Assembly: GCF_004765815.2 (NCBI RefSeq) | Contig: NZ_ML974128.1 | Span: 501,077 to 565,076 of the forward strand | Reading direction: 5' to 3' | Source of the DNA: Halorussus salinus | Lineage (GTDB): Archaea > Halobacteriota > Halobacteria > Halobacteriales > Haladaptataceae | Length of the DNA stretch: 64,000 nucleotides | Shown: piece by piece, positions 1 through 64,000 of the stretch | Position numbering within the stretch: position 1 is the first letter of the stretch | Layout: every line of letters starts with the position of its first letter | Notes under the pieces: model-generated | Told to the model about the DNA's origin: nothing | What the model saw: only the letters and a program-made list of their open reading frames with translations | Databases searched by the model: none | Position numbers and translations under genes: made by a program

Positions 1-819
1 GAACGCGAGGAGGTCGCCGTCGGAATCCCACGCTGGCGCGCCGAGGTCGGTGCCCGACTCGGCGAGCAACTGCTCGGGTTCGGCACGGTCCGGTCCCGCG
101 AGGTAGAGCGCGTCGTAGCCGCTGGCGTCGTGGACGAACGCGACCTCCTCGTCCTCGCTTCCGGGCCGCGGCCGGGGCGCGTAGGCGTTCACCGAGTCGC
201 TGGCGAAAATCGGCTCGACGGTTCCGTCGCGGTCCACGCGGACGACCTGACTCGCGCGGTCCGAGAGGTCCCGGTGGCGCATCCGGACCGCGTAGAGAGC
301 GTCGTCGGCCCACCGCGGGTCCTGATACAGGTACTCGTCGTCGCGCAGGACCTCGACGCGGCGGCCGTCCGCCGAGGCGACCGCGAGCGCGCCCGGCGAG
401 CGGTAGTCGGTCACGAACGCGATTTCGTCGCCGTCGGGGGAGAACCGAGGGTGGGAGTCGATGGCCTCGTGGGCGGTCACGCGGGTCTTCTCGCCGGTCT
501 CGACAGCGACGGTCCAGACCGAGAGGCCGTCGTCGTCCTCTCCGGCGTAGGCGACCGACTCGCCGTCGGGGTGCCAGTCGAACCACCGGGGGTCGAGGTG
601 GGTGTAGCGTTGGGCGAGGAGACCTCTGCTCGTGAGTTTGCGGGTCTCGTCGCCGTCCTTCAGGTAGAGGTCGGTGCGATGCTCGCGGGAGGTCGCGTAG
701 GCGAGGCGGTCTCCGTCGGACTCCTCGGGTTCGGCCGCGACCTGCTCGGCCATCTCGGCGGTGGCGGCGTCGGCCAGCAGGTCGTCGTGTCGGGTCTCGC
801 GCAGGTCGCGTCGATACAT
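1..819 (-). CDS. S9-type peptidase, N-terminal beta-propeller part (partial)
   Basis: Reading the minus strand from the ATG at 819 gives 273 open residues that run off the window edge. The protein repeats WD40/TolB-like blade motifs such as DPRWFDWHPDGESVAYAG and HPRFSPDGDEIAFVTD, with spacing typical of the propeller that precedes the alpha/beta-hydrolase domain of prolyl-oligopeptidase (S9) enzymes of the acylaminoacyl-peptidase type. The catalytic Ser-Asp-His domain would lie outside the window, so a propeller-only protein cannot be excluded. It is divergent from the secreted peptide at 929. A TATA-like CCTAAACCC lies about 25 nt before the start, which suggests a leaderless transcript. 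Confidence 0.72.
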   Translation of the reverse strand, partial: MYRRDLRETRHDDLLADAATAEMAEQVAAEPEESDGDRLAYATSREHRTDLYLKDGDETRKLTSRGLLAQRYTHLDPRWFDWHPDGESVAYAGEDDDGLSVWTVAVETGEKTRVTAHEAIDSHPRFSPDGDEIAFVTDYRSPGALAVASADGRRVEVLRDDEYLYQDPRWADDALYAVRMRHRDLSDRASQVVRVDRDGTVEPIFASDSVNAYAPRPRPGSEDEEVAFVHDASGYDALYLAGPDRAEPEQLLAESGTDLGAPAWDSDGDLLAF

Positions 820-885
820 GAGCGTGGTATCGAGTGACGTGGGTTTAGGTGTCCGGGTACCGGCGACCCAGCTATTTTGTCGATA

Positions 886-898
886 GTTTTATATTATT
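886..898 (+). promoter_or_regulatory. TATA-type promoter of the Gly-rich peptide gene
   Basis: The AT-rich stretch GTTTTATATTATT lies about 32-40 nt before the ATG at 929 in otherwise GC-rich DNA. This fits a haloarchaeal TATA box with transcription starting a few nt before the start codon. Confidence 0.55.
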
Positions 899-928
899 AC
901 AAACCATTTACTAATTGGGTTGTAACCT

Positions 929-1174
929 ATGAGAAAGAAATTAATCATCGCGGTTGTCGCACTCGGACTGCTGTTCGGCATGACCGGACAGGTCGGAGCG
1001 GTAACCACGGACGTTACAGATAATCAGTCGAACAAGGTTTCGCAACTTACTACCCCTCTACAATCATCCGATTCCATATCTGATGGCGGAGGCGGTGGTG
1101 GCGGTGGTGGCGGTGCTGCCTGTTGTCTCGGCGGTGGTCTTGGCGGTGGTGACTCTTTCAGCGATAACACCTGA
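929..1174 (+). CDS. Small secreted glycine-rich peptide
   Basis: 81 residues. The N-terminus (MRKKLIIAVVALGLLFG...) is a Sec-type signal peptide with a basic start and a hydrophobic core; cleavage is plausible after about residue 24. The mature part is Ser/Thr/Gln-rich, followed by a run of ten glycines, AACC, a second Gly-rich stretch GGGLGGGD, and an acidic tail. It has its own TATA promoter and is divergent from the peptidase gene. No known family is recognised. The Gly/Cys-rich tail could be a surface or extracellular peptide, or the precursor of a small antimicrobial-like product; nothing in the neighbourhood (no modification enzyme, no dedicated exporter) decides this. Confidence 0.6.
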   Translation: MRKKLIIAVVALGLLFGMTGQVGAVTTDVTDNQSNKVSQLTTPLQSSDSISDGGGGGGGGGGAACCLGGGLGGGDSFSDNT

Positions 1175-1335
1175 AAATAGTAGCTTCGAACGCTTCTCGT
1201 CACGACGAACACGGCTCAGAAACCGTTTTTTGCACCGGCTCATTCCTTGATTTTCAGACGATTCTACCAAATAGCGAGCGGTCAGGGTACTTTCGAACCG
1301 AAATCCTGAAACCCGCGCTTTCGGACTGTCGTGGT

Positions 1336-2538
1336 GTGCGAGCAATCGTCAATGGTACGGTTCACACGGTGGCGGAGCGCGGAACTATCGACGGCGGCAC
1401 TGTTCTCTTCGAGGAGGGCGACATCGCGGCGGTCGGGGCTGGCGACGAGGTGGAGGTCCCGGACGACGCCGAAGTCGTGGACGTAGACGGCGCGCACGTC
1501 ACGCCCGGACTGATAGACGCCCACAGCCACGCCGGGATGGCCGAGTGGGGCGAACCCGAGGACGGCGACTTCAACGAGGTCTCGGACCCGGTGACGCCGC
1601 AAGTCAACGCCTTGGACGGGTTCCACCCGCGCGACGACGAACTGAAACACGCGTTTCAGGGCGGCGTGACGACCGTCTCGGCGCGGATGGGGAGCGCGAA
1701 CGTCGTCGGGGGCATCATCTGCTCGATGAAGACCTACGGCGACGTGGCCGACCGGATGCTCATCCGGGAGGACGGGATGAAGGCGGCGTTCGGCGAGAAC
1801 CCCAAGCGGTTCCACGGCGACGAGAAGGACCGCCAGCCCTCGACGCGGCCCGGCGTCGCAGCGACGCTCCGACAGGCGCTGATGGAGGCCGAGGACTACG
1901 TGGAGCGCCGCGAGAAGTCGCGCGAGGAGGGCGACCCCTTCGAGCGCGACCTCGGGATGGAGAATCTGGCGCGCGTGATAGAGGGCGACCTACCGCTCCG
2001 AGTCCACGCCCACCGCGCCGACGACATCGCCACGGTGTTCCGCATCGCCGACGAGTTCGGCATCGACGAGTTGTCCATCGAACACGCGACGGAGGGTCAC
2101 GTCCTCGCCGACGAGTTCGTCGAGCGCGACGTTCCGGCGGTCGTGGGACCGACTCTCTCGTCGGCGAGCAAGTACGAACTCCGGAACATCACCTTCGAGA
2201 CGCCGGGTATCCTCCACGAGGCGGGCGTCAAAGTCGCCATCCAGACCGACGCGCCGGTCCTGCCCCAAGAGCATCTGGACGTGTGCGTCGGTCTCGCGGT
2301 TCGGGAGGGCCTGCCCGAGGAGGTTGCCCTGCGAACGGTCACGCGCAACCCCGCCGAGATTCTGGGCGTCGAGGAGCGCGTCGGGACCATCGAGACGGGC
2401 ACCGACGCCGACCTCGTGGTGTGGGACGGGCCGATGTTCGAACTGGACTCGGACGCCGAGCAGGTGTTCGTGGAGGGTGAGCGCGTCTACGACAGCGAGC
2501 GCGACGACGTGGACCCGCGCGAGGAGTACGCGTGGTAG
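1336..2538 (+). CDS. Amidohydrolase-superfamily metal-dependent hydrolase
   Basis: 400 residues from a GTG start. The layout is that of imidazolonepropionase/dihydroorotase-like amidohydrolases: a small N-terminal beta-sandwich, then DAHSHAG with metal ligands H63 and H65, then VHAHRADD and IEHATEGH, which carry the later histidines, and TDAPV, which supplies the catalytic Asp. The C-terminal GTIETGTDADLVVWDG returns to the sandwich domain and is a hallmark of the superfamily. The substrate is unknown; a cyclic amide or other C-N bond is expected. It stands alone, with the structured intergenic element at 2617 about 80 nt downstream. Confidence 0.88.
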   Translation: MRAIVNGTVHTVAERGTIDGGTVLFEEGDIAAVGAGDEVEVPDDAEVVDVDGAHVTPGLIDAHSHAGMAEWGEPEDGDFNEVSDPVTPQVNALDGFHPRDDELKHAFQGGVTTVSARMGSANVVGGIICSMKTYGDVADRMLIREDGMKAAFGENPKRFHGDEKDRQPSTRPGVAATLRQALMEAEDYVERREKSREEGDPFERDLGMENLARVIEGDLPLRVHAHRADDIATVFRIADEFGIDELSIEHATEGHVLADEFVERDVPAVVGPTLSSASKYELRNITFETPGILHEAGVKVAIQTDAPVLPQEHLDVCVGLAVREGLPEEVALRTVTRNPAEILGVEERVGTIETGTDADLVVWDGPMFELDSDAEQVFVEGERVYDSERDDVDPREEYAW

Positions 2539-2616
2539 GATACTGAGTAGGAGGTATATTATTGTTGCTCTAACAATTCTACGACGTTACGAAAGAAATT
2601 TCTACCATTCCCCAAC

Positions 2617-2771
2617 GCGTGCGGGCGCGGCCCTCGTGGCCGCGCCCTTCCGCGCGAGGGCCGAGTAGCGCAGTCGGAGCAAAGCGGAGACGAGCAACGC
2701 AGGCGGTTGGGGAGGACGTGGCCGTCGCGGGTGCGGTGGCGGTTGCGGTCAACTCCTTTTTGTCGGCGATA
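2617..2771 (+). repeat. Dispersed structured element, copy A
   Basis: Non-coding segment that starts GCGTGCGGGCGCG, forms a perfect 10-bp hairpin (2623-2632 with 2638-2647, 5-nt loop), carries GCGCGAGGG, GGTTGGGGAGG and GGTGCGGTG blocks, and ends GGTCAACTCC, 3 nt, TTGTCGGCGATA. The same seven blocks occur in the same order on the minus strand at 57794-57642 (copy C). A related, repeat-expanded copy B lies at 24866-25081. From 2772 to about 2875 the DNA continues as degenerate GCGGT/GCAGTG repeats. The rest of the 2539-2969 gap holds no supported gene. Confidence 0.7.
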
Positions 2772-2969
2772 ACGCGGTTCGCGGTTGCTGTACGGTTCGT
2801 GTTCATGTTCGCAGTGCAGTCTGCTGTGGCGGTCGCAGTGCGGTCCGCTGTGGTGGTGCGGTCGAGACGGATTGTCGTGGAGTTCGCTGTCGCGATACCG
2901 TCGCGTCTGTTTCGAGTCCGTAGACGAACAGTATTTCCCCCTTCCGCGACCTACTATCCGGTAACACGC

Positions 2970-3545
2970 ATGAGTCGGAGTACGCTGACCACGTTGGGGT
3001 CGGTCGCCGAGCGCGCCATCAGGTACGGCATCGTCGCGGTGTTCGGCGAGGGGTTCCGCCGTCGGAATCCGGGCGCTATCGTCAACGCGGTCTTCGCGCT
3101 CGCGGCGACGTTCCTGCCCGACGCTGTCGAGCGCCTGTACGGCGTCGAGTTCCGGCCGTGGCAACGAGTCTACGCCGGAGGAGCGATGCTGGCCCACGCC
3201 GTCGGGATGCTCGGTCCCTACGACGACACGTGGTGGTGGGACCACGTCACCCACACGCTCTCGACCACGCTGTTGGCGGGGTTCGTCCACGCCGCCGCCG
3301 ATAGGCGGGGTCGGGACCCCGCGCCGCGGGTCCTCGCCGTCGTCGTCTTCGCCGGACTGTTCTGGGAACTGCTGGAGTATCTCATCCACGCGGTGTCGCG
3401 CCGTCTCGGTATCGAACCGATTCTGGTCTCGTACAGCGCGCAGGACACGCTGTTAGACCTCGTGTTCAACATGGTCGGCGCGACGCTGGTGTTGGTGTTC
3501 GGGGACCGACTGCTGGCGAACTTCGACTCCGAGTCCGACTCGTAG
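2970..3545 (+). CDS. Predicted multi-pass membrane protein
   Basis: 191 residues from the ATG at 2970; the frame is open further upstream, but that part is element A and its repeats, not protein-like. Hydrophobic segments lie around residues 33-50, 66-80, 92-105, 115-135 and 158-176. DTWWWDHVTHTLST contains His residues near a membrane boundary, and WELLEYL follows in the fourth segment. The pattern resembles small prokaryotic DUF2238/YjdF-like membrane proteins, but this is only an impression. It has no operon partner. Confidence 0.7.
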   Translation: MSRSTLTTLGSVAERAIRYGIVAVFGEGFRRRNPGAIVNAVFALAATFLPDAVERLYGVEFRPWQRVYAGGAMLAHAVGMLGPYDDTWWWDHVTHTLSTTLLAGFVHAAADRRGRDPAPRVLAVVVFAGLFWELLEYLIHAVSRRLGIEPILVSYSAQDTLLDLVFNMVGATLVLVFGDRLLANFDSESDS

Positions 3546-3651
3546 AACCTCGGGAATATAACTGCTCTCGACCGTCGCCGCTACCGGAGCCGTCCCTCCG
3601 AACTGCCACTCGTTCGAAAATACTATACGGTAGACATGGGCAGGTGGTGGC

Positions 3652-5895
3652 ATGAGATGGTCTCTCTTTCTCACGGTCGTCCTCCTGTCGTCGCTTCTGG
3701 TCCCCGCTGGCTACGCCGCGGGCCAGCAGGCCGACCGCGCGCGGACGGCGACCGTCGAGGAGGTTCGAGAACCGACACGGACCGAGTGGAACGTGACGGT
3801 GAACGAGACGGAGTCGATACCTAATCGCCTCGACTCGTCTGGCGAGTTCGTGTTCGTCGGCGGGGCGAGTTTCCCGTCTTCGGGGCCGACCATTTCGCCC
3901 GCCGTTCACGTACTCATCGGGAACAACACCACGAACCTCGCGGCGAGTAAAGTCGTCGCGGACGCCGAGTGGAACCAAGATAGCAGCAAGCGGTTCGACG
4001 GTCGAGCGGTCGACGAAACGCTCGTCGTCCGGTACGGGCGGACGATTTCCGCCGTGGCGAAGCGCGGCGGCGAGTGGAAGCAGTTCGACCTCGGCACGCT
4101 CGACGGCCAGTTCGAGACGATGTTCGCGACGGATTCGGCCGTGTTCGTCGTCAGTAAAGCCGGTATCTGGAAGTACGGTGTCGGGACGGAACCGACCGAA
4201 CTGGCGCGCTACGACGCCGAGTACGAACTGGAGAGCGTGGACTACGCCGACGGGACGATAACGTTCGAGACGTTGGACGACACCGATTGCGAAGCCGACG
4301 GCGCGAGCGGTTGCTCGGGGGAAATCGGCGACGGGTCCCGGTACGGTGCCTTGGACACGGACCTGAACGAGCGGTGGACGCAGTTCGTCGCCGAGGAGTA
4401 CGTTCTCACCGAGCGAGTCGGTGATTTGCTGGTCACGAACCCCGGAAGCAAGGCCACGTTCTACGCCCGTGACGTGGCGACCGGGGAACCGGCGTGGACG
4501 TGGGAGGCTCCGAACAGCGGTTACATCGCCGAACGGATGGGGGCCGACATCCGCTTCTGGACGAACCACAACCGCGAGTTCGTCGTGAATCCCGATACCG
4601 GGAACGTGCGGTGGAGCTACCACAACGACGATATTCTCTACGACAGTCCGTCTCGGGTGCTGTTGCACGTCGATGGCGAGTACGTCCTCAGAAACCGCTC
4701 CACCGGCGAGGTTCTCGCCCGACACGCCGGACCGGAGCCGCCGAGGTTGGACTCGTGGAAGTGGGACAGCGTCGCAACGATAGACGGCGGGGCGTACCTC
4801 TCGTTCACGGTGGACCCGGCACCGACTCGCGTGTTCGTCAACACGACGACCGGCGAGACCGTGACAACGTTCGACCCGCCGAAGCGAGTCGCGACGGCCT
4901 ACGAGAAGGCCAAGGAGGTGTCCGACGAGTTGCGCTATCTGACGTACACCGCCGAGACGATGGGACCGCCGGAAAGCTTCCGGATGACTGTCCTGATTCG
5001 GGGCGAGACGAACACCTCCGACCTCTACAAGTCGAGCGTCTTCGTCCGCCCGAGTGACCGCGAGTGGCTCGAAGTCGAGGGTGCGCCCTCCAGTAGCAAT
5101 TTGGCTATCGGGGGGATGGTCCAGACCGACGGACTCCTCCTGTACACGACAGTCGATGAGCTGTCGGATTCCGAGGGCGTGAACCGACGCGAGTCCATCC
5201 GCGTCAGAGACCTGAACGGGACCTACCTCGGGCGGGCGTCCCTGTACCGGACCGACCGCGGGAAGCCGATGGCCGAGAGCAAGGAGATACCGGGACGCAC
5301 GCTGGACAACCAGTACAACCAGAAGCTGACTCGGGGGAACTATCAAGTCGAGATGGCCGCCAACGGTTCGACGGCCGAAGTGCTGTACGTCGAGCCGTAC
5401 GGCCACGAGGGCGACCGACGGAAGGAACTCCGGTTCGGAATCGAAGAAATCTCGCCCGATAACGCGACCGCGAGCGTCGAGGTCGCGTGTAAAGACGGGC
5501 AACCGCGGGCGGTGTTGCAGAATCCGGCGTCGATTCCCCTCGTGTACTCGGTCGGCGGCGACGAGACGGTGACGGTGCAACCCGGCGAGTCGCGGACGGT
5601 CGAACTCGCGGGCGGCGAAGCCCACGAGTTCGACGTGCAAACGACGAGCGGGCACTCCGTCGGAGTAGAGTTCGCGGTCTCCGGAGCGGTCTCGGTCGAA
5701 GACGGTGACACGGTCGTCGCGGACTGCGGTCGGGAGACTGGGAAAGCGATGGCGGAATCGACGACCGGCGAAGCGCCCCCGGAAGACGGGGCGTCGGAGA
5801 CGGACGGGTCCGTGCCGGGATTCACCGGGCTGTCGGCGGTTCTCGCGCTACTGACGGTGGTCTGTCTCCGACACGCCGTCGAAAAGGAAGCCTGA
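3652..5895 (+). CDS. Secreted PQQ-like beta-propeller protein with PGF-CTERM-like tail
   Basis: 747 residues. The N-terminal signal peptide (MRWSLFLTVVLLSSLLVP) ends near residue 26. The body has repeated blades with DPDTGNVRWSY-like turns, as in PQQ/quinoprotein-type propellers, for example WTWEAPNSGYIAERM followed by VVNPDTGNVRWSY. After an Ala/Glu/Asp-rich linker the C-terminus reads SVPGFTGLSAVLALLTVVC followed by a short charged tail; this is the PGF, transmembrane and charged layout of archaeosortase substrates. The protein is thus likely exported and anchored or lipid-modified at the cell surface. No redox centre or enzyme motif is visible. It converges on spoVR 9 nt away. Confidence 0.8.
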   Translation: MRWSLFLTVVLLSSLLVPAGYAAGQQADRARTATVEEVREPTRTEWNVTVNETESIPNRLDSSGEFVFVGGASFPSSGPTISPAVHVLIGNNTTNLAASKVVADAEWNQDSSKRFDGRAVDETLVVRYGRTISAVAKRGGEWKQFDLGTLDGQFETMFATDSAVFVVSKAGIWKYGVGTEPTELARYDAEYELESVDYADGTITFETLDDTDCEADGASGCSGEIGDGSRYGALDTDLNERWTQFVAEEYVLTERVGDLLVTNPGSKATFYARDVATGEPAWTWEAPNSGYIAERMGADIRFWTNHNREFVVNPDTGNVRWSYHNDDILYDSPSRVLLHVDGEYVLRNRSTGEVLARHAGPEPPRLDSWKWDSVATIDGGAYLSFTVDPAPTRVFVNTTTGETVTTFDPPKRVATAYEKAKEVSDELRYLTYTAETMGPPESFRMTVLIRGETNTSDLYKSSVFVRPSDREWLEVEGAPSSSNLAIGGMVQTDGLLLYTTVDELSDSEGVNRRESIRVRDLNGTYLGRASLYRTDRGKPMAESKEIPGRTLDNQYNQKLTRGNYQVEMAANGSTAEVLYVEPYGHEGDRRKELRFGIEEISPDNATASVEVACKDGQPRAVLQNPASIPLVYSVGGDETVTVQPGESRTVELAGGEAHEFDVQTTSGHSVGVEFAVSGAVSVEDGDTVVADCGRETGKAMAESTTGEAPPEDGASETDGSVPGFTGLSAVLALLTVVCLRHAVEKEA

Positions 5896-5904
5896 CCGAA
5901 GTCG

Positions 5905-7890
5905 CTACGCCAGCCAGTCGTCCGGCTTGGTGTCGTAGTCCACTTCGGTCGCCGCGATGTCCTCGACTTCGGTCCAGTCCAAGTCCTCCATCGTGAACTG
6001 CTCGCCGTCGTAGCGCAGGAGCTTCCCGACCTCCTCGGGTTCCGGTTCGCGGTCGCGCCGCCGGGCGATTTCGGCGTCGCGGTCGTCCACCTCCTTCACG
6101 ATGGTCTTGAGGTTGACCGGGCGACCCCAGAGGTCGAAGACGCGTTCGAGGGTCCGCTTGGCCTGCTCTACGTCCAGCATCACGCCGTTGTAGTGGTGGC
6201 CCAACAGCAACTCGTTGCGGTTGTTGTAGTTGCCGTCGTACACCGCGATGGTCGGCTTGCCGAAGTTGGTGAACTGGAGCATCAGCTTCTTCTTCACGTC
6301 CTCGTAGTCCGTGCTGGCGACCCGGTAGTCGCCGGTCGTCTGGCTGAACTCGTACGTGAAGTACTGGTTGTCCGTGACGAACTCTTGGGTGAGGAAGCTG
6401 TCGAGGAAGGTCACGTCGTTGTTGGACTCGCGGACCTCCCGCATCTTGTCCCAGCCGGTGGTGTAGTCCACGTCCGCGACGGCCTCCTCGACCGACTCGA
6501 ATCGCGCGTCGTCCACGATGTAGCGGGCGTACTGCTCCAAGTCCTGCTGGGAGACCGACCGGAGGAACCCTCGGTTCTGGCGCTTGCACAGCGAGAAGTG
6601 ACGCTCCGCGAGACCCTCGTAGGTCAGGACCTTCCACGGGTACTCTTCGAGGTCTATCTCGCCGTCCTTGGCGCGGGCCAGCATCTCCTCGTCCACCTTC
6701 TCGGGCGCGAGGGCGTCGAGTTCGTCCAGATTCTCGGGGTCGATGCGGTCGATTCGCGGGTCGGGTGCCAGCAGGTCCTGCACCTGCTCGAAGTCCACGG
6801 TGTCGTGGAAGTTGCGCCACGTGATTCCCTCGGTCCGGAGGAGCTTCCGACAGACCTCCCGCCTGTTCTCGGTGTTCTCGATGTACTCCCACAGCTCCTT
6901 GCCGAGTTGGTAGGGGTTCAGCCCCGGCGAGTTCAGCACGCGGGCCTGATGGTCGGCGTACAGCAGGAACTCGTCGTCGCCCGCGAACGCCTCCTCGCCC
7001 ATCATGACCGACTCCCAGTAGGCGGCCCACCCCTCGTTCATGACCTTGGTGAGCTTCTGAGCCGCGAAGTAGTACGATTCGGCCCGGAGCATCTCCAGAA
7101 TCTCCTTCTGCCACTCGGTCATCTCCTCGGCCTTCCCGGAGTCGTCGTCGTAGGCCTTGCCGTGGTCCCGGAGGAACGCGAGTACGTCCATCTCGGGTTC
7201 GTCCAACTCGCCCGCGTCGGCCTGCTCGTCCATCCACTCCTCGTCGAAGACTTGGCGTTTCACCTCGTCGCTGAGGTCCATCTCGTCCAGCTTCTCGGCC
7301 AACTCGTCGTCTATCTCGTCGTCGTCGGCATCGTCTCGGCGCTCGAACTGGCGCTTGAACGGTTCGTGCTGGTCGATGTTGTCTTCGAGACACAGCACGC
7401 TGTCTATCCACTGTTCGACCGCTTCGCGGTCGATTTCGGGGTCGGACATGTACTCCTCGATGCGCCGGGCGTGGCGTTCGAGCATCGCCGCGGCGTCGAG
7501 TTGCTCGGCGAACATCCGGTACCAGCGGTTCTTCGCGAAGAAGTCGGCGTGGGCCTCGACGTGGGTGATGACCGCCTTCTGGTCGGCGACGGCGTTGGAC
7601 TCCTGCAGGAAGGCGTGAGACGGGTCGTCGTTGATGACTATCTCGAAGGCCTTCCCGCCGGTGTACTGGCCCTGCTTCTGCTGGCGGTCGTACTGCATGC
7701 CCCACCGCCAGTGCGGGTACCGCTCTTGGAAGCCGTTGTACGCGATGAGTTCGTTCATCTCGTCGTAATCGACCACCCAGTAGTTCACGTCGTAGGGGTC
7801 CAGCCCGAGCTTGTGGGCCAGATTCCGGGCCTCGTCGGCCGGTTCCTGCAACGGTTCGGCGGCTTTCTTGGTTCGGGGTCGCTCTCTCAT
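5905..7890 (-). CDS. spoVR: SpoVR family protein
   Basis: 661 residues; recognisable SpoVR/YcgB family throughout. Signatures are the N-terminal WVVDYDEMNELIAYNGFQ, HWRWGMQYD, YGKAFEIVIN-like GGKAFEIVINDDPS, and the His-rich HVEAHADFFAKNRW. The length is somewhat above the usual 500-550, partly through an acidic stretch near 195-250. The biochemical role is unknown; in E. coli the homologue YcgB belongs to the stationary-phase YeaG/YeaH group. Here it is the last gene of the prkA1-prkA2-DUF444 operon, 40 nt after the DUF444 stop, which argues that all four proteins act together. Confidence 0.93.
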   Translation of the reverse strand: MRERPRTKKAAEPLQEPADEARNLAHKLGLDPYDVNYWVVDYDEMNELIAYNGFQERYPHWRWGMQYDRQQKQGQYTGGKAFEIVINDDPSHAFLQESNAVADQKAVITHVEAHADFFAKNRWYRMFAEQLDAAAMLERHARRIEEYMSDPEIDREAVEQWIDSVLCLEDNIDQHEPFKRQFERRDDADDDEIDDELAEKLDEMDLSDEVKRQVFDEEWMDEQADAGELDEPEMDVLAFLRDHGKAYDDDSGKAEEMTEWQKEILEMLRAESYYFAAQKLTKVMNEGWAAYWESVMMGEEAFAGDDEFLLYADHQARVLNSPGLNPYQLGKELWEYIENTENRREVCRKLLRTEGITWRNFHDTVDFEQVQDLLAPDPRIDRIDPENLDELDALAPEKVDEEMLARAKDGEIDLEEYPWKVLTYEGLAERHFSLCKRQNRGFLRSVSQQDLEQYARYIVDDARFESVEEAVADVDYTTGWDKMREVRESNNDVTFLDSFLTQEFVTDNQYFTYEFSQTTGDYRVASTDYEDVKKKLMLQFTNFGKPTIAVYDGNYNNRNELLLGHHYNGVMLDVEQAKRTLERVFDLWGRPVNLKTIVKEVDDRDAEIARRRDREPEPEEVGKLLRYDGEQFTMEDLDWTEVEDIAATEVDYDTKPDDWLA

Positions 7891-7930
7891 AATCGGGCCT
7901 CCGCGGTGTGCGTCGGCGTGCGTTGTCGGG

Positions 7931-9241
7931 TCACGATTCGGCCTCCGTGCTGAGGATTTCGTAGATGGCGTCGGTCACGTCCTCGGGACTGTTGACGTAA
8001 CTGACCGCCACCTCGTTCGACTCGCCGAAGTGGTCGTCTACCTCCTCGGCGTGGGTCGCGTTGATTGCCTTCCCGTCGGGTTGGGTCTCGACGTAGGCGT
8101 GGAGATTCGCCGGAATCTCGTCCATCAGCGGGATGACGTTCTCGCTGGTGTCGTTCCGGGAGTTCTCGCTGTCGCCCGCCGCGAAGACGTAGCGGTTCCA
8201 GTCGGTCCACGGGTACCGCTCGTCCAAGATGGCGGCCGCGAGTTCGTACGCCGACGAAATCTTGGTGCCGCCGCCCGACCGGATGCCGAAGAACTCGTCG
8301 CGCTGGACCTCCCACGCCTCGGCGTCGTGGGCGATGTAGACGAACTCGGCGTTGTCGTACTTGCCGGTCAGATACCAGTCCAGCGGCGTGAACGTTCGCT
8401 CGACCAACTCGCGTTTCTTCTCGCGCATCGAGCCGGACACGTCTCGGATGTTGACGACGACGACGTTCTTCTCGCGCTCCTCGATAATCTCGGGGTAGCG
8501 GTACCGCTCGTCTTCCTTCCGGAAGGGGACGTGGGTGATGCCCTCCTCCTTTATTTTCTGGGCAGTGCTTCGGCGAGTGACGCTCTCCTCGACCTCCTCG
8601 ATGGAGTCGTAGGTCGTCCTCTCGTCGTCGGGAATCTGGCGGTAGGCCTCTTCGAGCCAGTGTTTCGAGACGTTGATGCTGTTCTCGCGCGCCCACGAGA
8701 ACGTCTTGTCTGGCCCCCAGCCGTCTATCTTTAGGACTTCTTCGAGGAAGTCCGGGTCGAAGTCCATCGCCAGCTTTCGCTTCAGGCCCTCCTTGAACAT
8801 CCGCTCGAAGTCGAGGGTGGAGTCCGGGCCGGTCCGAGTCATGTCGGTGAAGTCGCCCTCCTTCTCCTCGATGACCTCCTTGCCCTTCGGTTCGAGGTCC
8901 AGCCCAAGCTCGTCGTCTAGCTCCTCGGCGAACTCCTCGGGGTCCATCTCGTAGTAGTCGTGGTCGCCGCTCTCGTCGCCGGGGTCGCCCTCCTCGTCGC
9001 CGTCGCCGGGTTGGGGCTGTGGCTCGCCCACGGGGTCGCCCACGTCGGGTTCGCCCTGCCCGATGCCGCCCTTGTCGCGCTGGTCGTAGGCGAACTCCGG
9101 CAGGTCCACGATTTTGATGGGGATGTTTATCTCGTCGGGCAGACTCTGGCCGAGGTCGCCGTACTGGATGAAGTCCGCGAGGTCCTCTCGCTTGGCCTCG
9201 CCGACCTCTCGGTACCGTTCTACGTCGTCTCTCAGTCCCAT
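7931..9241 (-). CDS. yeaH: DUF444 (YeaH-type) protein with VWA domain
   Basis: 436 residues from the ATG at 9241, which overlaps the prkA2 stop by 10 nt; the open frame further upstream is antisense to no signal and is not used. The N-terminus matches YeaH/DUF444 ([12 protein letters not shown]). An acidic, Gly/Asp-rich linker follows near residues 75-120. The C-terminal half has NIRDVSGSM, a metal-ion-dependent adhesion site (DxSxS) of a von Willebrand A domain, and [15 protein letters not shown], which supplies the conserved Thr. Such proteins probably act as partners of PrkA kinases; the mechanism is not established. Confidence 0.92.
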
Positions 9242-11631
9242 TTGTAACTCACCTGACTCATGACGTGTTGGCTGGTCAACTCGGCCGACGCCTCGCTGTA
9301 GCCGAACATCTCCACGAGGTTGTCGATGGTCTCGGCTTTCACCGCGGCCGTTTCGGTGTTGCCGGGCGGGTCGGCCCACTGGTTCGGGTCGAAGTCCTCG
9401 TACACCCGGCGCACGTCGTCCCAGTCGTAGTTCGCCAGCACCGTCTTGATGATGGGAATCTCCTTTGGGTCGATGTCGGCCGCCTCGAACCCCTCGTCGC
9501 GGTTCTCCCACGCGTGGCGGTTCAGCGCGGTGATGACCTTGTTGCGCCGGAACTCCTCGACCGCCGGAGTCGGCGCGTGGTCGCCGTCGTAGCTCTCGGG
9601 CGAGAACCGGCCCAGATGCTCGGTCTCGAACACCTTCATCTTCAGCGGGTCGGGCTCGACGCGCTCGCCGCGGTCGTTCTCGACGCGCTCGTCGGTCGCC
9701 CACGCGTAGACGTGTTCGATGTACTCCTCGACGGTCTCCTCGTCAACGCGCTTGTCGGCCATTATCGCGTCCAGCACGTCCTCCTCTTGCTTCTGGAAGA
9801 CGTGATTCTTGACCGGGACGAGTCGGTTCTCGTACTCGGTGCGTTCCGCGGTCGAGAAGACCGGCGCGCCGGTCAACTCCTCGGCCATCGCGTTCAGGAT
9901 GTCGCGGGGCATGATGACCTCCTCGACGGCGTAGTCGGCGTGTGCGCGCTCGCTCTCGTCGTTCAGCAGGTCGGCGATAACGTCGCGGGTGTAGGTCACC
10001 GGAATCCCCTGCTCGCCGTCGTCGGCGTCGTCGTCGAAGTCGAAGTCGTCGGCGTCGAGGCGGTCGTCGCCGTCCAGCAGGTAGCCCCGGTCGAACAACT
10101 TGGCCTTGTCCACCAAGTCGAGTCCCGCGGGCACGTCCTCGCCGTCGAGGCGCGTCACGACGCTGTAGAGCGCGGCGGCCTCGATGGCGTGGGGCGCGAG
10201 TTCGCGCTGCCCGACGCCCGCGCCGCTCTCGTCGTTGCGGACCTGCACCGAGAGCGGTTCCCGAATCAGGGTTTCGAGTTCGTCGTAGCTCTCGGCCTTC
10301 CACACGTCGGTCTCGTTGGTCAGTTCGCGCCGGATGAGTTCGGCTTCGAGACTCAGGTTGGTGAGGTACTTGAAGCGTCGCCGGTCGAGGCGGCGCTTGA
10401 GCGCCTTCAGCGGGTCCGCGCCGCCCGCCTCGGCGTGCTGATTGAGTTGGGCCTCCAAGTCCGGGTTGGAGATGATGAGGAGTTGCGTGTCGATGTCCAT
10501 CTGGATGCCCTTGTCCAGTTTGACGGTCTTCTCGTCGGGGACGTTGAGGAGCTTCTGGAGCAGGTCGGCGTGTTGGGCGGCGTCCTCCACGATGGTCAGC
10601 AGGCCGTTGCCCTGCGAGAGGACCCCGTCGTAGCTGAACGCTTGGGGGTTCTTGCGCCCGCGGGAGTCCAGTTCTTGGAGCATCCCGCGCATCCACGACC
10701 CGACGAGGCGTTCTTTCGGCGGGCCGGAGTCCTCCGAGTGGAGGACGCCGATGCCCGTGCCGATGTCCACGACGTAGTTCTTCACGCGGAGGTGATTCGG
10801 GTCGGTGATGGCGCTGAACAGGTCGTCCTCGCCGGTTCGGCGGTACTGCTCTTCGAGGTAGTCGTAGGCCTCGCGGCTGAAGGGGTCGAGCGCGCTATCG
10901 ACTTTCAGGTCGATGTGGTCCTCGACGCCCTCGTTGATTCGCGCGAGGATGTCCTCGCGGACCTCCTCGGGAAAGACCGTCAGGGGGTTGGTCTGGACCG
11001 GACTCGGGAACCAGTTCTCCTCGTCGGCGACCGCGCGCTCGTCGCCGTAACTCAGGCTCCGGGCCTCGCTCGCGCTGGCGATGTTCCACTCGACGGTGTA
11101 CCGGCGGCCCTCCTCGGTCTTCGAGAACTCCCGGAGTCCGTTGACGAGACACCGCTTCAGTTCGGACTTGCCGGTCGCGGTCGGCCCGTCGAACCAGATT
11201 ATCTTCTCGGCCTTGCCGCGCTCGGCCGCGATGGAGCGCAGGTCGTCCACGAAGGCGTTCAGGACCTCCGTGTTGCCCAAGATGGCGTGTTCGCCGTCGT
11301 TGTGCGGGTCGTCGAAGAAGACGTACCGCTCTTTCTCGTCGCCCTCCTCGACGACGGTCCGGGTGCCCATCGACTCGATGGCTTCCAGTAGGTACTTGCT
11401 GGCGTGGGCCGCGACGGTCGGGTTCTCGAAGGCCTCGTCCACGAAGTCGGCGAGGCCCTTCGGCTCCTCGTAGGTCTCCCGGAGTTCGCGGTCGGCCGCC
11501 TCGATGAACTCGTCGCCGTCGGGCGTCTCGTCGGGGCGGGAGGACTCCTCGCGGCCGGTGGCGTCGCGGCCGGTCCGGTCGTCGTGGCCGGTGGCGTCGC
11601 GGCCGGTCCGGTCGTCGTGGCCGGTCGCCAC
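9232..11631 (-). CDS. prkA2: PrkA-type AAA+/serine protein kinase, second copy
   Basis: 799 residues. The GTG start at 11631 is chosen because a strong GGAGG ribosome site overlaps the end of prkA1 just before it. Residues 3-24 are two perfect copies of an 11-residue unit ([11 protein letters not shown]). The Walker A motif is GPTATGKS at 149-156, followed by the PrkA AAA domain ([32 protein letters not shown] as sensor) and a C-terminal PrkA kinase-like region. An acidic stretch ([13 protein letters not shown]) is typical of halophiles. Haloarchaea usually carry two prkA genes in tandem; whether both phosphorylate targets is unknown. Confidence 0.9.
11540..11630 (-). repeat. 33-bp tandem duplication in the prkA2 5' end
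   Basis: The unit GGCGTCGCGGCCGGTCCGGT plus 13 further bases is present twice without mismatch, followed by a partial third copy. It encodes [11 protein letters not shown] twice. The perfect identity points to a recent duplication or a length-variable site. Confidence 0.75.
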
Positions 11632-11633
11632 GG

Positions 11634-13697
11634 TTAGTCCTCCATCTCCGCGCGGGCCACCTCGGCTCCGGCGAACTCCAGCACCTCCTTCGCGCCCTCG
11701 CGGGAGTAGCCTTGATCGACGAGCGCCTCTATCCACGCGTTCTGCTCGTCGTCGTCCATCTCGTTGGACGAGACCAGCGCCGAGAAGTTGATGTTGTGCT
11801 TCTTGTCCTCCCAGAGCTTGCGCTCCAGCGCGCGGCGCAGGCGGTCGTTGTCCTGCGGGTCGAAGGGCGAGCCTTCGCGGGCGCGACGGGAGACCCAGTT
11901 GCTCACTTCCTGCCGGAAGTCGTTCTTCCGGTCGCGCGGGATGTCGAGTTTCTCCTCGACGGCCCGGAGGAAGCTCTCGTCGGGTTCCTGCTCGCGGCCC
12001 GTGAGTTCGTCCTCCACGGTGTCGTCGTCGATGTACGCCATCACGTGGTCCATGTACTTCTCGCCTTGGCGCTGAATCTCCTCGATGTCGTAGGCCAGCG
12101 CGTGGCGCACGTCCTCGATGGCGCGGTCCTTGTACTCCTCGCGGACCATTTCGAGGTAGCGGTAGTAGGTGTCGAAGTTCTCCTCGGGGATGGAGCCGTG
12201 GTTTTCGAGGTTCTCCTCGAAGTGGTTGAACACCGATAGGGGACTCAGGAACCCGCGGTCGCGGTGGGTCGAGTTCATGATGGCCTCCGCGATTTCGTCG
12301 CCGATGAACCGGGCCGAAACCCCTTCCATGCCCTCGCCGATGTCGGCGGACTCCTCGCCCTCCTCGCGGAGCTTCTTCACGTCCACGTCCTCGCCGTCCT
12401 TTATTTCGCCGTTGTAGGCCTTGACCTTCTGCATCAGGTCCACAGTCTCGCTGTCGGGCTCCTCGATGCGGGTCAGGACGCCGAACAGCCCCGCCATTTC
12501 GAGGGTGTGGGGCTCGATGTGAACGTCGGGCACGTCGGCGTTGAACAGCATCTTCCGGTAGATCTGGGACTCCTCGTCGTATTCGAGGACGTACGGGAAG
12601 TCGATGCGCTTGGTCCGGTCGTTGAACGCCTCCATCTTCTCGTCGCCCTTCTTGTCCCGGTACTCGGGCATGTTCGTCCGGCCGACGATGACTTGGTCGA
12701 TGTCGATTCGGGGGTTGTTCTTCGGCTTGATGGTCTGCTCTTGGGTGGCGTGGAGGAAGTCGTAGAGGAACTCCCGCTGGAGTTTGAGTAGCTCCTCGCC
12801 GCTGAAGATGCCCCGGTTGGCGTTACAGAACGCCCCCGAGTAGTCGAACGCGCGGGGGTCAGACTCGCCGTAGATGGCGATTTTGCTGTAGTTCACGTCG
12901 CCGGTCAGCTCGGTCTCGTCTTGGTTCTTCTTGTCCTTCGGCTCGAAGGTCTCGACTGCTTGGCGCTTGTTCTCGTCGGCGGTCAGGCGGACGACCTCGA
13001 CGTGGTTGTCCAGCACCTGCTTGATGTCGTCGTCGTAGTGAGCCAGCAGTTCGTCCATGTAGAACGCCGACGCGGGGTCGAGACTCTGCTCGTTCTGGAT
13101 GGTGTAGGGCGCGTCGAGATTCTCGTTCAGGTCGTCGACGACGCGCTGGCGCTGGTCCACCGGGAGGAGAACGAGCGGGTCTTGGTTCATGGGCGACCGA
13201 ACCGTGTCGTCGGCCGGGTCTTGGTCGTGAATCACGTCACAGAGGTTCGTCCACCGGTACGTGTACATCCGACCCTCGTCGCTGAGGGTGTAGTCCTCGA
13301 AGTAGGTCCGGACCTGCCGGTCGAAGTCGGACTTGCCGGACCCGACCGGACCCAACAGGAGCTTGATACGCTTCTCCGGGCCGAGACCCCGCGCGCCGGA
13401 CTTCACTTTGTTCACGAACTCGTGGATTGCGCGGTGAATCTCGTGGCCGTAGAAGGTGTTCTCGCCGTCGTGAAGCGGGTCCTCGGAGGCCAGCAAGTAC
13501 TCGACTACCCCGGCCTCCTCGTCGTACTCGGTGCCGTAGTAGTCGAACATGTCGGCGACCCGCTGGTGGGCGTTTCTGGCGATTTTGGGGTCCTCGTACA
13601 CCTCGTCGAGATACCAGTCGAAGGATTTGGTCTCGCGGAGGTCTTCGGGCATCGATTCTTGGTACCGCTGGCTGAGTTCTTCCAGTGATTCTGTCAT
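11634..13697 (-). CDS. prkA1: PrkA-type AAA+/serine protein kinase, first copy
   Basis: 687 residues from the ATG at 13697 (MTESLEELSQ); sequence before it is promoter-like, not protein-like. The PrkA AAA domain has Walker A GPVGSGKS at 116-123. The family strings RMYTYRWTNLCDVI, MNQDPLVLLP, IYGESDPRAFDYSGAFCNANRG and VIVGRTNMPEY (sensor I) are all present. The C-terminal half corresponds to the PrkA kinase region. It is the first gene of the operon with prkA2, DUF444 and spoVR, with a short overlap region between prkA1 and prkA2. Bacterial PrkA responds to nutrient stress and stationary phase; the same is inferred here. Confidence 0.92.
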   Translation of the reverse strand: MTESLEELSQRYQESMPEDLRETKSFDWYLDEVYEDPKIARNAHQRVADMFDYYGTEYDEEAGVVEYLLASEDPLHDGENTFYGHEIHRAIHEFVNKVKSGARGLGPEKRIKLLLGPVGSGKSDFDRQVRTYFEDYTLSDEGRMYTYRWTNLCDVIHDQDPADDTVRSPMNQDPLVLLPVDQRQRVVDDLNENLDAPYTIQNEQSLDPASAFYMDELLAHYDDDIKQVLDNHVEVVRLTADENKRQAVETFEPKDKKNQDETELTGDVNYSKIAIYGESDPRAFDYSGAFCNANRGIFSGEELLKLQREFLYDFLHATQEQTIKPKNNPRIDIDQVIVGRTNMPEYRDKKGDEKMEAFNDRTKRIDFPYVLEYDEESQIYRKMLFNADVPDVHIEPHTLEMAGLFGVLTRIEEPDSETVDLMQKVKAYNGEIKDGEDVDVKKLREEGEESADIGEGMEGVSARFIGDEIAEAIMNSTHRDRGFLSPLSVFNHFEENLENHGSIPEENFDTYYRYLEMVREEYKDRAIEDVRHALAYDIEEIQRQGEKYMDHVMAYIDDDTVEDELTGREQEPDESFLRAVEEKLDIPRDRKNDFRQEVSNWVSRRAREGSPFDPQDNDRLRRALERKLWEDKKHNINFSALVSSNEMDDDEQNAWIEALVDQGYSREGAKEVLEFAGAEVARAEMED

Positions 13698-14272
13698 CGT
13701 ATCACGTGTTTCGTTGGGAGAGTCGCGAGAGCGCGAACGGCTGACCGGTGGTTCGGGCGGTCCGCGATCGGAATATGTGGTAGTCGTACACGCACAAAGA
13801 GGTATCGGCCAGTCCGACGACTGACAGTTTCTGGCAGTCTCGGCGCTGTCCATGCCAATTGCCCCTTCCAACCCCGTCGGTCCCGCTCGTTCGCGGGACG
13901 CTCGCGTGCTGGCCGTTCATGTGCGTGCCATCCCCACACCTCATTCACTGCGACGGGACATCGGAGGGCGACAGGATTCGGGCGGACGTGAATGGGTATT
14001 GGTAGGTGTTATCGAGTACCGCGTGGGTCGGTACCACCGATACTATTTAATAGATGGGATGAAGCGATATATAATTGTTGGCTCGTTGCAAAAAGCTGTT
14101 AAGATGAATTAATAGTATTGAAAACGACGACTGACGCGGGAGAGCGACATCGAGCTATTCGTGGTACGTGGTAACTCCTAACAGGTTTAAGTTCGATTCG
14201 CCCGCCTCTCCTACTCGGATGCCGACATCTCCGTACCGCCGTATCCGCTTCGGCCCTCCTCGCGGCGAAAAA
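13698..14272. other. Intergenic region before prkA1
   Basis: No supported gene. A TATA-like sequence on the minus strand near 13768-13777 (CCACATATTC) can serve prkA1. A 7-bp hairpin GTCCCGC/GCGGGAC lies at 13880-13899. The stretch 14036-14125 is AT-rich (TACTATTTAATAGA, GATATATAATTG), but no convincing start codon follows on the plus strand. Confidence 0.4.
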
Positions 14273-14431
14273 TCACGCGATGGGGGCGAAAACGTCGGTC
14301 CAGATTTTGAACAGAAGCCAGAGTACGCCCAGCACCGTCTCGACGATCACGAGTATCTGGAACCAAGTGATACCGTCGCTCGATGGGGTAGTTGGATTCG
14401 TCATGTAGCTGGCGCTCTCCGTTTCGGTCAT
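14273..14431 (-). CDS. Small single-span membrane protein
   Basis: 52 residues starting MTETESASYM. Residues 24-45 (FQILVIVETVLGVLWLLFKIW) form one convincing transmembrane helix after a polar N-terminus. GC-rich third positions support coding. An AT-rich AAGGATTAATCG about 75 nt upstream may be its promoter. The family is not recognised. A chance hydrophobic frame is possible. Confidence 0.42.
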   Translation of the reverse strand: MTETESASYMTNPTTPSSDGITWFQILVIVETVLGVLWLLFKIWTDVFAPIA

Positions 14432-14630
14432 TTCTGTCACTCGATACCGACACAAAACGCGGTCGTCTGGAACCCTCCGAGTAGTTTCCGCCGGAGGCGA
14501 CGATTAATCCTTGACGAGCGAACTGATATACCTGTCGCCGGTTACGACGTTCCACACTCTCGACCGGTTTGGCGAATTCGTCCGCGGAGACCACCGCCGC
14601 GGGGTTCACTGCCAACGAGTGCGCGCCCTC

Positions 14631-14718
14631 TTTATATATCGCCTCGTGAACCGGTCGCCGTCGGTCGATAGCGACCGGTAAGGCTTCTCCGACGGCGACC
14701 GGCAAGGTCTTCCCCGAC
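14631..14718 (+). promoter_or_regulatory. TATA box and folded 5' leader of the 14737 gene
   Basis: TTTATATATC at 14631-14640 is a clear TATA box. Behind it, CCGGTCGC (14651-14658) pairs perfectly with GCGACCGG (14671-14678). The segment beginning GCGACCGG is then repeated at 14695 with few changes (GCGACCGGTAAGGCTTCTCC against GCGACCGGCAAGGTCTTCCC). Transcription should start near 14660, so the repeats would lie in a leader of about 75 nt. Confidence 0.5.
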
Positions 14719-14736
14719 AGGACCGAAACGAGGAGT

Positions 14737-15183
14737 ATGAGCGACGGCGACGAGTCGAGCGACGCCGATTCTCCCGAGACCGGCGACACGGAACCCGACC
14801 TGCCCGAGGAGTGGACGGTCTGGAACGACGAACCCGGCGGGAGACGAATCCTCGCCTACCGCCCGGACGTGTTCGACGCCGACCAGTTCCCCGCGGCGTG
14901 CATGCCGACGCTGTACGTCGCCGCCGGACAGCCCAACCGACCGGCCTCGGAAGCCGAGTACGGACGGACGAACGTCTGGCGCGTCGAGTTCTTCCTCGAA
15001 CCGGAGGTCGAACTCGTGCCCGCACGCACGCGAGACACGAGAGAAGAGGCGATAGCCGAGGCCCGCGACCTCGCGGCCGAGTTCGCTCGCGGGGAACTGG
15101 ACTACCGCGGCGCGTATCAGGTCCCCCGCGAGGAGTACCTCGACGAGTTGGACGAGTTGACGGGCCGCGCCGACCCGGAGTGA
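14737..15183 (+). CDS. Conserved haloarchaeal protein, function unknown
   Basis: 148 residues, acidic. After a disordered N-terminal tail (residues 1-22) comes a compact region with LPEEWTVWNDEPGGRRILAY and alternating strands, then a helical C-terminus with EEAIAEARDLAAEF. It looks like one of the small haloarchaea-specific DUF families (DUF5820 is my guess, not verified). It lies 40 nt before the UPF0179 gene on the same strand and may be cotranscribed with it. Confidence 0.75.
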   Translation: MSDGDESSDADSPETGDTEPDLPEEWTVWNDEPGGRRILAYRPDVFDADQFPAACMPTLYVAAGQPNRPASEAEYGRTNVWRVEFFLEPEVELVPARTRDTREEAIAEARDLAAEFARGELDYRGAYQVPREEYLDELDELTGRADPE

Positions 15184-15223
15184 GGACGAGAGTCTTAACC
15201 GCGAGGCCGCCATATCGGTTCGC

Positions 15224-15673
15224 ATGTCTTCCATCACCCTCATCGGAACCCGCCTCGCCGACCCCGGACAGGAGTTCGTCTATCAGGGGGCCTCCTCGGC
15301 CTGCGAAGGCTGTCCGTATCGCGACCAGTGTCTCAACCTCTCGGAGGGCGTGCGCTACCGCGTCAGCGACGTGCGCGACGGTGCCCAGACCCTCGACTGC
15401 GCGGTCCACGACACCGGCGTCACGGCCGTCGAGGTCGAACCGGTCGGGATGAAGGCCAACGTCCCGGCGAAGAACGCCTACGCCGGGAGCAAGGCGAGTC
15501 TCGCCGGGCCGTGTCCCCACACCGAGTGTCCGAGCCACGAGTACTGCGAACCGGTCGGCGCGGATTTCGACGAGGACTACCAGATCACCGAGATTTTAGG
15601 CGACCCTCCGCACGACTACTGCATGCTCGACCGAGACCTGACATTAGTCGAGTTCGCGGCGAAAGACGAGTGA
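15224..15673 (+). CDS. UPF0179 family protein
   Basis: 149 residues matching the archaeal UPF0179 family across its length (ITLIGTRLADPGQEFVYQG at the start). It is Cys-rich: CEGCPYRDQC, CPHTECPSHEYC and a late C at the YCMLDRDLT segment. The pattern suggests bound metal, perhaps an Fe-S cluster or zinc; the function is not known. It probably shares a transcript with the preceding gene. Confidence 0.88.
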   Translation: MSSITLIGTRLADPGQEFVYQGASSACEGCPYRDQCLNLSEGVRYRVSDVRDGAQTLDCAVHDTGVTAVEVEPVGMKANVPAKNAYAGSKASLAGPCPHTECPSHEYCEPVGADFDEDYQITEILGDPPHDYCMLDRDLTLVEFAAKDE

Positions 15674-15727
15674 CCTCTCAAAAATTCCAGTAATGGCGAC
15701 GGGCCGATTTCGGATTCCCGTCGAAAA

Positions 15728-16108
15728 TCAGTAGTAGATGAATTCGTCGTTGACGAGAACGTACACCTCGTCGGCGAAGTTCACCGATACGTTCGCCGGG
15801 TCGGCGGTGGTGGAGATCTCGTCGAACCTGTCACCGTCAAAGTTGACGGTTCCACCGAACTGAATCGTGCCGTTCTCCGATTGGAAGTACGTGTCACTCT
15901 CGATGCTCCCGTCTTCGCCCTCCACGTACGCGCTCGGGAACTCAATCTCGTAGTTCTGTGGCCCGGTCGAGGTATTCTTGGGTTCGACTCTGATTACGGT
16001 ATCGTACGTCGCCGCCGATGCCGAACCGGTGACGCTAGCGAGTCCGGCACTACCGACGGTTGCCGCGGCGATTCCCTTCTTCAGTACCGAGCGTCGGGTT
16101 TCGGACAT
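15728..16108 (-). CDS. Small Tat-exported protein
   Basis: 126 residues. SETRRSVLKKG is a twin-arginine motif, followed by a mild hydrophobic stretch and ASA cleavage near residue 33. The mature part (about 93 residues) is Asn/Ser/Glu-rich and predicted all-beta, with three NxT/NxS glycosylation sites (KNTST, ENGT, ANVSV). No family is recognised. It has its own promoter and is convergent with the UPF0179 gene. Confidence 0.72.
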   Translation of the reverse strand: MSETRRSVLKKGIAAATVGSAGLASVTGSASAATYDTVIRVEPKNTSTGPQNYEIEFPSAYVEGEDGSIESDTYFQSENGTIQFGGTVNFDGDRFDEISTTADPANVSVNFADEVYVLVNDEFIYY

Positions 16109-16134
16109 TGCAGTTGGAAATATTACTATCTTAA

Positions 16135-16145
16135 GTTATAATTTT
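16135..16145 (-). promoter_or_regulatory. TATA-type promoter of the small Tat protein gene
   Basis: Read on the minus strand, AAATTATAAC lies about 30 nt before the ATG at 16108, inside an AT-rich block (16106-16200). Confidence 0.5.
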
Positions 16146-16269
16146 CTAACTAACAAATTAGTATCTAAGAAAAAATTTTAAAATGAAATATATTTTCTGC
16201 CTCTCGTGAGGTGCCGTCGAATCGCTGACCGAAACCTAGATTCTTTGTCGTGTAGCCCGTGTCGGGCGT

Positions 16270-16749
16270 ATGGCCGCCGACGAGGAGACGCCGGACGCCT
16301 CGACCTCGGAGGCCGATGCCACGCCGGAGCGAATCGTGGACATCAGCGAGTCGCTCATCCGGTACGTCGAGGTGGTCGCGGCGCTCGTGTTGGTCGTTCT
16401 GTTCGCCATCGGCGTCTTCGACCTCGCGTTGCAAATCGTCACCAGCGCCCTCGGCGGCGACATCACCGACCCGCTCGTCGTCGTCGGGTTCATCGACACC
16501 GCGCTGTTGCTGTTCATCATCGTGGAGGTGTACCAGACCGTCGTCGCCTACACCCAAGAGAGCGACACCCGACGCATCGTCAAGTTAGTCATCTACACGG
16601 GCGTCATCGCGATGGTCCGGAAGGCCATCATCTTCCGGACCGGCGAGTACAGTTCCGAGCGCGCCGCGCTACTGGCCGCGGCCGCTTACACCATCATCAT
16701 CCTCGGGTTGGCCGTGTTGCTCCTCGTGGAACGGCGGACCGGCAAGTAG
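16270..16749 (+). CDS. PsiE-like membrane protein
   Basis: 159 residues. An acidic N-terminal tail is followed by four hydrophobic segments at about 33-57, 70-93, 106-122 and 137-154. The arrangement and the strings YVEVVAALVLVVLFAIGVFDL and ESDTRRIVKLVIYTGVIA match the phosphate-starvation-inducible PsiE family. The actual function is unknown; phosphate control is known only for the bacterial name-giver and is not shown here. Confidence 0.75.
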   Translation: MAADEETPDASTSEADATPERIVDISESLIRYVEVVAALVLVVLFAIGVFDLALQIVTSALGGDITDPLVVVGFIDTALLLFIIVEVYQTVVAYTQESDTRRIVKLVIYTGVIAMVRKAIIFRTGEYSSERAALLAAAAYTIIILGLAVLLLVERRTGK

Positions 16750-16786
16750 GGGACGCCGGGCCGAAGACGACACCCTCGACGGGAAG

Positions 16787-16796
16787 CTTATTTTAG
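16787..16796 (+). promoter_or_regulatory. TATA-type promoter of sbds
   Basis: GCTTATTTTAG lies about 24-32 nt before the ATG at 16819, with no ribosome binding site between. This fits a leaderless transcript. Confidence 0.6.
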
Positions 16797-16818
16797 CGAC
16801 GGGGCACTACCGTACGGT

Positions 16819-17544
16819 ATGATACCACTCGAAGAGGCGGTGACTGCTCGCCTCGAATCCCACGGCGAGCGGTTCGAGGTGCTAGTAGACCCGGACGCGG
16901 CGCTCGAAATCAAGCGCGGCGACTTCGACGGCGAACTCGAGGACGTTATCGCGGCAGAAGACGTGTTCGAGAACGCGAGCCGCGGCGACCGACCCGCCGA
17001 GTCGGCGCTCGAGGAGGTCTTCGGGACGACCGACCCGCTCGAAATAATCCCGCAGGTCATCACGGACGGGGAGATTCAGATTACGGCCGAACAGCGCCGC
17101 GAGATGCAGGAACAGAAGCACAAGCAGTTGGTCAACCGCATCACGCGCAACGCGGTCAATCCCCAGATGGACAACGCGCCCCACCCGCCCGAGCGCATCG
17201 AGTCCGCGCTCGAAGAGACCGACTTCCGCGTGGACCCGATGGAACCCGTCGAGACCCAAGTGGACGACGCGCTCGACGCGCTCCGGCCGGTCATCCCGAT
17301 TCGGTTCGACGAGGTCACCGTCGCGGTGCAGGTGCCCGCCGACTACGCCGGGAGCGCGCAGGCGAAGATTCGCCAGTTCGGCGACCTCGAACGCGAGGAG
17401 TGGCAGAACGACGGCGGGTGGGTCGGCGTCCTCACGTTCCCCGCCGGGATGCAAAACGAGTTCTACGACCTCGTGAACGAACACACCAGCGGCGAGGCCG
17501 AGACCCGCATCATCAAAGACGAGGACGACATCAGCATGCGGTAG
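16819..17544 (+). CDS. sbds: Ribosome maturation protein SBDS
   Basis: 241 residues, the usual archaeal length. All three SBDS domains are visible: the N-terminal FYSH domain (residues 1-85), with ALEIKRGDFDGELEDVIAAE and the FGTTDPLEIIPQVITDGEIQ segment, the central helical domain with NAVNPQ (about 110-170), and the ferredoxin-like C-terminal domain. The human and archaeal proteins act with EFL1/aEF-2-type GTPases to release anti-association factor 6 from the large ribosomal subunit. The next gene begins directly after its stop. Confidence 0.95.
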   Translation: MIPLEEAVTARLESHGERFEVLVDPDAALEIKRGDFDGELEDVIAAEDVFENASRGDRPAESALEEVFGTTDPLEIIPQVITDGEIQITAEQRREMQEQKHKQLVNRITRNAVNPQMDNAPHPPERIESALEETDFRVDPMEPVETQVDDALDALRPVIPIRFDEVTVAVQVPADYAGSAQAKIRQFGDLEREEWQNDGGWVGVLTFPAGMQNEFYDLVNEHTSGEAETRIIKDEDDISMR

Positions 17545-17916
17545 ATGGCACTCGTAGACGTGCTGGCGTACGACCAGCCGGACGGCGAGACCGCGTACCG
17601 GGCGGTCGAAGCGGGCCGTGCTGGCGACATCGTCGCCGCCCACGAAGACGAGCTACGGAAACGTCGGCTCGTTCTCCTCGGGTTCGCGGCGGTAGCGAGC
17701 GCCGCGGCGCTCGGCTACACGCTGTTGATAGTCCAGCGACCGCTGTTCGGACTGGTCGCCGCGCTGGGCGCGTTCGGACTGACGCTCTATCAAGTGTCGA
17801 AAATGAGGCGGTTCGTGCCGAGCGTCGCCGCGGAGGGCGTCGAGCGGCGGGACGCGGCCGAGGAGTACGACTTCGAGACTATCCCTTCCGGAAGCCGAGC
17901 AGAAAGCCGCCGGTGA
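17545..17916 (+). CDS. Two-span membrane protein downstream of SBDS
   Basis: 123 residues. The ATG follows the sbds stop codon with no gap, so the two are cotranscribed. A polar helical N-terminus (1-40) is followed by hydrophobic segments at about 42-62 and 68-86, then a charged tail. The last 38 nt overlap the 3' end of the FUN14-type gene on the other strand. No family function is known; the pairing with sbds could be conserved in haloarchaea. Confidence 0.78.
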   Translation: MALVDVLAYDQPDGETAYRAVEAGRAGDIVAAHEDELRKRRLVLLGFAAVASAAALGYTLLIVQRPLFGLVAALGAFGLTLYQVSKMRRFVPSVAAEGVERRDAAEEYDFETIPSGSRAESRR

Positions 17917-18193
17917 ACCCGGCACCGACCGAGAGCGTCGAGAGGATGGTCGTCACCCACGACGGCGGCGCGCCGCCTTGGGCGCTCTCGCTGGCCTTCA
18001 GCGCGCCCGCGGTGAGCTTGTTCCAATCGACGGTGAGGATGCCGCGCGATTCGAGGAACTTGAACAGGGCGAGTTCGAGACCGACGATGATGGCCAACAG
18101 CTTCGCTATCTTCTTGGCGGCGAAGCCGATGACGCCACCCACGACGGCTCCGGACCCGAATTCGAGTCCGAGTTGCTGGGGGTCGAGTTGCAT
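17879..18193 (-). CDS. FUN14 domain protein
   Basis: 104 residues with the FUN14/FUNDC features: GSGAVVGGVIGFAAKKIAKL near the start, a central membrane segment (LLAIIVGLELALFKFL) and a C-terminal GAGFTGGFLLGFRKG Gly-rich helix. It is a small membrane protein of unknown function in archaea. It is convergent with, and overlaps by 38 nt, the gene at 17545. Confidence 0.85.
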   Translation of the reverse strand: MQLDPQQLGLEFGSGAVVGGVIGFAAKKIAKLLAIIVGLELALFKFLESRGILTVDWNKLTAGALKASESAQGGAPPSWVTTILSTLSVGAGFTGGFLLGFRKG

Positions 18194-18344
18194 AGGCAGG
18201 AATGGCTCATTGATAGGTTAAGGTTCTTGTGGTAAGATTGGGCGCGCGTTAAACCGACGAGTAGACGGAGCTGAACGACGCTGGGTCTCGAAACGCCGAC
18301 TCGAGGCGCTCGGCGAAGCGGCCGACCGACGCATGAGTCAACTA

Positions 18345-18393
18345 CCCCACCCTACTCGCTCGCGCTGACGCGCTCGCTTCGTTGAGGGTGGGG
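18345..18393 (-). other. Right-end hairpin and probable omega-RNA 3' end
   Basis: CCCCACCCT (18345-18353) pairs perfectly with AGGGTGGGG (18385-18393) around a GCGC-rich inner hairpin. It overlaps the last codons of tnpB, as expected for IS605-type right ends. In characterised systems the guide RNA ends here and the adjacent outside DNA supplies the guide. Confidence 0.6.
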
Positions 18394-19629
18394 CTTGCCG
18401 GTGGATTCAACCTCTGACTCTGTGGCAGAGTACGAGACAAATCCTCGGTTCGGTTTCACAGTCCCCGACTTCAGGGCGAGTTGACTGTCGCCCGTCCGCC
18501 GTGAGTCATGTCGCCCACGACGGACAAACCGCCAGCCCACGTTCTTCGCCGCGTTATAATCCGCGTTCGCCGTCGCACCGCACTTTTCGCACTCGAAGAA
18601 GTCGCGTTCCGTGCGGTTGCCATCACTCGTGTGCCCGCACTCACAACACCGCTTCGACGTGTTCGCCGGGTCAACGTATACGACCTCGATACCAAGTTCG
18701 TCGGCCTTGTAACCGACGTACTGGACGAGTTGGGCGTGCGCCCACCGGTGGAATTTACGCTTGCTCGGCATCGAGTCGCGGATGTGGGTCAAGTTTTCGA
18801 ACGCGATATGCGTGCAGTCGTAGGTGACTGCCTCCGCGAGCAACCGATTCGACACCCTGTGCAGGTAGTCACGGTTGTAGCGTTCTTCACGGTTGCCACG
18901 CTGGACGAGCGTGCGATGCGCGGACTCGGTGCCTGTTTCTTGGAGGCCCCCACGCACGCGCTCGAACTCGTGGTGTTCGTGCAAGAGTTCTTGCCCTGAC
19001 TCGAAGTGTGCTGTACTGGTGACGGCGAGGTTTTCGATACCGAGGTCAACCCCGAGAACTGTCCTGTCCTCGGCGGGAGACTCATCGGCATTGGGTTTCG
19101 GCTTACGGAAGCCGAGATGCAAATAGTAGTTACCGTCACGCGCTGTCAGCGTCGATTCCGTGACTTCCCACTCGTCGTTGTCGAGGTATTGGTACTGGTG
19201 GCCGTTTTCGTCGTCGGGCAGTACCAATTCACACCGCACTCGACTGTCAGTAGTGGCGAGTGAGACGGTGTTGTCATCGAACAGGGTCATCGTGTTGGCG
19301 TCGTATTTCACCGTAGGTGCGGTGAACTCGGGTTTCGAGTAGGTGCGACCCTGTTGTTTGCGTTCATCGACGCCTTTCAGGGCTTGTGCGGCTTGGAAGC
19401 ACGCAAGAATGGCGTGTTGACTCCCGAGACGTGTCTCGTCACGAACATCGTGGTAGGCGAGCGACTGGAGTTTGCGTTTGCGGGTTTCGTAGTGCTCCCA
19501 GCCGATGTCCGTAGCGATGTCCGCACCTATGCGCCACTCGTCGATGGTGTCTTCGAGCAGGTCGGCCTGCTCAGGAGATACGGAGAGGCGTGTTATCGCG
19601 GTGCGTCTCAGGTAGCTGTCATCCGCCAC
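18352..19629 (-). CDS. tnpB: RNA-guided endonuclease TnpB
   Basis: 425 residues, full length for TnpB. The N-terminal helix-turn-helix and wedge regions are followed by the split RuvC nuclease: D195 in GVDLGIENLAV, E278 in FENL, D357 in ANADYNAAKN. A zinc ribbon with CxxC at 328-331 and CEKC at 347-350 sits between the last two. All catalytic residues are present, so activity is plausible. TnpB proteins cut DNA guided by an RNA copied from the element's right end, next to a short target-adjacent motif. The last ~20 residues are encoded within the right-end hairpin. Confidence 0.93.
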   Translation of the reverse strand: MADDSYLRRTAITRLSVSPEQADLLEDTIDEWRIGADIATDIGWEHYETRKRKLQSLAYHDVRDETRLGSQHAILACFQAAQALKGVDERKQQGRTYSKPEFTAPTVKYDANTMTLFDDNTVSLATTDSRVRCELVLPDDENGHQYQYLDNDEWEVTESTLTARDGNYYLHLGFRKPKPNADESPAEDRTVLGVDLGIENLAVTSTAHFESGQELLHEHHEFERVRGGLQETGTESAHRTLVQRGNREERYNRDYLHRVSNRLLAEAVTYDCTHIAFENLTHIRDSMPSKRKFHRWAHAQLVQYVGYKADELGIEVVYVDPANTSKRCCECGHTSDGNRTERDFFECEKCGATANADYNAAKNVGWRFVRRGRHDSRRTGDSQLALKSGTVKPNRGFVSYSATESEVESTGKPHPQRSERVSASE

Positions 19630-19689
19630 AAATTCAAAGAAGAGTTATGATTAGTTAATAGTTGGTGTTTGGCTGTTTGTGAGTGACGC

Positions 19690-19812
19690 GCTCCTCCCTG
19701 CCCTACTGCGTCCTCAGAACGCTTCGCGTTCTGATGTGCGAACGAGAGCGTTGCTCTCATTAACGCTACTCGACCTTCGGTCTGCGTTACTCGTTGAGGA
19801 CGGGGACTCCGC
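19690..19812 (-). other. Multi-branched hairpin region upstream of tnpB
   Basis: CGTCCTCA (19708-19715) can pair with TGAGGACG (19794-19801) and encloses three short hairpins: TCAGAACGC/GCGTTCTGA, GAGAGC/GCTCTC and GACC/GGTC within AACGC/GCGTT. On the minus strand its edges (CCCC..CCTCAACGA, AGTAGGG..GGG) resemble those of the right-end hairpin at 18345-18393. Confidence 0.55.
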
Positions 19813-19928
19813 GCTACCGCACAGTTGAAATGGAATGGGACCGTAGCGTCCGCGTATGGGCAACGTGGCTCGGCGAACCGAGGTGAAGGCCCGGCGAGGT
19901 TGACGCCCGCGAGACCGCCGTCGTCGGC

Positions 19929-20285
19929 GTGGACATCAGCGGCCGCCACGAGGAGTCCGGCGAGTACCTGATGGTCGCGGCGGCGGTGTACGCCGCCGTC
20001 GGCACGAACCGACTCCGATCGGTCGAGGGGATGGGGTTCGCCACGAGCGAGAATCCGCCCACGTTCGAACATACCGCCCGCGTCGTCGCGGGCGCGGTCG
20101 AAGAACTGCCCGAACCGCCAGACGGCCCCGTGGTCGCCGAGCGCGGCGAGTTCTACGAGGAGCCAGCGGTCCGCGTCGAGCAGTTCCTCGGCCCGAGTTT
20201 CAAGTACGTCGAGAGTATAGCCGAACGCAAGACCGTGCAAGCCGCACACCACGCCGCGTACGCCGCCCGAAAACTGTTCCTATGA
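19929..20285 (+). CDS. DUF2209-type archaeal protein (5' end possibly altered)
   Basis: 118 residues from GTG 19929, beginning VDISGRHEESGEYLMVAAAV. The match I see is to archaeal DUF2209 proteins, whose start is usually a few residues earlier (VVGVD). In this frame the codons for AVVGV do precede 19929, but no start codon appears before a stop at 19884. The tnpB element ends about 110 nt upstream, so the native start may have been changed. The stop overlaps the hflX ATG by 4 nt, so the two are translationally coupled. Function unknown. Confidence 0.68.
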   Translation: MDISGRHEESGEYLMVAAAVYAAVGTNRLRSVEGMGFATSENPPTFEHTARVVAGAVEELPEPPDGPVVAERGEFYEEPAVRVEQFLGPSFKYVESIAERKTVQAAHHAAYAARKLFL

Positions 20286-21577
20286 AAGCGATAATCGTCA
20301 AGCGAGTCGATTCCGGCACGCCAGACACCGAAGAGATACGCGACCTCGCCCGCGCCGCGGGCTACGAGATAGTCGGGGAGTTCACCCAGTCACGGAAGGA
20401 GGACTCGGCGCTACAGGTCGGCGAGGGGAAGGCCGCCGAAATCGGGGCCGCGGTCGCGGAGACCGGCGCGGAAGTGGTCATCTTCGACAACGAGTTGGGT
20501 CCCTACCAGACGTACAATCTCGGCCAGAAGTTCCCCGCCGAGACGAAGGTCATCGACCGGTTCCGGCTCATCCTCGAAATCTTCGGCCAGCGCGCCCAGA
20601 CCCGGAAAGCCCAACTGCAGGTCGAGTTGGCCGAGTTGCGGTACGAACTACCGCGCGCCGAGGCCAAGACCAGCCTCGCCAAGCGCGACGAGCGGCCGGG
20701 GTTCATGGGGCTGGGCGAGTACGACGAGAGCCGCGAGCAGGACATCAAAGACCAGATTTCGAACATCAAGGACGAACTCGACTCCATCGCCCGGACCGAG
20801 GCCGACCGCCGGGACCGGCGACGCGAGTCCGGATTCGACCTCGTGGCGATGGCTGGCTACACGAACGCCGGGAAGTCCACGCTGATGCAGAGCCTCGCGG
20901 CCGACATCGAGTTGGGCGAGAACGAGGAGTTGCACCCGGACCTCGACACGACCGCGGAAGCACAGGACCGTCTGTTCACCACCTTGGGCACCACCACGCG
21001 GAAGATGGACATGGAGCGACGGGACGTGTTGCTGACCGACACGGTCGGGTTCATCAGCGACCTGCCCCACTGGCTGGTCGAGTCGTTCAAGTCCACGCTC
21101 GACGCGGTGTACCACGCCGACCTCGTGTTGCTCGTCGTGGACGTGAGCGAACCGGTCGAGGAGATACGCGAGAAGTTGGTCACCAGCCACGACACCCTCT
21201 ACGAGCGCAACGAAGCGCCCATCGTGACCGTGCTGAACAAGATAGACGCGGTGGAAGACGACGAACTCGCCGAGAAGGCCGAGGCGCTGTCGGCGCTCGC
21301 GCCCAACCCCATCGCGGTCTCGGGCAAGGAGCAGATAAACCTGACCGACCTGCGCGAGCGCATCGACGCCGAACTCCCCGACTGGCAGCGCGAGAAACTG
21401 GTCCTGCCGATGACCGAGGACACGATGAGCGTCGTCTCGTGGGTCCACGACCACGCGCGAGTCAACGACGTGACCTACGCCGACGACGAGGTGGTCGTGG
21501 ACTTCGAGGCCCGGCCCGCCATCGTCGAGCAGTCCAGAGCGAAGGCCGGGGAGTTGGCGAGCGCGCTCTCGGCCTGA
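20282..21577 (+). CDS. hflX: GTPase HflX
   Basis: 431 residues. The N-terminal HflX domain (residues 1-130) has the typical KAQLQVELAELRYELPR coiled coil. A Gly-rich linker (GFMGLGEYDESRE) leads into the GTPase domain with G1 GYTNAGKS at 192-199, G3 DTVGF near 258 and G4 NKID near 321. A short C-terminal domain ends the protein. HflX binds the large ribosomal subunit and splits stalled or heat-damaged ribosomes in bacteria; a similar ribosome role is expected here. It is coupled to the DUF2209 gene. Confidence 0.94.
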   Translation: MKAIIVKRVDSGTPDTEEIRDLARAAGYEIVGEFTQSRKEDSALQVGEGKAAEIGAAVAETGAEVVIFDNELGPYQTYNLGQKFPAETKVIDRFRLILEIFGQRAQTRKAQLQVELAELRYELPRAEAKTSLAKRDERPGFMGLGEYDESREQDIKDQISNIKDELDSIARTEADRRDRRRESGFDLVAMAGYTNAGKSTLMQSLAADIELGENEELHPDLDTTAEAQDRLFTTLGTTTRKMDMERRDVLLTDTVGFISDLPHWLVESFKSTLDAVYHADLVLLVVDVSEPVEEIREKLVTSHDTLYERNEAPIVTVLNKIDAVEDDELAEKAEALSALAPNPIAVSGKEQINLTDLRERIDAELPDWQREKLVLPMTEDTMSVVSWVHDHARVNDVTYADDEVVVDFEARPAIVEQSRAKAGELASALSA

Positions 21578-21770
21578 CTGCCGGTCGTTTTCGCTCCGAC
21601 AACGCTCGTTACGCCGTCCGTAGCCGCCGGTAACGGCCATGTCGCCGGTCGTATCTCCGATTGTCTCGCCGCCCGCGTTCGACCAGAGTCAATAACAAAG
21701 TGGTCCCGACCGTCAGTCACGCACGGCAGGGGTGGCCGCGCCCGGCGCGTCGGACGCTCCGTCCCGGACG

Positions 21771-22484
21771 ATGGTCAGCGACCGAACGCGGAGGGATTCG
21801 GAGACCGACGATTCGCGCACTCGGGAGCGACTGGTCGCCGCGGCCGCCCGCAATCGCCGTCGCAGATATGCACTCTACTACCTGCATCAGCGGTCCGGTC
21901 CCGTCGCCGTCGCCGCCCTCGCGCGACAGGTGGCGGCGTGGGAGCGGACCGCGACGCCCGACGAGGTGGCTTCGGAACTCGCCGAGCGAGTCGCGTCGTC
22001 ACTCCGGGAGCGTCACCTCCCGGCGCTGGCGGACTCCGGACTCGTCGCGTACGACGCCGACGCCGACCGGGTGGTGGGAACCGTGAGCGACCCGACGGCC
22101 GAGGTCCTGCTGGCCAACCACCCCCGGACGCGACTCCCGTGGTACAAGGTCTACCTGCTCGTCACGGTTCTGTCGGCCGGACTCCTCGGGTTGGTGCGAC
22201 TCGACGTGCCGCCGTTCGACGCGGTGGAACCCATCGCCGCGGCCGCGCTGGTCGTCGCCCTGTTCGCGGTGGCGAGCCTCGGCCACTGGTACGACGTGTA
22301 CCGCTGGCGTCGCGCGACCGAGGAGATGCCCCCGGACTTCGCCGTCACGCTCGACGAGGAGGTCCGGTATCGGGAGTCGTTGGACGACCTCGACGAGTCC
22401 GACGGCGAATCCGGGATCGAGTCGGAACGTGACGCGGACGGTGAACCGGCCGATGAAGGGTCGGCCGACGACCGCGGAGGCTGA
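21771..22484 (+). CDS. Haloarchaeal winged-helix-like domain fused to two membrane spans
   Basis: 237 residues from the ATG at 21771; a GTG at 21732 would add 13 residues. Residues about 15-105 resemble the haloarchaeal DUF7344-type helix-turn-helix domain (RRRYALYYLHQRSGPVAVAALARQVAAWE). Two hydrophobic segments follow (about 128-148 and 156-176), then a long acidic tail. It may be a membrane-tethered regulator; no partner gene is adjacent. Confidence 0.7.
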   Translation: MVSDRTRRDSETDDSRTRERLVAAAARNRRRRYALYYLHQRSGPVAVAALARQVAAWERTATPDEVASELAERVASSLRERHLPALADSGLVAYDADADRVVGTVSDPTAEVLLANHPRTRLPWYKVYLLVTVLSAGLLGLVRLDVPPFDAVEPIAAAALVVALFAVASLGHWYDVYRWRRATEEMPPDFAVTLDEEVRYRESLDDLDESDGESGIESERDADGEPADEGSADDRGG

Positions 22485-22552
22485 CCGGGCGTCGTGACGC
22501 CGCCCGTCGCCAGATCGTGCGATTTAGGTGTCGGAGAGCTGTCTATCACAGC

Positions 22553-22810
22553 ATGTTCCCGTCGTTCGACACCCTCCGCGAGACGTGGGCGGACTCGACG
22601 GACTTCGACTCGGCGCGCCGGAAATTCGCGGTCCTCTGCCTCACCGCTGTCTTCGGATGGGTCGTCTCGTGGGAACTCTCCGCGCTCTGGGAGGCGCTGT
22701 TCGGCTACTCGTCGTTCGTCACGGTGACGAGTACGGCCGTCGCCTTCTGCGGTCTCTACGGGGTGTTCGGCTACGCCGAGACGGCGTTCGGGTCCCGCGA
22801 GCGACCGTGA
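22553..22810 (+). CDS. Small two-span membrane protein
   Basis: 85 residues from the ATG at 22553. The polar N-terminus (FDTLRETWADSTDFDSARRK) is followed by hydrophobic stretches at about 24-42 and 52-70. The first 12 codons of the longer open frame lie in promoter-like sequence and are excluded. The family is not recognised. It is convergent with moaC, 6 nt apart. Confidence 0.6.
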   Translation: MFPSFDTLRETWADSTDFDSARRKFAVLCLTAVFGWVVSWELSALWEALFGYSSFVTVTSTAVAFCGLYGVFGYAETAFGSRERP

Positions 22811-22816
22811 GGACGG

Positions 22817-23365
22817 TCACAGTTCTCGTTTCTGCTTCTCGACCACGCGCACGTCTTCGATGCCCGTGTCGGGATACTGCCCCTCGGCGTCCTTCTCGGC
22901 GGCCTTCACCATGTCCCAGACGACGTTGAGGCCGGTCGTGACGCCTTCCAGCGCCTCCATCTCGCATCCCGTCTTGCCGGTCGTCTCGACGGCGACTTCG
23001 AGTGCGACGCGCTCGTCGTGCAGTTCGAAGTCCGTCTCGACGTTCGTGATGGGTATCTGGTGGCACATCGGGATGGTCTCCCACGTGTGCTTGACCGCTT
23101 GGACCGCGCCGACGCGGGCGGTCGCCAGCACGTCGCCCTTGCTCACCTCGTCGTCGCGGATGGCCGCAATGGTCTCGGGTTGCAGGCGAATCGCGCCAGC
23201 GGCGACCGCTCGCCGGGCGGTGTCGGGCTTGTCGCCCACGTCCACCATCTGGACCTCGCCCTCCTCGTCGGTGTGGGTCAGTTCGGTCTCGCCGTCGCTC
23301 CCGTCTCCGGCGGTTTCACCGCCTCCGTTTCGATGCGCCTCCGTCGCATCGCCGCCCTCACTCAT
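22817..23365 (-). CDS. moaC: Cyclic pyranopterin monophosphate synthase MoaC
   Basis: 182 residues. After a disordered acidic N-terminus of about 35 residues, the MoaC core is clear: VDVGDKPDTARRAVA, MCHQIPIT, and KTGCEMEALEGVTTGLN with the catalytic-loop residues. MoaC acts with MoaA to turn GTP into cyclic pyranopterin monophosphate in molybdenum/tungsten cofactor synthesis. The ATG overlaps the nnr stop region by 8 nt, so it is read from the nnr transcript. Confidence 0.95.
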   Translation of the reverse strand: MSEGGDATEAHRNGGGETAGDGSDGETELTHTDEEGEVQMVDVGDKPDTARRAVAAGAIRLQPETIAAIRDDEVSKGDVLATARVGAVQAVKHTWETIPMCHQIPITNVETDFELHDERVALEVAVETTGKTGCEMEALEGVTTGLNVVWDMVKAAEKDAEGQYPDTGIEDVRVVEKQKREL

Positions 23366-24800
23366 CGTCCTCACCCCAGATTGCGCGGGGAAGCGCGTCC
23401 AGCAGGTCCGAGGCCAGCAGACCGTCGCGTCGGTCGTCGTCCAGCAGTTCCGCGGCGCGACCGTTGGCGTACGCCGCCATGCAGGCCGACTCGAAGGGGT
23501 CGTGAGCCGCCAGCAGGCCCGCTGTCGTGCCCGCGAGCGTGTCGCCGGTTCCGCCGACGGTCATGCCCGAGGTCCCGGCCCGCGAGACGCGGGTCTCGTC
23601 GCCGTCCGAAATCACGTCGTCTTTGGCCTTCGCCAGCACGACGTGGCCGAGGTCCGCGGCGAACTCCTCGACTTCGTCGGCGCGCTCGCGGAGCGCGTCG
23701 GCCGACTCGACTTCCGGACCGCCCATCTTGGCCAACTCCTTGCGATTCGGCGTGCAGACGAGCGTGGCGTCGGTCTCGACCTCGGGGACGACCGGGAGCG
23801 CGTCGGCGTCCACGACCGCCCGGCCGGAGAACGATTCGAGGAACCGTTTCGCGGCCGCCAAGGTCTCGTCGGCGGTGCCGAGACCGGGGCCGAGGACCAC
23901 CACGTCGTCGTAGCTCTCGGCGGTGTCCACGAGGTCGGGGACCTGCTCGGGTGCGAGGTGGTCGCCCTCGTAGGCTTGGACGATGAGGTCCTCGGCGTAG
24001 CCCTGAATCTGGGGCGCGACCGGGCCGGGCGCGGCGACGAACGAGAGGTTCGCGCCCGCCCGGAGCGCGGCCTGCGCGGCCAGCGCCGGGGCACCGGTGT
24101 ACGGCCCGCCGCCGACGACGTAGGCGCGGGCGTCCTCGACACCCGACCCGCGGCGGACGGGGCGCATGTCGCCCGGCCCGACGAACTCCTCGGCGGCGGC
24201 GGGGATGCCGATGTCCGCGACAGTGACCTCGGCGTCGAGCGAATCGAGGCCGGGCTTCCGGTCGTGGAACGTGACCACGCGGTCGGCTTCGACGGCGGTG
24301 CCCTCCGCTTCGCCGGTGTCGGCGTTCACGCCTGAGGGCACGTCTACCGCGACTACGGTCGCGTCGGCGTCGTTGATGCGCTCGGCGGCGGTGGCTTCCG
24401 GTTCCCGGAGCGCGCCCGTGACGCCGGTGCCGAGCATCGCGTCCACGATTACGTCGCAGTCCGGGAGGTCGAAGTCCCGCGAGTCGGTGACGGTCTCGGT
24501 CGCGTAGTCGCCCCGCCGGAGGGCCGCCCAGTTCTCGCGGGCGATGTCCGTGGCGACGGTCTCCTCGCGGCCGAGTAAATGGACTGAGGTTTCGTAATCC
24601 TCCAGAAATCGGACCGCGACGAAGGCGTCGCCGCCGTTGTTCCCGCGTCCGGCGACGACCGCGACTCGCGCGCCGGGGTCGGCGACCGCCCGGACCTCGC
24701 GGGCGACCGCGTTGCCGCTGGACTCCATCAACTGCTTCTGTGGCACCCCGAGGGCCGCCGCGTTGGCGTCCACCTGTGCCATCCGCTCGGAGGGTATCAT
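23358..24800 (-). CDS. nnr: Bifunctional NAD(P)H-hydrate epimerase/dehydratase
   Basis: 480 residues with both domains. The N-terminal epimerase (YjeF_N) has VVAGRGNNGGDAFVAVRFL and CDVIVDAMLGTGVTG. The C-terminal ADP-dependent dehydratase (ribokinase-like) has VVLGPGLG, CTPNRKEL and GMTVGGTGDTLAGTTAGLL, the nucleotide-binding and catalytic-Asp segment. The enzyme repairs hydrated NADH and NADPH. It starts at the ATG 24800, just downstream of a TTAA-type promoter on the minus strand, and leads the nnr-moaC operon. Confidence 0.95.
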   Translation of the reverse strand: MIPSERMAQVDANAAALGVPQKQLMESSGNAVAREVRAVADPGARVAVVAGRGNNGGDAFVAVRFLEDYETSVHLLGREETVATDIARENWAALRRGDYATETVTDSRDFDLPDCDVIVDAMLGTGVTGALREPEATAAERINDADATVVAVDVPSGVNADTGEAEGTAVEADRVVTFHDRKPGLDSLDAEVTVADIGIPAAAEEFVGPGDMRPVRRGSGVEDARAYVVGGGPYTGAPALAAQAALRAGANLSFVAAPGPVAPQIQGYAEDLIVQAYEGDHLAPEQVPDLVDTAESYDDVVVLGPGLGTADETLAAAKRFLESFSGRAVVDADALPVVPEVETDATLVCTPNRKELAKMGGPEVESADALRERADEVEEFAADLGHVVLAKAKDDVISDGDETRVSRAGTSGMTVGGTGDTLAGTTAGLLAAHDPFESACMAAYANGRAAELLDDDRRDGLLASDLLDALPRAIWGEDDE

Positions 24801-24865
24801 GTCCGGTCGTTGGTCGGCGACGGCGTTAAGTCCTGTCGCTGTCGGCTCACCCGACCACCCGGATG

Positions 24866-25081
24866 CGCCGCGCGCTCGGCCCCGCTCGCGGTGCTGCGCG
24901 GCCGAGCGCGCAGGCGAGGAGGTTCGGGGCGCGGTGCGGTGGCTTCGGGCGCAGTGCGGTGGCGGTGCGGTGGCTTCGGCGCGGTGCGGTGGCGGTGCAG
25001 TGGCTTCGGCGCGGTGGCGGTGCAGTGGCTTCGGTGCGGTGGCGGTGCAGTGGCGGTGCGGTCTGATTGGCGTCGGCGATA
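24866..25081 (+). repeat. Dispersed structured element, copy B (repeat-expanded)
   Basis: Starts with a perfect 12-bp hairpin (GCGCGCTCGGCC at 24870-24881 with 24900-24911, 18-nt loop), then GAGGTTCGGGG (24919-24929), then irregular copies of GCGGTGGCGGTGCAGTGGC and GCGGTGCGGTGGCTTCGG to 25057, and ends GCGGTC, 8 nt, GTCGGCGATA (25072-25081). The head hairpin, the G-rich block and the tail match the layout of copies A and C; the middle is expanded. Confidence 0.62.
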
Positions 25082-25159
25082 CTGCGGTTCCCGCTGTGGG
25101 GCCGACCGAAAGACGGTGACGTGACTTCCGAGATAGAAATACGTAGGTGTTCTAAAAGA

Positions 25160-25225
25160 AGAAAAATATAGTTCATAAAATTGTATTTATTTCTATATCG
25201 GGCAGTTCGACGCTGGCTAGCCAGC
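25160..25225 (+). promoter_or_regulatory. Promoter and 14-bp palindrome before the 25273 gene
   Basis: An AT-rich block (25149-25198) contains TTGTATTTATTTCTATATC, a strong TATA region. GCTGGCTAGCCAGC at 25212-25225 is a perfect palindrome just downstream of it, close to the expected transcription start, and could bind a dimeric regulator. Confidence 0.5.
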
Positions 25226-25272
25226 ACGGATAAGACGCTCGCCGTCCGAAACTGTCGCCGGGGAGAGTACTG

Positions 25273-26736
25273 ATGTCTCACGAGCCGTACCGACGAGGAG
25301 GCCGGGAGTATCGACACACCGAGGAGCGCGGGCGGGGCGACCAGCGCGGGAACGACCAGCGGCAGGGCAATCAGCCACGAGGAGACGACCGAAGTCCCGA
25401 GCAGGTCGAACAGGACGTGAAGCGTCGGATGCAGGGCGGCGAAAACATCGTCCCCGCAAACAGCGCCGAAGGACGGGACCGCCAGCCCCGACAGTCGGCC
25501 CGCGGGCGGCAGGTCAGCGTGCGTTTCGGCGGCGGCTCGCGCCAGCGGGGCAACCACATCCCGCGCGAGCGGGACTCCTCGCAGGACTCGCAGACCGGGC
25601 GCGGGCAGTCGGGTGGCCAACGGTCCGGTAGCGGGCAGTCGGCGGGTCGGCAGTCCGGCGGTCGGGAGTCGGACCGACGCTCCTCGGCGTACCAGTCCGG
25701 CGGTCGGCAGTCCGGCCAGCGGTCGGCCGGTCGTCAGTCGAGCGGCCAGCAGTTCTCCGGCCAGCAGGGCGCGCAGGACCAGCACCACACACAGCGGAGC
25801 CAACAGCACGCGCGAGGTCAGCAGCAGTCGCAGGGCCGCCAGCGTACGCGGGACTTCCAGCAGACGGGCGGTCAACGCCAGTCCGAGCGCCAGCGGACGA
25901 GTCGTCACACGCTCTCGTTCGGCGGCGAGTCGCGCCACCGGTCGGGCCACGCCGGGCGACCGGAGGGCGGCGAGCAGTTCTCGCAGTCGGAGCGACGGGG
26001 CGGCCAGTCCGAGCGGAGTCAGCAGTCGAACCGAGGCCAGCGACCGAACCGCGACCAGCGACCGCAGGGCCAGCAGTCGGGACGCGGCGCGTCGGCCGAG
26101 TCGCCTCGGCGACGACCGTCGCCACAGCAGTCCCACCAACGGGGGTCGTCTCGCGAGGAGTCCCACCGCCAGTCGCCACAGGAGGAGTCTCGTGGCCACT
26201 CGTCGCAGAACCAGTCACCCAAGCAGTCGTCTCAGCATCAGCAATCGCCTCAGCATCAGCAGTCGCCTCAGCATCAGCAGTCGTCTCAGCATCAGCAGTC
26301 GTCTCAGCACCAACAGTCGCCGCGACACGAGCAATCGTCCGGACGGCGACAGCCCGCCGAGCAACGGCAGTCCTCGGGACAGCGCCAACAGGAGCGACGA
26401 ACGCAGTCGAAGCAACCCCACCAGCAACCGAGCGGCGGGCAGTCCTACTCCCGGCGACTCGAAGTGACTCGCCAGCGCACCGAGCGCCGGTCCGGCCCGG
26501 TTCCGACCGGCCCGGCCGGGACGCCCCAACAGCACGACGAGCGCGGGCGCGAGGAGCGCCAGCAGACGGACCGGCGGTACGGAAGCCGGGAGAGGCGCGC
26601 TAGCGGTCGGAGCGACCGGTCCGACCGGTCGCAGGGTGAGACCTACAGCCAGCAGGTCGAGAACCGCGACGCGGACCGGTCGCACGCCGACGAGGAGCAG
26701 TATCGCTCCTCGGACCGACGGGACGACCGGTACTGA
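25273..26736 (+). CDS. Large disordered Arg/Gln/Ser-rich protein
   Basis: 487 residues made almost wholly of R, Q, S, G, D, E and H; no hydrophobic core, signal peptide or known domain. It is strongly basic, which is rare in haloarchaea. Residues about 315-355 are six-residue repeats of the type (S/P)QHQQS, encoded by 18-bp DNA repeats at 26221-26330. Consistent GC-rich third positions, an ATG with a GGGGAGAG ribosome site, and a strong promoter support coding. The C-terminal DRRYGSR also occurs in the protein at 32127, which has a similar composition. Function unknown; nucleic-acid binding or condensate formation is only an inference. A long opposite-strand frame is an artefact. Confidence 0.68.
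   Translation: MSHEPYRRGGREYRHTEERGRGDQRGNDQRQGNQPRGDDRSPEQVEQDVKRRMQGGENIVPANSAEGRDRQPRQSARGRQVSVRFGGGSRQRGNHIPRERDSSQDSQTGRGQSGGQRSGSGQSAGRQSGGRESDRRSSAYQSGGRQSGQRSAGRQSSGQQFSGQQGAQDQHHTQRSQQHARGQQQSQGRQRTRDFQQTGGQRQSERQRTSRHTLSFGGESRHRSGHAGRPEGGEQFSQSERRGGQSERSQQSNRGQRPNRDQRPQGQQSGRGASAESPRRRPSPQQSHQRGSSREESHRQSPQEESRGHSSQNQSPKQSSQHQQSPQHQQSPQHQQSSQHQQSSQHQQSPRHEQSSGRRQPAEQRQSSGQRQQERRTQSKQPHQQPSGGQSYSRRLEVTRQRTERRSGPVPTGPAGTPQQHDERGREERQQTDRRYGSRERRASGRSDRSDRSQGETYSQQVENRDADRSHADEEQYRSSDRRDDRY
26221..26330 (+). repeat. 18-bp coding tandem repeat
   Basis: About six units of the type CAGCATCAGCAGTCGYCT, with changes mainly at T/C in the SPQ/SSQ codon. They encode the (S/P)QHQQS repeats of the disordered protein. 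Confidence 0.8.
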
Positions 26737-26865
26737 CGACCGCACTCGCCGAACCGAAACGCCGCTATTCTTCGCGTTTCCGGCGGACCGCTTCGTCGCG
26801 CGCGTTCTCGCGCACGGTCGGTCGTGGGCGCGACGGGACTCTCGTCGAGGGTCGTTCTACCTCGA

Positions 26866-27168
26866 CTACCGCCGGACGCGAAAGCCCTCCTCGCCCTCGG
26901 GGTCCTCGTACTCGACGCTCACGTCGTCCACGTCGGCGGCGGGACTGCCCGTGTGACACCACTCGACCATCTCGCCGACGGTCTCGTCGGGACCCTCGAA
27001 GACGGCCTCGACGCGCCCGTCCGAGAGGTTCCGGACCCAGCCGTCGATGCCCTTCTCGCGGGCGGTGTCGCGGGTGTTCGCTCGGTAGTAGACGCCCTGT
27101 ACCGTCCCGGAGACGAAGACGCGTGCGCGGGTTCGCTCCTCGTCGTCACTTCCGGAGTCGTTCGACAT
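26866..27168 (-). CDS. acyP: Acylphosphatase
   Basis: 100 residues from the ATG at 27168 (MSNDSG). The core is canonical: VFVSGTVQGVYYRANTRDTA contains the catalytic Arg, and GWVRNLSDGRVEAVFEG the catalytic Asn. The enzyme hydrolyses acyl-phosphates such as carbamoyl phosphate and 1,3-bisphosphoglycerate. A short acidic N-terminal extension is typical of halophiles. It is divergent from the SRPBCC gene. Confidence 0.93.
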   Translation of the reverse strand: MSNDSGSDDEERTRARVFVSGTVQGVYYRANTRDTAREKGIDGWVRNLSDGRVEAVFEGPDETVGEMVEWCHTGSPAADVDDVSVEYEDPEGEEGFRVRR

Positions 27169-27273
27169 GGCCGGTCGGTCGTTCGTCGCGCTGACGGAAG
27201 GCGATTTGGATGGACGCGAATCGGTCACAAGATACAACGGGGGTTCTACCGAGGAGATTGTGGGGGAGACGAC

Positions 27274-27978
27274 GTGAGACAGTACACGACCGAAAGACGG
27301 ACCGGGAACAGGACCGGGAGAGAGACCGACGACGCGACCGGAAGCGAGACCGGCGGAGCGAACGCGCGAACGGGGGCCGCGACGCTGGTCGGGGGCGCGC
27401 TCGCACTCGTCGCGGGGTGGCTAGTGTACCGGCGATTGAACCGGGAATCGAGAGGCTCCCGGTCGGACGACGAGGAGAGCGCGCCCGAGCGCATCACAAT
27501 CCGACGCGCCGTCACCGTGGGCGCGCCCGCCGACGACCTGTACGAGTTCTGGCGCGACCCGGAGCGACTGACGCGAATCGCGGGGGAGGTCGCGGAGGTC
27601 GCCGCCGCGGGCGACGAGCGTCACCGCTGGACGCTGGCCGCGCCGCTCGGCCTGACGGTGGGGTGGGAGACCGAGATACTGGAAGACCGGCCCGGCGAGG
27701 TCCTGCGCTGGCGGTCCGAAGCGGGCGCGCTGGTCCCGCACGAGGCGTCGGTGCGCTTCCGCCCCGCACCGGCCGACCGCGGGACCGAGGTGACGCTCGA
27801 ACTGCTCGTCGACCCGCCGGGCGGGTCGGCGGGCGCGAAGGCGCTGGACCTGCTCGGCGTCGTGCCCGAGACGCTGGCGAGCAAGGCGCTCTACCGGTTC
27901 AAGAGCCTCGCGGAGACCGGCGAGATTCCGACGCTCGAACGCAACCCGTCGGCCCGCGGCCGGGGTGATTGGGTGTGA
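27274..27978 (+). CDS. SRPBCC (START-like) membrane-anchored protein
   Basis: 234 residues from GTG 27274, preceded by GGGGGAG. Residues about 30-50 are a transmembrane segment (AATLVGGALALVAGWLVY). Residues about 70-215 are a polyketide cyclase/START-like fold: RRAVTVGAPADDLYEFWRDP, a typical SRPBCC start, and GWETEILEDRPGEVLRWRS. The ligand is unknown. The stop overlaps the next gene's start by 4 nt, coupling it to the zinc alcohol dehydrogenase, an arrangement that suggests shared regulation. Confidence 0.82.
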   Translation: MRQYTTERRTGNRTGRETDDATGSETGGANARTGAATLVGGALALVAGWLVYRRLNRESRGSRSDDEESAPERITIRRAVTVGAPADDLYEFWRDPERLTRIAGEVAEVAAAGDERHRWTLAAPLGLTVGWETEILEDRPGEVLRWRSEAGALVPHEASVRFRPAPADRGTEVTLELLVDPPGGSAGAKALDLLGVVPETLASKALYRFKSLAETGEIPTLERNPSARGRGDWV

Positions 27979-29144
27979 GGGCGCTCTGTTGGGAGGGCGT
28001 CGAGGACCTGCGGGTCGAAGACGTGCCCGACCCCGAACTCGTCAACCCGCGCGACGTGGTGCTGGAGGTCGGCCTGACGACGACCTGCGGGTCGGACCTC
28101 CACTTCATCGACGGCTACCTCCCGACGATGCGGGAGGGCGACGTTATCGGCCACGAGTTCATGGGCGAGGTCCGGGAGGTCGGCCGCAAGGTCGAGTCGG
28201 TCGAGGAGGGCGACCGCGTGGTCGTCCCGTCGTTCGTCGGGTGTGGCAACTGCGGCTACTGCGTGGATGACCTCTGGTCGCTGTGTGACAACACCAACCC
28301 GAACCCGGAGCTACAGGAGCCGATTCTGGGCTACCCGACCGCGGGCATCTACGGCTACACCCACGCGTTCGGCGGGTACGCTGGCTCGCACGCCGAGTAC
28401 GTCCGGGTGCCCCACGCCGACGCCAACTGCTTCGCGGTGCCCGACGAACTGAGCGACGAGCAGGCGCTGTTCGCCTCCGACGCGTGGCCCACCGGCTACA
28501 TGGGCGCGGACTTCTGTGACATCGAGGAGGGCGACACGGTGGCGGTCTGGGGATGCGGCGGCGTGGGGCTGATGGCCCAACAGAGTGCCGCGCTGATGGG
28601 TGCCGAGCGCGTCGTCGGCATCGACCGGTTCCCGGAGCGACTCCGGATGGCCAGAAACGAGGCGGGGTCCGAGACCATCGACTACACCGAAGTAGACAGC
28701 GTCGTGGACGAACTTAAGGCGATGACCGGCGGGCGCGGCCCGGACGCCTGCATCGACGCGGTGGGGATGGAGGCCCACGGCACCGGCCCGATGCACGCCT
28801 ACGACGAGGCCAAACAGCGAATGCGACTCCACACCGACCGCGGCGAGGCGCTCCGGCAGGCGATGGTCGCCTGTCGGAAGGGCGGTACGCTCTCGATTCT
28901 GGGCGTCTACGGCGTGATGGACAAGTTCCCGCTCGGCGTCGCGATGAACAAGGGGCTGACCATCCGCACCGCCCAACAGCACGGCCAGCGGTACGTCCCC
29001 GAACTCCTCGACCACGTCGCGGAGGGCCGGATGGACCCCTCGTATCTGGCGACTCACGAGTTCTCGCTCGAAGAGTCACCTCGCGGCTACGAGATGTTCA
29101 AAGAGAAGGAAGACGGCTGTGTCAGAGCCGTTTTCCGGCCCTGA
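27975..29144 (+). CDS. Zinc-dependent alcohol dehydrogenase
   Basis: 389 residues from GTG 27975 (MRALCWEG), overlapping the upstream stop as GTGA; a TTG at 27969 would add two residues. It is a medium-chain dehydrogenase: TTTCGSDLHF and GHEFMGEV supply catalytic zinc ligands, the Cys-rich GCGNCGYCVDDLWSLC forms the structural zinc lobe, and WGCGGVGLMA is the nucleotide-binding turn. The insert around 260-300 (AHGTGPMHAYDEAK) is typical of glutathione-independent formaldehyde-dehydrogenase-like enzymes; the substrate is not proven. Confidence 0.9.
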   Translation: MRALCWEGVEDLRVEDVPDPELVNPRDVVLEVGLTTTCGSDLHFIDGYLPTMREGDVIGHEFMGEVREVGRKVESVEEGDRVVVPSFVGCGNCGYCVDDLWSLCDNTNPNPELQEPILGYPTAGIYGYTHAFGGYAGSHAEYVRVPHADANCFAVPDELSDEQALFASDAWPTGYMGADFCDIEEGDTVAVWGCGGVGLMAQQSAALMGAERVVGIDRFPERLRMARNEAGSETIDYTEVDSVVDELKAMTGGRGPDACIDAVGMEAHGTGPMHAYDEAKQRMRLHTDRGEALRQAMVACRKGGTLSILGVYGVMDKFPLGVAMNKGLTIRTAQQHGQRYVPELLDHVAEGRMDPSYLATHEFSLEESPRGYEMFKEKEDGCVRAVFRP

Positions 29145-29171
29145 AACGCTCTTTTCTCTCTTCTCGAAAAC

Positions 29172-30074
29172 TCACTCCCGATTCCGCAGGTAGTGGAACA
29201 CGTACGTCTGGGCGTACCCGGCGTACTCGCCGCCGAACTCCGACCGAATCGCGTCCGAGGTGGCGGCGTACGACCCCCGCTCGCAGTGGGGGTAGTACTC
29301 GCCGATGGCGGTCTGAATCCACGTGTCGAGCGGGACCGCTTCGAGATAGCCCAGCGAAAAGAGAAGCACGCAGTCCGCCACCTTGTCGCCGACGCCGACG
29401 AACGCTTGTATCTCGTCGCGGGCCTCACGGTAGTCGAGTCCCCGAACGTCGTCAGCCGTCGCCTCGCCCGAGGAGACCAACTCCGCGGAACGCTGGACGT
29501 AGGGCGCGCGATAACCTAAGCCTAACTCGCGGAGTTCCTCCTCGGTCGCTCGCGCGAGGCGGTCGGGCGTCGGGTAGGCGTGGTAGGTCTCGCCGTCGAA
29601 GACTACTTCGTCGCCGAACTCGCGGGCGAGGGCGGTCTGCATCTCGTGGATGCGCTCGACGCGCATCTGGGCCGAGCAGATAAACGAAATCAGGCAGGGG
29701 AAAAACGGGTCGTCCACGATGCGAAGCCCTCGGTAGGCGTCGATGGCCGAATCGAGGAGGTCGTCGTCGGGTATCTCCTCGAAGATGGCCGGGAGGTCGT
29801 CGTCGAGCCGGAGTCGCTCGATTACCAGCGAGTCGGCGTCGGTGGTCGCCTCCCACTCGACCACCCCGTCACGCTGGCGGACGCGGACGACCTCGGGGTG
29901 GTCGGCGCGGCCCCCGACGACCGTCGAGTACCACGCCGACCCGCCGCTGGGACCGACGGTCTCGTACATCCGGTCGTCCTCCCGTCGCCAGCAGAACGTC
30001 TGGCCGCTCTCGACGGTCGCCTGTACGTCTACGCCGCCCGATAGCTTCTCGACCGGTATCGAACCCGACTCCAT
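29172..30074 (-). CDS. OGG1-type DNA glycosylase/AP lyase
   Basis: 300 residues from the ATG at 30074; a longer frame upstream is not protein-like. The N-terminal domain has SGQTFCWRR, the OGG1 hallmark. The helix-hairpin-helix-GPD region has VGVGDKVADCVLLFSLGYLE with the nucleophilic lysine at about K231, and VPLDTWI with the essential Asp at about D250. It should remove 8-oxoguanine or a related oxidised base and cut the backbone. It is divergent from UPF0212 with a short shared promoter region. Confidence 0.9.
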   Translation of the reverse strand: MESGSIPVEKLSGGVDVQATVESGQTFCWRREDDRMYETVGPSGGSAWYSTVVGGRADHPEVVRVRQRDGVVEWEATTDADSLVIERLRLDDDLPAIFEEIPDDDLLDSAIDAYRGLRIVDDPFFPCLISFICSAQMRVERIHEMQTALAREFGDEVVFDGETYHAYPTPDRLARATEEELRELGLGYRAPYVQRSAELVSSGEATADDVRGLDYREARDEIQAFVGVGDKVADCVLLFSLGYLEAVPLDTWIQTAIGEYYPHCERGSYAATSDAIRSEFGGEYAGYAQTYVFHYLRNRE

Positions 30075-30159
30075 CGCGGGACCCCAAGCGCCGGACACGG
30101 GCAAACCTTTCGCTTTAGGGCCAAAGTTGATACTGTTGGCGCTACTACTTCTATGCGTC

Positions 30160-30618
30160 ATGAACTGCAGAGTTGTCGTGGAAGCCGCGGTTCCGGTCTA
30201 CGACGTGGAGACGCCGGACGAAGCAGTTCGGATCGCCATCTCGAAGACCGGCGAGTTGCTCAACCCCGACCTCAACTACGTCGAGATCAACATGGGCGAG
30301 CGGTCCTGCCCCCACTGCGGGGAGGAACTCGAACCGGCGTTCATCGCGGCCGACGAGAGTTTGGTCGCGCTCGAACTGGAGATGACTGTGTTCAACGTCG
30401 AGCGCGAGGAACACGCCTCGCGCATCGCCCGGAAGGAGATCGGCCAGCGTCTCGAAAACATCCCGCTGACCGTCCTCGAAGTCGAAGTCATCGAGGAGGA
30501 CGACGACGAGGAATCCGAGGCCGAGACCGACGACGGCGACGACGAGTCCGAGGTCGAGACGAGCGACCGCGACGAAGACGACGAGGTCCTGCCGGAGTTC
30601 GAGGACCTCATCGAGTAA
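30160..30618 (+). CDS. UPF0212 (DUF555) family protein
   Basis: 152 residues from the ATG at 30160. The start MNCRVVVEAAVPVYDVETPD and the ISKTGELLNPDLNYVEI segment are those of archaeal UPF0212. CPHCGEELEPAF supplies a CxxC pair. The C-terminal 40 residues are almost purely Asp/Glu/Ser and disordered, a haloarchaeal addition. Function unknown. Confidence 0.9.
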   Translation: MNCRVVVEAAVPVYDVETPDEAVRIAISKTGELLNPDLNYVEINMGERSCPHCGEELEPAFIAADESLVALELEMTVFNVEREEHASRIARKEIGQRLENIPLTVLEVEVIEEDDDEESEAETDDGDDESEVETSDRDEDDEVLPEFEDLIE

Positions 30619-30886
30619 CGTTCGACGCCGTTCGTCTCCGGTCGCGGGGCGCGACCGGCGGGTCCGACTCGGGTCTCCTCGCGGTAACGACTGCTCTGTC
30701 TTCTCACGATTCGGGAGTGGTGACCTGACTGCTCTCGGTTTTCGGGAATCGAATCCGTCCAGTTAGGGTCGGAGAAACGTCGTTCGAAGGAGGGAACTGC
30801 CGTTCGTAGGAAGACACTACCGCTCACAGGAGAGCGCCGCCGCTACGGTGTGGGGTCGAGGTTCTGAGGAAGCGTCGCGCCGCAGT

Positions 30887-31126
30887 TCAGTCGGCCTTGG
30901 CGGCGACTTTCTCGTCCGCCTCGGCTTCGGTCATCTCGGATGTGATCGCGTTTGCCATCGCGAATACTGCTGCTTTGTGGTCGGTTTTCGATTTATGAAT
31001 AGAAGTCGGTCGTACGCCGAGAGACTCGTATTCGTCGAAGTCGATTTCCGTGCTGTTCTCCGCCTCGAAGTAGTTCCCGACCTCCGCGAGCAGCCCGTGA
31101 AGGTGGATGAGTTCCTGCTTCTTCAT
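30887..31126 (-). CDS. UPF0058 family protein
   Basis: 79 residues from the ATG at 31126 (KKQELIHLHGLLAEVGNYFE), matching archaeal UPF0058. All-helical, acidic, with a coiled-coil-like C-terminal EAEADEK stretch. Function unknown. The 268-nt gap to the UPF0212 stop holds nothing I can assign. Confidence 0.88.
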   Translation of the reverse strand: MKKQELIHLHGLLAEVGNYFEAENSTEIDFDEYESLGVRPTSIHKSKTDHKAAVFAMANAITSEMTEAEADEKVAAKAD

Positions 31127-31151
31127 AACCAAACGACGCTAACAGTTGCAG

Positions 31152-31166
31152 GGTTATAGTATTATC
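31152..31166 (-). promoter_or_regulatory. TATA-type promoter of the UPF0058 gene
   Basis: On the minus strand GATAATACTATAACC lies about 26-40 nt before the ATG at 31126. Confidence 0.55.
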
Positions 31167-31342
31167 TTGAGTCCCGTTAACACGGAGTACGCATTACTCC
31201 TCTCGATACCGCCGTAATCGCAGGTGATAGGCAGTAACACGGTATTGGACTATTGTTGCACACAGTTGTATTCGTTTCATGGGGAAATGCAAGCTTGGTC
31301 GGGCGTAACGCCCGTTCCGTTCGGATTCGGTGCAAGTCTGAA

Positions 31343-31353
31343 AAGTTTTTATC
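31343..31353 (+). promoter_or_regulatory. TATA-type promoter of aIF2-beta
   Basis: AAGTTTTTATC about 24-34 nt before the ATG at 31377, with no ribosome binding site in between; the transcript is probably leaderless. Confidence 0.6.
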
Positions 31354-31376
31354 GGATTGCACTCGTTGGACCATCT

Positions 31377-31784
31377 ATGGAAGGTTACGACGACCACCTC
31401 GAACGGGCGATGGACGAGACTCCCGACATCGAGGAGGGCGGCGACCGCTTCGACGTGCCCGACGCCGACGTGCGTCAAGAGGGCAACGTCACCGTCTACG
31501 AGAACTTCCAAGACACGCTCGACGTACTCGGCCGCGACGAGGAGCGCGTGCTGAAATTCCTCCAAGACGAATTAGGGACCAGCGCGCACATAGACGAGAG
31601 CGGCCGCGCGCGCCTGACCGGCGAGTTCGGCCAGCGGCGCATCGACGAGGCCATCGACGAGTACGCCGACGAGTTCGTCGTCTGTCCGGAGTGCGGTCTG
31701 CCCGACACGCAACTCGAACGAGAACAGGGCGCGCTGTTGTTGCGGTGCGAGGCGTGCGGTGCCCGCTCCGCGACCAGCGACTGA
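31377..31784 (+). CDS. eif2b: Translation initiation factor aIF2, beta subunit
   Basis: 135 residues, the normal archaeal length. The central domain (VLKFLQDELGTSAHIDESGRARLTGEFGQRRI) and the C-terminal zinc ribbon CPECGLPDTQ...LLRCEACGA are those of aIF2-beta. It forms the heterotrimer that carries initiator Met-tRNA to the small ribosomal subunit. It converges on the zinc-ribbon gene at 31785 with stop codons directly abutting. Confidence 0.95.
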   Translation: MEGYDDHLERAMDETPDIEEGGDRFDVPDADVRQEGNVTVYENFQDTLDVLGRDEERVLKFLQDELGTSAHIDESGRARLTGEFGQRRIDEAIDEYADEFVVCPECGLPDTQLEREQGALLLRCEACGARSATSD

Positions 31785-31964
31785 CTACTTGAACTGCTTG
31801 AGCGTCTCCAAGTCCCGTTCGGTCCGCGTGAACTCCGACATCCGCCGCGAGGCGTGACAGTTCGGGCAGTGGAACGTGTCGGTGGGGTCCGGCAGGTCGT
31901 CCGGCGACGCTTCCCAGTCCTTGCCACACTCCGGACAGAGCAACCGCACGTACGTTTCGTTCAT
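31785..31964 (-). CDS. Small zinc-ribbon protein
   Basis: 59 residues from the ATG at 31964. Two CxxC pairs (LLCPECGKDW and HCPNCHASRRM) form a zinc ribbon; the rest is acidic or basic helix ending LETLKQFK. It is one of the short haloarchaeal zinc proteins (possibly the DUF7836 group, not checked). Its stop abuts the aIF2-beta stop. Confidence 0.75.
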   Translation of the reverse strand: MNETYVRLLCPECGKDWEASPDDLPDPTDTFHCPNCHASRRMSEFTRTERDLETLKQFK

Positions 31965-32059
31965 ACAAAGAACCATGCGCGTGGCTGATAGAAAAAACTT
32001 GTCGCGGAGTGCCAACTCGTTGAAACCGCTGGCGTCGTCGTGCCTTCGGTCGTTTTGGC

Positions 32060-32126
32060 GGTTTCGAACCATCAGCCAGTACGGCTAAGGACGTTCTCGC
32101 GCAACCTCCTCGCGGGGGTTTCGAAC
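32060..32126 (+). promoter_or_regulatory. Repeated GGTTTCGAAC and hairpin before the 32127 gene
   Basis: GGTTTCGAAC occurs at 32060-32069 and again at 32117-32126, directly before the ATG. AACCTCC (32103-32109) can pair with GGGGGTT (32114-32120), which would fold the start region. Confidence 0.4.
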
Positions 32127-32834
32127 ATGGCTAATCCACACGAGGAACGGCGACGGCGCGACGCGGCGGACGAGGACGAACTACACGAGAGCCGAGAAAC
32201 TCGTCACCAGAGTTGGACGGAGTTGGACGAGGACCGAAGCGACCAGACGCGACGAGACGACGACCGGACGCGACGAGGAGACCAGCAGACCCGGAGCGGC
32301 GACCACCCCGCGGACGAACGACACACGAACGACTACGGGGACGCCGCCGACCGCGACCACGAGCGTCGCACCGGACACCGGACCGGCCACGAGTCCCACG
32401 AGGAGGACCGTCGCTCGCGGTCCGACCGCCAGCCGAACCACGACGAGACCGGGCACGGACACGCGAACCGGTGGGGAAGCAACCGGACCCACGGCGGCGA
32501 CCGAAACGGTAGCGAGCGGTCGAACCGACCCGACAGCGACCACTACGGGAAAGCCGACCGCCGACAGGGCGGCCACGGCGCGGACTCCTCGCGGACCGGG
32601 AGCCAGCGCGGGAGTCACAACGAGGAGGGCGTCTCGGGTCGGATGACCGGCCAGCGGGGCAGTCCCGACCGTCACGGCGACCCGAGAGAGTCGGAGTTCC
32701 GCGACGAGACTCGCGGCGAGCGCGAACACCGCCACGGCGGCGAGCGCGGGACCAGCGAGCGCGACCGCCGCTACGGGAGTCGCCACGGTCACGGGAGCCA
32801 GCGCGAGACCGAGCGTCGCCAGTCGTCGCACTGA
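32127..32834 (+). CDS. Disordered Arg/Asp/Ser/His-rich protein
   Basis: 235 residues from the ATG at 32127, made of R, D, E, S, G, H and Q, with no hydrophobic core or known domain. It resembles the protein at 25273 in composition and shares DRRYGSR near the C-terminus and GSQRGS-like runs; here Asp/Glu balance the Arg. GC-rich third positions support coding, and the equally long opposite-strand frame reads as an Ala/Val/Leu-rich artefact. Function unknown. Confidence 0.62.
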   Translation: MANPHEERRRRDAADEDELHESRETRHQSWTELDEDRSDQTRRDDDRTRRGDQQTRSGDHPADERHTNDYGDAADRDHERRTGHRTGHESHEEDRRSRSDRQPNHDETGHGHANRWGSNRTHGGDRNGSERSNRPDSDHYGKADRRQGGHGADSSRTGSQRGSHNEEGVSGRMTGQRGSPDRHGDPRESEFRDETRGEREHRHGGERGTSERDRRYGSRHGHGSQRETERRQSSH

Positions 32835-32886
32835 CGACGCCTCCGGGCGAGTAATCTATTTTCCACCAAATCGGGACTCCGACGAG

Positions 32887-33483
32887 TCAGTACGGGCCGC
32901 CGCCCCCGGAGGTGGTGGTCGTTTCGGTGCCTCCTCGTCCGGATTCGGTCGTCGCCTCCGTCTCCTCTCGGCCCGATTCGGTCGTCGTCTCGGCCGCTCC
33001 CGGACAGGCCGGGTTCACGACGAACCACGCGTCACCGACGCCCTGCCCGTTCGCGTCGTCGGGGCGCTGGTCCTCGGCGAACGTGTACAGCGGCATTCCG
33101 TTGTACGTGACCTGTCGCGACCCGTCCTCGCGCTCGGTCGTCCCGACATCGCCGACCAGTCCGTCGGGAACGGTCGGGGACTCCTCGACGGTCAGGGGCG
33201 GCCACGCTTCGGCGCACTGGTCGTAGCAGGTACTCTCGCCGCCCTCGTCCTGCGTGAACCGGTAGAGCGTCATCCCCTCACCGTCGGTCAAGACGACGCC
33301 GTACTCGGGATGCGTCGTCACTTGTAACGTGAACCGGGTCTCCTCTTGCTGGGTCGTCGTCTCCTGTGCCCGCCCGGTGGTCTCGGTCTCCTGTCGATTT
33401 TCACTCGCGCCCGCGAACCCGATACTCGACCCCACGAGGCCGAGTCCGGACGCTCGCAGGAGCGTTCTCCTCGTCAGTGCCAT
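32887..33483 (-). CDS. Tat-exported protein with secreted-repeat (COG4315-type) domain
   Basis: 198 residues. LTRRTLLRASGLG is a Tat motif; cleavage is near residue 28 after an Ala-rich stretch. The body contains two copies of the PF03640-type motif: YGVVLTDGEGMTLYRFTQDE with CYDQCAEAWPPL, and RQVTYNGMPLYTFAEDQ with a terminal Cys region (NPACPG). Thr/Glu-rich linkers flank it, and the tail is TTTSGGGGPY. These domains occur in secreted lipoproteins of unknown function. Confidence 0.85.
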   Translation of the reverse strand: MALTRRTLLRASGLGLVGSSIGFAGASENRQETETTGRAQETTTQQEETRFTLQVTTHPEYGVVLTDGEGMTLYRFTQDEGGESTCYDQCAEAWPPLTVEESPTVPDGLVGDVGTTEREDGSRQVTYNGMPLYTFAEDQRPDDANGQGVGDAWFVVNPACPGAAETTTESGREETEATTESGRGGTETTTTSGGGGPY

Positions 33484-33598
33484 GCTAGCATCTATCACGA
33501 ACTTCCGCAAATCGGTTATCGAAAGTTCCCGTTACGTTTCGGCCAAATTCACCGTTTCGGGCCCGGAGAGTTACACGTCGGACCGCGGGTTCGCCGAA

Positions 33599-33883
33599 TC
33601 AGACGGTGAAGAGGTGTCCCTCGCGCGGCACGTCGAACAGGCCCACGCGCGCACCCGCGTCCAACCACGCGTGACCGTAGGAAAAGGAGGCGAGCGCGTT
33701 CACGAGGTCGTCGTTCTCCCGGAAGTGACGACCGTCTTCGAGGTACGAACGCGCCATCTCCAGACACTCGGCGGCGGCCTCGCCCATCGGGGTCTCCTCT
33801 GGCGGCGCGATTTCGGCGGCGTCGAGGGCCTCCGCGAGCAGGCCCTCGTATCGGTCGGTCTTCTCCTCGAGGTCGGCGGGCAT
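33599..33883 (-). CDS. DUF357 family protein
   Basis: 94 residues, all-helical, with the DUF357 signature DLVNALASFSYGHAWLDAGARVGLF. Archaeal family with no known function. It is encoded alone on the minus strand between a Tat protein and the divergent thioredoxin reductase gene. Confidence 0.9.
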   Translation of the reverse strand: MPADLEEKTDRYEGLLAEALDAAEIAPPEETPMGEAAAECLEMARSYLEDGRHFRENDDLVNALASFSYGHAWLDAGARVGLFDVPREGHLFTV

Positions 33884-34019
33884 ACGTGGTACGAAGAAAG
33901 GTACCGGGGTAAGAGCTTCGAGAGGCTGTCCGAATCCCCCGGCTCTCGACGGCTACAAATCGGCCCGCCCGCCGACTCGCTGGCAACCGAGGAACCGGAA
34001 AATCGAGGAGACAACACAA

Positions 34020-34030
34020 GCTAAATACCC
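34020..34030 (+). promoter_or_regulatory. TATA-type promoter of the Grx-TrxR gene
   Basis: GCTAAATACCC about 22-32 nt before the ATG at 34052; leaderless transcription is likely. Confidence 0.55.
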
Positions 34031-34051
34031 TCCCGGTAGCAATATTGCACT

Positions 34052-35368
34052 ATGAGCGAACACCCGCACGTCGAGATTTATACGAAGGAAGACTGTCCGT
34101 ACTGCGAGAAAGCGAAGGACCTCTTCGACGGGAAGGGCGTCGAGTACGAGACGTACAACGTGACCGGCGACGACGAACTGTTCGACGAGATGGTCGAGCG
34201 CGCGAACGGTCGCCAGACCGCTCCTGAGGTATTCATCGACGACGAGTTAATCGGCGGCTGGGACGACACCCAAGCCTTGGACGAGTCGGGCGAGTTGGAC
34301 GAGAAGTTGGGCATCGCCACGGCCGACGGCGGGACCGAACATCACAAGCTCGTCATCTCCGGGAGCGGTATCGCGGGCCTGACCGCGGCCATCTACGCCG
34401 CGCGGTCGAACAACGACCCCCTCGTGTTGGAGGGCGACGAACCCGGCGGTCAGTTGACGCTGACGACCGACGTGGAGAACTACCCCGGCTTCCCCGAGGG
34501 CATCAGCGGCCCGGACCTCATCAACAACATGAAAGAGCAGGCCGAGCGGTTCGGCGCGGAGGTCAAGAACGGCGTCATCGAGGAGGTAGACGATTCGTCG
34601 CGTCCGTACCGCGTCGAACTCTCGAACGGCGACGTGTACACCGCCGACGCGTTCATCGCGGCCTCCGGCGCGAGCGCCCGGACGCTGGGCATCCCCGGCG
34701 AGGACGACCTGATGGGCTACGGCGTCTCGACCTGCGCGACCTGCGACGGAGCCTTCTTCCGCGACGAGGAGATGATAGTCGTGGGCGGCGGCGACGCGGC
34801 GATGGAGGAGGCCAACTTCCTCACGAAGTTCGCCTCGAAGGTGTATCTGGTCCACCGGCGCGAGGAGTTCCGCGCCGAGGACTACTGGATAGACCGGACC
34901 CACGAGAAGGTCGAGGAGGGCGACATCGAGATAATCCAGAACGCGGAAGTCCGGGAGATTCACGGCTCGGTCGAGGAGGGCGTCGATTACGTCGAGTTGG
35001 TTCGCAACCCCGAGGGCTACCCGACCGACAAACTCGACGACCCCGAGACCGAGGAGTTCGAGATGGACGTGGGCGCGGTCTTCCTCGCTATCGGCCACAC
35101 GCCGAACACCGACTACCTCGAAGACACCGGCGTCGAGATGGACGAGGCTGGGTACATCCAGACCGAGGGCGGCAAGGGCGGCGGCCAGACGAAGACCGGC
35201 GTCCCCGGCATCTTCGGCGCTGGCGACGTGGTGGACTACCACTACCAGCAGGCCGTGACCGCCGCGGGGATGGGCTGTAAGGCGGCGCTCGACGCGGACG
35301 ACTACCTCGAAACCGCCGAACTCGAAGTCGAAGAAGGCGCGACCGAGGCCGCCGCGAGCGACGACTGA
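34052..35368 (+). CDS. trxB: Glutaredoxin-thioredoxin reductase fusion protein
   Basis: 438 residues in two parts. Residues 1-85 are a glutaredoxin fold with CPYC (C15, C18) and the TAPEVFIDDELIGG substrate strand. Residues 97-425 are a low-molecular-weight thioredoxin reductase: FAD motif GSGIAGL (104-110), redox CATC (C228, C231), NADPH motif GGGDAA (245-250) with HRREEFR, and FGAGDV near the C-terminus. The fused glutaredoxin may pass electrons directly to or from the reductase. An acidic Ala/Glu tail ends the protein. The reductase is the safe call; the true partner is unknown. Confidence 0.93.
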   Translation: MSEHPHVEIYTKEDCPYCEKAKDLFDGKGVEYETYNVTGDDELFDEMVERANGRQTAPEVFIDDELIGGWDDTQALDESGELDEKLGIATADGGTEHHKLVISGSGIAGLTAAIYAARSNNDPLVLEGDEPGGQLTLTTDVENYPGFPEGISGPDLINNMKEQAERFGAEVKNGVIEEVDDSSRPYRVELSNGDVYTADAFIAASGASARTLGIPGEDDLMGYGVSTCATCDGAFFRDEEMIVVGGGDAAMEEANFLTKFASKVYLVHRREEFRAEDYWIDRTHEKVEEGDIEIIQNAEVREIHGSVEEGVDYVELVRNPEGYPTDKLDDPETEEFEMDVGAVFLAIGHTPNTDYLEDTGVEMDEAGYIQTEGGKGGGQTKTGVPGIFGAGDVVDYHYQQAVTAAGMGCKAALDADDYLETAELEVEEGATEAAASDD

Positions 35369-35392
35369 GGAGGCTCTTTCTTTCGGTTCGGG

Positions 35393-36862
35393 TCAGTCGT
35401 CCGAGACCGCCGGTTCGCCGTCGTCGGCGTTGGCGGGACCCGGACCCGGCGTGCCCCGCACGTCGCCCTCGCGCCATGTGTCCCGCGAGAACCACAGGTA
35501 CGCGATGGTCGCGCCCAAGACGTTCGAGACGAAGAAGCCGACCCAGATGCCCTCGACGCCGAAGATGGCCTCGGTGGGGACGAACGGAATCGAGAGGCGG
35601 AACTGCGAGGCGACGTAGGAGACCGGGAGTCGAATCCCCGCCAGCGTCGTGATGGCGATGGCGGCCGCGACCATCGTCTTGCCCGCGCCGCGGAACCCGC
35701 CCGTGAACGCTCGCATGATGCCGATGAAGCCGAACGACAGCGACACGTACCGGAGGAAGGTCGCGCCGGAGGCCAGCACCGCGGGGTCGTCGGTGAACAC
35801 CGCGACGATGGGTCTCGGAACGAGGAAGATGAGGACCCCCGCGGCCGCGAGGACGGCGAACAGTCCCTTGGCGGCGAGGTAGTTCGCCTTCGCCGCGCGG
35901 TCGTACTTGCCCGCGCCGATGTTCTGGCCGGTCATCGTCTCGACGCCGCGCGCCACCGCGATGGCCGGGAGGAAGATGACCGAGAAGACGCGCGTCCCGA
36001 TGCCGTAGGCGGCGACGACGGTCGTCGGGAACAGGCCGACGATGAGCAAAAGCGCGTTGATAGAGAGCGCGCGGCCGGTCCCCTCGATACTCGCGGGGAT
36101 GCCGATTTGGAGAATCTTCCGGAGGTACTGGAAGTCGGGTCGCATGTCCCGGAGATTGATCTGGATGCCGCGGTCCCCCGAGAGCATGATGGCGACGCCG
36201 ACGACCATCGCCACGCTCCGGGAGAACACCGTCGCGACCGCCGCGCCCTCGATGCCCATCTCCGGGAACGCTATCGGGCCGAGGCTCCAGCCGTTGATGA
36301 GGAACGGGTCGAGGGCCACGTTGAGGACGACCGTGCCGAACATCACGAACATCGGCGTCAGCGTGTCACCCGCGCCCCGCATCAGCGAGATGAACACGAA
36401 GAACCCGAACATGAACGGGAGTCCGAGCGCGACGACCTGCATGTACGCGGTCGCGCCGGGAAGCACCTCCGGCGAGGCCCCGAGGAAGTCGAGGAACGGC
36501 CGGACGAAGGGGTAGCCGACCGCGCCGAGAATCACCGACGCGATGAACGCGAACGAGACGGTCTGGGACGCGGCGTACTCCGCCTGCTCGGTCTCGTCGG
36601 CCCCGGTGTGCTGGGCGACGAGGACGCTCCCGGCGACCGACAGCCCCATCCCGAGCGAGATGAGCAGAAACACCATCGGAAAGGCGAAGCTGATGGCCGC
36701 CAGCGCCTCGGTCGAGTACTGGCCGAGCCAGAAGGTGTCCGCGAGGTTGTACGCCGTCTGCATCAGGTTCGTGACGACGATGGGGAGCGAGAGGAAGACG
36801 AGGGGCTTGAGGATGCCGCCCTCGGTGAGGTCGAGTTCTTCCTGCCCTTTGAAGAAGCTCAC
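35393..36862 (-). CDS. MATE family efflux transporter
   Basis: 489 residues from GTG 36862, overlapping the TetR-type stop by 4 nt (GTGA). Twelve hydrophobic segments in two MatE halves; N-terminal LVFLSLPIVVTNLMQTAYNLADTFWLG is a typical MATE first helix, with the repeat in the second half at about 240-450. It should export cationic drugs or metabolites using Na+ or H+. The upstream regulator in the same operon points to inducible expression. Confidence 0.93.
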   Translation of the reverse strand: MSFFKGQEELDLTEGGILKPLVFLSLPIVVTNLMQTAYNLADTFWLGQYSTEALAAISFAFPMVFLLISLGMGLSVAGSVLVAQHTGADETEQAEYAASQTVSFAFIASVILGAVGYPFVRPFLDFLGASPEVLPGATAYMQVVALGLPFMFGFFVFISLMRGAGDTLTPMFVMFGTVVLNVALDPFLINGWSLGPIAFPEMGIEGAAVATVFSRSVAMVVGVAIMLSGDRGIQINLRDMRPDFQYLRKILQIGIPASIEGTGRALSINALLLIVGLFPTTVVAAYGIGTRVFSVIFLPAIAVARGVETMTGQNIGAGKYDRAAKANYLAAKGLFAVLAAAGVLIFLVPRPIVAVFTDDPAVLASGATFLRYVSLSFGFIGIMRAFTGGFRGAGKTMVAAAIAITTLAGIRLPVSYVASQFRLSIPFVPTEAIFGVEGIWVGFFVSNVLGATIAYLWFSRDTWREGDVRGTPGPGPANADDGEPAVSDD

Positions 36863-37434
36863 GCGGCCACCTCCGGTCGCCGTCCGAGTCGCCGTTCGAG
36901 GTACTCCTCGACCAGTCGCCGGGTCTCGCTCGGGGACTCACCGAGCGCGACTTCCCGGACGTGCGCGCCGTTTATCGCCGTGACGACGAACCGGGCCACC
37001 TCGTCGGGGTCGGCCTCGTCGAACTGCCCCGACTCGATGCCGTCCCGGACCGCGCCCGCGACGACCTCTCGGAGTCGCTCGTCCATCGCCACGAACCGCT
37101 CGCGGTACGTCTCGTGGTACGGCGACTGCGATTTAAGTTCTATCAACGGGATGGGGGAAGCGTCCTCGGCGGGCGCGAAAATCGCGTCCAGAAACGTGTC
37201 CAGTCGCTCCTCGGGGTCGCTCGCCTCGCACGCGAGTCGTCCCTCGAACTGCTCCAACAGGTGGTCGAGGAAGGCGTTCAGCAACTCCTCTTTCGTGTCG
37301 AAGTGGTAGTGGAAGGTCGCTTTCGACACGGACGACTCGTCGGCGATGCGTTGCATCGTCAGGTCGGCGTACCCGTGTTCCCGGAGGGCTCGGTACGTCG
37401 CCTCCATCATTTGGTCGGCTGTCTCTGCGTCCAT
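36859..37434 (-). CDS. TetR/AcrR family transcriptional regulator
   Basis: 191 residues. The N-terminal TetR helix-turn-helix is clear: MEATYRALREHGYADLTMQ and ADESSVSKATFHYHFDTKEELL. The C-terminal ligand domain has the helices expected (LDTFLDAIFAP...). It overlaps the MATE gene by 4 nt. A perfect palindrome 16 nt upstream of its start is the likely operator, so it should repress its own operon until it binds an effector. Confidence 0.93.
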   Translation of the reverse strand: MDAETADQMMEATYRALREHGYADLTMQRIADESSVSKATFHYHFDTKEELLNAFLDHLLEQFEGRLACEASDPEERLDTFLDAIFAPAEDASPIPLIELKSQSPYHETYRERFVAMDERLREVVAGAVRDGIESGQFDEADPDEVARFVVTAINGAHVREVALGESPSETRRLVEEYLERRLGRRPEVAA

Positions 37435-37449
37435 TTGCTATCGGAACTT

Positions 37450-37463
37450 ACTGACTAGTCAGT
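37450..37463. promoter_or_regulatory. Palindromic operator for the TetR-type regulator
   Basis: ACTGACTAGTCAGT is a perfect 14-bp inverted repeat, centred about 22 nt before the regulator's ATG, where RNA polymerase would bind. Its size fits a TetR dimer site. Confidence 0.6.
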
Positions 37464-37580
37464 CAAAAGGGTTCTGAATCGAAACACCTCCTCGGTCAGT
37501 CCGCGGGCGAAACGACGAGGCCCGCGGCGTCGTGTCTCGATACCCGCACATCTTTACGTTCGCCCGCGGAAGGGGAGGGT

Positions 37581-37880
37581 ATGACAGACCACGAAGTCGA
37601 GACGGTGACGTACACCATCGAATCGCCGGAGGGCGACTCCGAGGAGTTGACGCTCCCGACGGGCGTCGTGGACCTCCTGCGCGAGGACGACTCCGAGACC
37701 GACACCGAGGTCTTGGGCGACCTGACGATGCTGTCGTTCGCACAGCAGGCCCACGCGCTCGTCCACCACGCGCCCGAGGAGCCCGACGACGACGTTCTCG
37801 CCAACGAGGAGAAGACGATGGAACTGTTCGAGGAGCGCTTCGGCCAGACGTTCGGCGAGATGACCGGCCACTCTCACTGA
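37581..37880 (+). CDS. Small conserved acidic protein
   Basis: 99 residues. The first half is strand-rich (VETVTYTIESPEGDSEELTLPTG), the second helical (LSFAQQAHALVHHAPEE). No family function is recognised; it looks like a haloarchaeal short hypothetical. It is divergent from the TetR-MATE operon. Confidence 0.7.
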   Translation: MTDHEVETVTYTIESPEGDSEELTLPTGVVDLLREDDSETDTEVLGDLTMLSFAQQAHALVHHAPEEPDDDVLANEEKTMELFEERFGQTFGEMTGHSH

Positions 37881-38074
37881 GTCGTCGCTCGGACTCCCCT
37901 TTCTTCGAGACAATCGCGTTTAGCGGTTAGCCCGACGCGGACGGTGACTTCTCGTCGTCCGGTCCGGCCACCTCATCGAGGCGGCTCTTGTTTCACCGGG
38001 CATTAAGAAACCGGTTGTATGGCAGGGGACAATCACTCCACCGAGGCCGCCGAATACCCTTTCGGACGACACAA

Positions 38075-38230
38075 ATGGGCGAGGAAGGAACTCGGATTCG
38101 AGTCCACTGTCGGGACTGCCCGTTCGAGAAAGTCGTAGCGAGCGACGACGACGAGAAACCCGCGGAGGTCCTCATCGACCACGGCCAACGAACCGGCCAC
38201 ACGCTCGCTATCGACCGGATGGACGACTGA
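38075..38230 (+). CDS. Very small protein with a CxxC pair
   Basis: 51 residues from the ATG at 38075. VHCRDCPFEKVV carries HCxxC, and a second His-rich segment HGQRTGHTLAI could complete a small zinc site. Upstream residues of the longer frame are not protein-like. Function unknown. Confidence 0.65.
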   Translation: MGEEGTRIRVHCRDCPFEKVVASDDDEKPAEVLIDHGQRTGHTLAIDRMDD

Positions 38231-38256
38231 CTGCGGTTCGCGCGCTCGATTCTCAC

Positions 38257-38919
38257 TCACTCGACGGCGTACCGCAGGAGAACGCCGTCGTCTACGCGCT
38301 CTACGTCTTCCAGTTCCAACTCCGGGAACTCCTCGACGAACCCCTCGCCGTCGGCCAGCGTGGGCGCGTCCCGGCCGCCGATGAGTTTCGACCCGACGTA
38401 CAGCCGGAGTTCGTCGGCGAGGTCGGCCTCGAACAGCGAGAAGAGGAGTTCGCCGCCGCCCTCGACCATCAGTCGCTCGACGCCCTCCCGCTCCAGCGAG
38501 GCGAGCGCGCTCGTCAGGTCCACGCGCTCGTCGCCCGCGGTGACGAGTCGCGCGCCCGCGGCCTCTAGCTCCTCGATTCGCTCGGCGGGCGCGGCCTCCG
38601 AGACGAGGAGGTACGTCGTCGCCTCGTCGTCCAGAATCCGGGCGTCGGTCGGGGTTCGCGCTCGGGAGTCGGCGACGACGCGGGCCGGGTGGGCGCTCGC
38701 GTCGCGCTCTCGCCGGGCGACCTGTCGCTCGGGCTCCTCGACGGTCAGGTGCGGGTCGTCGGCCAGCACGGTTCCGACGCCGACCATCACCGCGTCGCTC
38801 TCCGCCCGGAGGGCGTCCATCCGGTCGAAATCGTCGGGACCGCTGATAGCTATCTGTTCGCGGCGCTTCGACGAGAGTTTCCCGTCGGCGCTCGTCGCGG
38901 CGTTGACGACCACGCGCAT
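38257..38919 (-). CDS. 2,5-diamino-6-ribosylaminopyrimidinone 5'-phosphate reductase
   Basis: 220 residues with the RibD C-terminal (dihydrofolate-reductase-like) fold: VVVNAATSADGKLSSKRREQ at the start, VGVGTVLADDPHLTV for cofactor and substrate binding, VEGGGELLFSLFEADL near the end and KLIGGRDAP. Archaea use this stand-alone NADPH reductase in riboflavin and F420 precursor synthesis before deamination. The gene is monocistronic, facing the 38075 gene. Confidence 0.92.
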   Translation of the reverse strand: MRVVVNAATSADGKLSSKRREQIAISGPDDFDRMDALRAESDAVMVGVGTVLADDPHLTVEEPERQVARRERDASAHPARVVADSRARTPTDARILDDEATTYLLVSEAAPAERIEELEAAGARLVTAGDERVDLTSALASLEREGVERLMVEGGGELLFSLFEADLADELRLYVGSKLIGGRDAPTLADGEGFVEEFPELELEDVERVDDGVLLRYAVE

Positions 38920-38989
38920 ACCCCCGCTAACGCGTCAGTCGGAAAACCGCTTTCGGTCGATTTATGTCTCGGACCGTGTACTTCGAGGT

Positions 38990-40318
38990 GTGCGCCGCTA
39001 TCGTGTCGTCTTCGCCCTCTTGGTCCTCGTCTGTGCCAGCACGCTCGGGTACAGTTACGTCTCGTCGCCCGCCAACGCCGCGGTGACGACCTACGAGCGA
39101 CAGGCCGACCTCCCGGCCGACGAGCGGACCGCGGTGTTCCCCGCCACCGGGAACGTCACCGTCGTCGCCGGACACGGCATGAAAGGCGAGTCCGCCGCGC
39201 TCGTGGCGTTCGGTCCCGAGGGACGAGTCCTCTATCACAACGACACGTTCCACGGCTACTTCGACGTGGACCCCGTGAAGGGGACCGAGACGACCGTCGA
39301 GTACGTCGCCGAGCGCGACTACGACGGCGACGACTGCAACGGCAAGTGTACCGTCTCGGTTGTCGAGCGACTCAACCTCACGACCGGCGAAATCGAGCGC
39401 ATCTACTCGCGGGTCATCCCCGCCGACCGAGGAGCCAACTGGCACGACGTGGACCGACTCGGCGAAAACCGACTGTTGGTGGGTGCCATCAACACCGACG
39501 AGATGTACGTCGTCAACACGACGACCGGGATGACGACGTGGGAGTGGTCCACCAAGCAGGCCTACCCAATCTCGGGCGGCGGTCCCTACCCGGCCGACTG
39601 GGCGCATCTCAACGACGTGGAGCGACTGCCCGACGGCCGGTACATGACCAGCCTCCGGAATCAGGACGCGGTGGTCTTCGTGGACCGCCGGACCGGCGTG
39701 CAGGAGAACTGGACGCTCGGCTCCGACGGTGCCCATCAAATCCTCTACGAACAGCACAACCCCGACTACATCCCCGAGTCCGAAGGCGGTCCGGCGGTCA
39801 TCGTCGCCGACTCGCTCAACGACCGCCTCGTGGAGTACCAGCGCGTGAACGGCTCGTGGGAGCAGTCGTGGGTCTGGTCGGACGACGAGATGAAGTGGCC
39901 CCGCGACGCCGACCGCCTCCCGAACGGCAACACGCTCGTCGCCGACACCAACGCCCACCGCGTGCTGGAGGTTGACGAGACCGGCGCGGTCGTCTGGGAG
40001 GCCCCCTTCTACGCGCCCTACGAACTCGAACGCCTCGGCACCGGCGACGAGAGTGCGGGCGGGCCGAGCGCCGTCGCCGCGGACTTGGACTCGCGTGTTA
40101 CCGACTCGACCGACAGAGACGGCAACACGACTTCCGTCGCGGGGTACACGCCCCGGAAGGTCAGCAACAGCATCTCGTTCGTCCTGCCCGTCTGGATGGG
40201 TCTGAGCGACGCCGGGGCCGCGGTCCTCCTCGTCCTGTCGGCGCTGGCGTGGGCCGGGTTGGAGTACCGGCACTCCTCGGTTTCGCTGTCGTTCCAGTGG
40301 CCGGTTCGTCGGGAGTGA
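38990..40318 (+). CDS. Membrane-anchored arylsulfotransferase-like beta-propeller protein
   Basis: 442 residues from GTG 38990, the first start with a signal-like N-terminus (VVFALLVLVCASTLGYSYVS). The body has repeats of the ASST/Arylsulfotrans type: NWHDVDRLGENRLLVGA, WAHLNDVERLPDGRYMTSLR, WPRDADRLPNGNTLVADT. There are several NxT sites. A second hydrophobic segment at about 405-425 (AAVLLVLSALAWAG) anchors the C-terminus. Whether it transfers sulfate is unproven; other propeller roles are possible. Confidence 0.8.
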   Translation: MRRYRVVFALLVLVCASTLGYSYVSSPANAAVTTYERQADLPADERTAVFPATGNVTVVAGHGMKGESAALVAFGPEGRVLYHNDTFHGYFDVDPVKGTETTVEYVAERDYDGDDCNGKCTVSVVERLNLTTGEIERIYSRVIPADRGANWHDVDRLGENRLLVGAINTDEMYVVNTTTGMTTWEWSTKQAYPISGGGPYPADWAHLNDVERLPDGRYMTSLRNQDAVVFVDRRTGVQENWTLGSDGAHQILYEQHNPDYIPESEGGPAVIVADSLNDRLVEYQRVNGSWEQSWVWSDDEMKWPRDADRLPNGNTLVADTNAHRVLEVDETGAVVWEAPFYAPYELERLGTGDESAGGPSAVAADLDSRVTDSTDRDGNTTSVAGYTPRKVSNSISFVLPVWMGLSDAGAAVLLVLSALAWAGLEYRHSSVSLSFQWPVRRE

Positions 40319-40322
40319 ACGA

Positions 40323-41054
40323 TTACTCCTCGGTCGCGATTCGCGGGAGTTGAAACGCGTAGACGACGAGACCGAGACCGACGAAGAACGCGGCCGTCTG
40401 GAGGTAACTCAGGTACTTCGCCAGCGCGAAGCGCCGCCGCTCGTATCGGACCTGCCGCACCGCGACGTACTCCCCATCGTATCGGACCAGTGCGGGCGTC
40501 GCGAGCCGAATCCGGTCCACCGTCGCCTCCCGAGGAGTCCGCTCGGTGACGGTGAGCGTCTTCGCGGCCGACCCGTTCCGGACGGCGCGTCGGACGAGCG
40601 GCGGTGCCGCCTCGAATTCGGTGCTGAACGCTCGCACCAACACCGTCCGGTTCACTCGCTCCAGACGGAGGACCGCCGACCCGCCGACCGCCTCCGCCCG
40701 CGGTTCGTAGAACTCGCCGTCGAGGTAGACGTACCGGTAGTCCGCGGAGACGGCCACTTCGCCGTCCCCGTCCCGATACAGTCGGGTCTCCTCGACGGTG
40801 AGCGTCCCGTTCGCTCCGACCCGCCGCTCGAACAGACACGACCGTCGGTGTGCGGTCCCGGTGCAGGCGGCGACGGCCGAGTCGCCGGTCGCTATCAGGT
40901 TCGAATCGTCGAGGGCGGACGCGTTGACTCGCTCCGCTCGGAGTTCGAACGTGACCCGGTCGGGTCCGCCGTCGGGGTAGAGGTACATCGGGTTCAACAG
41001 CAGGAGGACGCCGAGTATCGCCAACCCGATTCCGGCGTCGTGTGCAGAGACCAT
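40323..41054 (-). CDS. Membrane protein with extracytoplasmic domain
   Basis: 243 residues from the ATG at 41054. Hydrophobic segments at about 8-22 (IGLAILGVLLLLN) and 217-236 (TAAFFVGLGLVVYAF) bracket a beta-rich, Arg/Glu-rich domain of about 190 residues with one Cys pair (AACTG, RRSCLF). No family recognised. It converges on the ASST-like gene 4 nt away. Confidence 0.68.
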   Translation of the reverse strand: MVSAHDAGIGLAILGVLLLLNPMYLYPDGGPDRVTFELRAERVNASALDDSNLIATGDSAVAACTGTAHRRSCLFERRVGANGTLTVEETRLYRDGDGEVAVSADYRYVYLDGEFYEPRAEAVGGSAVLRLERVNRTVLVRAFSTEFEAAPPLVRRAVRNGSAAKTLTVTERTPREATVDRIRLATPALVRYDGEYVAVRQVRYERRRFALAKYLSYLQTAAFFVGLGLVVYAFQLPRIATEE

Positions 41055-41168
41055 CCGTCCACGCACGCACGACGGACAGATACATGACAATTTCGGCGAG
41101 CGGACCGGTCCGAGAGCCGAGAGGCGTCGGACGCGACCAGCGGAAGCGACGGCCGACCCCCGTGACGA

Positions 41169-41180
41169 ACACTTTTAATC
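41169..41180 (+). promoter_or_regulatory. TATA-type promoter of the rpa1 operon
   Basis: ACACTTTTAATC about 22-33 nt before the ATG at 41202; leaderless transcription is likely. Confidence 0.58.
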
Positions 41181-41201
41181 CGTCCGGGCAAAGTTCCGGT
41201 G

Positions 41202-42470
41202 ATGAGTTTGGACGACCATGCCGAGGACCTCGCCTCCGACCTCGGCGTAGACAAGGAGGAGGTCAAGGCGGACCTCGAAAACTTAGTGGAGTACAGCGTC
41301 CCGGTGGACGAAGCGAAACAGAGTCTCCGGCGGAAGTACGGCGACGGCGGCGGAGGTTCCAGCGAACCCTCACGCGCGGACGTGGCCGACATCTCCACCG
41401 AGGACAGCAACGTCACCGTCACCGCGAAGGTGCTGACGGTCGGCAAACGCTCGATTCGGTATCAGGGCAACGAGCAGACCATCCACGAGGGCGAACTCGC
41501 CGACGAGACCGGGAAAATCTCCTACACCGCGTGGGAGGACTTCGGTCTCTCGGCGGGCGACACGATTACCGCGGGCAACGCTGGCGTCCGCGAGTGGGAG
41601 GGCGACCCCGAACTGAACCTCGGTGAGAGTACGAACGTCGCCTTCGAGGAGGGCATCGACGTGTCCTACCCCGTCGGGGGCGACGCGGACCTCGCGGACC
41701 TCGAACCCGGCGACCGGGGCATCAACCTCGACGTGCAGGTGGTCGAAGTCGAGACCAAGACCATCGACGGCCGCGACGGCGAGACCGAAATCAAGAGCGG
41801 CGTCCTCGCCGACGAGAGCGCCCGCCTCCCGTTCACCGACTGGGAGGCTCGCCCCGAGGTCGCGGAGGGCAAGACGTTGCGACTCGAAGACGTGTACGTC
41901 CGGGAGTTCCGCGGGGTGCCCTCGGTCAACCTCTCGGAGTTCACCGAAGTCGCGCCCCTCGACCGCGAGTTGGCCATCAGCGACACCGGCACGCGGATGA
42001 CCGTCCGGGACGCCGTCGAGACCGGCGGTGCCTACGACGTGGAGGTCGTCGGGAGCATCGTGGCGGTCCGGGACGGGTCGGGCCTCATCGAGCGGTGTCC
42101 CGAGTGCGGTCGGGTCATCCAGAACGGCCAGTGTCGGAGCCACGGCGACGTGGACGGGCAGGACGACCTGCGCGTGAAGGCCATCGTGGACGACGGGACC
42201 GGAACGGTCACGGCGGTCCTCGACGCCGAGCGCACCGAGGAGGTCTACGGCGGCGACGTGGACGACGCCAAGGCCCAAGCCCGCGACGCGATGGACAAGG
42301 AAGTCGTCGCCGACAGCATCCGCGAGCGCGTCGTCGGCCACGAGTACCGCGTCCGGGGGAACCTCTCGGTGGACGACTACGGCGCGAACCTCGAAGTCAC
42401 CGAGTTCGCCCGCTCTGAGGACTCGCCCGCCGACCGCGCGGACGCCCTGCTGGCGGAGGTGGCAGAATGA
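41202..42470 (+). CDS. rpa1: Replication protein A, single-stranded DNA-binding (Rpa1-type)
   Basis: 422 residues. An N-terminal helical region is followed by OB folds at about 65-160, 175-270 and 285-390; each has the YTAWEDFG / FTDWEARP type strand that recurs in haloarchaeal RPA. A zinc-binding CPECGRVIQNGQCRSH sits in the last OB fold. It coats single-stranded DNA in replication and repair. The order rpa1, RPA-associated protein, phosphoesterase is the one described for the rpa1 operon of Haloferax volcanii, which supports this assignment over rpa3. Confidence 0.92.
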   Translation: MSLDDHAEDLASDLGVDKEEVKADLENLVEYSVPVDEAKQSLRRKYGDGGGGSSEPSRADVADISTEDSNVTVTAKVLTVGKRSIRYQGNEQTIHEGELADETGKISYTAWEDFGLSAGDTITAGNAGVREWEGDPELNLGESTNVAFEEGIDVSYPVGGDADLADLEPGDRGINLDVQVVEVETKTIDGRDGETEIKSGVLADESARLPFTDWEARPEVAEGKTLRLEDVYVREFRGVPSVNLSEFTEVAPLDRELAISDTGTRMTVRDAVETGGAYDVEVVGSIVAVRDGSGLIERCPECGRVIQNGQCRSHGDVDGQDDLRVKAIVDDGTGTVTAVLDAERTEEVYGGDVDDAKAQARDAMDKEVVADSIRERVVGHEYRVRGNLSVDDYGANLEVTEFARSEDSPADRADALLAEVAE

Positions 42471-44311
42471 GTTCCAACGGAGACGGCGACGGCGACGACC
42501 AAGGCGGCGCGGGCCGCCGCGAGGTCGCGTGGCGCGTCTTCGCCGCGGAGTACGACGACTCGGACTTCGACTACTCGGAGAGCGACGAGGAGCGCGCGCC
42601 CAACTACGTGGTCACGCCGACCGGTGCCCGCGTCAACCGCCTGTTCGTGGTCGGGGTCCTGACGGAGGTCGAGGCGGTCAGCGACGACGTGTTGCGCGGC
42701 CGGGTCGTGGACCCGACCGGCGCGTTCGTCCTCTACGCCGGGCAGTACCAGCCCGACGAGATGGCTTTCTTGGAGAAGGCTTCTCCTCCGGCGTTCGTCG
42801 CGGTGACGGGCAAGGCCCGGACCTTCCAACCCGACGACTCGGACCGCGTGTTCACCTCGATCCGTCCCGAGTCCATCAACCGCGTGGACGCCGATACCCG
42901 CGACCGCTGGGTGGTCCAGACCGCCGAGCAGACCCTCTCGCGGGTCTCGACGGTCGCCGACGCCATCGACTCCGGCGAACGCGGCGACGCGCTCCGGACG
43001 GCGCTGGAGCAAAACGGCGTGGACGCGGGACTCGCGTCGGGCATCCCGCTCGCGCTCGACCACTACGGCACGACGAAGGCGTACCTCGCGGAGATGTGGG
43101 ACCTCGCGGTCGATTCGGCCCGCGTCGTCTCGGGCGAACTCGCGGCCGACGACGTGGGACCGCTCGAACTCGCGCCCGGCGAGGGCGGCGACGACGCGGC
43201 CGTGGACTTCGACTACGCGCTCCCGGACGCGACCGACGAGGTCTCTGCCCTCGACACCGAGGCCGAGGAGACCACGCAGACCGATGCGGAACCGAGCGAA
43301 AGCACGCCAGATAGTGCCGACGAAACGGCAAAAGTTTCCAAAAGCACGACGGAGCTGTCCGAGGAGACCGCCGAGGAGTCGCCCACGTCCGAACCGGATT
43401 CGACCGCATCCGAACCGGAATCGGCCGACACGGACCTCGGTGAGACTCCCGAACCCGAGACCGAGACGACCGCCGACGCGGAATCGACCGCCGACGCGGA
43501 ATCGACCGCCGACGAGTCCGCGACCGCAGACACCGAACTCGGCGACGCGCCGACCGGCACGGCCGACGAGTCCGCGACCGAACCCGAGGACCACACCGTC
43601 GAGGACGCGGAGGACGCCGCGGAGCTACAGGACGACATCGGCACCGACGAACCGCCGACCGTCGAGGACGAGCAGGCGACCTCGACCGACGACGAGTTCG
43701 CGCCCGAGACCGGCGACGACAGCGAGGGGCCGGACATCGGCACCGCGGGCGCTGGCGACGAGATGTACGAGTTCGACGACGAGGAGCGCGAACAGGTCGA
43801 AGCGGAGTACGGACTGGAGTTCTCCTCGGGCTCGGAAGTCGAGAGTCCCGAGGAGTCCGACCTTGACGCACCCGACCCCGAGGCCGGACTCGATAACGAA
43901 GCCGAACCCGAGGCGGGAACCGACGAGAGCGACGGCGACGACCTCGGCGACTTCGGGGGCGGCTCCGACGAGGAACCCGCGTCCGACACGCCGGACGCTG
44001 ACGCCGCCGACTCGACCGACGACGGCGGTGTAGGCGCGGCCGACGAGACGCCGACCGAGACGGCCGACGCCGCGGTGGAGACCGACTCGGCCGACGACGG
44101 CGAGCAGGAAGCGCCCGCGAACCTCGAAGACACCGTGATGACCGAGATGCGCGAGTTGAACGACGGCGACGGCGTGGAACGCGAGACGCTACTGGCCGCG
44201 GTCGTGCAGGACTACGACGTGACGCCCGCCGACGTGGACGACGCTCTCGAAGCCGCGCTGATGGCGGGCCGGTGCTACGAGTCCGGCGAGGACACCCTCA
44301 AGCCCATCTGA
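42467..44311 (+). CDS. rpap1: RPA-associated protein (COG3390)
   Basis: 614 residues, longer than usual. Residues about 10-215 hold the conserved COG3390 part with an OB-fold (GAFVLYAGQYQPDEMAFLE). Residues about 250-545 are a disordered stretch of Glu, Asp, Thr, Ser and Ala with short repeats such as TADAESTADAES. The last 60 residues (TVMTEMRELNDGDGVE...VTPADVDDALEAAL) look like a small winged-helix domain. It is the partner of Rpa1. Its start overlaps the rpa1 stop by 4 nt. Confidence 0.9.
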   Translation: MSSNGDGDGDDQGGAGRREVAWRVFAAEYDDSDFDYSESDEERAPNYVVTPTGARVNRLFVVGVLTEVEAVSDDVLRGRVVDPTGAFVLYAGQYQPDEMAFLEKASPPAFVAVTGKARTFQPDDSDRVFTSIRPESINRVDADTRDRWVVQTAEQTLSRVSTVADAIDSGERGDALRTALEQNGVDAGLASGIPLALDHYGTTKAYLAEMWDLAVDSARVVSGELAADDVGPLELAPGEGGDDAAVDFDYALPDATDEVSALDTEAEETTQTDAEPSESTPDSADETAKVSKSTTELSEETAEESPTSEPDSTASEPESADTDLGETPEPETETTADAESTADAESTADESATADTELGDAPTGTADESATEPEDHTVEDAEDAAELQDDIGTDEPPTVEDEQATSTDDEFAPETGDDSEGPDIGTAGAGDEMYEFDDEEREQVEAEYGLEFSSGSEVESPEESDLDAPDPEAGLDNEAEPEAGTDESDGDDLGDFGGGSDEEPASDTPDADAADSTDDGGVGAADETPTETADAAVETDSADDGEQEAPANLEDTVMTEMRELNDGDGVERETLLAAVVQDYDVTPADVDDALEAALMAGRCYESGEDTLKPI

Positions 44312-45054
44312 TGAGCCTCGTGGAGCCGGTCCCCGGCGACCCGGCCGCGGTCGCCGAGTTGGGCGGCGAGCGCGCGCTGGTCGTCGCGGACTTCCACGCG
44401 GGCGTCGAGCAGGCGCTTCGCGCCGATGGCGTCTCCATCGACAGCCGCGCGGGCGAGCGCCGCGACCGCCTCCTCGCGCTCGTGGCCCGGACCGACGCCG
44501 AGCGCGTCGTCTTCTTGGGCGACCTGATGCACGCCATCGGCGACCCCGGCGGCGCGGAGCGCGGCGAAATCGAGGTCCTCCTCGAACGCCTCGCCGACCG
44601 CGGCGTGGCCGCGACGCTGGTCAAGGGCAACCACGACGGCGCGATAGAGTCGTGGGCCGACCTCGACGTGACCGACGGTGCGGGCGTCCGACTCGGCGAC
44701 GTGGGCTTCGCCCACGGCCACACGTGGCCCGCGCCCGAGGTGCTGGACGGCGAAGTCGTCTGCGTCGGCCACGAACACCCCGCGGTCCGACTCGAAGACG
44801 AGGTGGGCGGGAGCCGCGCCGAGCGCGTCTGGCTCCGCGGGTCGCTCGCTCCCGAGGCGTTCGCCGACCGCGAGGGCGCGGTTCGCCCCGGCGCGGAGTT
44901 GGTCGTCTTCCCCGCCTTCAACGACCTCGTGGGCAAGACGTGGGTCAACGTTCCGGGACAGGAGTTTCTGGCTCCCTTCCTGCCCGCCGGGTTGGCCGAC
45001 GGACAGGCGTATCTCCTCGACGGGACGCGACTCGGAAGATACCGGGACGTGTAG
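44311..45054 (+). CDS. rpe: Calcineurin-like phosphoesterase of the rpa1 operon
   Basis: 247 residues from the ATG that shares a base with the rpap1 stop (TGATG). Metallophosphatase motifs are in order: VVADFHAG, VVFLGDLMHAIGD, VKGNHDG, FAHGHTWP and VGHEHPAV. It belongs to COG1407 and is the third gene of the rpa1 operon. Its natural substrate is not known; the context suggests a DNA or nucleotide role. Confidence 0.93.
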   Translation: MSLVEPVPGDPAAVAELGGERALVVADFHAGVEQALRADGVSIDSRAGERRDRLLALVARTDAERVVFLGDLMHAIGDPGGAERGEIEVLLERLADRGVAATLVKGNHDGAIESWADLDVTDGAGVRLGDVGFAHGHTWPAPEVLDGEVVCVGHEHPAVRLEDEVGGSRAERVWLRGSLAPEAFADREGAVRPGAELVVFPAFNDLVGKTWVNVPGQEFLAPFLPAGLADGQAYLLDGTRLGRYRDV

Positions 45055-45081
45055 CGCACTCGGCGGCCGATTTTCGATTCG

Positions 45082-45555
45082 TCACACCGTTCGCTCGGTC
45101 GCCTCCTGCACCGCGGCGACGAGTTCGTCCGGGCGCGACGAACCCACGACCAGCGACTTCCCGCCGGTCCGCTCGAACCGGACGCCGCTGTTGCCCCGGA
45201 CCGTGTAGGCCGTCCCGCTCGGCGTCCAGCGCAGGCCCCAACCGCCGTAGCGCAGGGGGCTGTAGCCCGTCTCCTGCACGTCAGCGAGGTCCGCGAAGGG
45301 GACGCGCTTGGCCGACCGGTGGAGCGGCGCGAACTTCACGTAGAGGCCGTCGTCGCGGACCTCCGTGTCGAGGCGCGCGACCCGGAAGAACAGCGCGGCC
45401 GCGCCGACGGCGGCGAGTCGGCGGACGGTCTCGCCGAGGCTTCGCTTCCCGCGCACGAGGGCCACGAGGTCCGCGAACGTCCGGAGCGCGAGCAGGCCCC
45501 AGAGCCACGGCTGGTCGAACCGCTGGGTCTCCCGAAAGTGGACTTCGGTCTCCAT
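45082..45555 (-). CDS. Membrane-associated PH-like domain protein
   Basis: 157 residues. An N-terminal part with an aromatic hydrophobic segment (PWLWGLLALRTFADLVAL, about 16-33) and a second at 47-60 is followed by a beta-rich domain, with FAPLHRSAKRVPFADLADV and GNSGVRFERTGGKSLVVGS, that resembles bacterial PH-like (DUF6141-type) proteins. The function is unknown. Convergent with rpe. Confidence 0.68.
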   Translation of the reverse strand: METEVHFRETQRFDQPWLWGLLALRTFADLVALVRGKRSLGETVRRLAAVGAAALFFRVARLDTEVRDDGLYVKFAPLHRSAKRVPFADLADVQETGYSPLRYGGWGLRWTPSGTAYTVRGNSGVRFERTGGKSLVVGSSRPDELVAAVQEATERTV

Positions 45556-45637
45556 GCGACGACTTCGACGTTCGCGGAGAAAAGGCTTCGCCGGAGGAGG
45601 CCGCCCCGCCGAACGACGGAGCGTCCCCGGAGGAGGG

Positions 45638-46003
45638 TTAGCGAACCAGCACGTCGTCTTCCAGCGCGGCGACCTCCGACATGATGTCGTCTCTCGCGTC
45701 GTCCGATACGTCGAACTCCCGGAGCGCGGCGTCGAGGTGGGTGGCGATGGCCTCGAAGTGTTGGGGTTCGAGTCCCAGTCCCTCGTGGGCCGCGCGCATC
45801 TCCTCGCCGTCGTACTCGACCGGTCCGCCAGCGACCGCGCTCAGGAACTGCGTCTGGTGGGCGCGCTGGGCCGCCATGTCCACGTCGTCGAAGAAGTGCG
45901 CGACCGACTCGTCGGCCAGCACGCGCTCGTAGAACTCGTCCACGATGTTCGAAATCTGTTCGTCGCCGCCTAACCGATGGTAGAGGGTATCTCCTGAAGA
46001 CAT
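45638..46003 (-). CDS. Group I truncated hemoglobin
   Basis: 121 residues. The 2-on-2 globin features are present: YHRLGGDEQISNIVDEFYERVLAD at the start (with the TrHbN-like Phe/Tyr B10 region), FFDDVDMAAQRAHQTQFL, GGPVEYDG before the E/F region and the proximal histidine H73 in AAHEGLGL. It should bind O2 or NO and could detoxify NO. It is a single gene. Confidence 0.9.
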   Translation of the reverse strand: MSSGDTLYHRLGGDEQISNIVDEFYERVLADESVAHFFDDVDMAAQRAHQTQFLSAVAGGPVEYDGEEMRAAHEGLGLEPQHFEAIATHLDAALREFDVSDDARDDIMSEVAALEDDVLVR

Positions 46004-46140
46004 CCGTGTTCGTCGTGGCCGCCAGAGGGCGACCCTGCGATAGTCGTGACTCGATTCCCGGTCGGAAAGCGACCGGCGCGAACGGACATCAACGCGTCAG
46101 AAATAAAGTTATTTTCCCGAATACGTTCGGCGGACGCTAC

Positions 46141-46881
46141 TCACTTCTTGGCGACGTAGTGCGTGTCGCGCTCGAAGAACCGGGCGACGCTCTCCCGCTC
46201 GCCGACCACGTCGAGGAGGGTGAACCCGCACTTCCGAAGCTGGAGCCACTGGTGGAGCGGGTTCGAGAGGTAGACCTCCAGTTCGCCCAGCGGCACCGTC
46301 TCGAACTTGTATCTGGAGAACAGGCGGGCGTGGTTCTTGGGCTTCTTGTAGAAGTCGCCCACGTCGCCGACCGCCCGCCGGAAGTCGCCAGCCGATAGCG
46401 GCACCAGCGGCGACCAGTTGTTGTGCGACGAGAACGCGACGATGCCCGAGGGTTTCAACACGCGGTAGAGTTCCCGGAGCGCGGCCACGCGCTCGGTCTT
46501 CGGCAGGAGGTAGTCGAGACCGTAGTACGAGAAGACGGCGTAGTCGAACGACGCCGACTCGAAGTCGGTGTCCCGCACGTCGCCGACGTGAAACTCCACG
46601 TCCGGGAACAGCGACCGGGCCTTCTCGACCAGCGGTTCGCTCACGTCGATGCCGGTCACGTCGAAGCCCCGGTCGGCGAGCAGCGACGAGACGCGCCCGA
46701 CGCCGCATCCAACGTCCAGCACGGACCCCTCCGCGTCGCCGAAGTATCGCTCGACTATCTTCTCTTCCTGCGGGAACAGCGTCGGGTTTCGGATTCGCTC
46801 GGTGTAGAGTTCGACGGCCTCCTCGGTCGTGAACACGCCGTCGCTCGTCGCGCTCCCGTCGGTACTCCGCTCGGAGTTCAT
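46141..46881 (-). CDS. SAM-dependent methyltransferase
   Basis: 246 residues; the ATG at 46881 has GAGG 6 nt before it and is preferred over an upstream in-frame start. The class I fold is clear: VLDVGCGVGRVSSLLADRG (SAM-binding GxGxG), VTGIDVSEPLVEKAR, VEFHVGDVRDTDF and a later FDYAVFSYYGLDYL strand. The C-terminal half is larger than usual, rich in Arg/Lys/Phe. The substrate is unknown. Divergent from the helicase gene. Confidence 0.88.
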   Translation of the reverse strand: MNSERSTDGSATSDGVFTTEEAVELYTERIRNPTLFPQEEKIVERYFGDAEGSVLDVGCGVGRVSSLLADRGFDVTGIDVSEPLVEKARSLFPDVEFHVGDVRDTDFESASFDYAVFSYYGLDYLLPKTERVAALRELYRVLKPSGIVAFSSHNNWSPLVPLSAGDFRRAVGDVGDFYKKPKNHARLFSRYKFETVPLGELEVYLSNPLHQWLQLRKCGFTLLDVVGERESVARFFERDTHYVAKK

Positions 46882-46911
46882 TTGTACCTCATTCCGGTTC
46901 AAAGACAGGGC

Positions 46912-46925
46912 AGTATATTATAAAC
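46912..46925 (-). promoter_or_regulatory. TATA-type promoter of the methyltransferase gene
   Basis: GTTTATAATATAC on the minus strand, about 31-44 nt before the ATG at 46881; leaves a short leader with a GAGG ribosome site. Confidence 0.58.
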
Positions 46926-46977
46926 TCAGCGGCCGGAACAACCCTCGAAGTCGACTTCTCGAATTTCGAAGGCAACG

Positions 46978-46988
46978 TGCTTATGACC
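46978..46988 (+). promoter_or_regulatory. TATA-type promoter of the Lhr-type helicase gene
   Basis: TGCTTATGACC lies about 23-33 nt before the ATG at 47011; leaderless transcription is likely. Confidence 0.5.
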
Positions 46989-47010
46989 CTCTAACCGCTA
47001 AAAACGACCA

Positions 47011-49905
47011 ATGAGCGACCACCGGGCCGCGGGTTCTGCGGCCTTCGCGCAACTCGGCGAGGAGGTGCGGGCGGCGCTCTCGGAGCGCGGGTTCTCGACC
47101 CCGACCGAGCCACAGCGTCGGGCCATCCCGCCGCTCGCTCGGGGCGACCACGCGCTGGTCGTCGCGCCGACCGGGACCGGCAAGACCGAGACGGCGATGT
47201 TGCCCGTCCTCGACGCCATCGCTCGGAACCAGACCGAGAACGGGCCGCGGTTCGGCATCTCGGCGCTGTACGTCACGCCACTGCGCGCGCTGAACCGCGA
47301 CATGCGCCAGCGACTGGAGTGGTGGGGCGAGGAGTTGAATCTGGACGTGGACGTGCGCCACGGCGACACCACCGACTACCAGCGCCAGAAGCAGGCCAAC
47401 GACCCGCCCGACGTGCTGGTCACGACGCCCGAGACCCTGCAAGCGATGCTCACCGGGTCGAAACTCCGGGAGGCACTCGAAGACGTGCATCACGTCGTCG
47501 TGGACGAGGTCCACGAACTCGCCAGCGCGAAGCGCGGCGCGCAGTTGACCGTCGGACTCGAACGCCTGCGCGAGTTGGCGGGCGACTTCCAGCGAATCGG
47601 CCTCTCGGCGACGGTCGGCGACCCGGCAGAAGTCGGGCGATTTCTGACCGGACGCGCGGCCGACGACGGAGGCGACGGTGACGACGGCGACGCCGAGGAG
47701 TGCGAAATCGTGGAGGTGGACGTGGGGAGCAAAGTCGAGTTCGAGGTCCGGGAACCCGAGATAACCGACGAGGACGAGCGTCTGGCGGGCGAACTCGTCA
47801 CTGACGAGTCGGTCGCCAGCCACGTCCGGGCGATTCTGGAGGTCGTGGCGGCCAACGACTCGACGCTGATATTCGTCAACACGCGTCAGACCGCCGAAGC
47901 CCTCGGTTCGCGCTTCAAGAAATTGGACGCGAACGTCGGGGTCCACCACGGGTCGCTGTCGAAGGAGGCCCGCATCGACGTGGAGGACCGGTTCAAGGCC
48001 GGGGAACTGGACGCGCTTCTCTGTACCTCCTCGATGGAATTGGGCATCGACGTGGGCCGCATCGACCACGTGGTCCAGTATTCGAGTCCCCGCGAGGTCG
48101 CGCGCCTCCTCCAGCGGGTCGGGCGCGCGGGCCACCGGAGCGAGGAGGTCTCCCACGGCACCATCATCACCAAGCACCCCGACGACACCCTCGAAGCGCT
48201 GGCCATCGCGCGCCGGGCCAAGCAGGGCGACGTGGAGGCCGCCGAGATTCACGACGGGAGCCTCGACACCGTGGCCAACCAGATAGTGGGTCTCGTCATG
48301 GACTTCGGCGAGCTGTCGGCGATGCGGGCCTACGACATCGTGACCCGCGCGTATCCCTTCCGGGACCTGTCCGAATCGGAGTTCAAGGAGGTCTGCCGCG
48401 AACTGAAGAGCAACCGACTCGTCTGGCTGGACGAACAGCACGACCAATTGGAGAAGTCCAGCAAGACGTGGCAGTACTTCTACGCCAACCTGTCGATGAT
48501 TCCCGACGAACAGAAGTACACCGTCGAGGACATCGCGTCGGGGTCGCAGGTCGGGACGCTGGACGAGCGGTTCGTCGTCAACTTCGCCCAACCCGGCGAA
48601 ATCTTCGTCCAGCGTGGCGAGATGTGGCGGATTACGGAGGTCGAGGACGACGAGGAGACCGTCAAGGTCTCGCCCATCGAGGACCCCGGCGGCGAGATTC
48701 CCTCGTGGGTCGGCCAAGAGATTCCGGTGCCCTACGACGTGGCCCAAGAGGTCGGCGAGATGCGCGCCGTCGCCGGTCCGCAGTTCGAGCGCGGTGCGCC
48801 CCGCGAGGGCGTCGCCCGCGAGTTCACGAACCGCTACCCGACCGACGAGTACACCGCCAGCGAAGCCCTCTCGCAACTCGACCGCCACGCCGAGACCGAG
48901 GCCCCGCTCCCGACCGCGGACCGAATCGTGGTCGAACACGCCGCTAACACCGTGGTCGTCAACTCCTGTTTCGGCCACAAGGTCAACGAGACGCTCGGCC
49001 GGGTCCTCTCGTCGCTGGTGGGCCAGCGCACCGGTTCGTCGGTCGGCCTCGAAGTGGACCCCTACCGCATCGAGTTGGACGTACCCGCGAAGGTCAACGG
49101 ACAGGAAGTCGCGGGGGTCCTCCGAGAGACCGACCCCGGCCACGTCGAGGCCATCATCGAGTTGAGCCTCAAGCACTCCGACACCCTCAAGTTCAAGCTC
49201 TCGCAAGTCGCCGCGAAGTTCGGCGCGCTCCGCACGTGGGAGGGAAACAGCGCCGGTGGACCGCAAATCTCCCGACTGATGGCCGCGCTCGAAGGCACGC
49301 CGATGTACGACGAGGCGGTCCGCGAGGTGTTCCACGACGACCTCGCGGTCGAGGCCGCCGCCGACGTTCTGCGGCGGATTCGAGAGAAGGAGATCGAGGT
49401 CGTGACCACGGGTGGGCGCACCCCGGTCGGGTCGGGCGGGCGCTCGTCGGGCCGGGAACTCCTCGCGCCGGAGAACGCCGACGCCAGCGTCATCCAGACC
49501 GTCAAAGACCGCATCCGGGACGACGAGGTCATCCTGTTCTGTCTCCACTGCGAGGAGTACCGGCGCAAGAAACCGGTCCGGCGCGTCCGCGACCAGCCGA
49601 AGTGTCCCGAGTGCGACTCGACCAGAGTCGCCGCGCTGAACCCGTGGGCCGACGAGGTGGTCAAAGCGGTCCGTGCCCCCGAGAAGGACGACGAGCAGGA
49701 GAAGATGACCCGGCGAGCGCACAAGGCCGCGAACCTCGTCCAGAGCCACGGCAAGCAGGCCGTGATAGCCCTCGCGGCCCGCGGGGTCGGTCCCCGGAAC
49801 GCCGCGCGCATCATCGCCAAACTGCGCGAGGACGAAGACGAGTTCTACCGCGACATTCTGGAACAGGAGCGTCAGTACGCCCGCACCCAGTCGTTCTGGG
49901 ACTAA
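47011..49905 (+). CDS. lhr: Lhr-type ATP-dependent helicase
   Basis: 964 residues. Superfamily-2 core: Walker A PTGTGKTE (53-60), DEVH box (165-168), SAT motif near 198, and the second RecA domain with LLCTSSMELGIDVGRIDHV and LLQRVGRAGHR. Then an Lhr winged-helix and beta-barrel region, and a C-terminal zinc ribbon (FCLHCEEY...CPECDST) with a helix-hairpin-helix (ALAARGVGPRNAARII). Archaeal Lhr proteins unwind forked and R-loop DNA in repair. An extra acidic loop sits near 215-225. Confidence 0.93.
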   Translation: MSDHRAAGSAAFAQLGEEVRAALSERGFSTPTEPQRRAIPPLARGDHALVVAPTGTGKTETAMLPVLDAIARNQTENGPRFGISALYVTPLRALNRDMRQRLEWWGEELNLDVDVRHGDTTDYQRQKQANDPPDVLVTTPETLQAMLTGSKLREALEDVHHVVVDEVHELASAKRGAQLTVGLERLRELAGDFQRIGLSATVGDPAEVGRFLTGRAADDGGDGDDGDAEECEIVEVDVGSKVEFEVREPEITDEDERLAGELVTDESVASHVRAILEVVAANDSTLIFVNTRQTAEALGSRFKKLDANVGVHHGSLSKEARIDVEDRFKAGELDALLCTSSMELGIDVGRIDHVVQYSSPREVARLLQRVGRAGHRSEEVSHGTIITKHPDDTLEALAIARRAKQGDVEAAEIHDGSLDTVANQIVGLVMDFGELSAMRAYDIVTRAYPFRDLSESEFKEVCRELKSNRLVWLDEQHDQLEKSSKTWQYFYANLSMIPDEQKYTVEDIASGSQVGTLDERFVVNFAQPGEIFVQRGEMWRITEVEDDEETVKVSPIEDPGGEIPSWVGQEIPVPYDVAQEVGEMRAVAGPQFERGAPREGVAREFTNRYPTDEYTASEALSQLDRHAETEAPLPTADRIVVEHAANTVVVNSCFGHKVNETLGRVLSSLVGQRTGSSVGLEVDPYRIELDVPAKVNGQEVAGVLRETDPGHVEAIIELSLKHSDTLKFKLSQVAAKFGALRTWEGNSAGGPQISRLMAALEGTPMYDEAVREVFHDDLAVEAAADVLRRIREKEIEVVTTGGRTPVGSGGRSSGRELLAPENADASVIQTVKDRIRDDEVILFCLHCEEYRRKKPVRRVRDQPKCPECDSTRVAALNPWADEVVKAVRAPEKDDEQEKMTRRAHKAANLVQSHGKQAVIALAARGVGPRNAARIIAKLREDEDEFYRDILEQERQYARTQSFWD

Positions 49906-50055
49906 CGAAACCGCTCCTTTCCGCGGCGTAACCACGATTGCACCGCGGCGTCGCGTCGATTCCGCTGCCGTAATCCTCGTTCCCCGAAATAGCCGCACGC
50001 TGCGGCAGAGAAACGGCCGATTCTCTATAACTCGGGACGTAGTGGCTTCTCTGGC

Positions 50056-50775
50056 ATGACGGACGATAACTCACCACGACGGCGCGACCTGCTCAAGGCC
50101 GGAGCGACCGCGGGCCTCCTCGGGGTGGCGGGCCTCTCGCTGAACGGGGCCTCGGCCCAAGAGACGACGACCCAGCAGACGACGACACCGGCGGAGGGCG
50201 AGGGCGGTACGGGGGTCTTCAGTTTCAGCCTCGAAGACGGCGACCTGTTCCGGGTCCGGTTCCGGCCGCGAGACCCCTTCGGAGAACCGGCGACCGAGAC
50301 GGTCCCGGCGGGATGTCTCGGCACCGAGCAGTCCGAGGAGTACCAACTGTTCATCGTCCGGGTGTTCCGAGGAGGGACCGACCTCGGCTTCCGGGGCCTG
50401 CTGGCACCCCAACAGGCGCTCGCCGAGGACCTGCTCCAGACGACGACTGCGGCAGGTGGGGAGACCACCGAGGCGGGCGGGATGACCGAAACCACCGAGG
50501 AGAGCGGGATGACCGAGACCACGCCCGCCGGTGAGACGACGACCCAAGCCGCCTTGCAGGACCAGACGACGACTGCGGCAGGTGGGGAGACCACGACCGC
50601 GGCGGGCCAGCAGACCACCGTCGCACCGGGCCAACTCCCCGAAATCCAACTCGGGGCGTGGTACCGGGTCGCCAGCGCGGACCCGTGCGACGGCCTGAAT
50701 GCGCTCACCGTCGAGGCGAGCGACCCGCCCGAGACGACCGCGACGCCCTCTGGCGGCGAGACGACGACGGAGTAG
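50056..50775 (+). CDS. Tat-exported Thr-rich protein
   Basis: 239 residues. SPRRRDLLKAGATAGLLGV is a Tat signal, cleaved near residue 36. The mature part has a compact section (FSFSLEDGDLFRVRFRPRDP ... EYQLFIVRVFRGG) interrupted by long Thr/Glu/Gly linkers with TTTAAGGETT-type repeats, and ends in TPSGGETTTE. The Thr runs could be O-glycosylated. No family is recognised. Confidence 0.78.
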   Translation: MTDDNSPRRRDLLKAGATAGLLGVAGLSLNGASAQETTTQQTTTPAEGEGGTGVFSFSLEDGDLFRVRFRPRDPFGEPATETVPAGCLGTEQSEEYQLFIVRVFRGGTDLGFRGLLAPQQALAEDLLQTTTAAGGETTEAGGMTETTEESGMTETTPAGETTTQAALQDQTTTAAGGETTTAAGQQTTVAPGQLPEIQLGAWYRVASADPCDGLNALTVEASDPPETTATPSGGETTTE

Positions 50776-50912
50776 CGACCGACTCCTCGGCGGGCTGATG
50801 GCTCGGCGAGCCGACCACCCGACGAGTCGATGCCTCGGTGACGCCTCTACCGGCCGAAAACCGCCAGTCGGCCGTGTCGCCTTTAGGCGTGGCTGGCGTC
50901 TGCTTGTCGCAC

Positions 50913-51707
50913 ATGGCTACTTCCCGGAGTCGGGTCAAGCGAGTCTTCGACGTTGCGCGCGACCGGAACGTCACGTTTCTGGCGGCGAGCGTCGCCTACT
51001 ACGCGTTCGTCTCGCTGATTCCGCTGACGCTGTTGGTCATCGTCGTCGGGAGTGTCGTCGGCGGGCAGGCGTTCGCGGACTTCGTGGTCCAGCAGGTCGC
51101 GAGTTCGCTCTCTACGTCGGGCGAGCGCGTCCTCCAGCAGGCGCTGACGAGTTCGAGCGGCCGGACCGGCGCGGGCGTCGTCGGATTCGTCACGGTGGCG
51201 TGGAGCGCGCTCAAACTGTTCCGCGGACTCGACATCGCGTTCTCGGAGGCGTACGGCACCGAGCGCGACCCCTCGCTGGTCGAACAGTTGGTGGACGGCG
51301 CGGTCACTATCGGCCTCGTCGTCGTCGCGGTCGGTCTCGTCGCGGCGGTCGGCTACGCCCTGCGGACGCCCTCTCTCGCCGCGAACGTCCCGTTCAGGAA
51401 TCTCGTCGGAAATATCGCGCTGGTCGGCGGACTCGTCGTCGCGTTCCTCCCGCTGTACTACGTCATGCCGCCGGTCGAGATGACCGTCCGGGAGGCGGTT
51501 CCCGGCGCGGTCGTCGCGGGAGTCGGCTGGGTCGTCCTCCACGCCGTCTTCCAGTTCTACCTCACGTACGCCGGGCAGTATCGGGCCTACGGCGTCATCG
51601 GCGCGGTGTTGCTGTTCTTGACGTGGCTCTATCTGGCGGGCGCTGTCGTCCTCGTCGGCGCGGTGGTGAACTCGGTGCTGGGCGGACGCATCCGGTTGTC
51701 GCGGTAG
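50913..51707 (+). CDS. YihY/BrkB family membrane protein
   Basis: 264 residues from the ATG at 50913. Six hydrophobic segments, and the family strings FLAASVAYYAFVSLIPL near the start and GVIGAVLLFLTWLYLAGAVVLVGA near the end. The name RNase BN was wrong historically; the true function is uncertain, possibly a transporter. It has no operon partner. Confidence 0.92.
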   Translation: MATSRSRVKRVFDVARDRNVTFLAASVAYYAFVSLIPLTLLVIVVGSVVGGQAFADFVVQQVASSLSTSGERVLQQALTSSSGRTGAGVVGFVTVAWSALKLFRGLDIAFSEAYGTERDPSLVEQLVDGAVTIGLVVVAVGLVAAVGYALRTPSLAANVPFRNLVGNIALVGGLVVAFLPLYYVMPPVEMTVREAVPGAVVAGVGWVVLHAVFQFYLTYAGQYRAYGVIGAVLLFLTWLYLAGAVVLVGAVVNSVLGGRIRLSR

Positions 51708-51758
51708 CCGCCCCGCCGCGTCTCCTCGCTCACTCTTGTCGCGTCCCTGCGCGCGCCC

Positions 51759-52652
51759 TCATCGCGTCTTCTCGGTCACTTCGACGGTCTCGTCCATGCT
51801 CTCGTGGACCACGACGACCGTCTCCGGGAGCGCGTTGTCGAAGGTCACGGTCGCCTCGTAGGGCACCTCGCCGATGCACTGGGTGCCGACGCCGGATTCG
51901 TCGGGTTCTTTCTCCACGACTCGGACGGTGAGCGTGCCGGTCTCTCGGTCGTAGCTGGCGGCCGCGAGTTCGAGGTCCGACCGAGGAGTCGGCGTCCTGA
52001 CCGCGCCCTCGACCGCGGCCTCCTCGGCCTCGAAGGCGACGCTCGCGCTGTGGGTCTTCCCGCACTCGCCCTCGCCGACCGAGAGATCGCTGTCGGCGAC
52101 TCGCGGGCCGGGACAGCCCATCGCGGTGGACATCGACATGGTCTCGACGCGACCGTCGGCCGTGACGCCCACGTCGGTTCCGGACTGGTTGCAGTCGAAC
52201 CGGCTTCGCTCGATTTCGAACGTCGTCTCGTCGTCGGCGTCTGCGAGACCGACCGAGACGCTGTAGTCGGCGGGTTCGTTCAGCGCGAGTTCGAGGTACG
52301 CGTCGGCCGCGAACTCGGCGGTCCGGTCCACGAGGATGTCGGCACCCGTCGAGACTTGCAGGTCGATTCTCCGGGCTTCGTCGGCCGCGTTCCAGACGCG
52401 GACGCCGTACGCTCGGTTGTTGTCGGGGAAGGGGACCGACTCGCGGTCGCCGACCGCGACGGTCTCGAACGGTTCGTCGTCGTCGGACCGGACGCCCGAG
52501 AATCGCTCACGGGCCTCGGTCGTCGTTCGCTCGGTCGTCCCGTCCCCGGTCGTACCGGGACCGGAGCCGGTGCCGGAACTGCCGATACAGCCCGCGAGAC
52601 CGGTTGCCGCCGCGAGCGCGCCGGTGCGACGGAGGAGTTGGCGTCGGTTCAT
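51759..52652 (-). CDS. Tat-exported lipoprotein
   Basis: 297 residues. NRRQLLRRTG is followed by a short hydrophobic stretch and the lipobox LAGC at about 19-22, so it is probably lipid-anchored. A Gly/Thr-rich linker leads to two beta-rich parts, with conserved Cys residues (FDCNQSG, GCPGPR, GECGKT, TQCIGEV). No named family recognised. It is the only gene between YihY and the HalOD1 gene on this strand. Confidence 0.78.
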   Translation of the reverse strand: MNRRQLLRRTGALAAATGLAGCIGSSGTGSGPGTTGDGTTERTTTEARERFSGVRSDDDEPFETVAVGDRESVPFPDNNRAYGVRVWNAADEARRIDLQVSTGADILVDRTAEFAADAYLELALNEPADYSVSVGLADADDETTFEIERSRFDCNQSGTDVGVTADGRVETMSMSTAMGCPGPRVADSDLSVGEGECGKTHSASVAFEAEEAAVEGAVRTPTPRSDLELAAASYDRETGTLTVRVVEKEPDESGVGTQCIGEVPYEATVTFDNALPETVVVVHESMDETVEVTEKTR

Positions 52653-52735
52653 ACCTCGTCGTTCGAGAGCCAGTTCAAAGGACCTTCTGTAAGCTCAAAT
52701 CGCTTTTTGACTTATCGGAGAGAAGAGTGAAATCA

Positions 52736-53077
52736 CTACTCGACGAGGACGTAGTGTTCCGAGACCGTCACGTCGTAGCCCGCGTAGCGAAACGAGACTT
52801 CTATCTCCGCGGTCAACTCCTCGGTGCGCGTGAAGACGAACCCGCCCGCCGACGGCGCGGTTCCGGCGTCCACGAGCGCGTCCAGACTCTCCACGTCGAA
52901 CCGGTCGCCCAGCGGCGGGAGCGCGTCCCGTTCCGCGTCTTCGGCGTTGGCGACCGCGGCGACGACCGCCTCGCTCGCGGTCTCGTCGTCCTCGATGAGA
53001 CGACGGCGGCGGTACTCCTCGGAAGTCGGTTCGGGCCGAGGAGTTTCGGGGGTCAGTTCGGGAGACTCACCAGACAT
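52736..53077 (-). CDS. HalOD1-type output-domain protein
   Basis: 113 residues. A charged N-terminus is followed by the haloarchaeal HalOD1 pattern: SEAVVAAVANAEDAERDALPPLGDRFDVESLDALVD, and a C-terminal strand pair (FRYAGYDVTVSEHYVLV). HalOD1 proteins are small and appear as outputs of signalling genes in haloarchaea; the role of a stand-alone copy is unknown. The upstream AT-rich region (53085-53145) holds the promoter. Confidence 0.78.
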   Translation of the reverse strand: MSGESPELTPETPRPEPTSEEYRRRRLIEDDETASEAVVAAVANAEDAERDALPPLGDRFDVESLDALVDAGTAPSAGGFVFTRTEELTAEIEVSFRYAGYDVTVSEHYVLVE

Positions 53078-53250
53078 TCGTATGGTCAGTCTCTCTTACA
53101 CTGTTTTAATTTCTATGAATAGTTACCTTAGAGGATAGATATTGGTTTACCGCCGTGAGAGCCGAAACAATTGGTCCGGCCTCCCCGGCCGCTATCGCGT
53201 CGTCGTGCGCCCTCCTCGCCGAGTTCGGCGACAAGTTTGGAGTGAATGCG

Positions 53251-53832
53251 CTACTGGGACCGAATCTTCGCGGGGAGCCACGACCCGACGAGTCCCGCGG
53301 TGCCCGTCGCCAACAGGAACAGCCACGCGCCGGTCGCTCCGAGACCGACTGCGACGACGGCCGACTGGACCGCCAGCGAGGGTTCGTAGCCGAGCGCGCT
53401 CCCGACCAGCGTCGTCCCCACGGCGGCGACCGCGAACGGCAGGCCGACGACGAGACCGACCGGAGCCAACGCGGCGTCGAGCCACCCCGGAAGCGTCGTC
53501 GCGGCCGACCCGACGACGTACGCCACTACCGCCGCGACGAGGAGCGCGAGGACCGCGAGCGTGCGGTCGGTCGGCCGGAACGCGACGCGGGCGAGCGCCG
53601 ACCGGTCGGCGAGTGCGTCCGCGTCCACGATTGCGAGCGCGACGCTGGCGACGAGGTACTCGACCGCCAGCCCTCCGGCCACCGCCCCGAGGTGCGCGAG
53701 TTCCAGACAGGTCCGGCCCGGCGGACAGCCGATGGCGGCGTCCCGGTAGACGAAGTACAGCGTCGGAACGGCCAACACGAGCAACGGGAGGACCAGACTT
53801 CTGCGCGGTTTGAAGACGGCTCGCGGGTTCAT
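53251..53832 (-). CDS. Multi-pass membrane protein
   Basis: 193 residues from the ATG at 53832. Five hydrophobic segments: about 12-28, 43-67, 88-108, 116-138 and 150-172; a small soluble loop with CPPGRTCLEL lies after the first. The family is not recognised. Upstream residues of the longer frame lie in the promoter region of this gene and are excluded. Confidence 0.7.
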   Translation of the reverse strand: MNPRAVFKPRRSLVLPLLVLAVPTLYFVYRDAAIGCPPGRTCLELAHLGAVAGGLAVEYLVASVALAIVDADALADRSALARVAFRPTDRTLAVLALLVAAVVAYVVGSAATTLPGWLDAALAPVGLVVGLPFAVAAVGTTLVGSALGYEPSLAVQSAVVAVGLGATGAWLFLLATGTAGLVGSWLPAKIRSQ

Positions 53833-53909
53833 ACCGAGACGTACGCGCGGTGGAAAAATAAAGGTGGGCGCTCGACCGCCGCGCGGATACCCGACGGTCG
53901 GGAACGGAC

Positions 53910-54821
53910 TCAGTACTTGATGAGCTTCGTCGCTTCGCTGTCGTGGTCGAGTTGGTAGCCGTTGTCCATCTGGTAGTAGTCCTTGTAGCCGTACCAACCC
54001 GAGGCGTTGTCGAAGATATCCTCGATGGCCTGCTCGGCGTCCTCGAAGGCGGTAGCCTCGTGGGGGACTGCGCTATCGGTGTGCGCCGACCCGGAGACGT
54101 AGCCCTCGAACTCCCACATCTTGAGGTGGTTGCGACCGAGGAAGCCGAAGGTGCCCGTCGCCACGGACTTGTCCTGTTGCTCGAACCGGTTGGTCGCGCT
54201 GTTGTAGGCGTAGCGGTTGTACTGAATCACGATGTCGGTCCAGCCGTTGCTCGTCAGGACGCCCGCCACGTCGCCGGTACTCTGCTCGGAGATGACGTTC
54301 ATCGGAGCCGAGGTCTCGTAGCCGCCGTCCACCGCCTCGTAATCCCAGATGCCGTAGGGGTGGTCCTCCTCGGCGGGGTCTTTCGACTGGATACTCACGC
54401 CGCCGCTTCGCTGGTGGTAGTCTTTCCACTCGTCGGGTTTCGCGTAGTAGGTGTCCCACTTTCGCTTGTCCGTGCGCGTGTCGCGCTCGGGCAGGTCGTC
54501 GGCCTCGGGCTTGGGCCGCTGGAACGTCTCGGTCTTCGTCAACACCGGCGGGGTCAGCCCGTAGCGTTTCTTCAGGTCCGAACTGATTTTCTTCGTCCTG
54601 ACGGTCACCTCCTCGGGGCGAATCTTCGTCTGGACGATTTCACGGCCGGTGACGCGGAACTTCTCGGGACCGGTCGAGTCCGAAGCCGCACGGCCCTCGC
54701 CGGAGACGAGCGAGAGACCGAACGCGCCCGCGCTTACCGCACCGATGCTTTGCAGGAACTGCCGACGAGTGCCGTCGCTCGAACGACGGTCGGGGGAGTC
54801 GTCTGTCATGACTTCGGCCAT
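53910..54821 (-). CDS. Tat-exported protein, family unknown
   Basis: 303 residues from the ATG at 54821, preceded by GGAG 6 nt away; an in-frame ATG four codons on is less likely. GTRRQFLQSIGAVSAGAFGLSL is a Tat signal. The mature part is rich in Tyr and Trp: a charged section with KKISSDLKKRYGLTPP, then a beta-rich half with WTDIVIQYNRYAYN, GRNHLKMWEFEG and SGSAHTD, and a tail GWYGYKDYYQMDNGYQLDHD. I do not recognise the family. Strongly AT-rich promoter upstream (54838-54880). Confidence 0.75.
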   Translation of the reverse strand: MAEVMTDDSPDRRSSDGTRRQFLQSIGAVSAGAFGLSLVSGEGRAASDSTGPEKFRVTGREIVQTKIRPEEVTVRTKKISSDLKKRYGLTPPVLTKTETFQRPKPEADDLPERDTRTDKRKWDTYYAKPDEWKDYHQRSGGVSIQSKDPAEEDHPYGIWDYEAVDGGYETSAPMNVISEQSTGDVAGVLTSNGWTDIVIQYNRYAYNSATNRFEQQDKSVATGTFGFLGRNHLKMWEFEGYVSGSAHTDSAVPHEATAFEDAEQAIEDIFDNASGWYGYKDYYQMDNGYQLDHDSEATKLIKY

Positions 54822-54986
54822 TTAATTCTCCGGACACTACATAAAATATTCTATAAGTAAACTAAATATTTTTAATACGTACGCGGACGTTTTCATATCA
54901 CTCTCGCGGTATGTCAATGTAATTCAACGAAAAGGGAGCCAGCCGGAAACTCGGCGAAGACGGGACGACGGCGGGACGTGGTTCGG

Positions 54987-57221
54987 TCAGTCGATGGAGG
55001 GCCGGACCTTCTCGACGGCGGCGTCGAAGTGCTTCTTCCCGATGGCTATCTCGTCGGCGTTCTCGTCGGCCTGCTCGACGCCCCACGCGTCGGCGGCCTC
55101 CCGAATCGCCCGCATCGAGGCGTCCCGGACGACCGCCTCCAAGTCCGCGCCGCTGTAGCCCTCCAACTCGGCGGCCAGTTCGTCCAAGTCAACGTCGTCG
55201 CCGAGCGGTTTGTCGTCGGCGTGGACCGCGAGGATGGCGCGGCGGCCCTCCTCGTCGGGCGCGGGCACCTCGATGTGTTCCTCCAGTCGGCCGGGCCGCA
55301 GGAGCGCGCGGTCGAGCGCGTCGCGCCGGTTCGTCGCGGCCAGCACGACCATGTTGGGGTTCTCGGCCAGTCCGTCCATCTCGGTCAGGAGTTGGGAGAC
55401 GACGCGCTCGCTGACCTCCGCGCCGCCGCCCATCCCGCCGCCGCGTTCGCCCGCGATGGCGTCTATCTCGTCGAAGAACACGATCGCCGGGGAGGCCTGC
55501 CGCGCCCGGTCGAAGATCTCCCGGACGGCCTTCTCGGACTCGCCGACGTAGCGGTCCAGCAGTTCCGGCCCGTCCACGTGGATGAAGTTCACGCCGCTCT
55601 CACCCGCCAAGGCCCGCGCCAGCAGAGTCTTGCCGGTACCGGGCGGCCCGTGTAGCAGGATGCCCGTCGGCGGTTCGGTCGCGGTCTGCTCGAAGAGGTT
55701 GCGGTACGCCAGCGGCCACTCGACGGCCTCGGTCAGCGTCTGCTTGGCCTCGTCCAAGTCGCCGACCGCGGAGAAGTCGATTTCTGGCGACTCGGCGACG
55801 AACTCCCGCATCGCCGAGGGGTCCACGGAGGCCATCGCCGTCTCGAAGTCCGCGCGAGTGACCTCGACGTTCATCAGTTCCTCCTCGTCGGCCCCGTCGT
55901 CGCGCGCCCGCCGGAGCGCGGCCATCGCGGCCTCCGTCGAGAGCGTGTGGAGGTCCGCGCCGACGAAGCCGTGGGTCCCGGCCGCGAGTCTGTCGAGGTC
56001 CACGTCCTCGGCCAGCGGCATCCCGCGGGTGTGAACGTCCAGAATCTCGCGGCGGCCAGCCTCGCCGGGCACGCCGATTTCGATTTCGCGGTCGAAGCGC
56101 CCGCCGCGCCGGAGCGCCGGGTCGATGGCGTCCACGCGGTTGGTCGCGCCGATGACGACGACCTCGCCGCGCGACTCCAGTCCGTCCATCATCGAGAGCA
56201 ACTGGGCGACGACGCGGTTCTCCACGTCGCTGTCCTCGTCGCGCTCGCCCGCGATGGCGTCTATCTCGTCGAAGAACACGATGGTCGGGGCGTTCTCGCG
56301 GGCCTGCTCGAACACCTCGCGCAGGCGCTCCTCGCTCTCGCCCTTGTACTTGCTCATGATTTCGGGACCGGAGACCGTGACGAAGTGAGCGTCCACCTCG
56401 TTGGCGACCGCCTTCGCTATCATCGTCTTCCCGGTGCCGGGCGGGCCGTACAGCAGGACGCCCTTCGGCGGGTCGATGCCCAAGCGCCGGAACAGCGCGG
56501 GGTTCGAGAGGGGCAACTCGACCATCTCGCGGACGCGTTCGAGTTCCTCTTCGAGACCGCCGATGTCCTCGTAAGTCGCGCCGGTCGGTCGCTGGGGACT
56601 CCCGTCGTCGTCGCCGCCGACGGGAATCGAGACGCTTTCTGACTCCTCTCCACTCCCCGCACTCGTTCCGGGGCCACCGACCGACCCGACGCTCGCTCCC
56701 GACCCGGAACCGCCGGACACCGTCACTGCTACGTCGGTCTCGTCGGTCACGCGGACCACGCCGTCGGGGTCGGTTCCCGCGACGGTGAACGTCCCGGCGT
56801 CGCCGAGGCGCTCGATGCGGACGCGCTCGCCCTCCTTGACCGGCCGGTCCCGGAGCGTCCGCTTGAGCGCGGTTTCGAGGGTCTCGCGGTCCTCCTCGTC
56901 GAATTTCGCGGTCGGCGCGAGCGTCACGGCCTCGGCGTCCGCGACCGAAATCTGGCGGACGGTCACGGTGTCGCCGATGCTGATTCCGGCGTTGGCCCGC
57001 GTCTCGCCGTCCACTTGGACGATGCCGCGTTGCACGTCGGTCCCCGCGGGCCACACCTTGACGACGGTCTCTCGCTCGCCCTCTATCACTACGGTGTCGC
57101 CGCTCAGGACGCCGAGCGCCGACCGGGCCGACTCGGGGATGCGCGCGATTCCCCGGCCCGCGTCGCGCTTCTCCGCGCCCTGTACGGTGAGTTCGACTGC
57201 GGCCGAACCCTTCGCGTTCAT
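54987..57221 (-). CDS. cdc48: Cdc48-type AAA+ ATPase
   Basis: 744 residues from the ATG at 57221. N-terminal double-psi barrel (1-165), a disordered Gly/Ser linker at about 170-205, then two AAA domains. D1: Walker A GPPGTGKT at 259-266, Walker B FFDEID near 316-321, [10 protein letters not shown]2: Walker A GPPGTGKT at 525-532 and FFDEID near 588-593. It unfolds and extracts protein substrates for degradation. Haloarchaea often have several paralogues; this one lacks the usual hydrophobic C-terminal HbYX-like end (it ends RPSID). It is divergent from the small zinc gene at 57335. Confidence 0.92.
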
Positions 57222-57303
57222 GACACCCTCTCGTCGCTCTTCCGTATTGAGGGTTCCCCTACCGCGAGGAGGTCCGGCGAGCAGTCGGTCTCGTCGGGGC
57301 AAA

Positions 57304-57312
57304 CGATTTACT
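57304..57312 (+). promoter_or_regulatory. TATA-type promoter of the 57335 gene
   Basis: CGATTTACT about 23-31 nt before the ATG at 57335. Confidence 0.5.
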
Positions 57313-57334
57313 TTCGACCGGCGTACCCACGAAC

Positions 57335-57469
57335 ATGGTCGTCACAACCGAGCGCGACGAGATGACGTGGTACAAGTGTGAGGGCTGTGGGATGATGTTC
57401 GACGACGAGGAGGACGCCAAGCAACACGAGGCGAACTGCGACCACGAGGACCCCTCGTACATCCAGTAG
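57335..57469 (+). CDS. Very short C2H2-like zinc protein
   Basis: 44 residues: MVVTTERDEMTWYK, then CEGCG, an acidic helix with FDDEEDAKQ, and HEANC. The C-x2-C...H-x3-C spacing is that of a small zinc finger, and the TWYKCEGCGMMFDDEEDAKQ pattern is like those of short haloarchaeal DUF7128-type proteins (name unverified). Own TATA promoter, leaderless. Role unknown. Confidence 0.75.
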   Translation: MVVTTERDEMTWYKCEGCGMMFDDEEDAKQHEANCDHEDPSYIQ

Positions 57470-57513
57470 TCGGGGGTCGGCTCCTCTCGGGGTGTTCGTG
57501 AGTCGGGACGCGG

Positions 57514-57600
57514 TGTTTCAGTGGTCGCGGTGTTTCGGTGGTCGTGGAGTTTCGGTGGTCGTGGAGTTTCGGTGGTCGTGGAGTTTCGGTGGTCGGTGTG
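57514..57600 (+). repeat. 17-bp tandem repeat
   Basis: Five consecutive units of TGTTTCGGTGGTCGTGG type (unit starts at 57514, 57531, 57548, 57565, 57582), with the later units AGTTTCGGTGGTCGTGG identical. There are no spacers and no open frame across it. It lies between the 57335 gene and element C. Confidence 0.75.
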
Positions 57601-57641
57601 GTCGGCGGAAATCGAACGTGGAAGGTAAAAAAGAAGCTAGC

Positions 57642-57794
57642 TATCGCCGACAACACGGAGTTGACCGCGTAGCACCGCAACCGTCACCGCGCAGCACCGC
57701 ACCAGCCTCACGCCTCCCCAACCTCGGCGGCCGCGGATGCGGCCGCCGTCCCTCGCGCGCTGGGCGCGTCGCCGTGGGCGACGCGCCCGCACGC
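57642..57794 (-). repeat. Dispersed structured element, copy C
   Basis: On the minus strand from 57794: GCGTGCGGGCGCG, a perfect 12-bp hairpin (57762-57773 with 57777-57788, loop GTG), GCGCGAGGG, a 9-bp hairpin (57726-57734 with 57739-57747), GGTTGGGGAGG, GGTGCGGTG, GGTTGCGGT, GGTCAACTCC, 3 nt, TTGTCGGCGATA. Seven blocks are shared in order with copy A at 2617-2771. It starts about 60 nt after the stop of the minus-strand gene at 57855. Confidence 0.72.
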
Positions 57795-57854
57795 GCCGGG
57801 TCGGAAATCTAGTCGAGCGCGTCCGAGGAGTGCCGAAGTCCCCGAACTCCCGAC

Positions 57855-58100
57855 CTACAACCCGGCGCGCTCGCGGTGTTCGGCGGCCAGTTCCTTCGCC
57901 TCGGCTTTCGTCTGGCAAGTCTCCCAGCGCACTTCGTCGCCCGAGCCGTAGGCCAGCGCGTCCTTGAGTTCGTCCCGGAGGACGCCCCAGCCGACTTCGA
58001 CGACCTCGCCCTCCTCGCCGAGTTCGTAGACGCCGTACTGCTCGGGCGCGGAGCCGACCGTCGGGCGATTCAGCGTCTGCCAGCGTTTCGGGAGCGGCAT
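57855..58100 (-). CDS. Small conserved haloarchaeal protein
   Basis: 81 residues: PEQYGVYELGEEGEVVEVGWG and a helical second half EAKELAAEHRERAGL. The start resembles a GIY-YIG-like strand pair (YGVYELG), but catalytic residues are not clear. It lies 15 nt downstream of the DUF5796-like gene on the same strand, likely one transcript. Function unknown. Confidence 0.72.
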   Translation of the reverse strand: MPLPKRWQTLNRPTVGSAPEQYGVYELGEEGEVVEVGWGVLRDELKDALAYGSGDEVRWETCQTKAEAKELAAEHRERAGL

Positions 58101-58115
58101 CTGTCTTCTCGCCTC

Positions 58116-58544
58116 TCAGTCCTCGTTGACCAACTCGAAGGAGCGTTCGCCGAGTTCGTCCTCCTCGAAGACGAACACGCGGCCGCGAGCGACCTCCGGG
58201 TCGGCCTCGACCTCGATGGCGTAGCCGTCCACGCGCACCGTGACGCCGGGGAACAGCTCTTCCTCCTCGTCGGGTTCGAGCATCACCCGGCCCACGCCGG
58301 TCGATTCGAGGATGTCGTCGTGGGTGTTGCGGTCGTTGACGTACGTCAGCACGCCCTCGGTCTCGGTCGGGTCGGTCACGAGAATCTGGACGAGTTTGCC
58401 GGGGCTGGTCCGGAGCGTGCCCGACTCCTTCTCCGGGACGCCGCGGTAGTAGGCCTCCCGGCCGTCGGTGTACTCCACGACGATGCCGTCCTCGGCCAAC
58501 TCGACGCCGAGGGTATCGGGGGCCACGTCGTTGCGTGCGCTCAT
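58116..58544 (-). CDS. DUF5796-like conserved haloarchaeal protein
   Basis: 142 residues from the ATG at 58544; the open frame continues upstream into the next gene's antisense and is not used. Beta-rich: DTLGVELAEDGIVVEYTDGREAYYRG, SPGKLVQILVTDPTETEGVLTYVND and VTVRVDGYAIEVEADPE. It matches my memory of a haloarchaeal DUF5796 protein; the number is not checked. Followed closely by the 57855 gene. Confidence 0.75.
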   Translation of the reverse strand: MSARNDVAPDTLGVELAEDGIVVEYTDGREAYYRGVPEKESGTLRTSPGKLVQILVTDPTETEGVLTYVNDRNTHDDILESTGVGRVMLEPDEEEELFPGVTVRVDGYAIEVEADPEVARGRVFVFEEDELGERSFELVNED

Positions 58545-58615
58545 GCCCGGATTTTCGTCGGGGCGGGGGAAAAAGTGCGTGTTTCGGCGGCCGAGTGCGC
58601 CGAGGAGCGCGCGGG

Positions 58616-59419
58616 TCAGACCGTCGTCTCCGTCTCGTCGTCCTCGCGTTCCAGCAACTTCCAGAAGTCGGTCGGGCCGCGATAGCACTCGACCAGCGCG
58701 ACCAGTGCCGCCAACGAGAGTACGCCGATGCCCTCGTCGTCGCTTCGCTGGCTGGTATCCGCGAACGCCACGAGGTAGTAGACCGCGAAGGAACAGAAGA
58801 CGACCGGCGTGTAGACCCACCGAACGACCGCGACGTAGATGTCCCACGTTTGGTTCGTCGTCTCCCACCACGAGACGACGAGGGAGGCCCCGCCGAGAAC
58901 GAGGAGGGTTCCGAGAAATTTCGCCCACGAGACCCACTGCTGTAGGTCGGGCGCTCGGACCAACACGTAGTACGTCACCGCGGCGGCGAGAGCGACCCCA
59001 CCGCCGCCGAACCAGCGATAGACGGCGTCGTCGAGTGACCCGACGGTCAGCTCCAGCGTCGCCCCGAGGACCGCCGCGGTGACGGCGGCGACGACGGCGA
59101 GCCGACCGAGGCTCGCGGCGGCCGATTCGTGGCCGGGGTAGCGCACCGAGACGGGCGTGGCGAACCGCCTCCCGACGAGGTTCACTACCGCGAACGCGCC
59201 AACCCACGCCAGCGACCGACCGACGTTGTCGGCGAGAAACGGGACGGTCCGTTCTACGAATCGCGCCTCCGCCACGCCTCGAATCGACAGGACGTATCCG
59301 GCCGTGACGAGCGCGACGACGACGCTCACCGCGAGCGCGGTCGTCGCGTCGGTCGTGAACTCCTCGGCTTCCGCGTGTTCTGCCGTCTCGGTCGCTCGCT
59401 CCGAACGCTGGTCTGTCAC
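58616..59419 (-). CDS. Multi-pass membrane protein
   Basis: 267 residues from a GTG at 59419; a longer frame up to 59512 exists, but its start region is not protein-like. Seven hydrophobic segments: about 30-50, 63-82, 105-130, 138-155, 165-185, 195-215 and 225-240. No family recognised. The start is uncertain by up to 31 residues. Confidence 0.62.
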   Translation of the reverse strand: MTDQRSERATETAEHAEAEEFTTDATTALAVSVVVALVTAGYVLSIRGVAEARFVERTVPFLADNVGRSLAWVGAFAVVNLVGRRFATPVSVRYPGHESAAASLGRLAVVAAVTAAVLGATLELTVGSLDDAVYRWFGGGGVALAAAVTYYVLVRAPDLQQWVSWAKFLGTLLVLGGASLVVSWWETTNQTWDIYVAVVRWVYTPVVFCSFAVYYLVAFADTSQRSDDEGIGVLSLAALVALVECYRGPTDFWKLLEREDDETETTV

Positions 59420-59575
59420 CGATTTCCACTTCCCGTTTCCGAGCGTCGAAGCTCCGGGACTATAGTTCGGACGCTCCCGCTTCGACCGTACGAACCACGG
59501 TCCCGACTGCATCGACTACGGTCCCCGATTGCACGAACCACCAGCGTCTTTACGCCCCGCGAGAGAGTCCCGAGC

Positions 59576-60439
59576 ATGGACGGCCGAGCATCCGCACCCG
59601 CGGCGGGCACGATACTCAACGCCCTCGCCTGCGGGAAGGGGTCGGCGTTCGCCATCGACGCCGAGACGACCGCCACCGTCGAGTTGGACTCCTCGGGGTC
59701 GTTCGACGCGGACATCGCGGACGCCCCCGACGCCGACACGACGCTGATAGAGCGGTGCGTCGAGTTGGTCGTCGCCGAGTACGCCGACGACGGAGCAGAT
59801 ATTTCCGGAGGCCACGTCCGCACCGAGAGCGAGGTCCCGATGGCGGCCGGACTCAAGAGTTCCAGCGCGGCCGCCAACGCCACCGTGCTGGCCGCGCTCG
59901 ACGCGCTCGGGGTCGCCGACGAGGTGGCTCACGAGGAGGCCTGTCTCCTCGGGGTGGAGGCGGCCCGCGACGCGGGCGTGACCGTGACCGGCGCGTTCGA
60001 CGACGCGAGCGCAAGCATGCTCGGCGGGGCGACCGTCACCGACAACCGGACCGACGAACTGCTGGCCCGCGAACCCGTCGAGTGGGACGTGGCGGTCTGG
60101 ACGCCGCCCGAGCAGGCCTACAGCGCGGACGCCGACGTGGAGCGATGCCAGCGAATCGCCCCCGTCGCCGAACTCGTCGCGGACCTCGCGCTGGACGGGC
60201 GGTACGGCGAGGCGATGACGGTCAACGGCTTCGCCTTCTCAGCGGCGTTGGGCTTCTCCGCGGACCCGATGGTCGAGGCCCTGCCGGACGTGGCGGGCGT
60301 CTCGCTGTCGGGCACCGGCCCGAGTTTCGTCGCGGTCGGCGAGGAGACGGCGGTCGAACAGGTACGCGACCACTGGAGCGAACGAGAGGGTACGACATGG
60401 CTCACGACGACACAGAACGACGGCGCCCGGACGAGATGA
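59576..60439 (+). CDS. aroK: Archaeal-type shikimate kinase (GHMP family)
   Basis: 287 residues. GHMP ATP-binding motif PMAAGLKSSSAAANA at about 88-102, N-terminal GTILNALACGKGSAFAID and C-terminal SLSGTGPSFVAVGEE. Archaea use this GHMP-type kinase in place of the bacterial P-loop AroK. It phosphorylates shikimate in aromatic amino-acid synthesis. It overlaps the chorismate mutase gene, so the two are made together. Confidence 0.93.
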   Translation: MDGRASAPAAGTILNALACGKGSAFAIDAETTATVELDSSGSFDADIADAPDADTTLIERCVELVVAEYADDGADISGGHVRTESEVPMAAGLKSSSAAANATVLAALDALGVADEVAHEEACLLGVEAARDAGVTVTGAFDDASASMLGGATVTDNRTDELLAREPVEWDVAVWTPPEQAYSADADVERCQRIAPVAELVADLALDGRYGEAMTVNGFAFSAALGFSADPMVEALPDVAGVSLSGTGPSFVAVGEETAVEQVRDHWSEREGTTWLTTTQNDGARTR

Positions 60440-60702
60440 ACCTCGCGGAACTCCGCGAGGAGATAGAGAGTATCGACCGAGAGATAGTGGAACTCATCGC
60501 CCGCCGGACCTACGTGGCCGAGACGGTCGCGCAGGTCAAGGCCGAACGGGAGATGCCCACGACCGACGAGGACCAAGAACAGCGCGTCATGGACCGCGCG
60601 GGCGACAACGCCGAGCAGTTCGACGTGGACGCCAACCTCGTGAAAGCGATTTTCAGGCTGTTGATAGAGCTGAACAAGGTCGAACAGCGCGAGACGCGCT
60701 GA
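60397..60702 (+). CDS. aroQ: Chorismate mutase (AroQ type)
   Basis: 101 residues from the ATG at 60397, overlapping aroK by 43 nt; a second ATG at 60436 overlaps the aroK stop as ATGA and is an alternative start. AroQ helix pattern: LAELREEIESIDREIVELIARR, VAETVAQVKAERE and a third helix (LVKAIFRLLIELNKVEQR). It turns chorismate into prephenate for Phe and Tyr synthesis, in line with its pairing with shikimate kinase. Confidence 0.92.
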   Translation: MAHDDTERRRPDEMNLAELREEIESIDREIVELIARRTYVAETVAQVKAEREMPTTDEDQEQRVMDRAGDNAEQFDVDANLVKAIFRLLIELNKVEQRETR

Positions 60703-60710
60703 CGACGAGT

Positions 60711-61115
60711 TCACGTGAGAACCGACACATTGGTCCTGTAGACGACGTAGGCCAAGAGGTACGCGAGTCCCCACACGGCCACTCGAAAAAGTAGGGTATC
60801 ACTGGCGAGTTGGGTTCCCGACGCCACCATGAATATCATCGCCGCGACCGCTGTCACCATCGCCGACGCGACGAGGACGAACGTGAACTCGCCGAGTCGT
60901 CCGAGCGACCAGTCGCCCGCGACGACGGGGTACGCGCCCCCGAGCGCAAGCACGGCGACGACGAGGTTCACCGTCGATTGCGTGACCGGGAAGCCGAGAA
61001 TCTCGTTGCCGAACGTCACGAGCGGATAGAAAACGACGACGAACCCGACGAAAGCGAGGAATACATCGACTGTTGCCCAGAGCCACGAGTCCGGTCGCGT
61101 TTCGGCTGTTCTCAC
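60711..61115 (-). CDS. Four-span membrane protein
   Basis: 134 residues with hydrophobic segments at about 14-31, 47-66, 76-97 and 106-125. Polar N-terminus RTAETRPDSW. The family is not recognised. Convergent with aroQ. Confidence 0.66.
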   Translation of the reverse strand: MRTAETRPDSWLWATVDVFLAFVGFVVVFYPLVTFGNEILGFPVTQSTVNLVVAVLALGGAYPVVAGDWSLGRLGEFTFVLVASAMVTAVAAMIFMVASGTQLASDTLLFRVAVWGLAYLLAYVVYRTNVSVLT

Positions 61116-61188
61116 GTTCGGTTACTACCGGTCCGGCAACGAAAAGATTACACTTCTCGGTTCCGCTACTCGCTTCGGTCGCGGCCGC

Positions 61189-61869
61189 TCAGTACTCCCA
61201 GAGCCGCGCGATACGGGAGTCGATTTCGGGATGGGCGTCGCGCAGCGTCTCGGCGTCTCGCTCGCCGCCGACGTTGACGACGTGGACCTCGCCCCGGCGG
61301 TCGCCGTACACGTCTTGGAAGTCGTAGACGACGCCGACGACGGTGGTGTCGTCGGGAACGTCGTCGCTCTCGCGGAGGAGTTCGACCTGCCTATCGACGT
61401 TGTACTCCACGAGTCGGTTGATGGCTTCGTCTCGGTCCAGACCGTCGGGAAGCTCCTCGACGCCCGATTCGAGGCGCGGGGCCAGCAGGTCGATACAGTG
61501 TTCGATGCCCGGCGAGTCCGAGAGGCCGTCGGTCAGCGCGTCGTAGGTCGCCGTGACCGCGCCACAACCGGTGTGGCCGACGACGACGGCGGTGTCCGTG
61601 CCGGTGTGTGCGATGGGGTAGAGAACGTCGCCCGAGACGACTTCGCCCGCGTCGGTCCGCTGGACGACGCGGTTGCCGATGTTGCTACAGGTGAAGACGT
61701 GGCCCGGTTCGTCGTTGTTCCACATCGCGTCCTGCAAGACCCGCGAGTCCGAACAACAGACCGTGACCGCATCCGGGTGTTGGGAGTCCTGTACGTCGCC
61801 GAAGCGCGATTGGAACTGCTCGGCGTGGTCGGCGTTGCCTTCGAGGAGTTCGATGACCGTCTCCTGCAT
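61189..61869 (-). CDS. Beta-class carbonic anhydrase
   Basis: 226 residues. Zinc ligands are in place: C39 with D41 and R43 in CSDSR, H99 and C102 in GHTGCGAV. NIGNRV is present at about 63-68. The enzyme interconverts CO2 and bicarbonate. The TATA-like GTAATTTTC sits about 25 nt before its start; leaderless. The function is certain, the physiological role (carbon supply or pH) is not. Confidence 0.94.
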   Translation of the reverse strand: MQETVIELLEGNADHAEQFQSRFGDVQDSQHPDAVTVCCSDSRVLQDAMWNNDEPGHVFTCSNIGNRVVQRTDAGEVVSGDVLYPIAHTGTDTAVVVGHTGCGAVTATYDALTDGLSDSPGIEHCIDLLAPRLESGVEELPDGLDRDEAINRLVEYNVDRQVELLRESDDVPDDTTVVGVVYDFQDVYGDRRGEVHVVNVGGERDAETLRDAHPEIDSRIARLWEY

Positions 61870-61970
61870 GCTCGGACCGACGGACTCGGGGAAAATTACT
61901 CCTCGGGTTCGGACTCACTGGCGAGCGAACGTGTCGCGTCGCGCTCCGATTCGGCCCCGTCGCGCCCCCG

Positions 61971-62390
61971 TTATCGCTGTTCGGGGTGGACCGACCGCCG
62001 AGGAGTCGCGGCCGAGTCGGGCGACGAGTCGTGGTAGAACGAGAGTAGTTCCTCCAAGAGTACCGCGTCGCGGTCCGCGGGGTCGTAGTGGTGGTCGATG
62101 AAGTCCTCGGCGTCTTGGACGTTCCCGCGGAGCGCGTGTTTGCGGACGAAGAGAACCGATTCGAGGAAGGAGAGCCCCTCGCCCTCCGAGGGACCGGCGT
62201 CGCGGATGAGCGCGTCCTCCAACTCCTCGAAATCCAGCGTCTCCGGTTCGAAGTCCGGGTCGAGTTGCGCGAGGACGTACTCCGAGCAGAAGCGGTGGAA
62301 CTCCGATTTGCTCTCGACGACGCCCTCCTCGACGAGTGCTTCGATTTCCTCGACGACGGGTTCGGGAAATCGGACGGTACTCTTGACCAT
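61971..62390 (-). CDS. Ribbon-helix-helix (CopG/MetJ-type) transcriptional regulator
   Basis: 139 residues. The first 40 are a ribbon-helix-helix DNA-binding domain: VKSTVRFPEPVVEEIEALVEEG, then a second helix with SKSEFHRFCSEYVLAQ. The rest is acidic and helical (LDFEELEDALI, VRKHALRGNVQDAEDF). The C-terminal tail (SSPDSAATPRRSVHPEQR) is basic and disordered. Targets are unknown; no obvious palindrome is next to it. Confidence 0.85.
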   Translation of the reverse strand: MVKSTVRFPEPVVEEIEALVEEGVVESKSEFHRFCSEYVLAQLDPDFEPETLDFEELEDALIRDAGPSEGEGLSFLESVLFVRKHALRGNVQDAEDFIDHHYDPADRDAVLLEELLSFYHDSSPDSAATPRRSVHPEQR

Positions 62391-62412
62391 GTGTCTACAC
62401 TATTCTCAAGGC

Positions 62413-62424
62413 TGTTAAATAAAC
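62413..62424 (-). promoter_or_regulatory. TATA-type promoter of the RHH gene
   Basis: GGTTTATTTAAC on the minus strand about 23-34 nt before the ATG at 62390; leaderless transcription likely. Confidence 0.58.
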
Positions 62425-62560
62425 CTTGGCAACAGCTGACTCGGGTGGCCGAGAGATGCCGTTCGCTGGCCCGCTGGGGCTTTTCCCGGCGCATCTGGTT
62501 TCGGGAAGGCCCGAAAAACCTGACCCATACTTCCTTGGTTGTGCATTGTCTACATCACTC

Positions 62561-62731
62561 ATGGCCACCTGCAAGGAGTGCGGCGAGAAACTGGTCGGCA
62601 CGCGTGGCTGTTCGTACTGCGAAGGCACGTTCTGTCCGCACCACCAACTCCCGGAGAATCACGACTGTCCGGGTATCAAGCACCTGAACAAGACCGGCAA
62701 CCGCTTCGACAGCGGCTTCGACGGGTCGTAG
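62561..62731 (+). CDS. AN1-type zinc finger protein
   Basis: 56 residues from the ATG at 62561: CKECGEKLVGTRGCSYCEGTF followed by CPHHQLPENHDCPGI. The Cys/His order matches the AN1 zinc-finger pattern, as found in small haloarchaeal proteins. AN1 proteins in eukaryotes act in protein quality control; here the partner is unknown. Confidence 0.85.
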   Translation: MATCKECGEKLVGTRGCSYCEGTFCPHHQLPENHDCPGIKHLNKTGNRFDSGFDGS

Positions 62732-62732
62732 T

Positions 62733-62860
62733 CGGCAGTTGCCGGAGTTGGAAACCGCCGGAATCGGAGAATCCCGGAATTGGAGGGGAACCGAAATCGG
62801 AAATTCCGGGACCGGAAGTCGCTGAAACCGGAGACAGTCGGTTCGGAATCGCGATTTCGA
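62733..62860 (+). repeat. Degenerate GGAA-rich repeat
   Basis: After the AN1 gene the DNA repeats a short theme such as CCGGAATCGGAGAAT and CCGGAATTGGAGG with a period near 12-14 bases and many changes. There is no hairpin and no reading frame. The rest of the gap to 62997 holds nothing assignable. Confidence 0.5.
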
Positions 62861-62997
62861 CTCCGAGGCTCCGAGGAGGAGGTCCCGACGAGCGGCGACA
62901 GTTCCGACACCACCGACCCGCTCAATAGCACTCTCGAACCACCGTAGAAGAACGAAAATATTGCTTTCGACTCACTCTCTCATTCCGACGGCCGCGC

Positions 62998-63810
62998 TCA
63001 GAACCGCTCGGCGAGTCCGTCCAGCGCCTCGTGATGCTCGGTCGTGTGGGGCGCGGTCAGCGGCGAGACGCTTATTTTCCCCTCAAAGACCGCCCGGCGG
63101 TCGGTGCCCTCGGGGTCCGAGAGCGCGTCGCCGTCCATCTGCTCCCACGTCCGGTCGTGGAGCGTCACCACGCCGTCCTCCTCGGTCGCGTCCATGTCGT
63201 AGACGTGGGAGGGCCGCGTGACTTCCATCGGCGTGCGGTTCCCGGTCGTCGCCTCGCGGCCACCGTCTTCGACCGCGCTCGCGTCGTTCGGCAAGGGGCC
63301 GTTGACGTTCAGATACTCGGCCTCCTCGAAGACGCCCGCCTCGGGCGCGCGCTCCACGAGGTAGCGGACCGACTCCGCGACTTCGGCGTACTCCTCGACG
63401 GTCGTGTCGCGGGGCCACTCGCTTTGGGGGATGTGGAGCGACGCCGCGATTGCGGGGACGCCGAAGAACGCCGCCTCGACCGCGGCGCTGACGGTGCCCG
63501 AGCGGCCGAGGACGTACGCGCCGATGTTCGCGCCCTCGTTGATGCCCGAGACCACGATGTCGGGGTAGGGACCGAGTTCCGCGAGTCCCGCGACCACGCA
63601 GTCGGAGGGCGTGCCCTCGACGGCGTAGCCGAGTTCGTGTTCCTCGACGGGGACCTCGTAGGTCATCGCCCGGCCGACCGCGCTCTGGTCGTCGGCGGGC
63701 GCGACCGTCGTGACGTTGCCGACCTCCGAGAGGGCGTCGTAGAGCGCGCGGATGCCGGGGCTGTCTATCCCGTCGTCGTTCGTCAGCAGGATTTCGAGGG
63801 ATTCGCTCAT
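62998..63810 (-). CDS. surE: 5'/3'-nucleotidase SurE
   Basis: 270 residues from the ATG at 63810. SurE motifs: LLTNDDGIDSPGIRAL (metal-binding DD), PSDCVVAGLAELG, DIVVSGINEGANIG and VSAAVEAAFFGVPA. The enzyme dephosphorylates nucleoside monophosphates. It is preceded by a short gap (63811-63918) with a T-rich stretch but no clear promoter. Confidence 0.94.
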   Translation of the reverse strand: MSESLEILLTNDDGIDSPGIRALYDALSEVGNVTTVAPADDQSAVGRAMTYEVPVEEHELGYAVEGTPSDCVVAGLAELGPYPDIVVSGINEGANIGAYVLGRSGTVSAAVEAAFFGVPAIAASLHIPQSEWPRDTTVEEYAEVAESVRYLVERAPEAGVFEEAEYLNVNGPLPNDASAVEDGGREATTGNRTPMEVTRPSHVYDMDATEEDGVVTLHDRTWEQMDGDALSDPEGTDRRAVFEGKISVSPLTAPHTTEHHEALDGLAERF

Positions 63811-63918
63811 GTGTCCGTGGTTGCGGGGGCCGGTCAAAAGTCCTACCGCTCTCGGTGCCGCGCTCGCGGGACCTCGAATCGCTCGCCGACCGAATCGGAA
63901 AAGAGACGCCGCGAGAAC

Positions 63919-64000
63919 TCAGAACCGGACGTAGACCATCACGAAGATAATCGCCAACTGGAGCGCGCCCTGCACGCCCGCCAACTTCGCGTTGCGCATC
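63919..64000 (-). CDS. C-terminal end of a membrane protein (partial)
   Basis: The minus strand ends here in MRNAKLAGVQGALQLAIIFV plus MVYVRF and a TGA at 63919-63921. The fragment is one hydrophobic helix with a short basic start. The rest lies beyond the window, so neither the start nor the product can be given; the internal ATG may or may not be the true start. Confidence 0.45.
   Translation of the reverse strand, partial: MRNAKLAGVQGALQLAIIFVMVYVRF

Follow-up and report, generated by a model that had tools for sequence, protein, structure and literature searches.

A family of short structured repeats, dispersed through the genome of Halorussus salinus and present in many other genera of its archaeal class, was defined from two copies (A and C) in the 64,000-nucleotide stretch of DNA analysed here (the window). 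That the family is real, structured and dispersed is practically certain. The covariance model R1, built from 28 copies, gave at least 122 matches at E ≤ 0.01 in the host genome, a lower bound because only 150 candidates were scored with it, and a BLASTN search with copy C located over 40 distinct sites across six contigs. None of the 115 copies whose surroundings were analysed overlaps a predicted gene, all of them being intergenic, in agreement with the dispersed, non-coding, structured element proposed in a preliminary description of the window. The seven sequence blocks which that description had found in both segments are all present and in the same order. The segments are real as well, but their starts had been placed about 5 bp too late (2617–2771 and 57642–57794, against R1 starts at 2612 in copy A and 57799 in copy C). 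The hairpin said to open each copy is perfect, with 10 bp in A and 12 bp in C, but a second hairpin and an outer helix around stem 1 had been missed.

Architecture and covariation of the element

From 5′ to 3′, the element contains YYGGCGCGYG, stem 1, CGCGCGAGGG, stem 2, GGNTGGGGAGG, a G/T-rich tail and a 3′ module (Table 1), with a median length of 157 bp in the 47 copies with definable ends. Two stems of varying sequence are held in a conserved frame formed by YYGGCGCGYG, GCGCGAGGG and GGNTGGGGAGG. The block GCGCGAGGG is unchanged in all 28 aligned copies, and the G runs of the G-rich block are 86–99% conserved over 115 copies; judging by its sequence, the form GGTTGGGGAGG might fold into a two-tetrad G-quadruplex. 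The 3′ module has two alternative forms in the host, ending in GTCGGCAGTAG or CAAGCCTGAAG and often followed by CTAGCT. The window holds just two instances of GGTCAACTCC-N3-TTGTCGGCGATA, against none in 100 dinucleotide shuffles, and copies A and C are the only strong copies that the R1 search finds there.

Table 1. Coordinates of the two copies and their parts within the window
Feature	Position	Strand	Description	Basis
Copy A, whole element	2612..2772	+	Core 2612-2726 plus tail	R1, 67.2 bits; tail read off the sequence
Copy A, 5′ domain	2612..2660	+	Outer helix CC/CGCGTG (2612-2621) with CGCGCG/GG (2651-2660), enclosing stem 1	
Copy A, stem 1	2623-2632/2638-2647	+	Perfect 10 bp, loop CTCGT	
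Copy A, invariant block	2652..2660	+	GCGCGAGGG	Alignment of 28 copies
Copy A, stem 2	2660..2704	+	Class 2, central A.A mismatch	Sequence; layout as in 95 distinct copies
Copy A, G-rich block	2705..2715	+	GGTTGGGGAGG	Exact match
Copy A, G/T-rich tail	2716..2746	+	Holds GGTGCGGTG and GGTTGCGGT	Sequence
Copy A, 3′ module	2747..2771	+	GGTCAACTCC-TTT-TTGTCGGCGATA	Exact match
Copy C, whole element	57642..57799	-	Core 57701-57799 plus tail	R1, 80.4 bits; BLASTN seed of the family
Copy C, stem 1	57762..57788 (57788-57777/57773-57762)	-	12 bp, GGGCGCGTCGCC-CAC-GGCGACGCGCCC	Sequence and fold
Copy C, invariant block	57750..57758	-	GCGCGAGGG	Sequence, alignment of 28 copies
Copy C, stem 2	57725..57748	-	Class 1, perfect 10-bp palindrome CGGCGGCCGC-ATCC-GCGGCCGCCG	Sequence and fold
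Copy C, G-rich block	57713..57723	-	GGTTGGGGAGG	Exact match
Copy C, 3′ module	57642..57666	-	GGTCAACTCC-GTG-TTGTCGGCGATA	Exact match

The outer helix and stem 1 emerged from an RNAalifold run to which no structure was supplied, and over the 28 copies RNAalifold and pair counts recovered the same helices as in the 5′ domain of copy A. Pairing is found in 95.1% of cells against 88.1% after shuffling, and the covariation score is 0.242 against 0.128 (at most 0.081 with slid partners); none of 500 shuffles reached either observed value, results that are not probabilities because the alignment mixes related copies. By this comparison of sequences, the plus strand is able to fold into a nested hairpin on its 5′ side and another hairpin after it, with changes in the stems compensated. 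The earlier suggestion that pairing rather than stem sequence is kept was thus borne out, and the search for many copies with compensating stem changes was successful.

Stem 2 follows two main designs in the host, the perfect GC palindromes of the copy C type and a non-canonical type represented by copy A, which reads GCC-GA-GTAGC-GCA-[GTC GGA GC AAA GC GGA GAC]-GA-GCAAC-GCA-GGC. The non-canonical layout, seen in 95 distinct copies, comprises P2a (variants GAT/ATC, GAC/GTC, GCT/AGC and GCC/GGC), a GA/GCA loop, GNANC facing GNANC, a GCA/GA loop, a short stem and a loop. The five-base partners switch together (GTAGC/GCAAC 33, GGACC/GGACC 27, GTAAC/GTAAC 7, GCATC/GAAGC 7, GCAAC/GTAGC 6, GTATC/GAAAC 5, GGAGC/GCACC 4, with further combinations). 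Of the 95 copies, 91 retain the A.A mismatch at the centre. A third design, read by eye in relatives, has tandem G.A between sets of two Watson–Crick pairs and is capped by GNA, as in GAC-GA-CT-GA-GC-GA-CC-[GGA]-GG-GA-GC-GA-AG-GA-GTC from two congeners (G002 and G010). In the window, 0 G.A-zipper hairpins were found against 1.3 expected from a Markov control, so that they are no general feature of the window.

The loops of stem 2 are also biased. GNA was found in 55 of 70 triloops, and 0 four-base loops were scored; a simple hairpin search of 308 unique cores, which favours short loops and includes a handful of cores that are chance pattern matches, gave 190 GNA loops and 5 GNRA loops. RNA prefers GNRA tetraloops instead. 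In DNA, GNA and GNNA loops closed by two or more G-C pairs form extraordinarily stable mini-hairpins, the Tm of GCGAAGC being 78 °C (PMC4686876). It is chiefly because of this bias of GNA over GNRA that we lean to a DNA fold; the folded strand is probably DNA rather than RNA, although RNA, too, may form GNA loops.

Several neighbouring features were observed in addition. Short tandem repeats with units of 15–30 bp lie on one or both sides of many copies, as does the repeat CGACCACCGAAACTCCA that adjoins copy C at 57540–57640, and may reflect slippage at hairpins. At two host loci (G000 C4:123887 and C1:1272309) the 3′ module is also found inverted just downstream, so that two GTCGGCAGTAGCTAGC ends face each other. 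Stem 2 contains or adjoins extra, nested hairpin modules (TCTGCGCGAACGGATGTGAGCGCACGGCTCG...; GGCTTGCGAGACGCGAAGCGTCTCGC...) at G000 C6:149510, C1:159270, C1:815839 and C4:117621, and at C2:64570 and C3:176991. These modules recall the SMR-A repeats of Haloquadratum, which, according to PMC3119063, are short repeats inserting into the palindromes of other elements, PATEs among them; SMRs are described there with inverted terminal repeats, which the parent family here lacks. Finally, Halorubrum loci L189, L197, L234 and others carry stems such as GGTCC-GGA-GC-GAA-GC-GGA-GGACC, so that a second taxonomic family of the class shows this G.A and GNA design.

Distribution in the genome and across the class

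The genes flanking the oriented element are convergent in 33 cases, both against it in 30, both along it in 27 and divergent in 25, as counted with a home-made codon-usage gene finder that is adequate for orientation counts and not for exact starts. The orientation of the element to its neighbours is random, and a 3′UTR or 5′UTR regulator was rejected on this ground. A protein-coding role was discarded too, since the open frames crossing the element are purely mechanical and the copies differ by frame-breaking lengths; the preliminary description had likewise noted no reading frame. The same description had taken a lack of terminal inverted repeats to speak against a simple MITE. In the 47 copies with definable ends, the longest inverted match between termini is 3.70 against 4.16 for shuffled ends, and the mean flank match is 2.13 against 2.06 for swapped flanks, the ends having been inferred from conservation; a simple MITE requires both terminal inverted repeats and a target duplication, and neither was found. 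In their intergenic DNA the same genomes carry another repeat that is dispersed and structured, GGGTGGACTGAAAGGGGCCGCCCG(C/G)TCGCG ... CGCGAGCGGGCGGGGGCTTTC, which sometimes lies beside the element (L165, L168, L170 and L184; G000 C2:51295 and C1:740729 in the host).

The search of other haloarchaea called for by the preliminary description located the element widely. Exact-pattern copies are present in 17 of the 18 species of the genus, with 96 in G003, 3 in G013 and 0 in G008, and an R1 search of the congeners, whose counts are to be read as "at least", agrees with this picture; copy number ranges from at least 122 to 0. Of the 145 genomes in the class sample, 46 carry the exact pattern, and of its 58 genera at least 19 do; a reversed-pattern control gave 0 matches in the 145 genomes. 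Genera with the element include Halorubrum, Halorussus, Haladaptatus, Halosimplex, Halococcus, Natronorubrum, Haloterrigena, Natrinema, Halolamina and Haloprofundus. The core is common to these genera, and the tail past GGTTGGGGAGG varies by genus. A viral origin was rejected, as the sole pattern match in IMG/VR (L308) has unlike flanks and 0 model matches, and the bacterial pattern matches (L196, L205, L216 and L259) were set aside for the same reasons. No match to a known repeat was found in Rfam or among IS elements, and no description of the family was encountered in the open-licence literature, in Rfam or among the repeat classes in the accessible part of PMC3119063. Within the reach of these sources, the family is apparently undescribed.

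Age and loss of the copies

Regarding the history of the copies, 25 host sites were located in the congener G005 and read by eye: 8 carry a full element, 5 a partial one and 11 no trace, with 1 unjudged. Among 24 host sites read by eye in G009, 4 have the element, about 11 hold remnants, in the form of internal deletions or of a single surviving end, and the other 9 are without trace of it. In G013 the element is present at 0 of 11 sites, with 0 matches in 400 kb. A two-gene tree of the genus, with some weakly supported branches, places the copy-poor G013 near the copy-rich G015 and G002, and G008, with 0 copies, beside G006, with at least 67.

The ortholog of copy C in G002 has the same flanking sequence and a stem 2 altered on both arms, from GCGGCCGC to GCGGTCGC and, in the partner, from GCGGCCGC to GCGACCGC, a compensatory change of C-G to T-A. 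With identities of 0.69–0.90, orthologs resemble each other little more than random paralogs do (mean 0.72), and the best own paralog reaches 0.92. The many sites shared between species, the remnants and this low likeness of orthologs indicate that the elements are old, that their stems change fast and that copies are lost by deletion. No precise empty site was found at species-level divergence, the remnants indicating loss by deletion, and no recent transposition was seen, as the best own paralog is 92% identical and much of the absence is explained by deletion. The pairing could partly stem from the exchange of stems between copies rather than from selection.

Candidate readings of the fold

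Three options had been offered in the preliminary description, a structured RNA, a chromosome-organisation site and a mobile non-coding element. Our analysis leans to an old non-autonomous repeat folding as DNA; an RNA is less likely and an organisation site is without positive support. We give even odds to the reading in which such a repeat is recognised, as folded single-stranded DNA (ssDNA), by a putative protein. The recognised form would be a folded single DNA strand, exposed on the replication template or by cruciform extrusion, in which apical hairpins, mostly with a GNA triloop stacked on G.A motifs and with the constant A.A mismatch, would stand beside the G-run block. The putative protein reading this fold may formerly have moved or copied the element via ssDNA, much as an IS200/IS605 transposase or an integron integrase reads DNA hairpins, or may still bind it. 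The stems would be renewed by compensatory mutation, perhaps with exchange between copies, and copies would be lost through deletions across the hairpins. More tentatively, these may be class-wide chromosomal elements selected for a specific ssDNA fold, composed of the nested hairpin, a G.A-zipper hairpin with a GNA mini-hairpin cap and an A.A mismatch, and the G-run block, and read by a putative dedicated archaeal protein independent of known transposases. An essential site is disfavoured by the random spacing of copies and by the wide variation in their number, but the element may have a weakly selected role.

A multi-copy structured non-coding RNA, with every copy transcribed either on its own or by read-through and the function lying in the folded transcript, would account for the strong compensatory change and for the wobble on the plus strand, where pair 9–49 is T-G in 21 of the 28 copies and C-G in 7, as well as for the class-wide conservation of the core and for non-canonical motifs typical of structured RNA. 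It is unlikely, however, given that neighbouring genes show no preferred orientation, that no promoter-like conserved sequence was found in the 40 bases upstream of 108 copies and that Rfam 15 gave no match at its gathering scores, the best relaxed hits (E 0.16–0.29) lying far below them. In addition, GNA triloops dominate with GNRA tetraloops nearly absent, and some congeners have lost nearly all copies.

The density of about 30 copies per Mb on the largest contigs falls to 0 on the 0.57 Mb (573 kb) of small contigs, where 15.8 would be expected at even density (P ~1e-7). This distribution, together with a fold kept across the class, would suit a chromosomal working site kept for chromosome upkeep, such as one for a nucleoid protein, for SMC or topoisomerase binding or for replication pausing. 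We regard such a site as rather improbable, because the spacing of copies is random (CV 0.88; simulated 95% range 0.84–1.17), a result on which a regularly spaced organisation site was rejected, because the chromosome has no orientation domains, and because congeners with 0–7 copies are viable and Halorussus megaplasmids also carry a few copies.

Least likely is a PATE-type element, which would be what is left of an IS605/IS200-family transposon, or its passenger, and would be mobilised in trans by a Y1 TnpA. PMC3119063 describes Haloquadratum PATEs, reaching 177–194 copies, that also lack inverted repeats and target duplications and have near-terminal palindromes, but the readable 3′ ends of host TnpB genes have no sequence in common with the element, the sole significant model match at TnpA/TnpB loci comes from a nearby copy that is part of the count (L318), and the Y1 transposase (PF01797) is absent from G001, G002, G003 and G010, which hold 59–96 exact-pattern copies. 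An IS605/IS200 end or omega-RNA relic was rejected likewise, its ends being unrelated and the Y1 transposase being absent from element-rich species. Most host IS605-type TnpB genes lie on contig C8 (about 205 kb), which has 0 elements.

Bacterial repeats of the REP/BIME type with RAYT (Y1) transposases are intergenic, dispersed, hairpin-forming and non-autonomous, with a strand-specific fold, and the family shares all these traits; it differs in being longer and two-domain, and several copy-rich genomes have no resident Y1 transposase. The PATEs of Haloquadratum walsbyi resemble it in being haloarchaeal, short, non-coding and multicopy, without inverted terminal repeats or target duplication, with a palindrome near one end and with nested insertions (PMC3119063). 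Ends related to IS605-type transposons and some strain-specific insertions are described there for PATEs and were not found here, where insertion sites were compared at species-level divergence, whereas the spread over many genera, the fixed internal frame and the covarying stems are features of the family. Integron attC sites, according to PMC6393395 and PMC3053210, are recognised as folded ssDNA hairpins in which extrahelical bases matter and stem sequence varies, similar to our preferred reading; the family has no gene cassettes and a different motif set, so that the likeness is in working principle only.

With more than 100 copies per genome and a presence in many genera of an archaeal class, the family is yet apparently without annotation in the resources searched. 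Its stems provide a large set of natural experiments in compensation, and the chemistry of its loops allows a direct test of whether DNA or RNA is folded. Should the DNA reading be true, the family would point to a putative archaeal protein that reads ssDNA structure and would be a further case of non-B DNA under selection. If the fold is itself selected as ssDNA, the family would parallel, at the level of DNA, the structured RNA families that occur in many copies.
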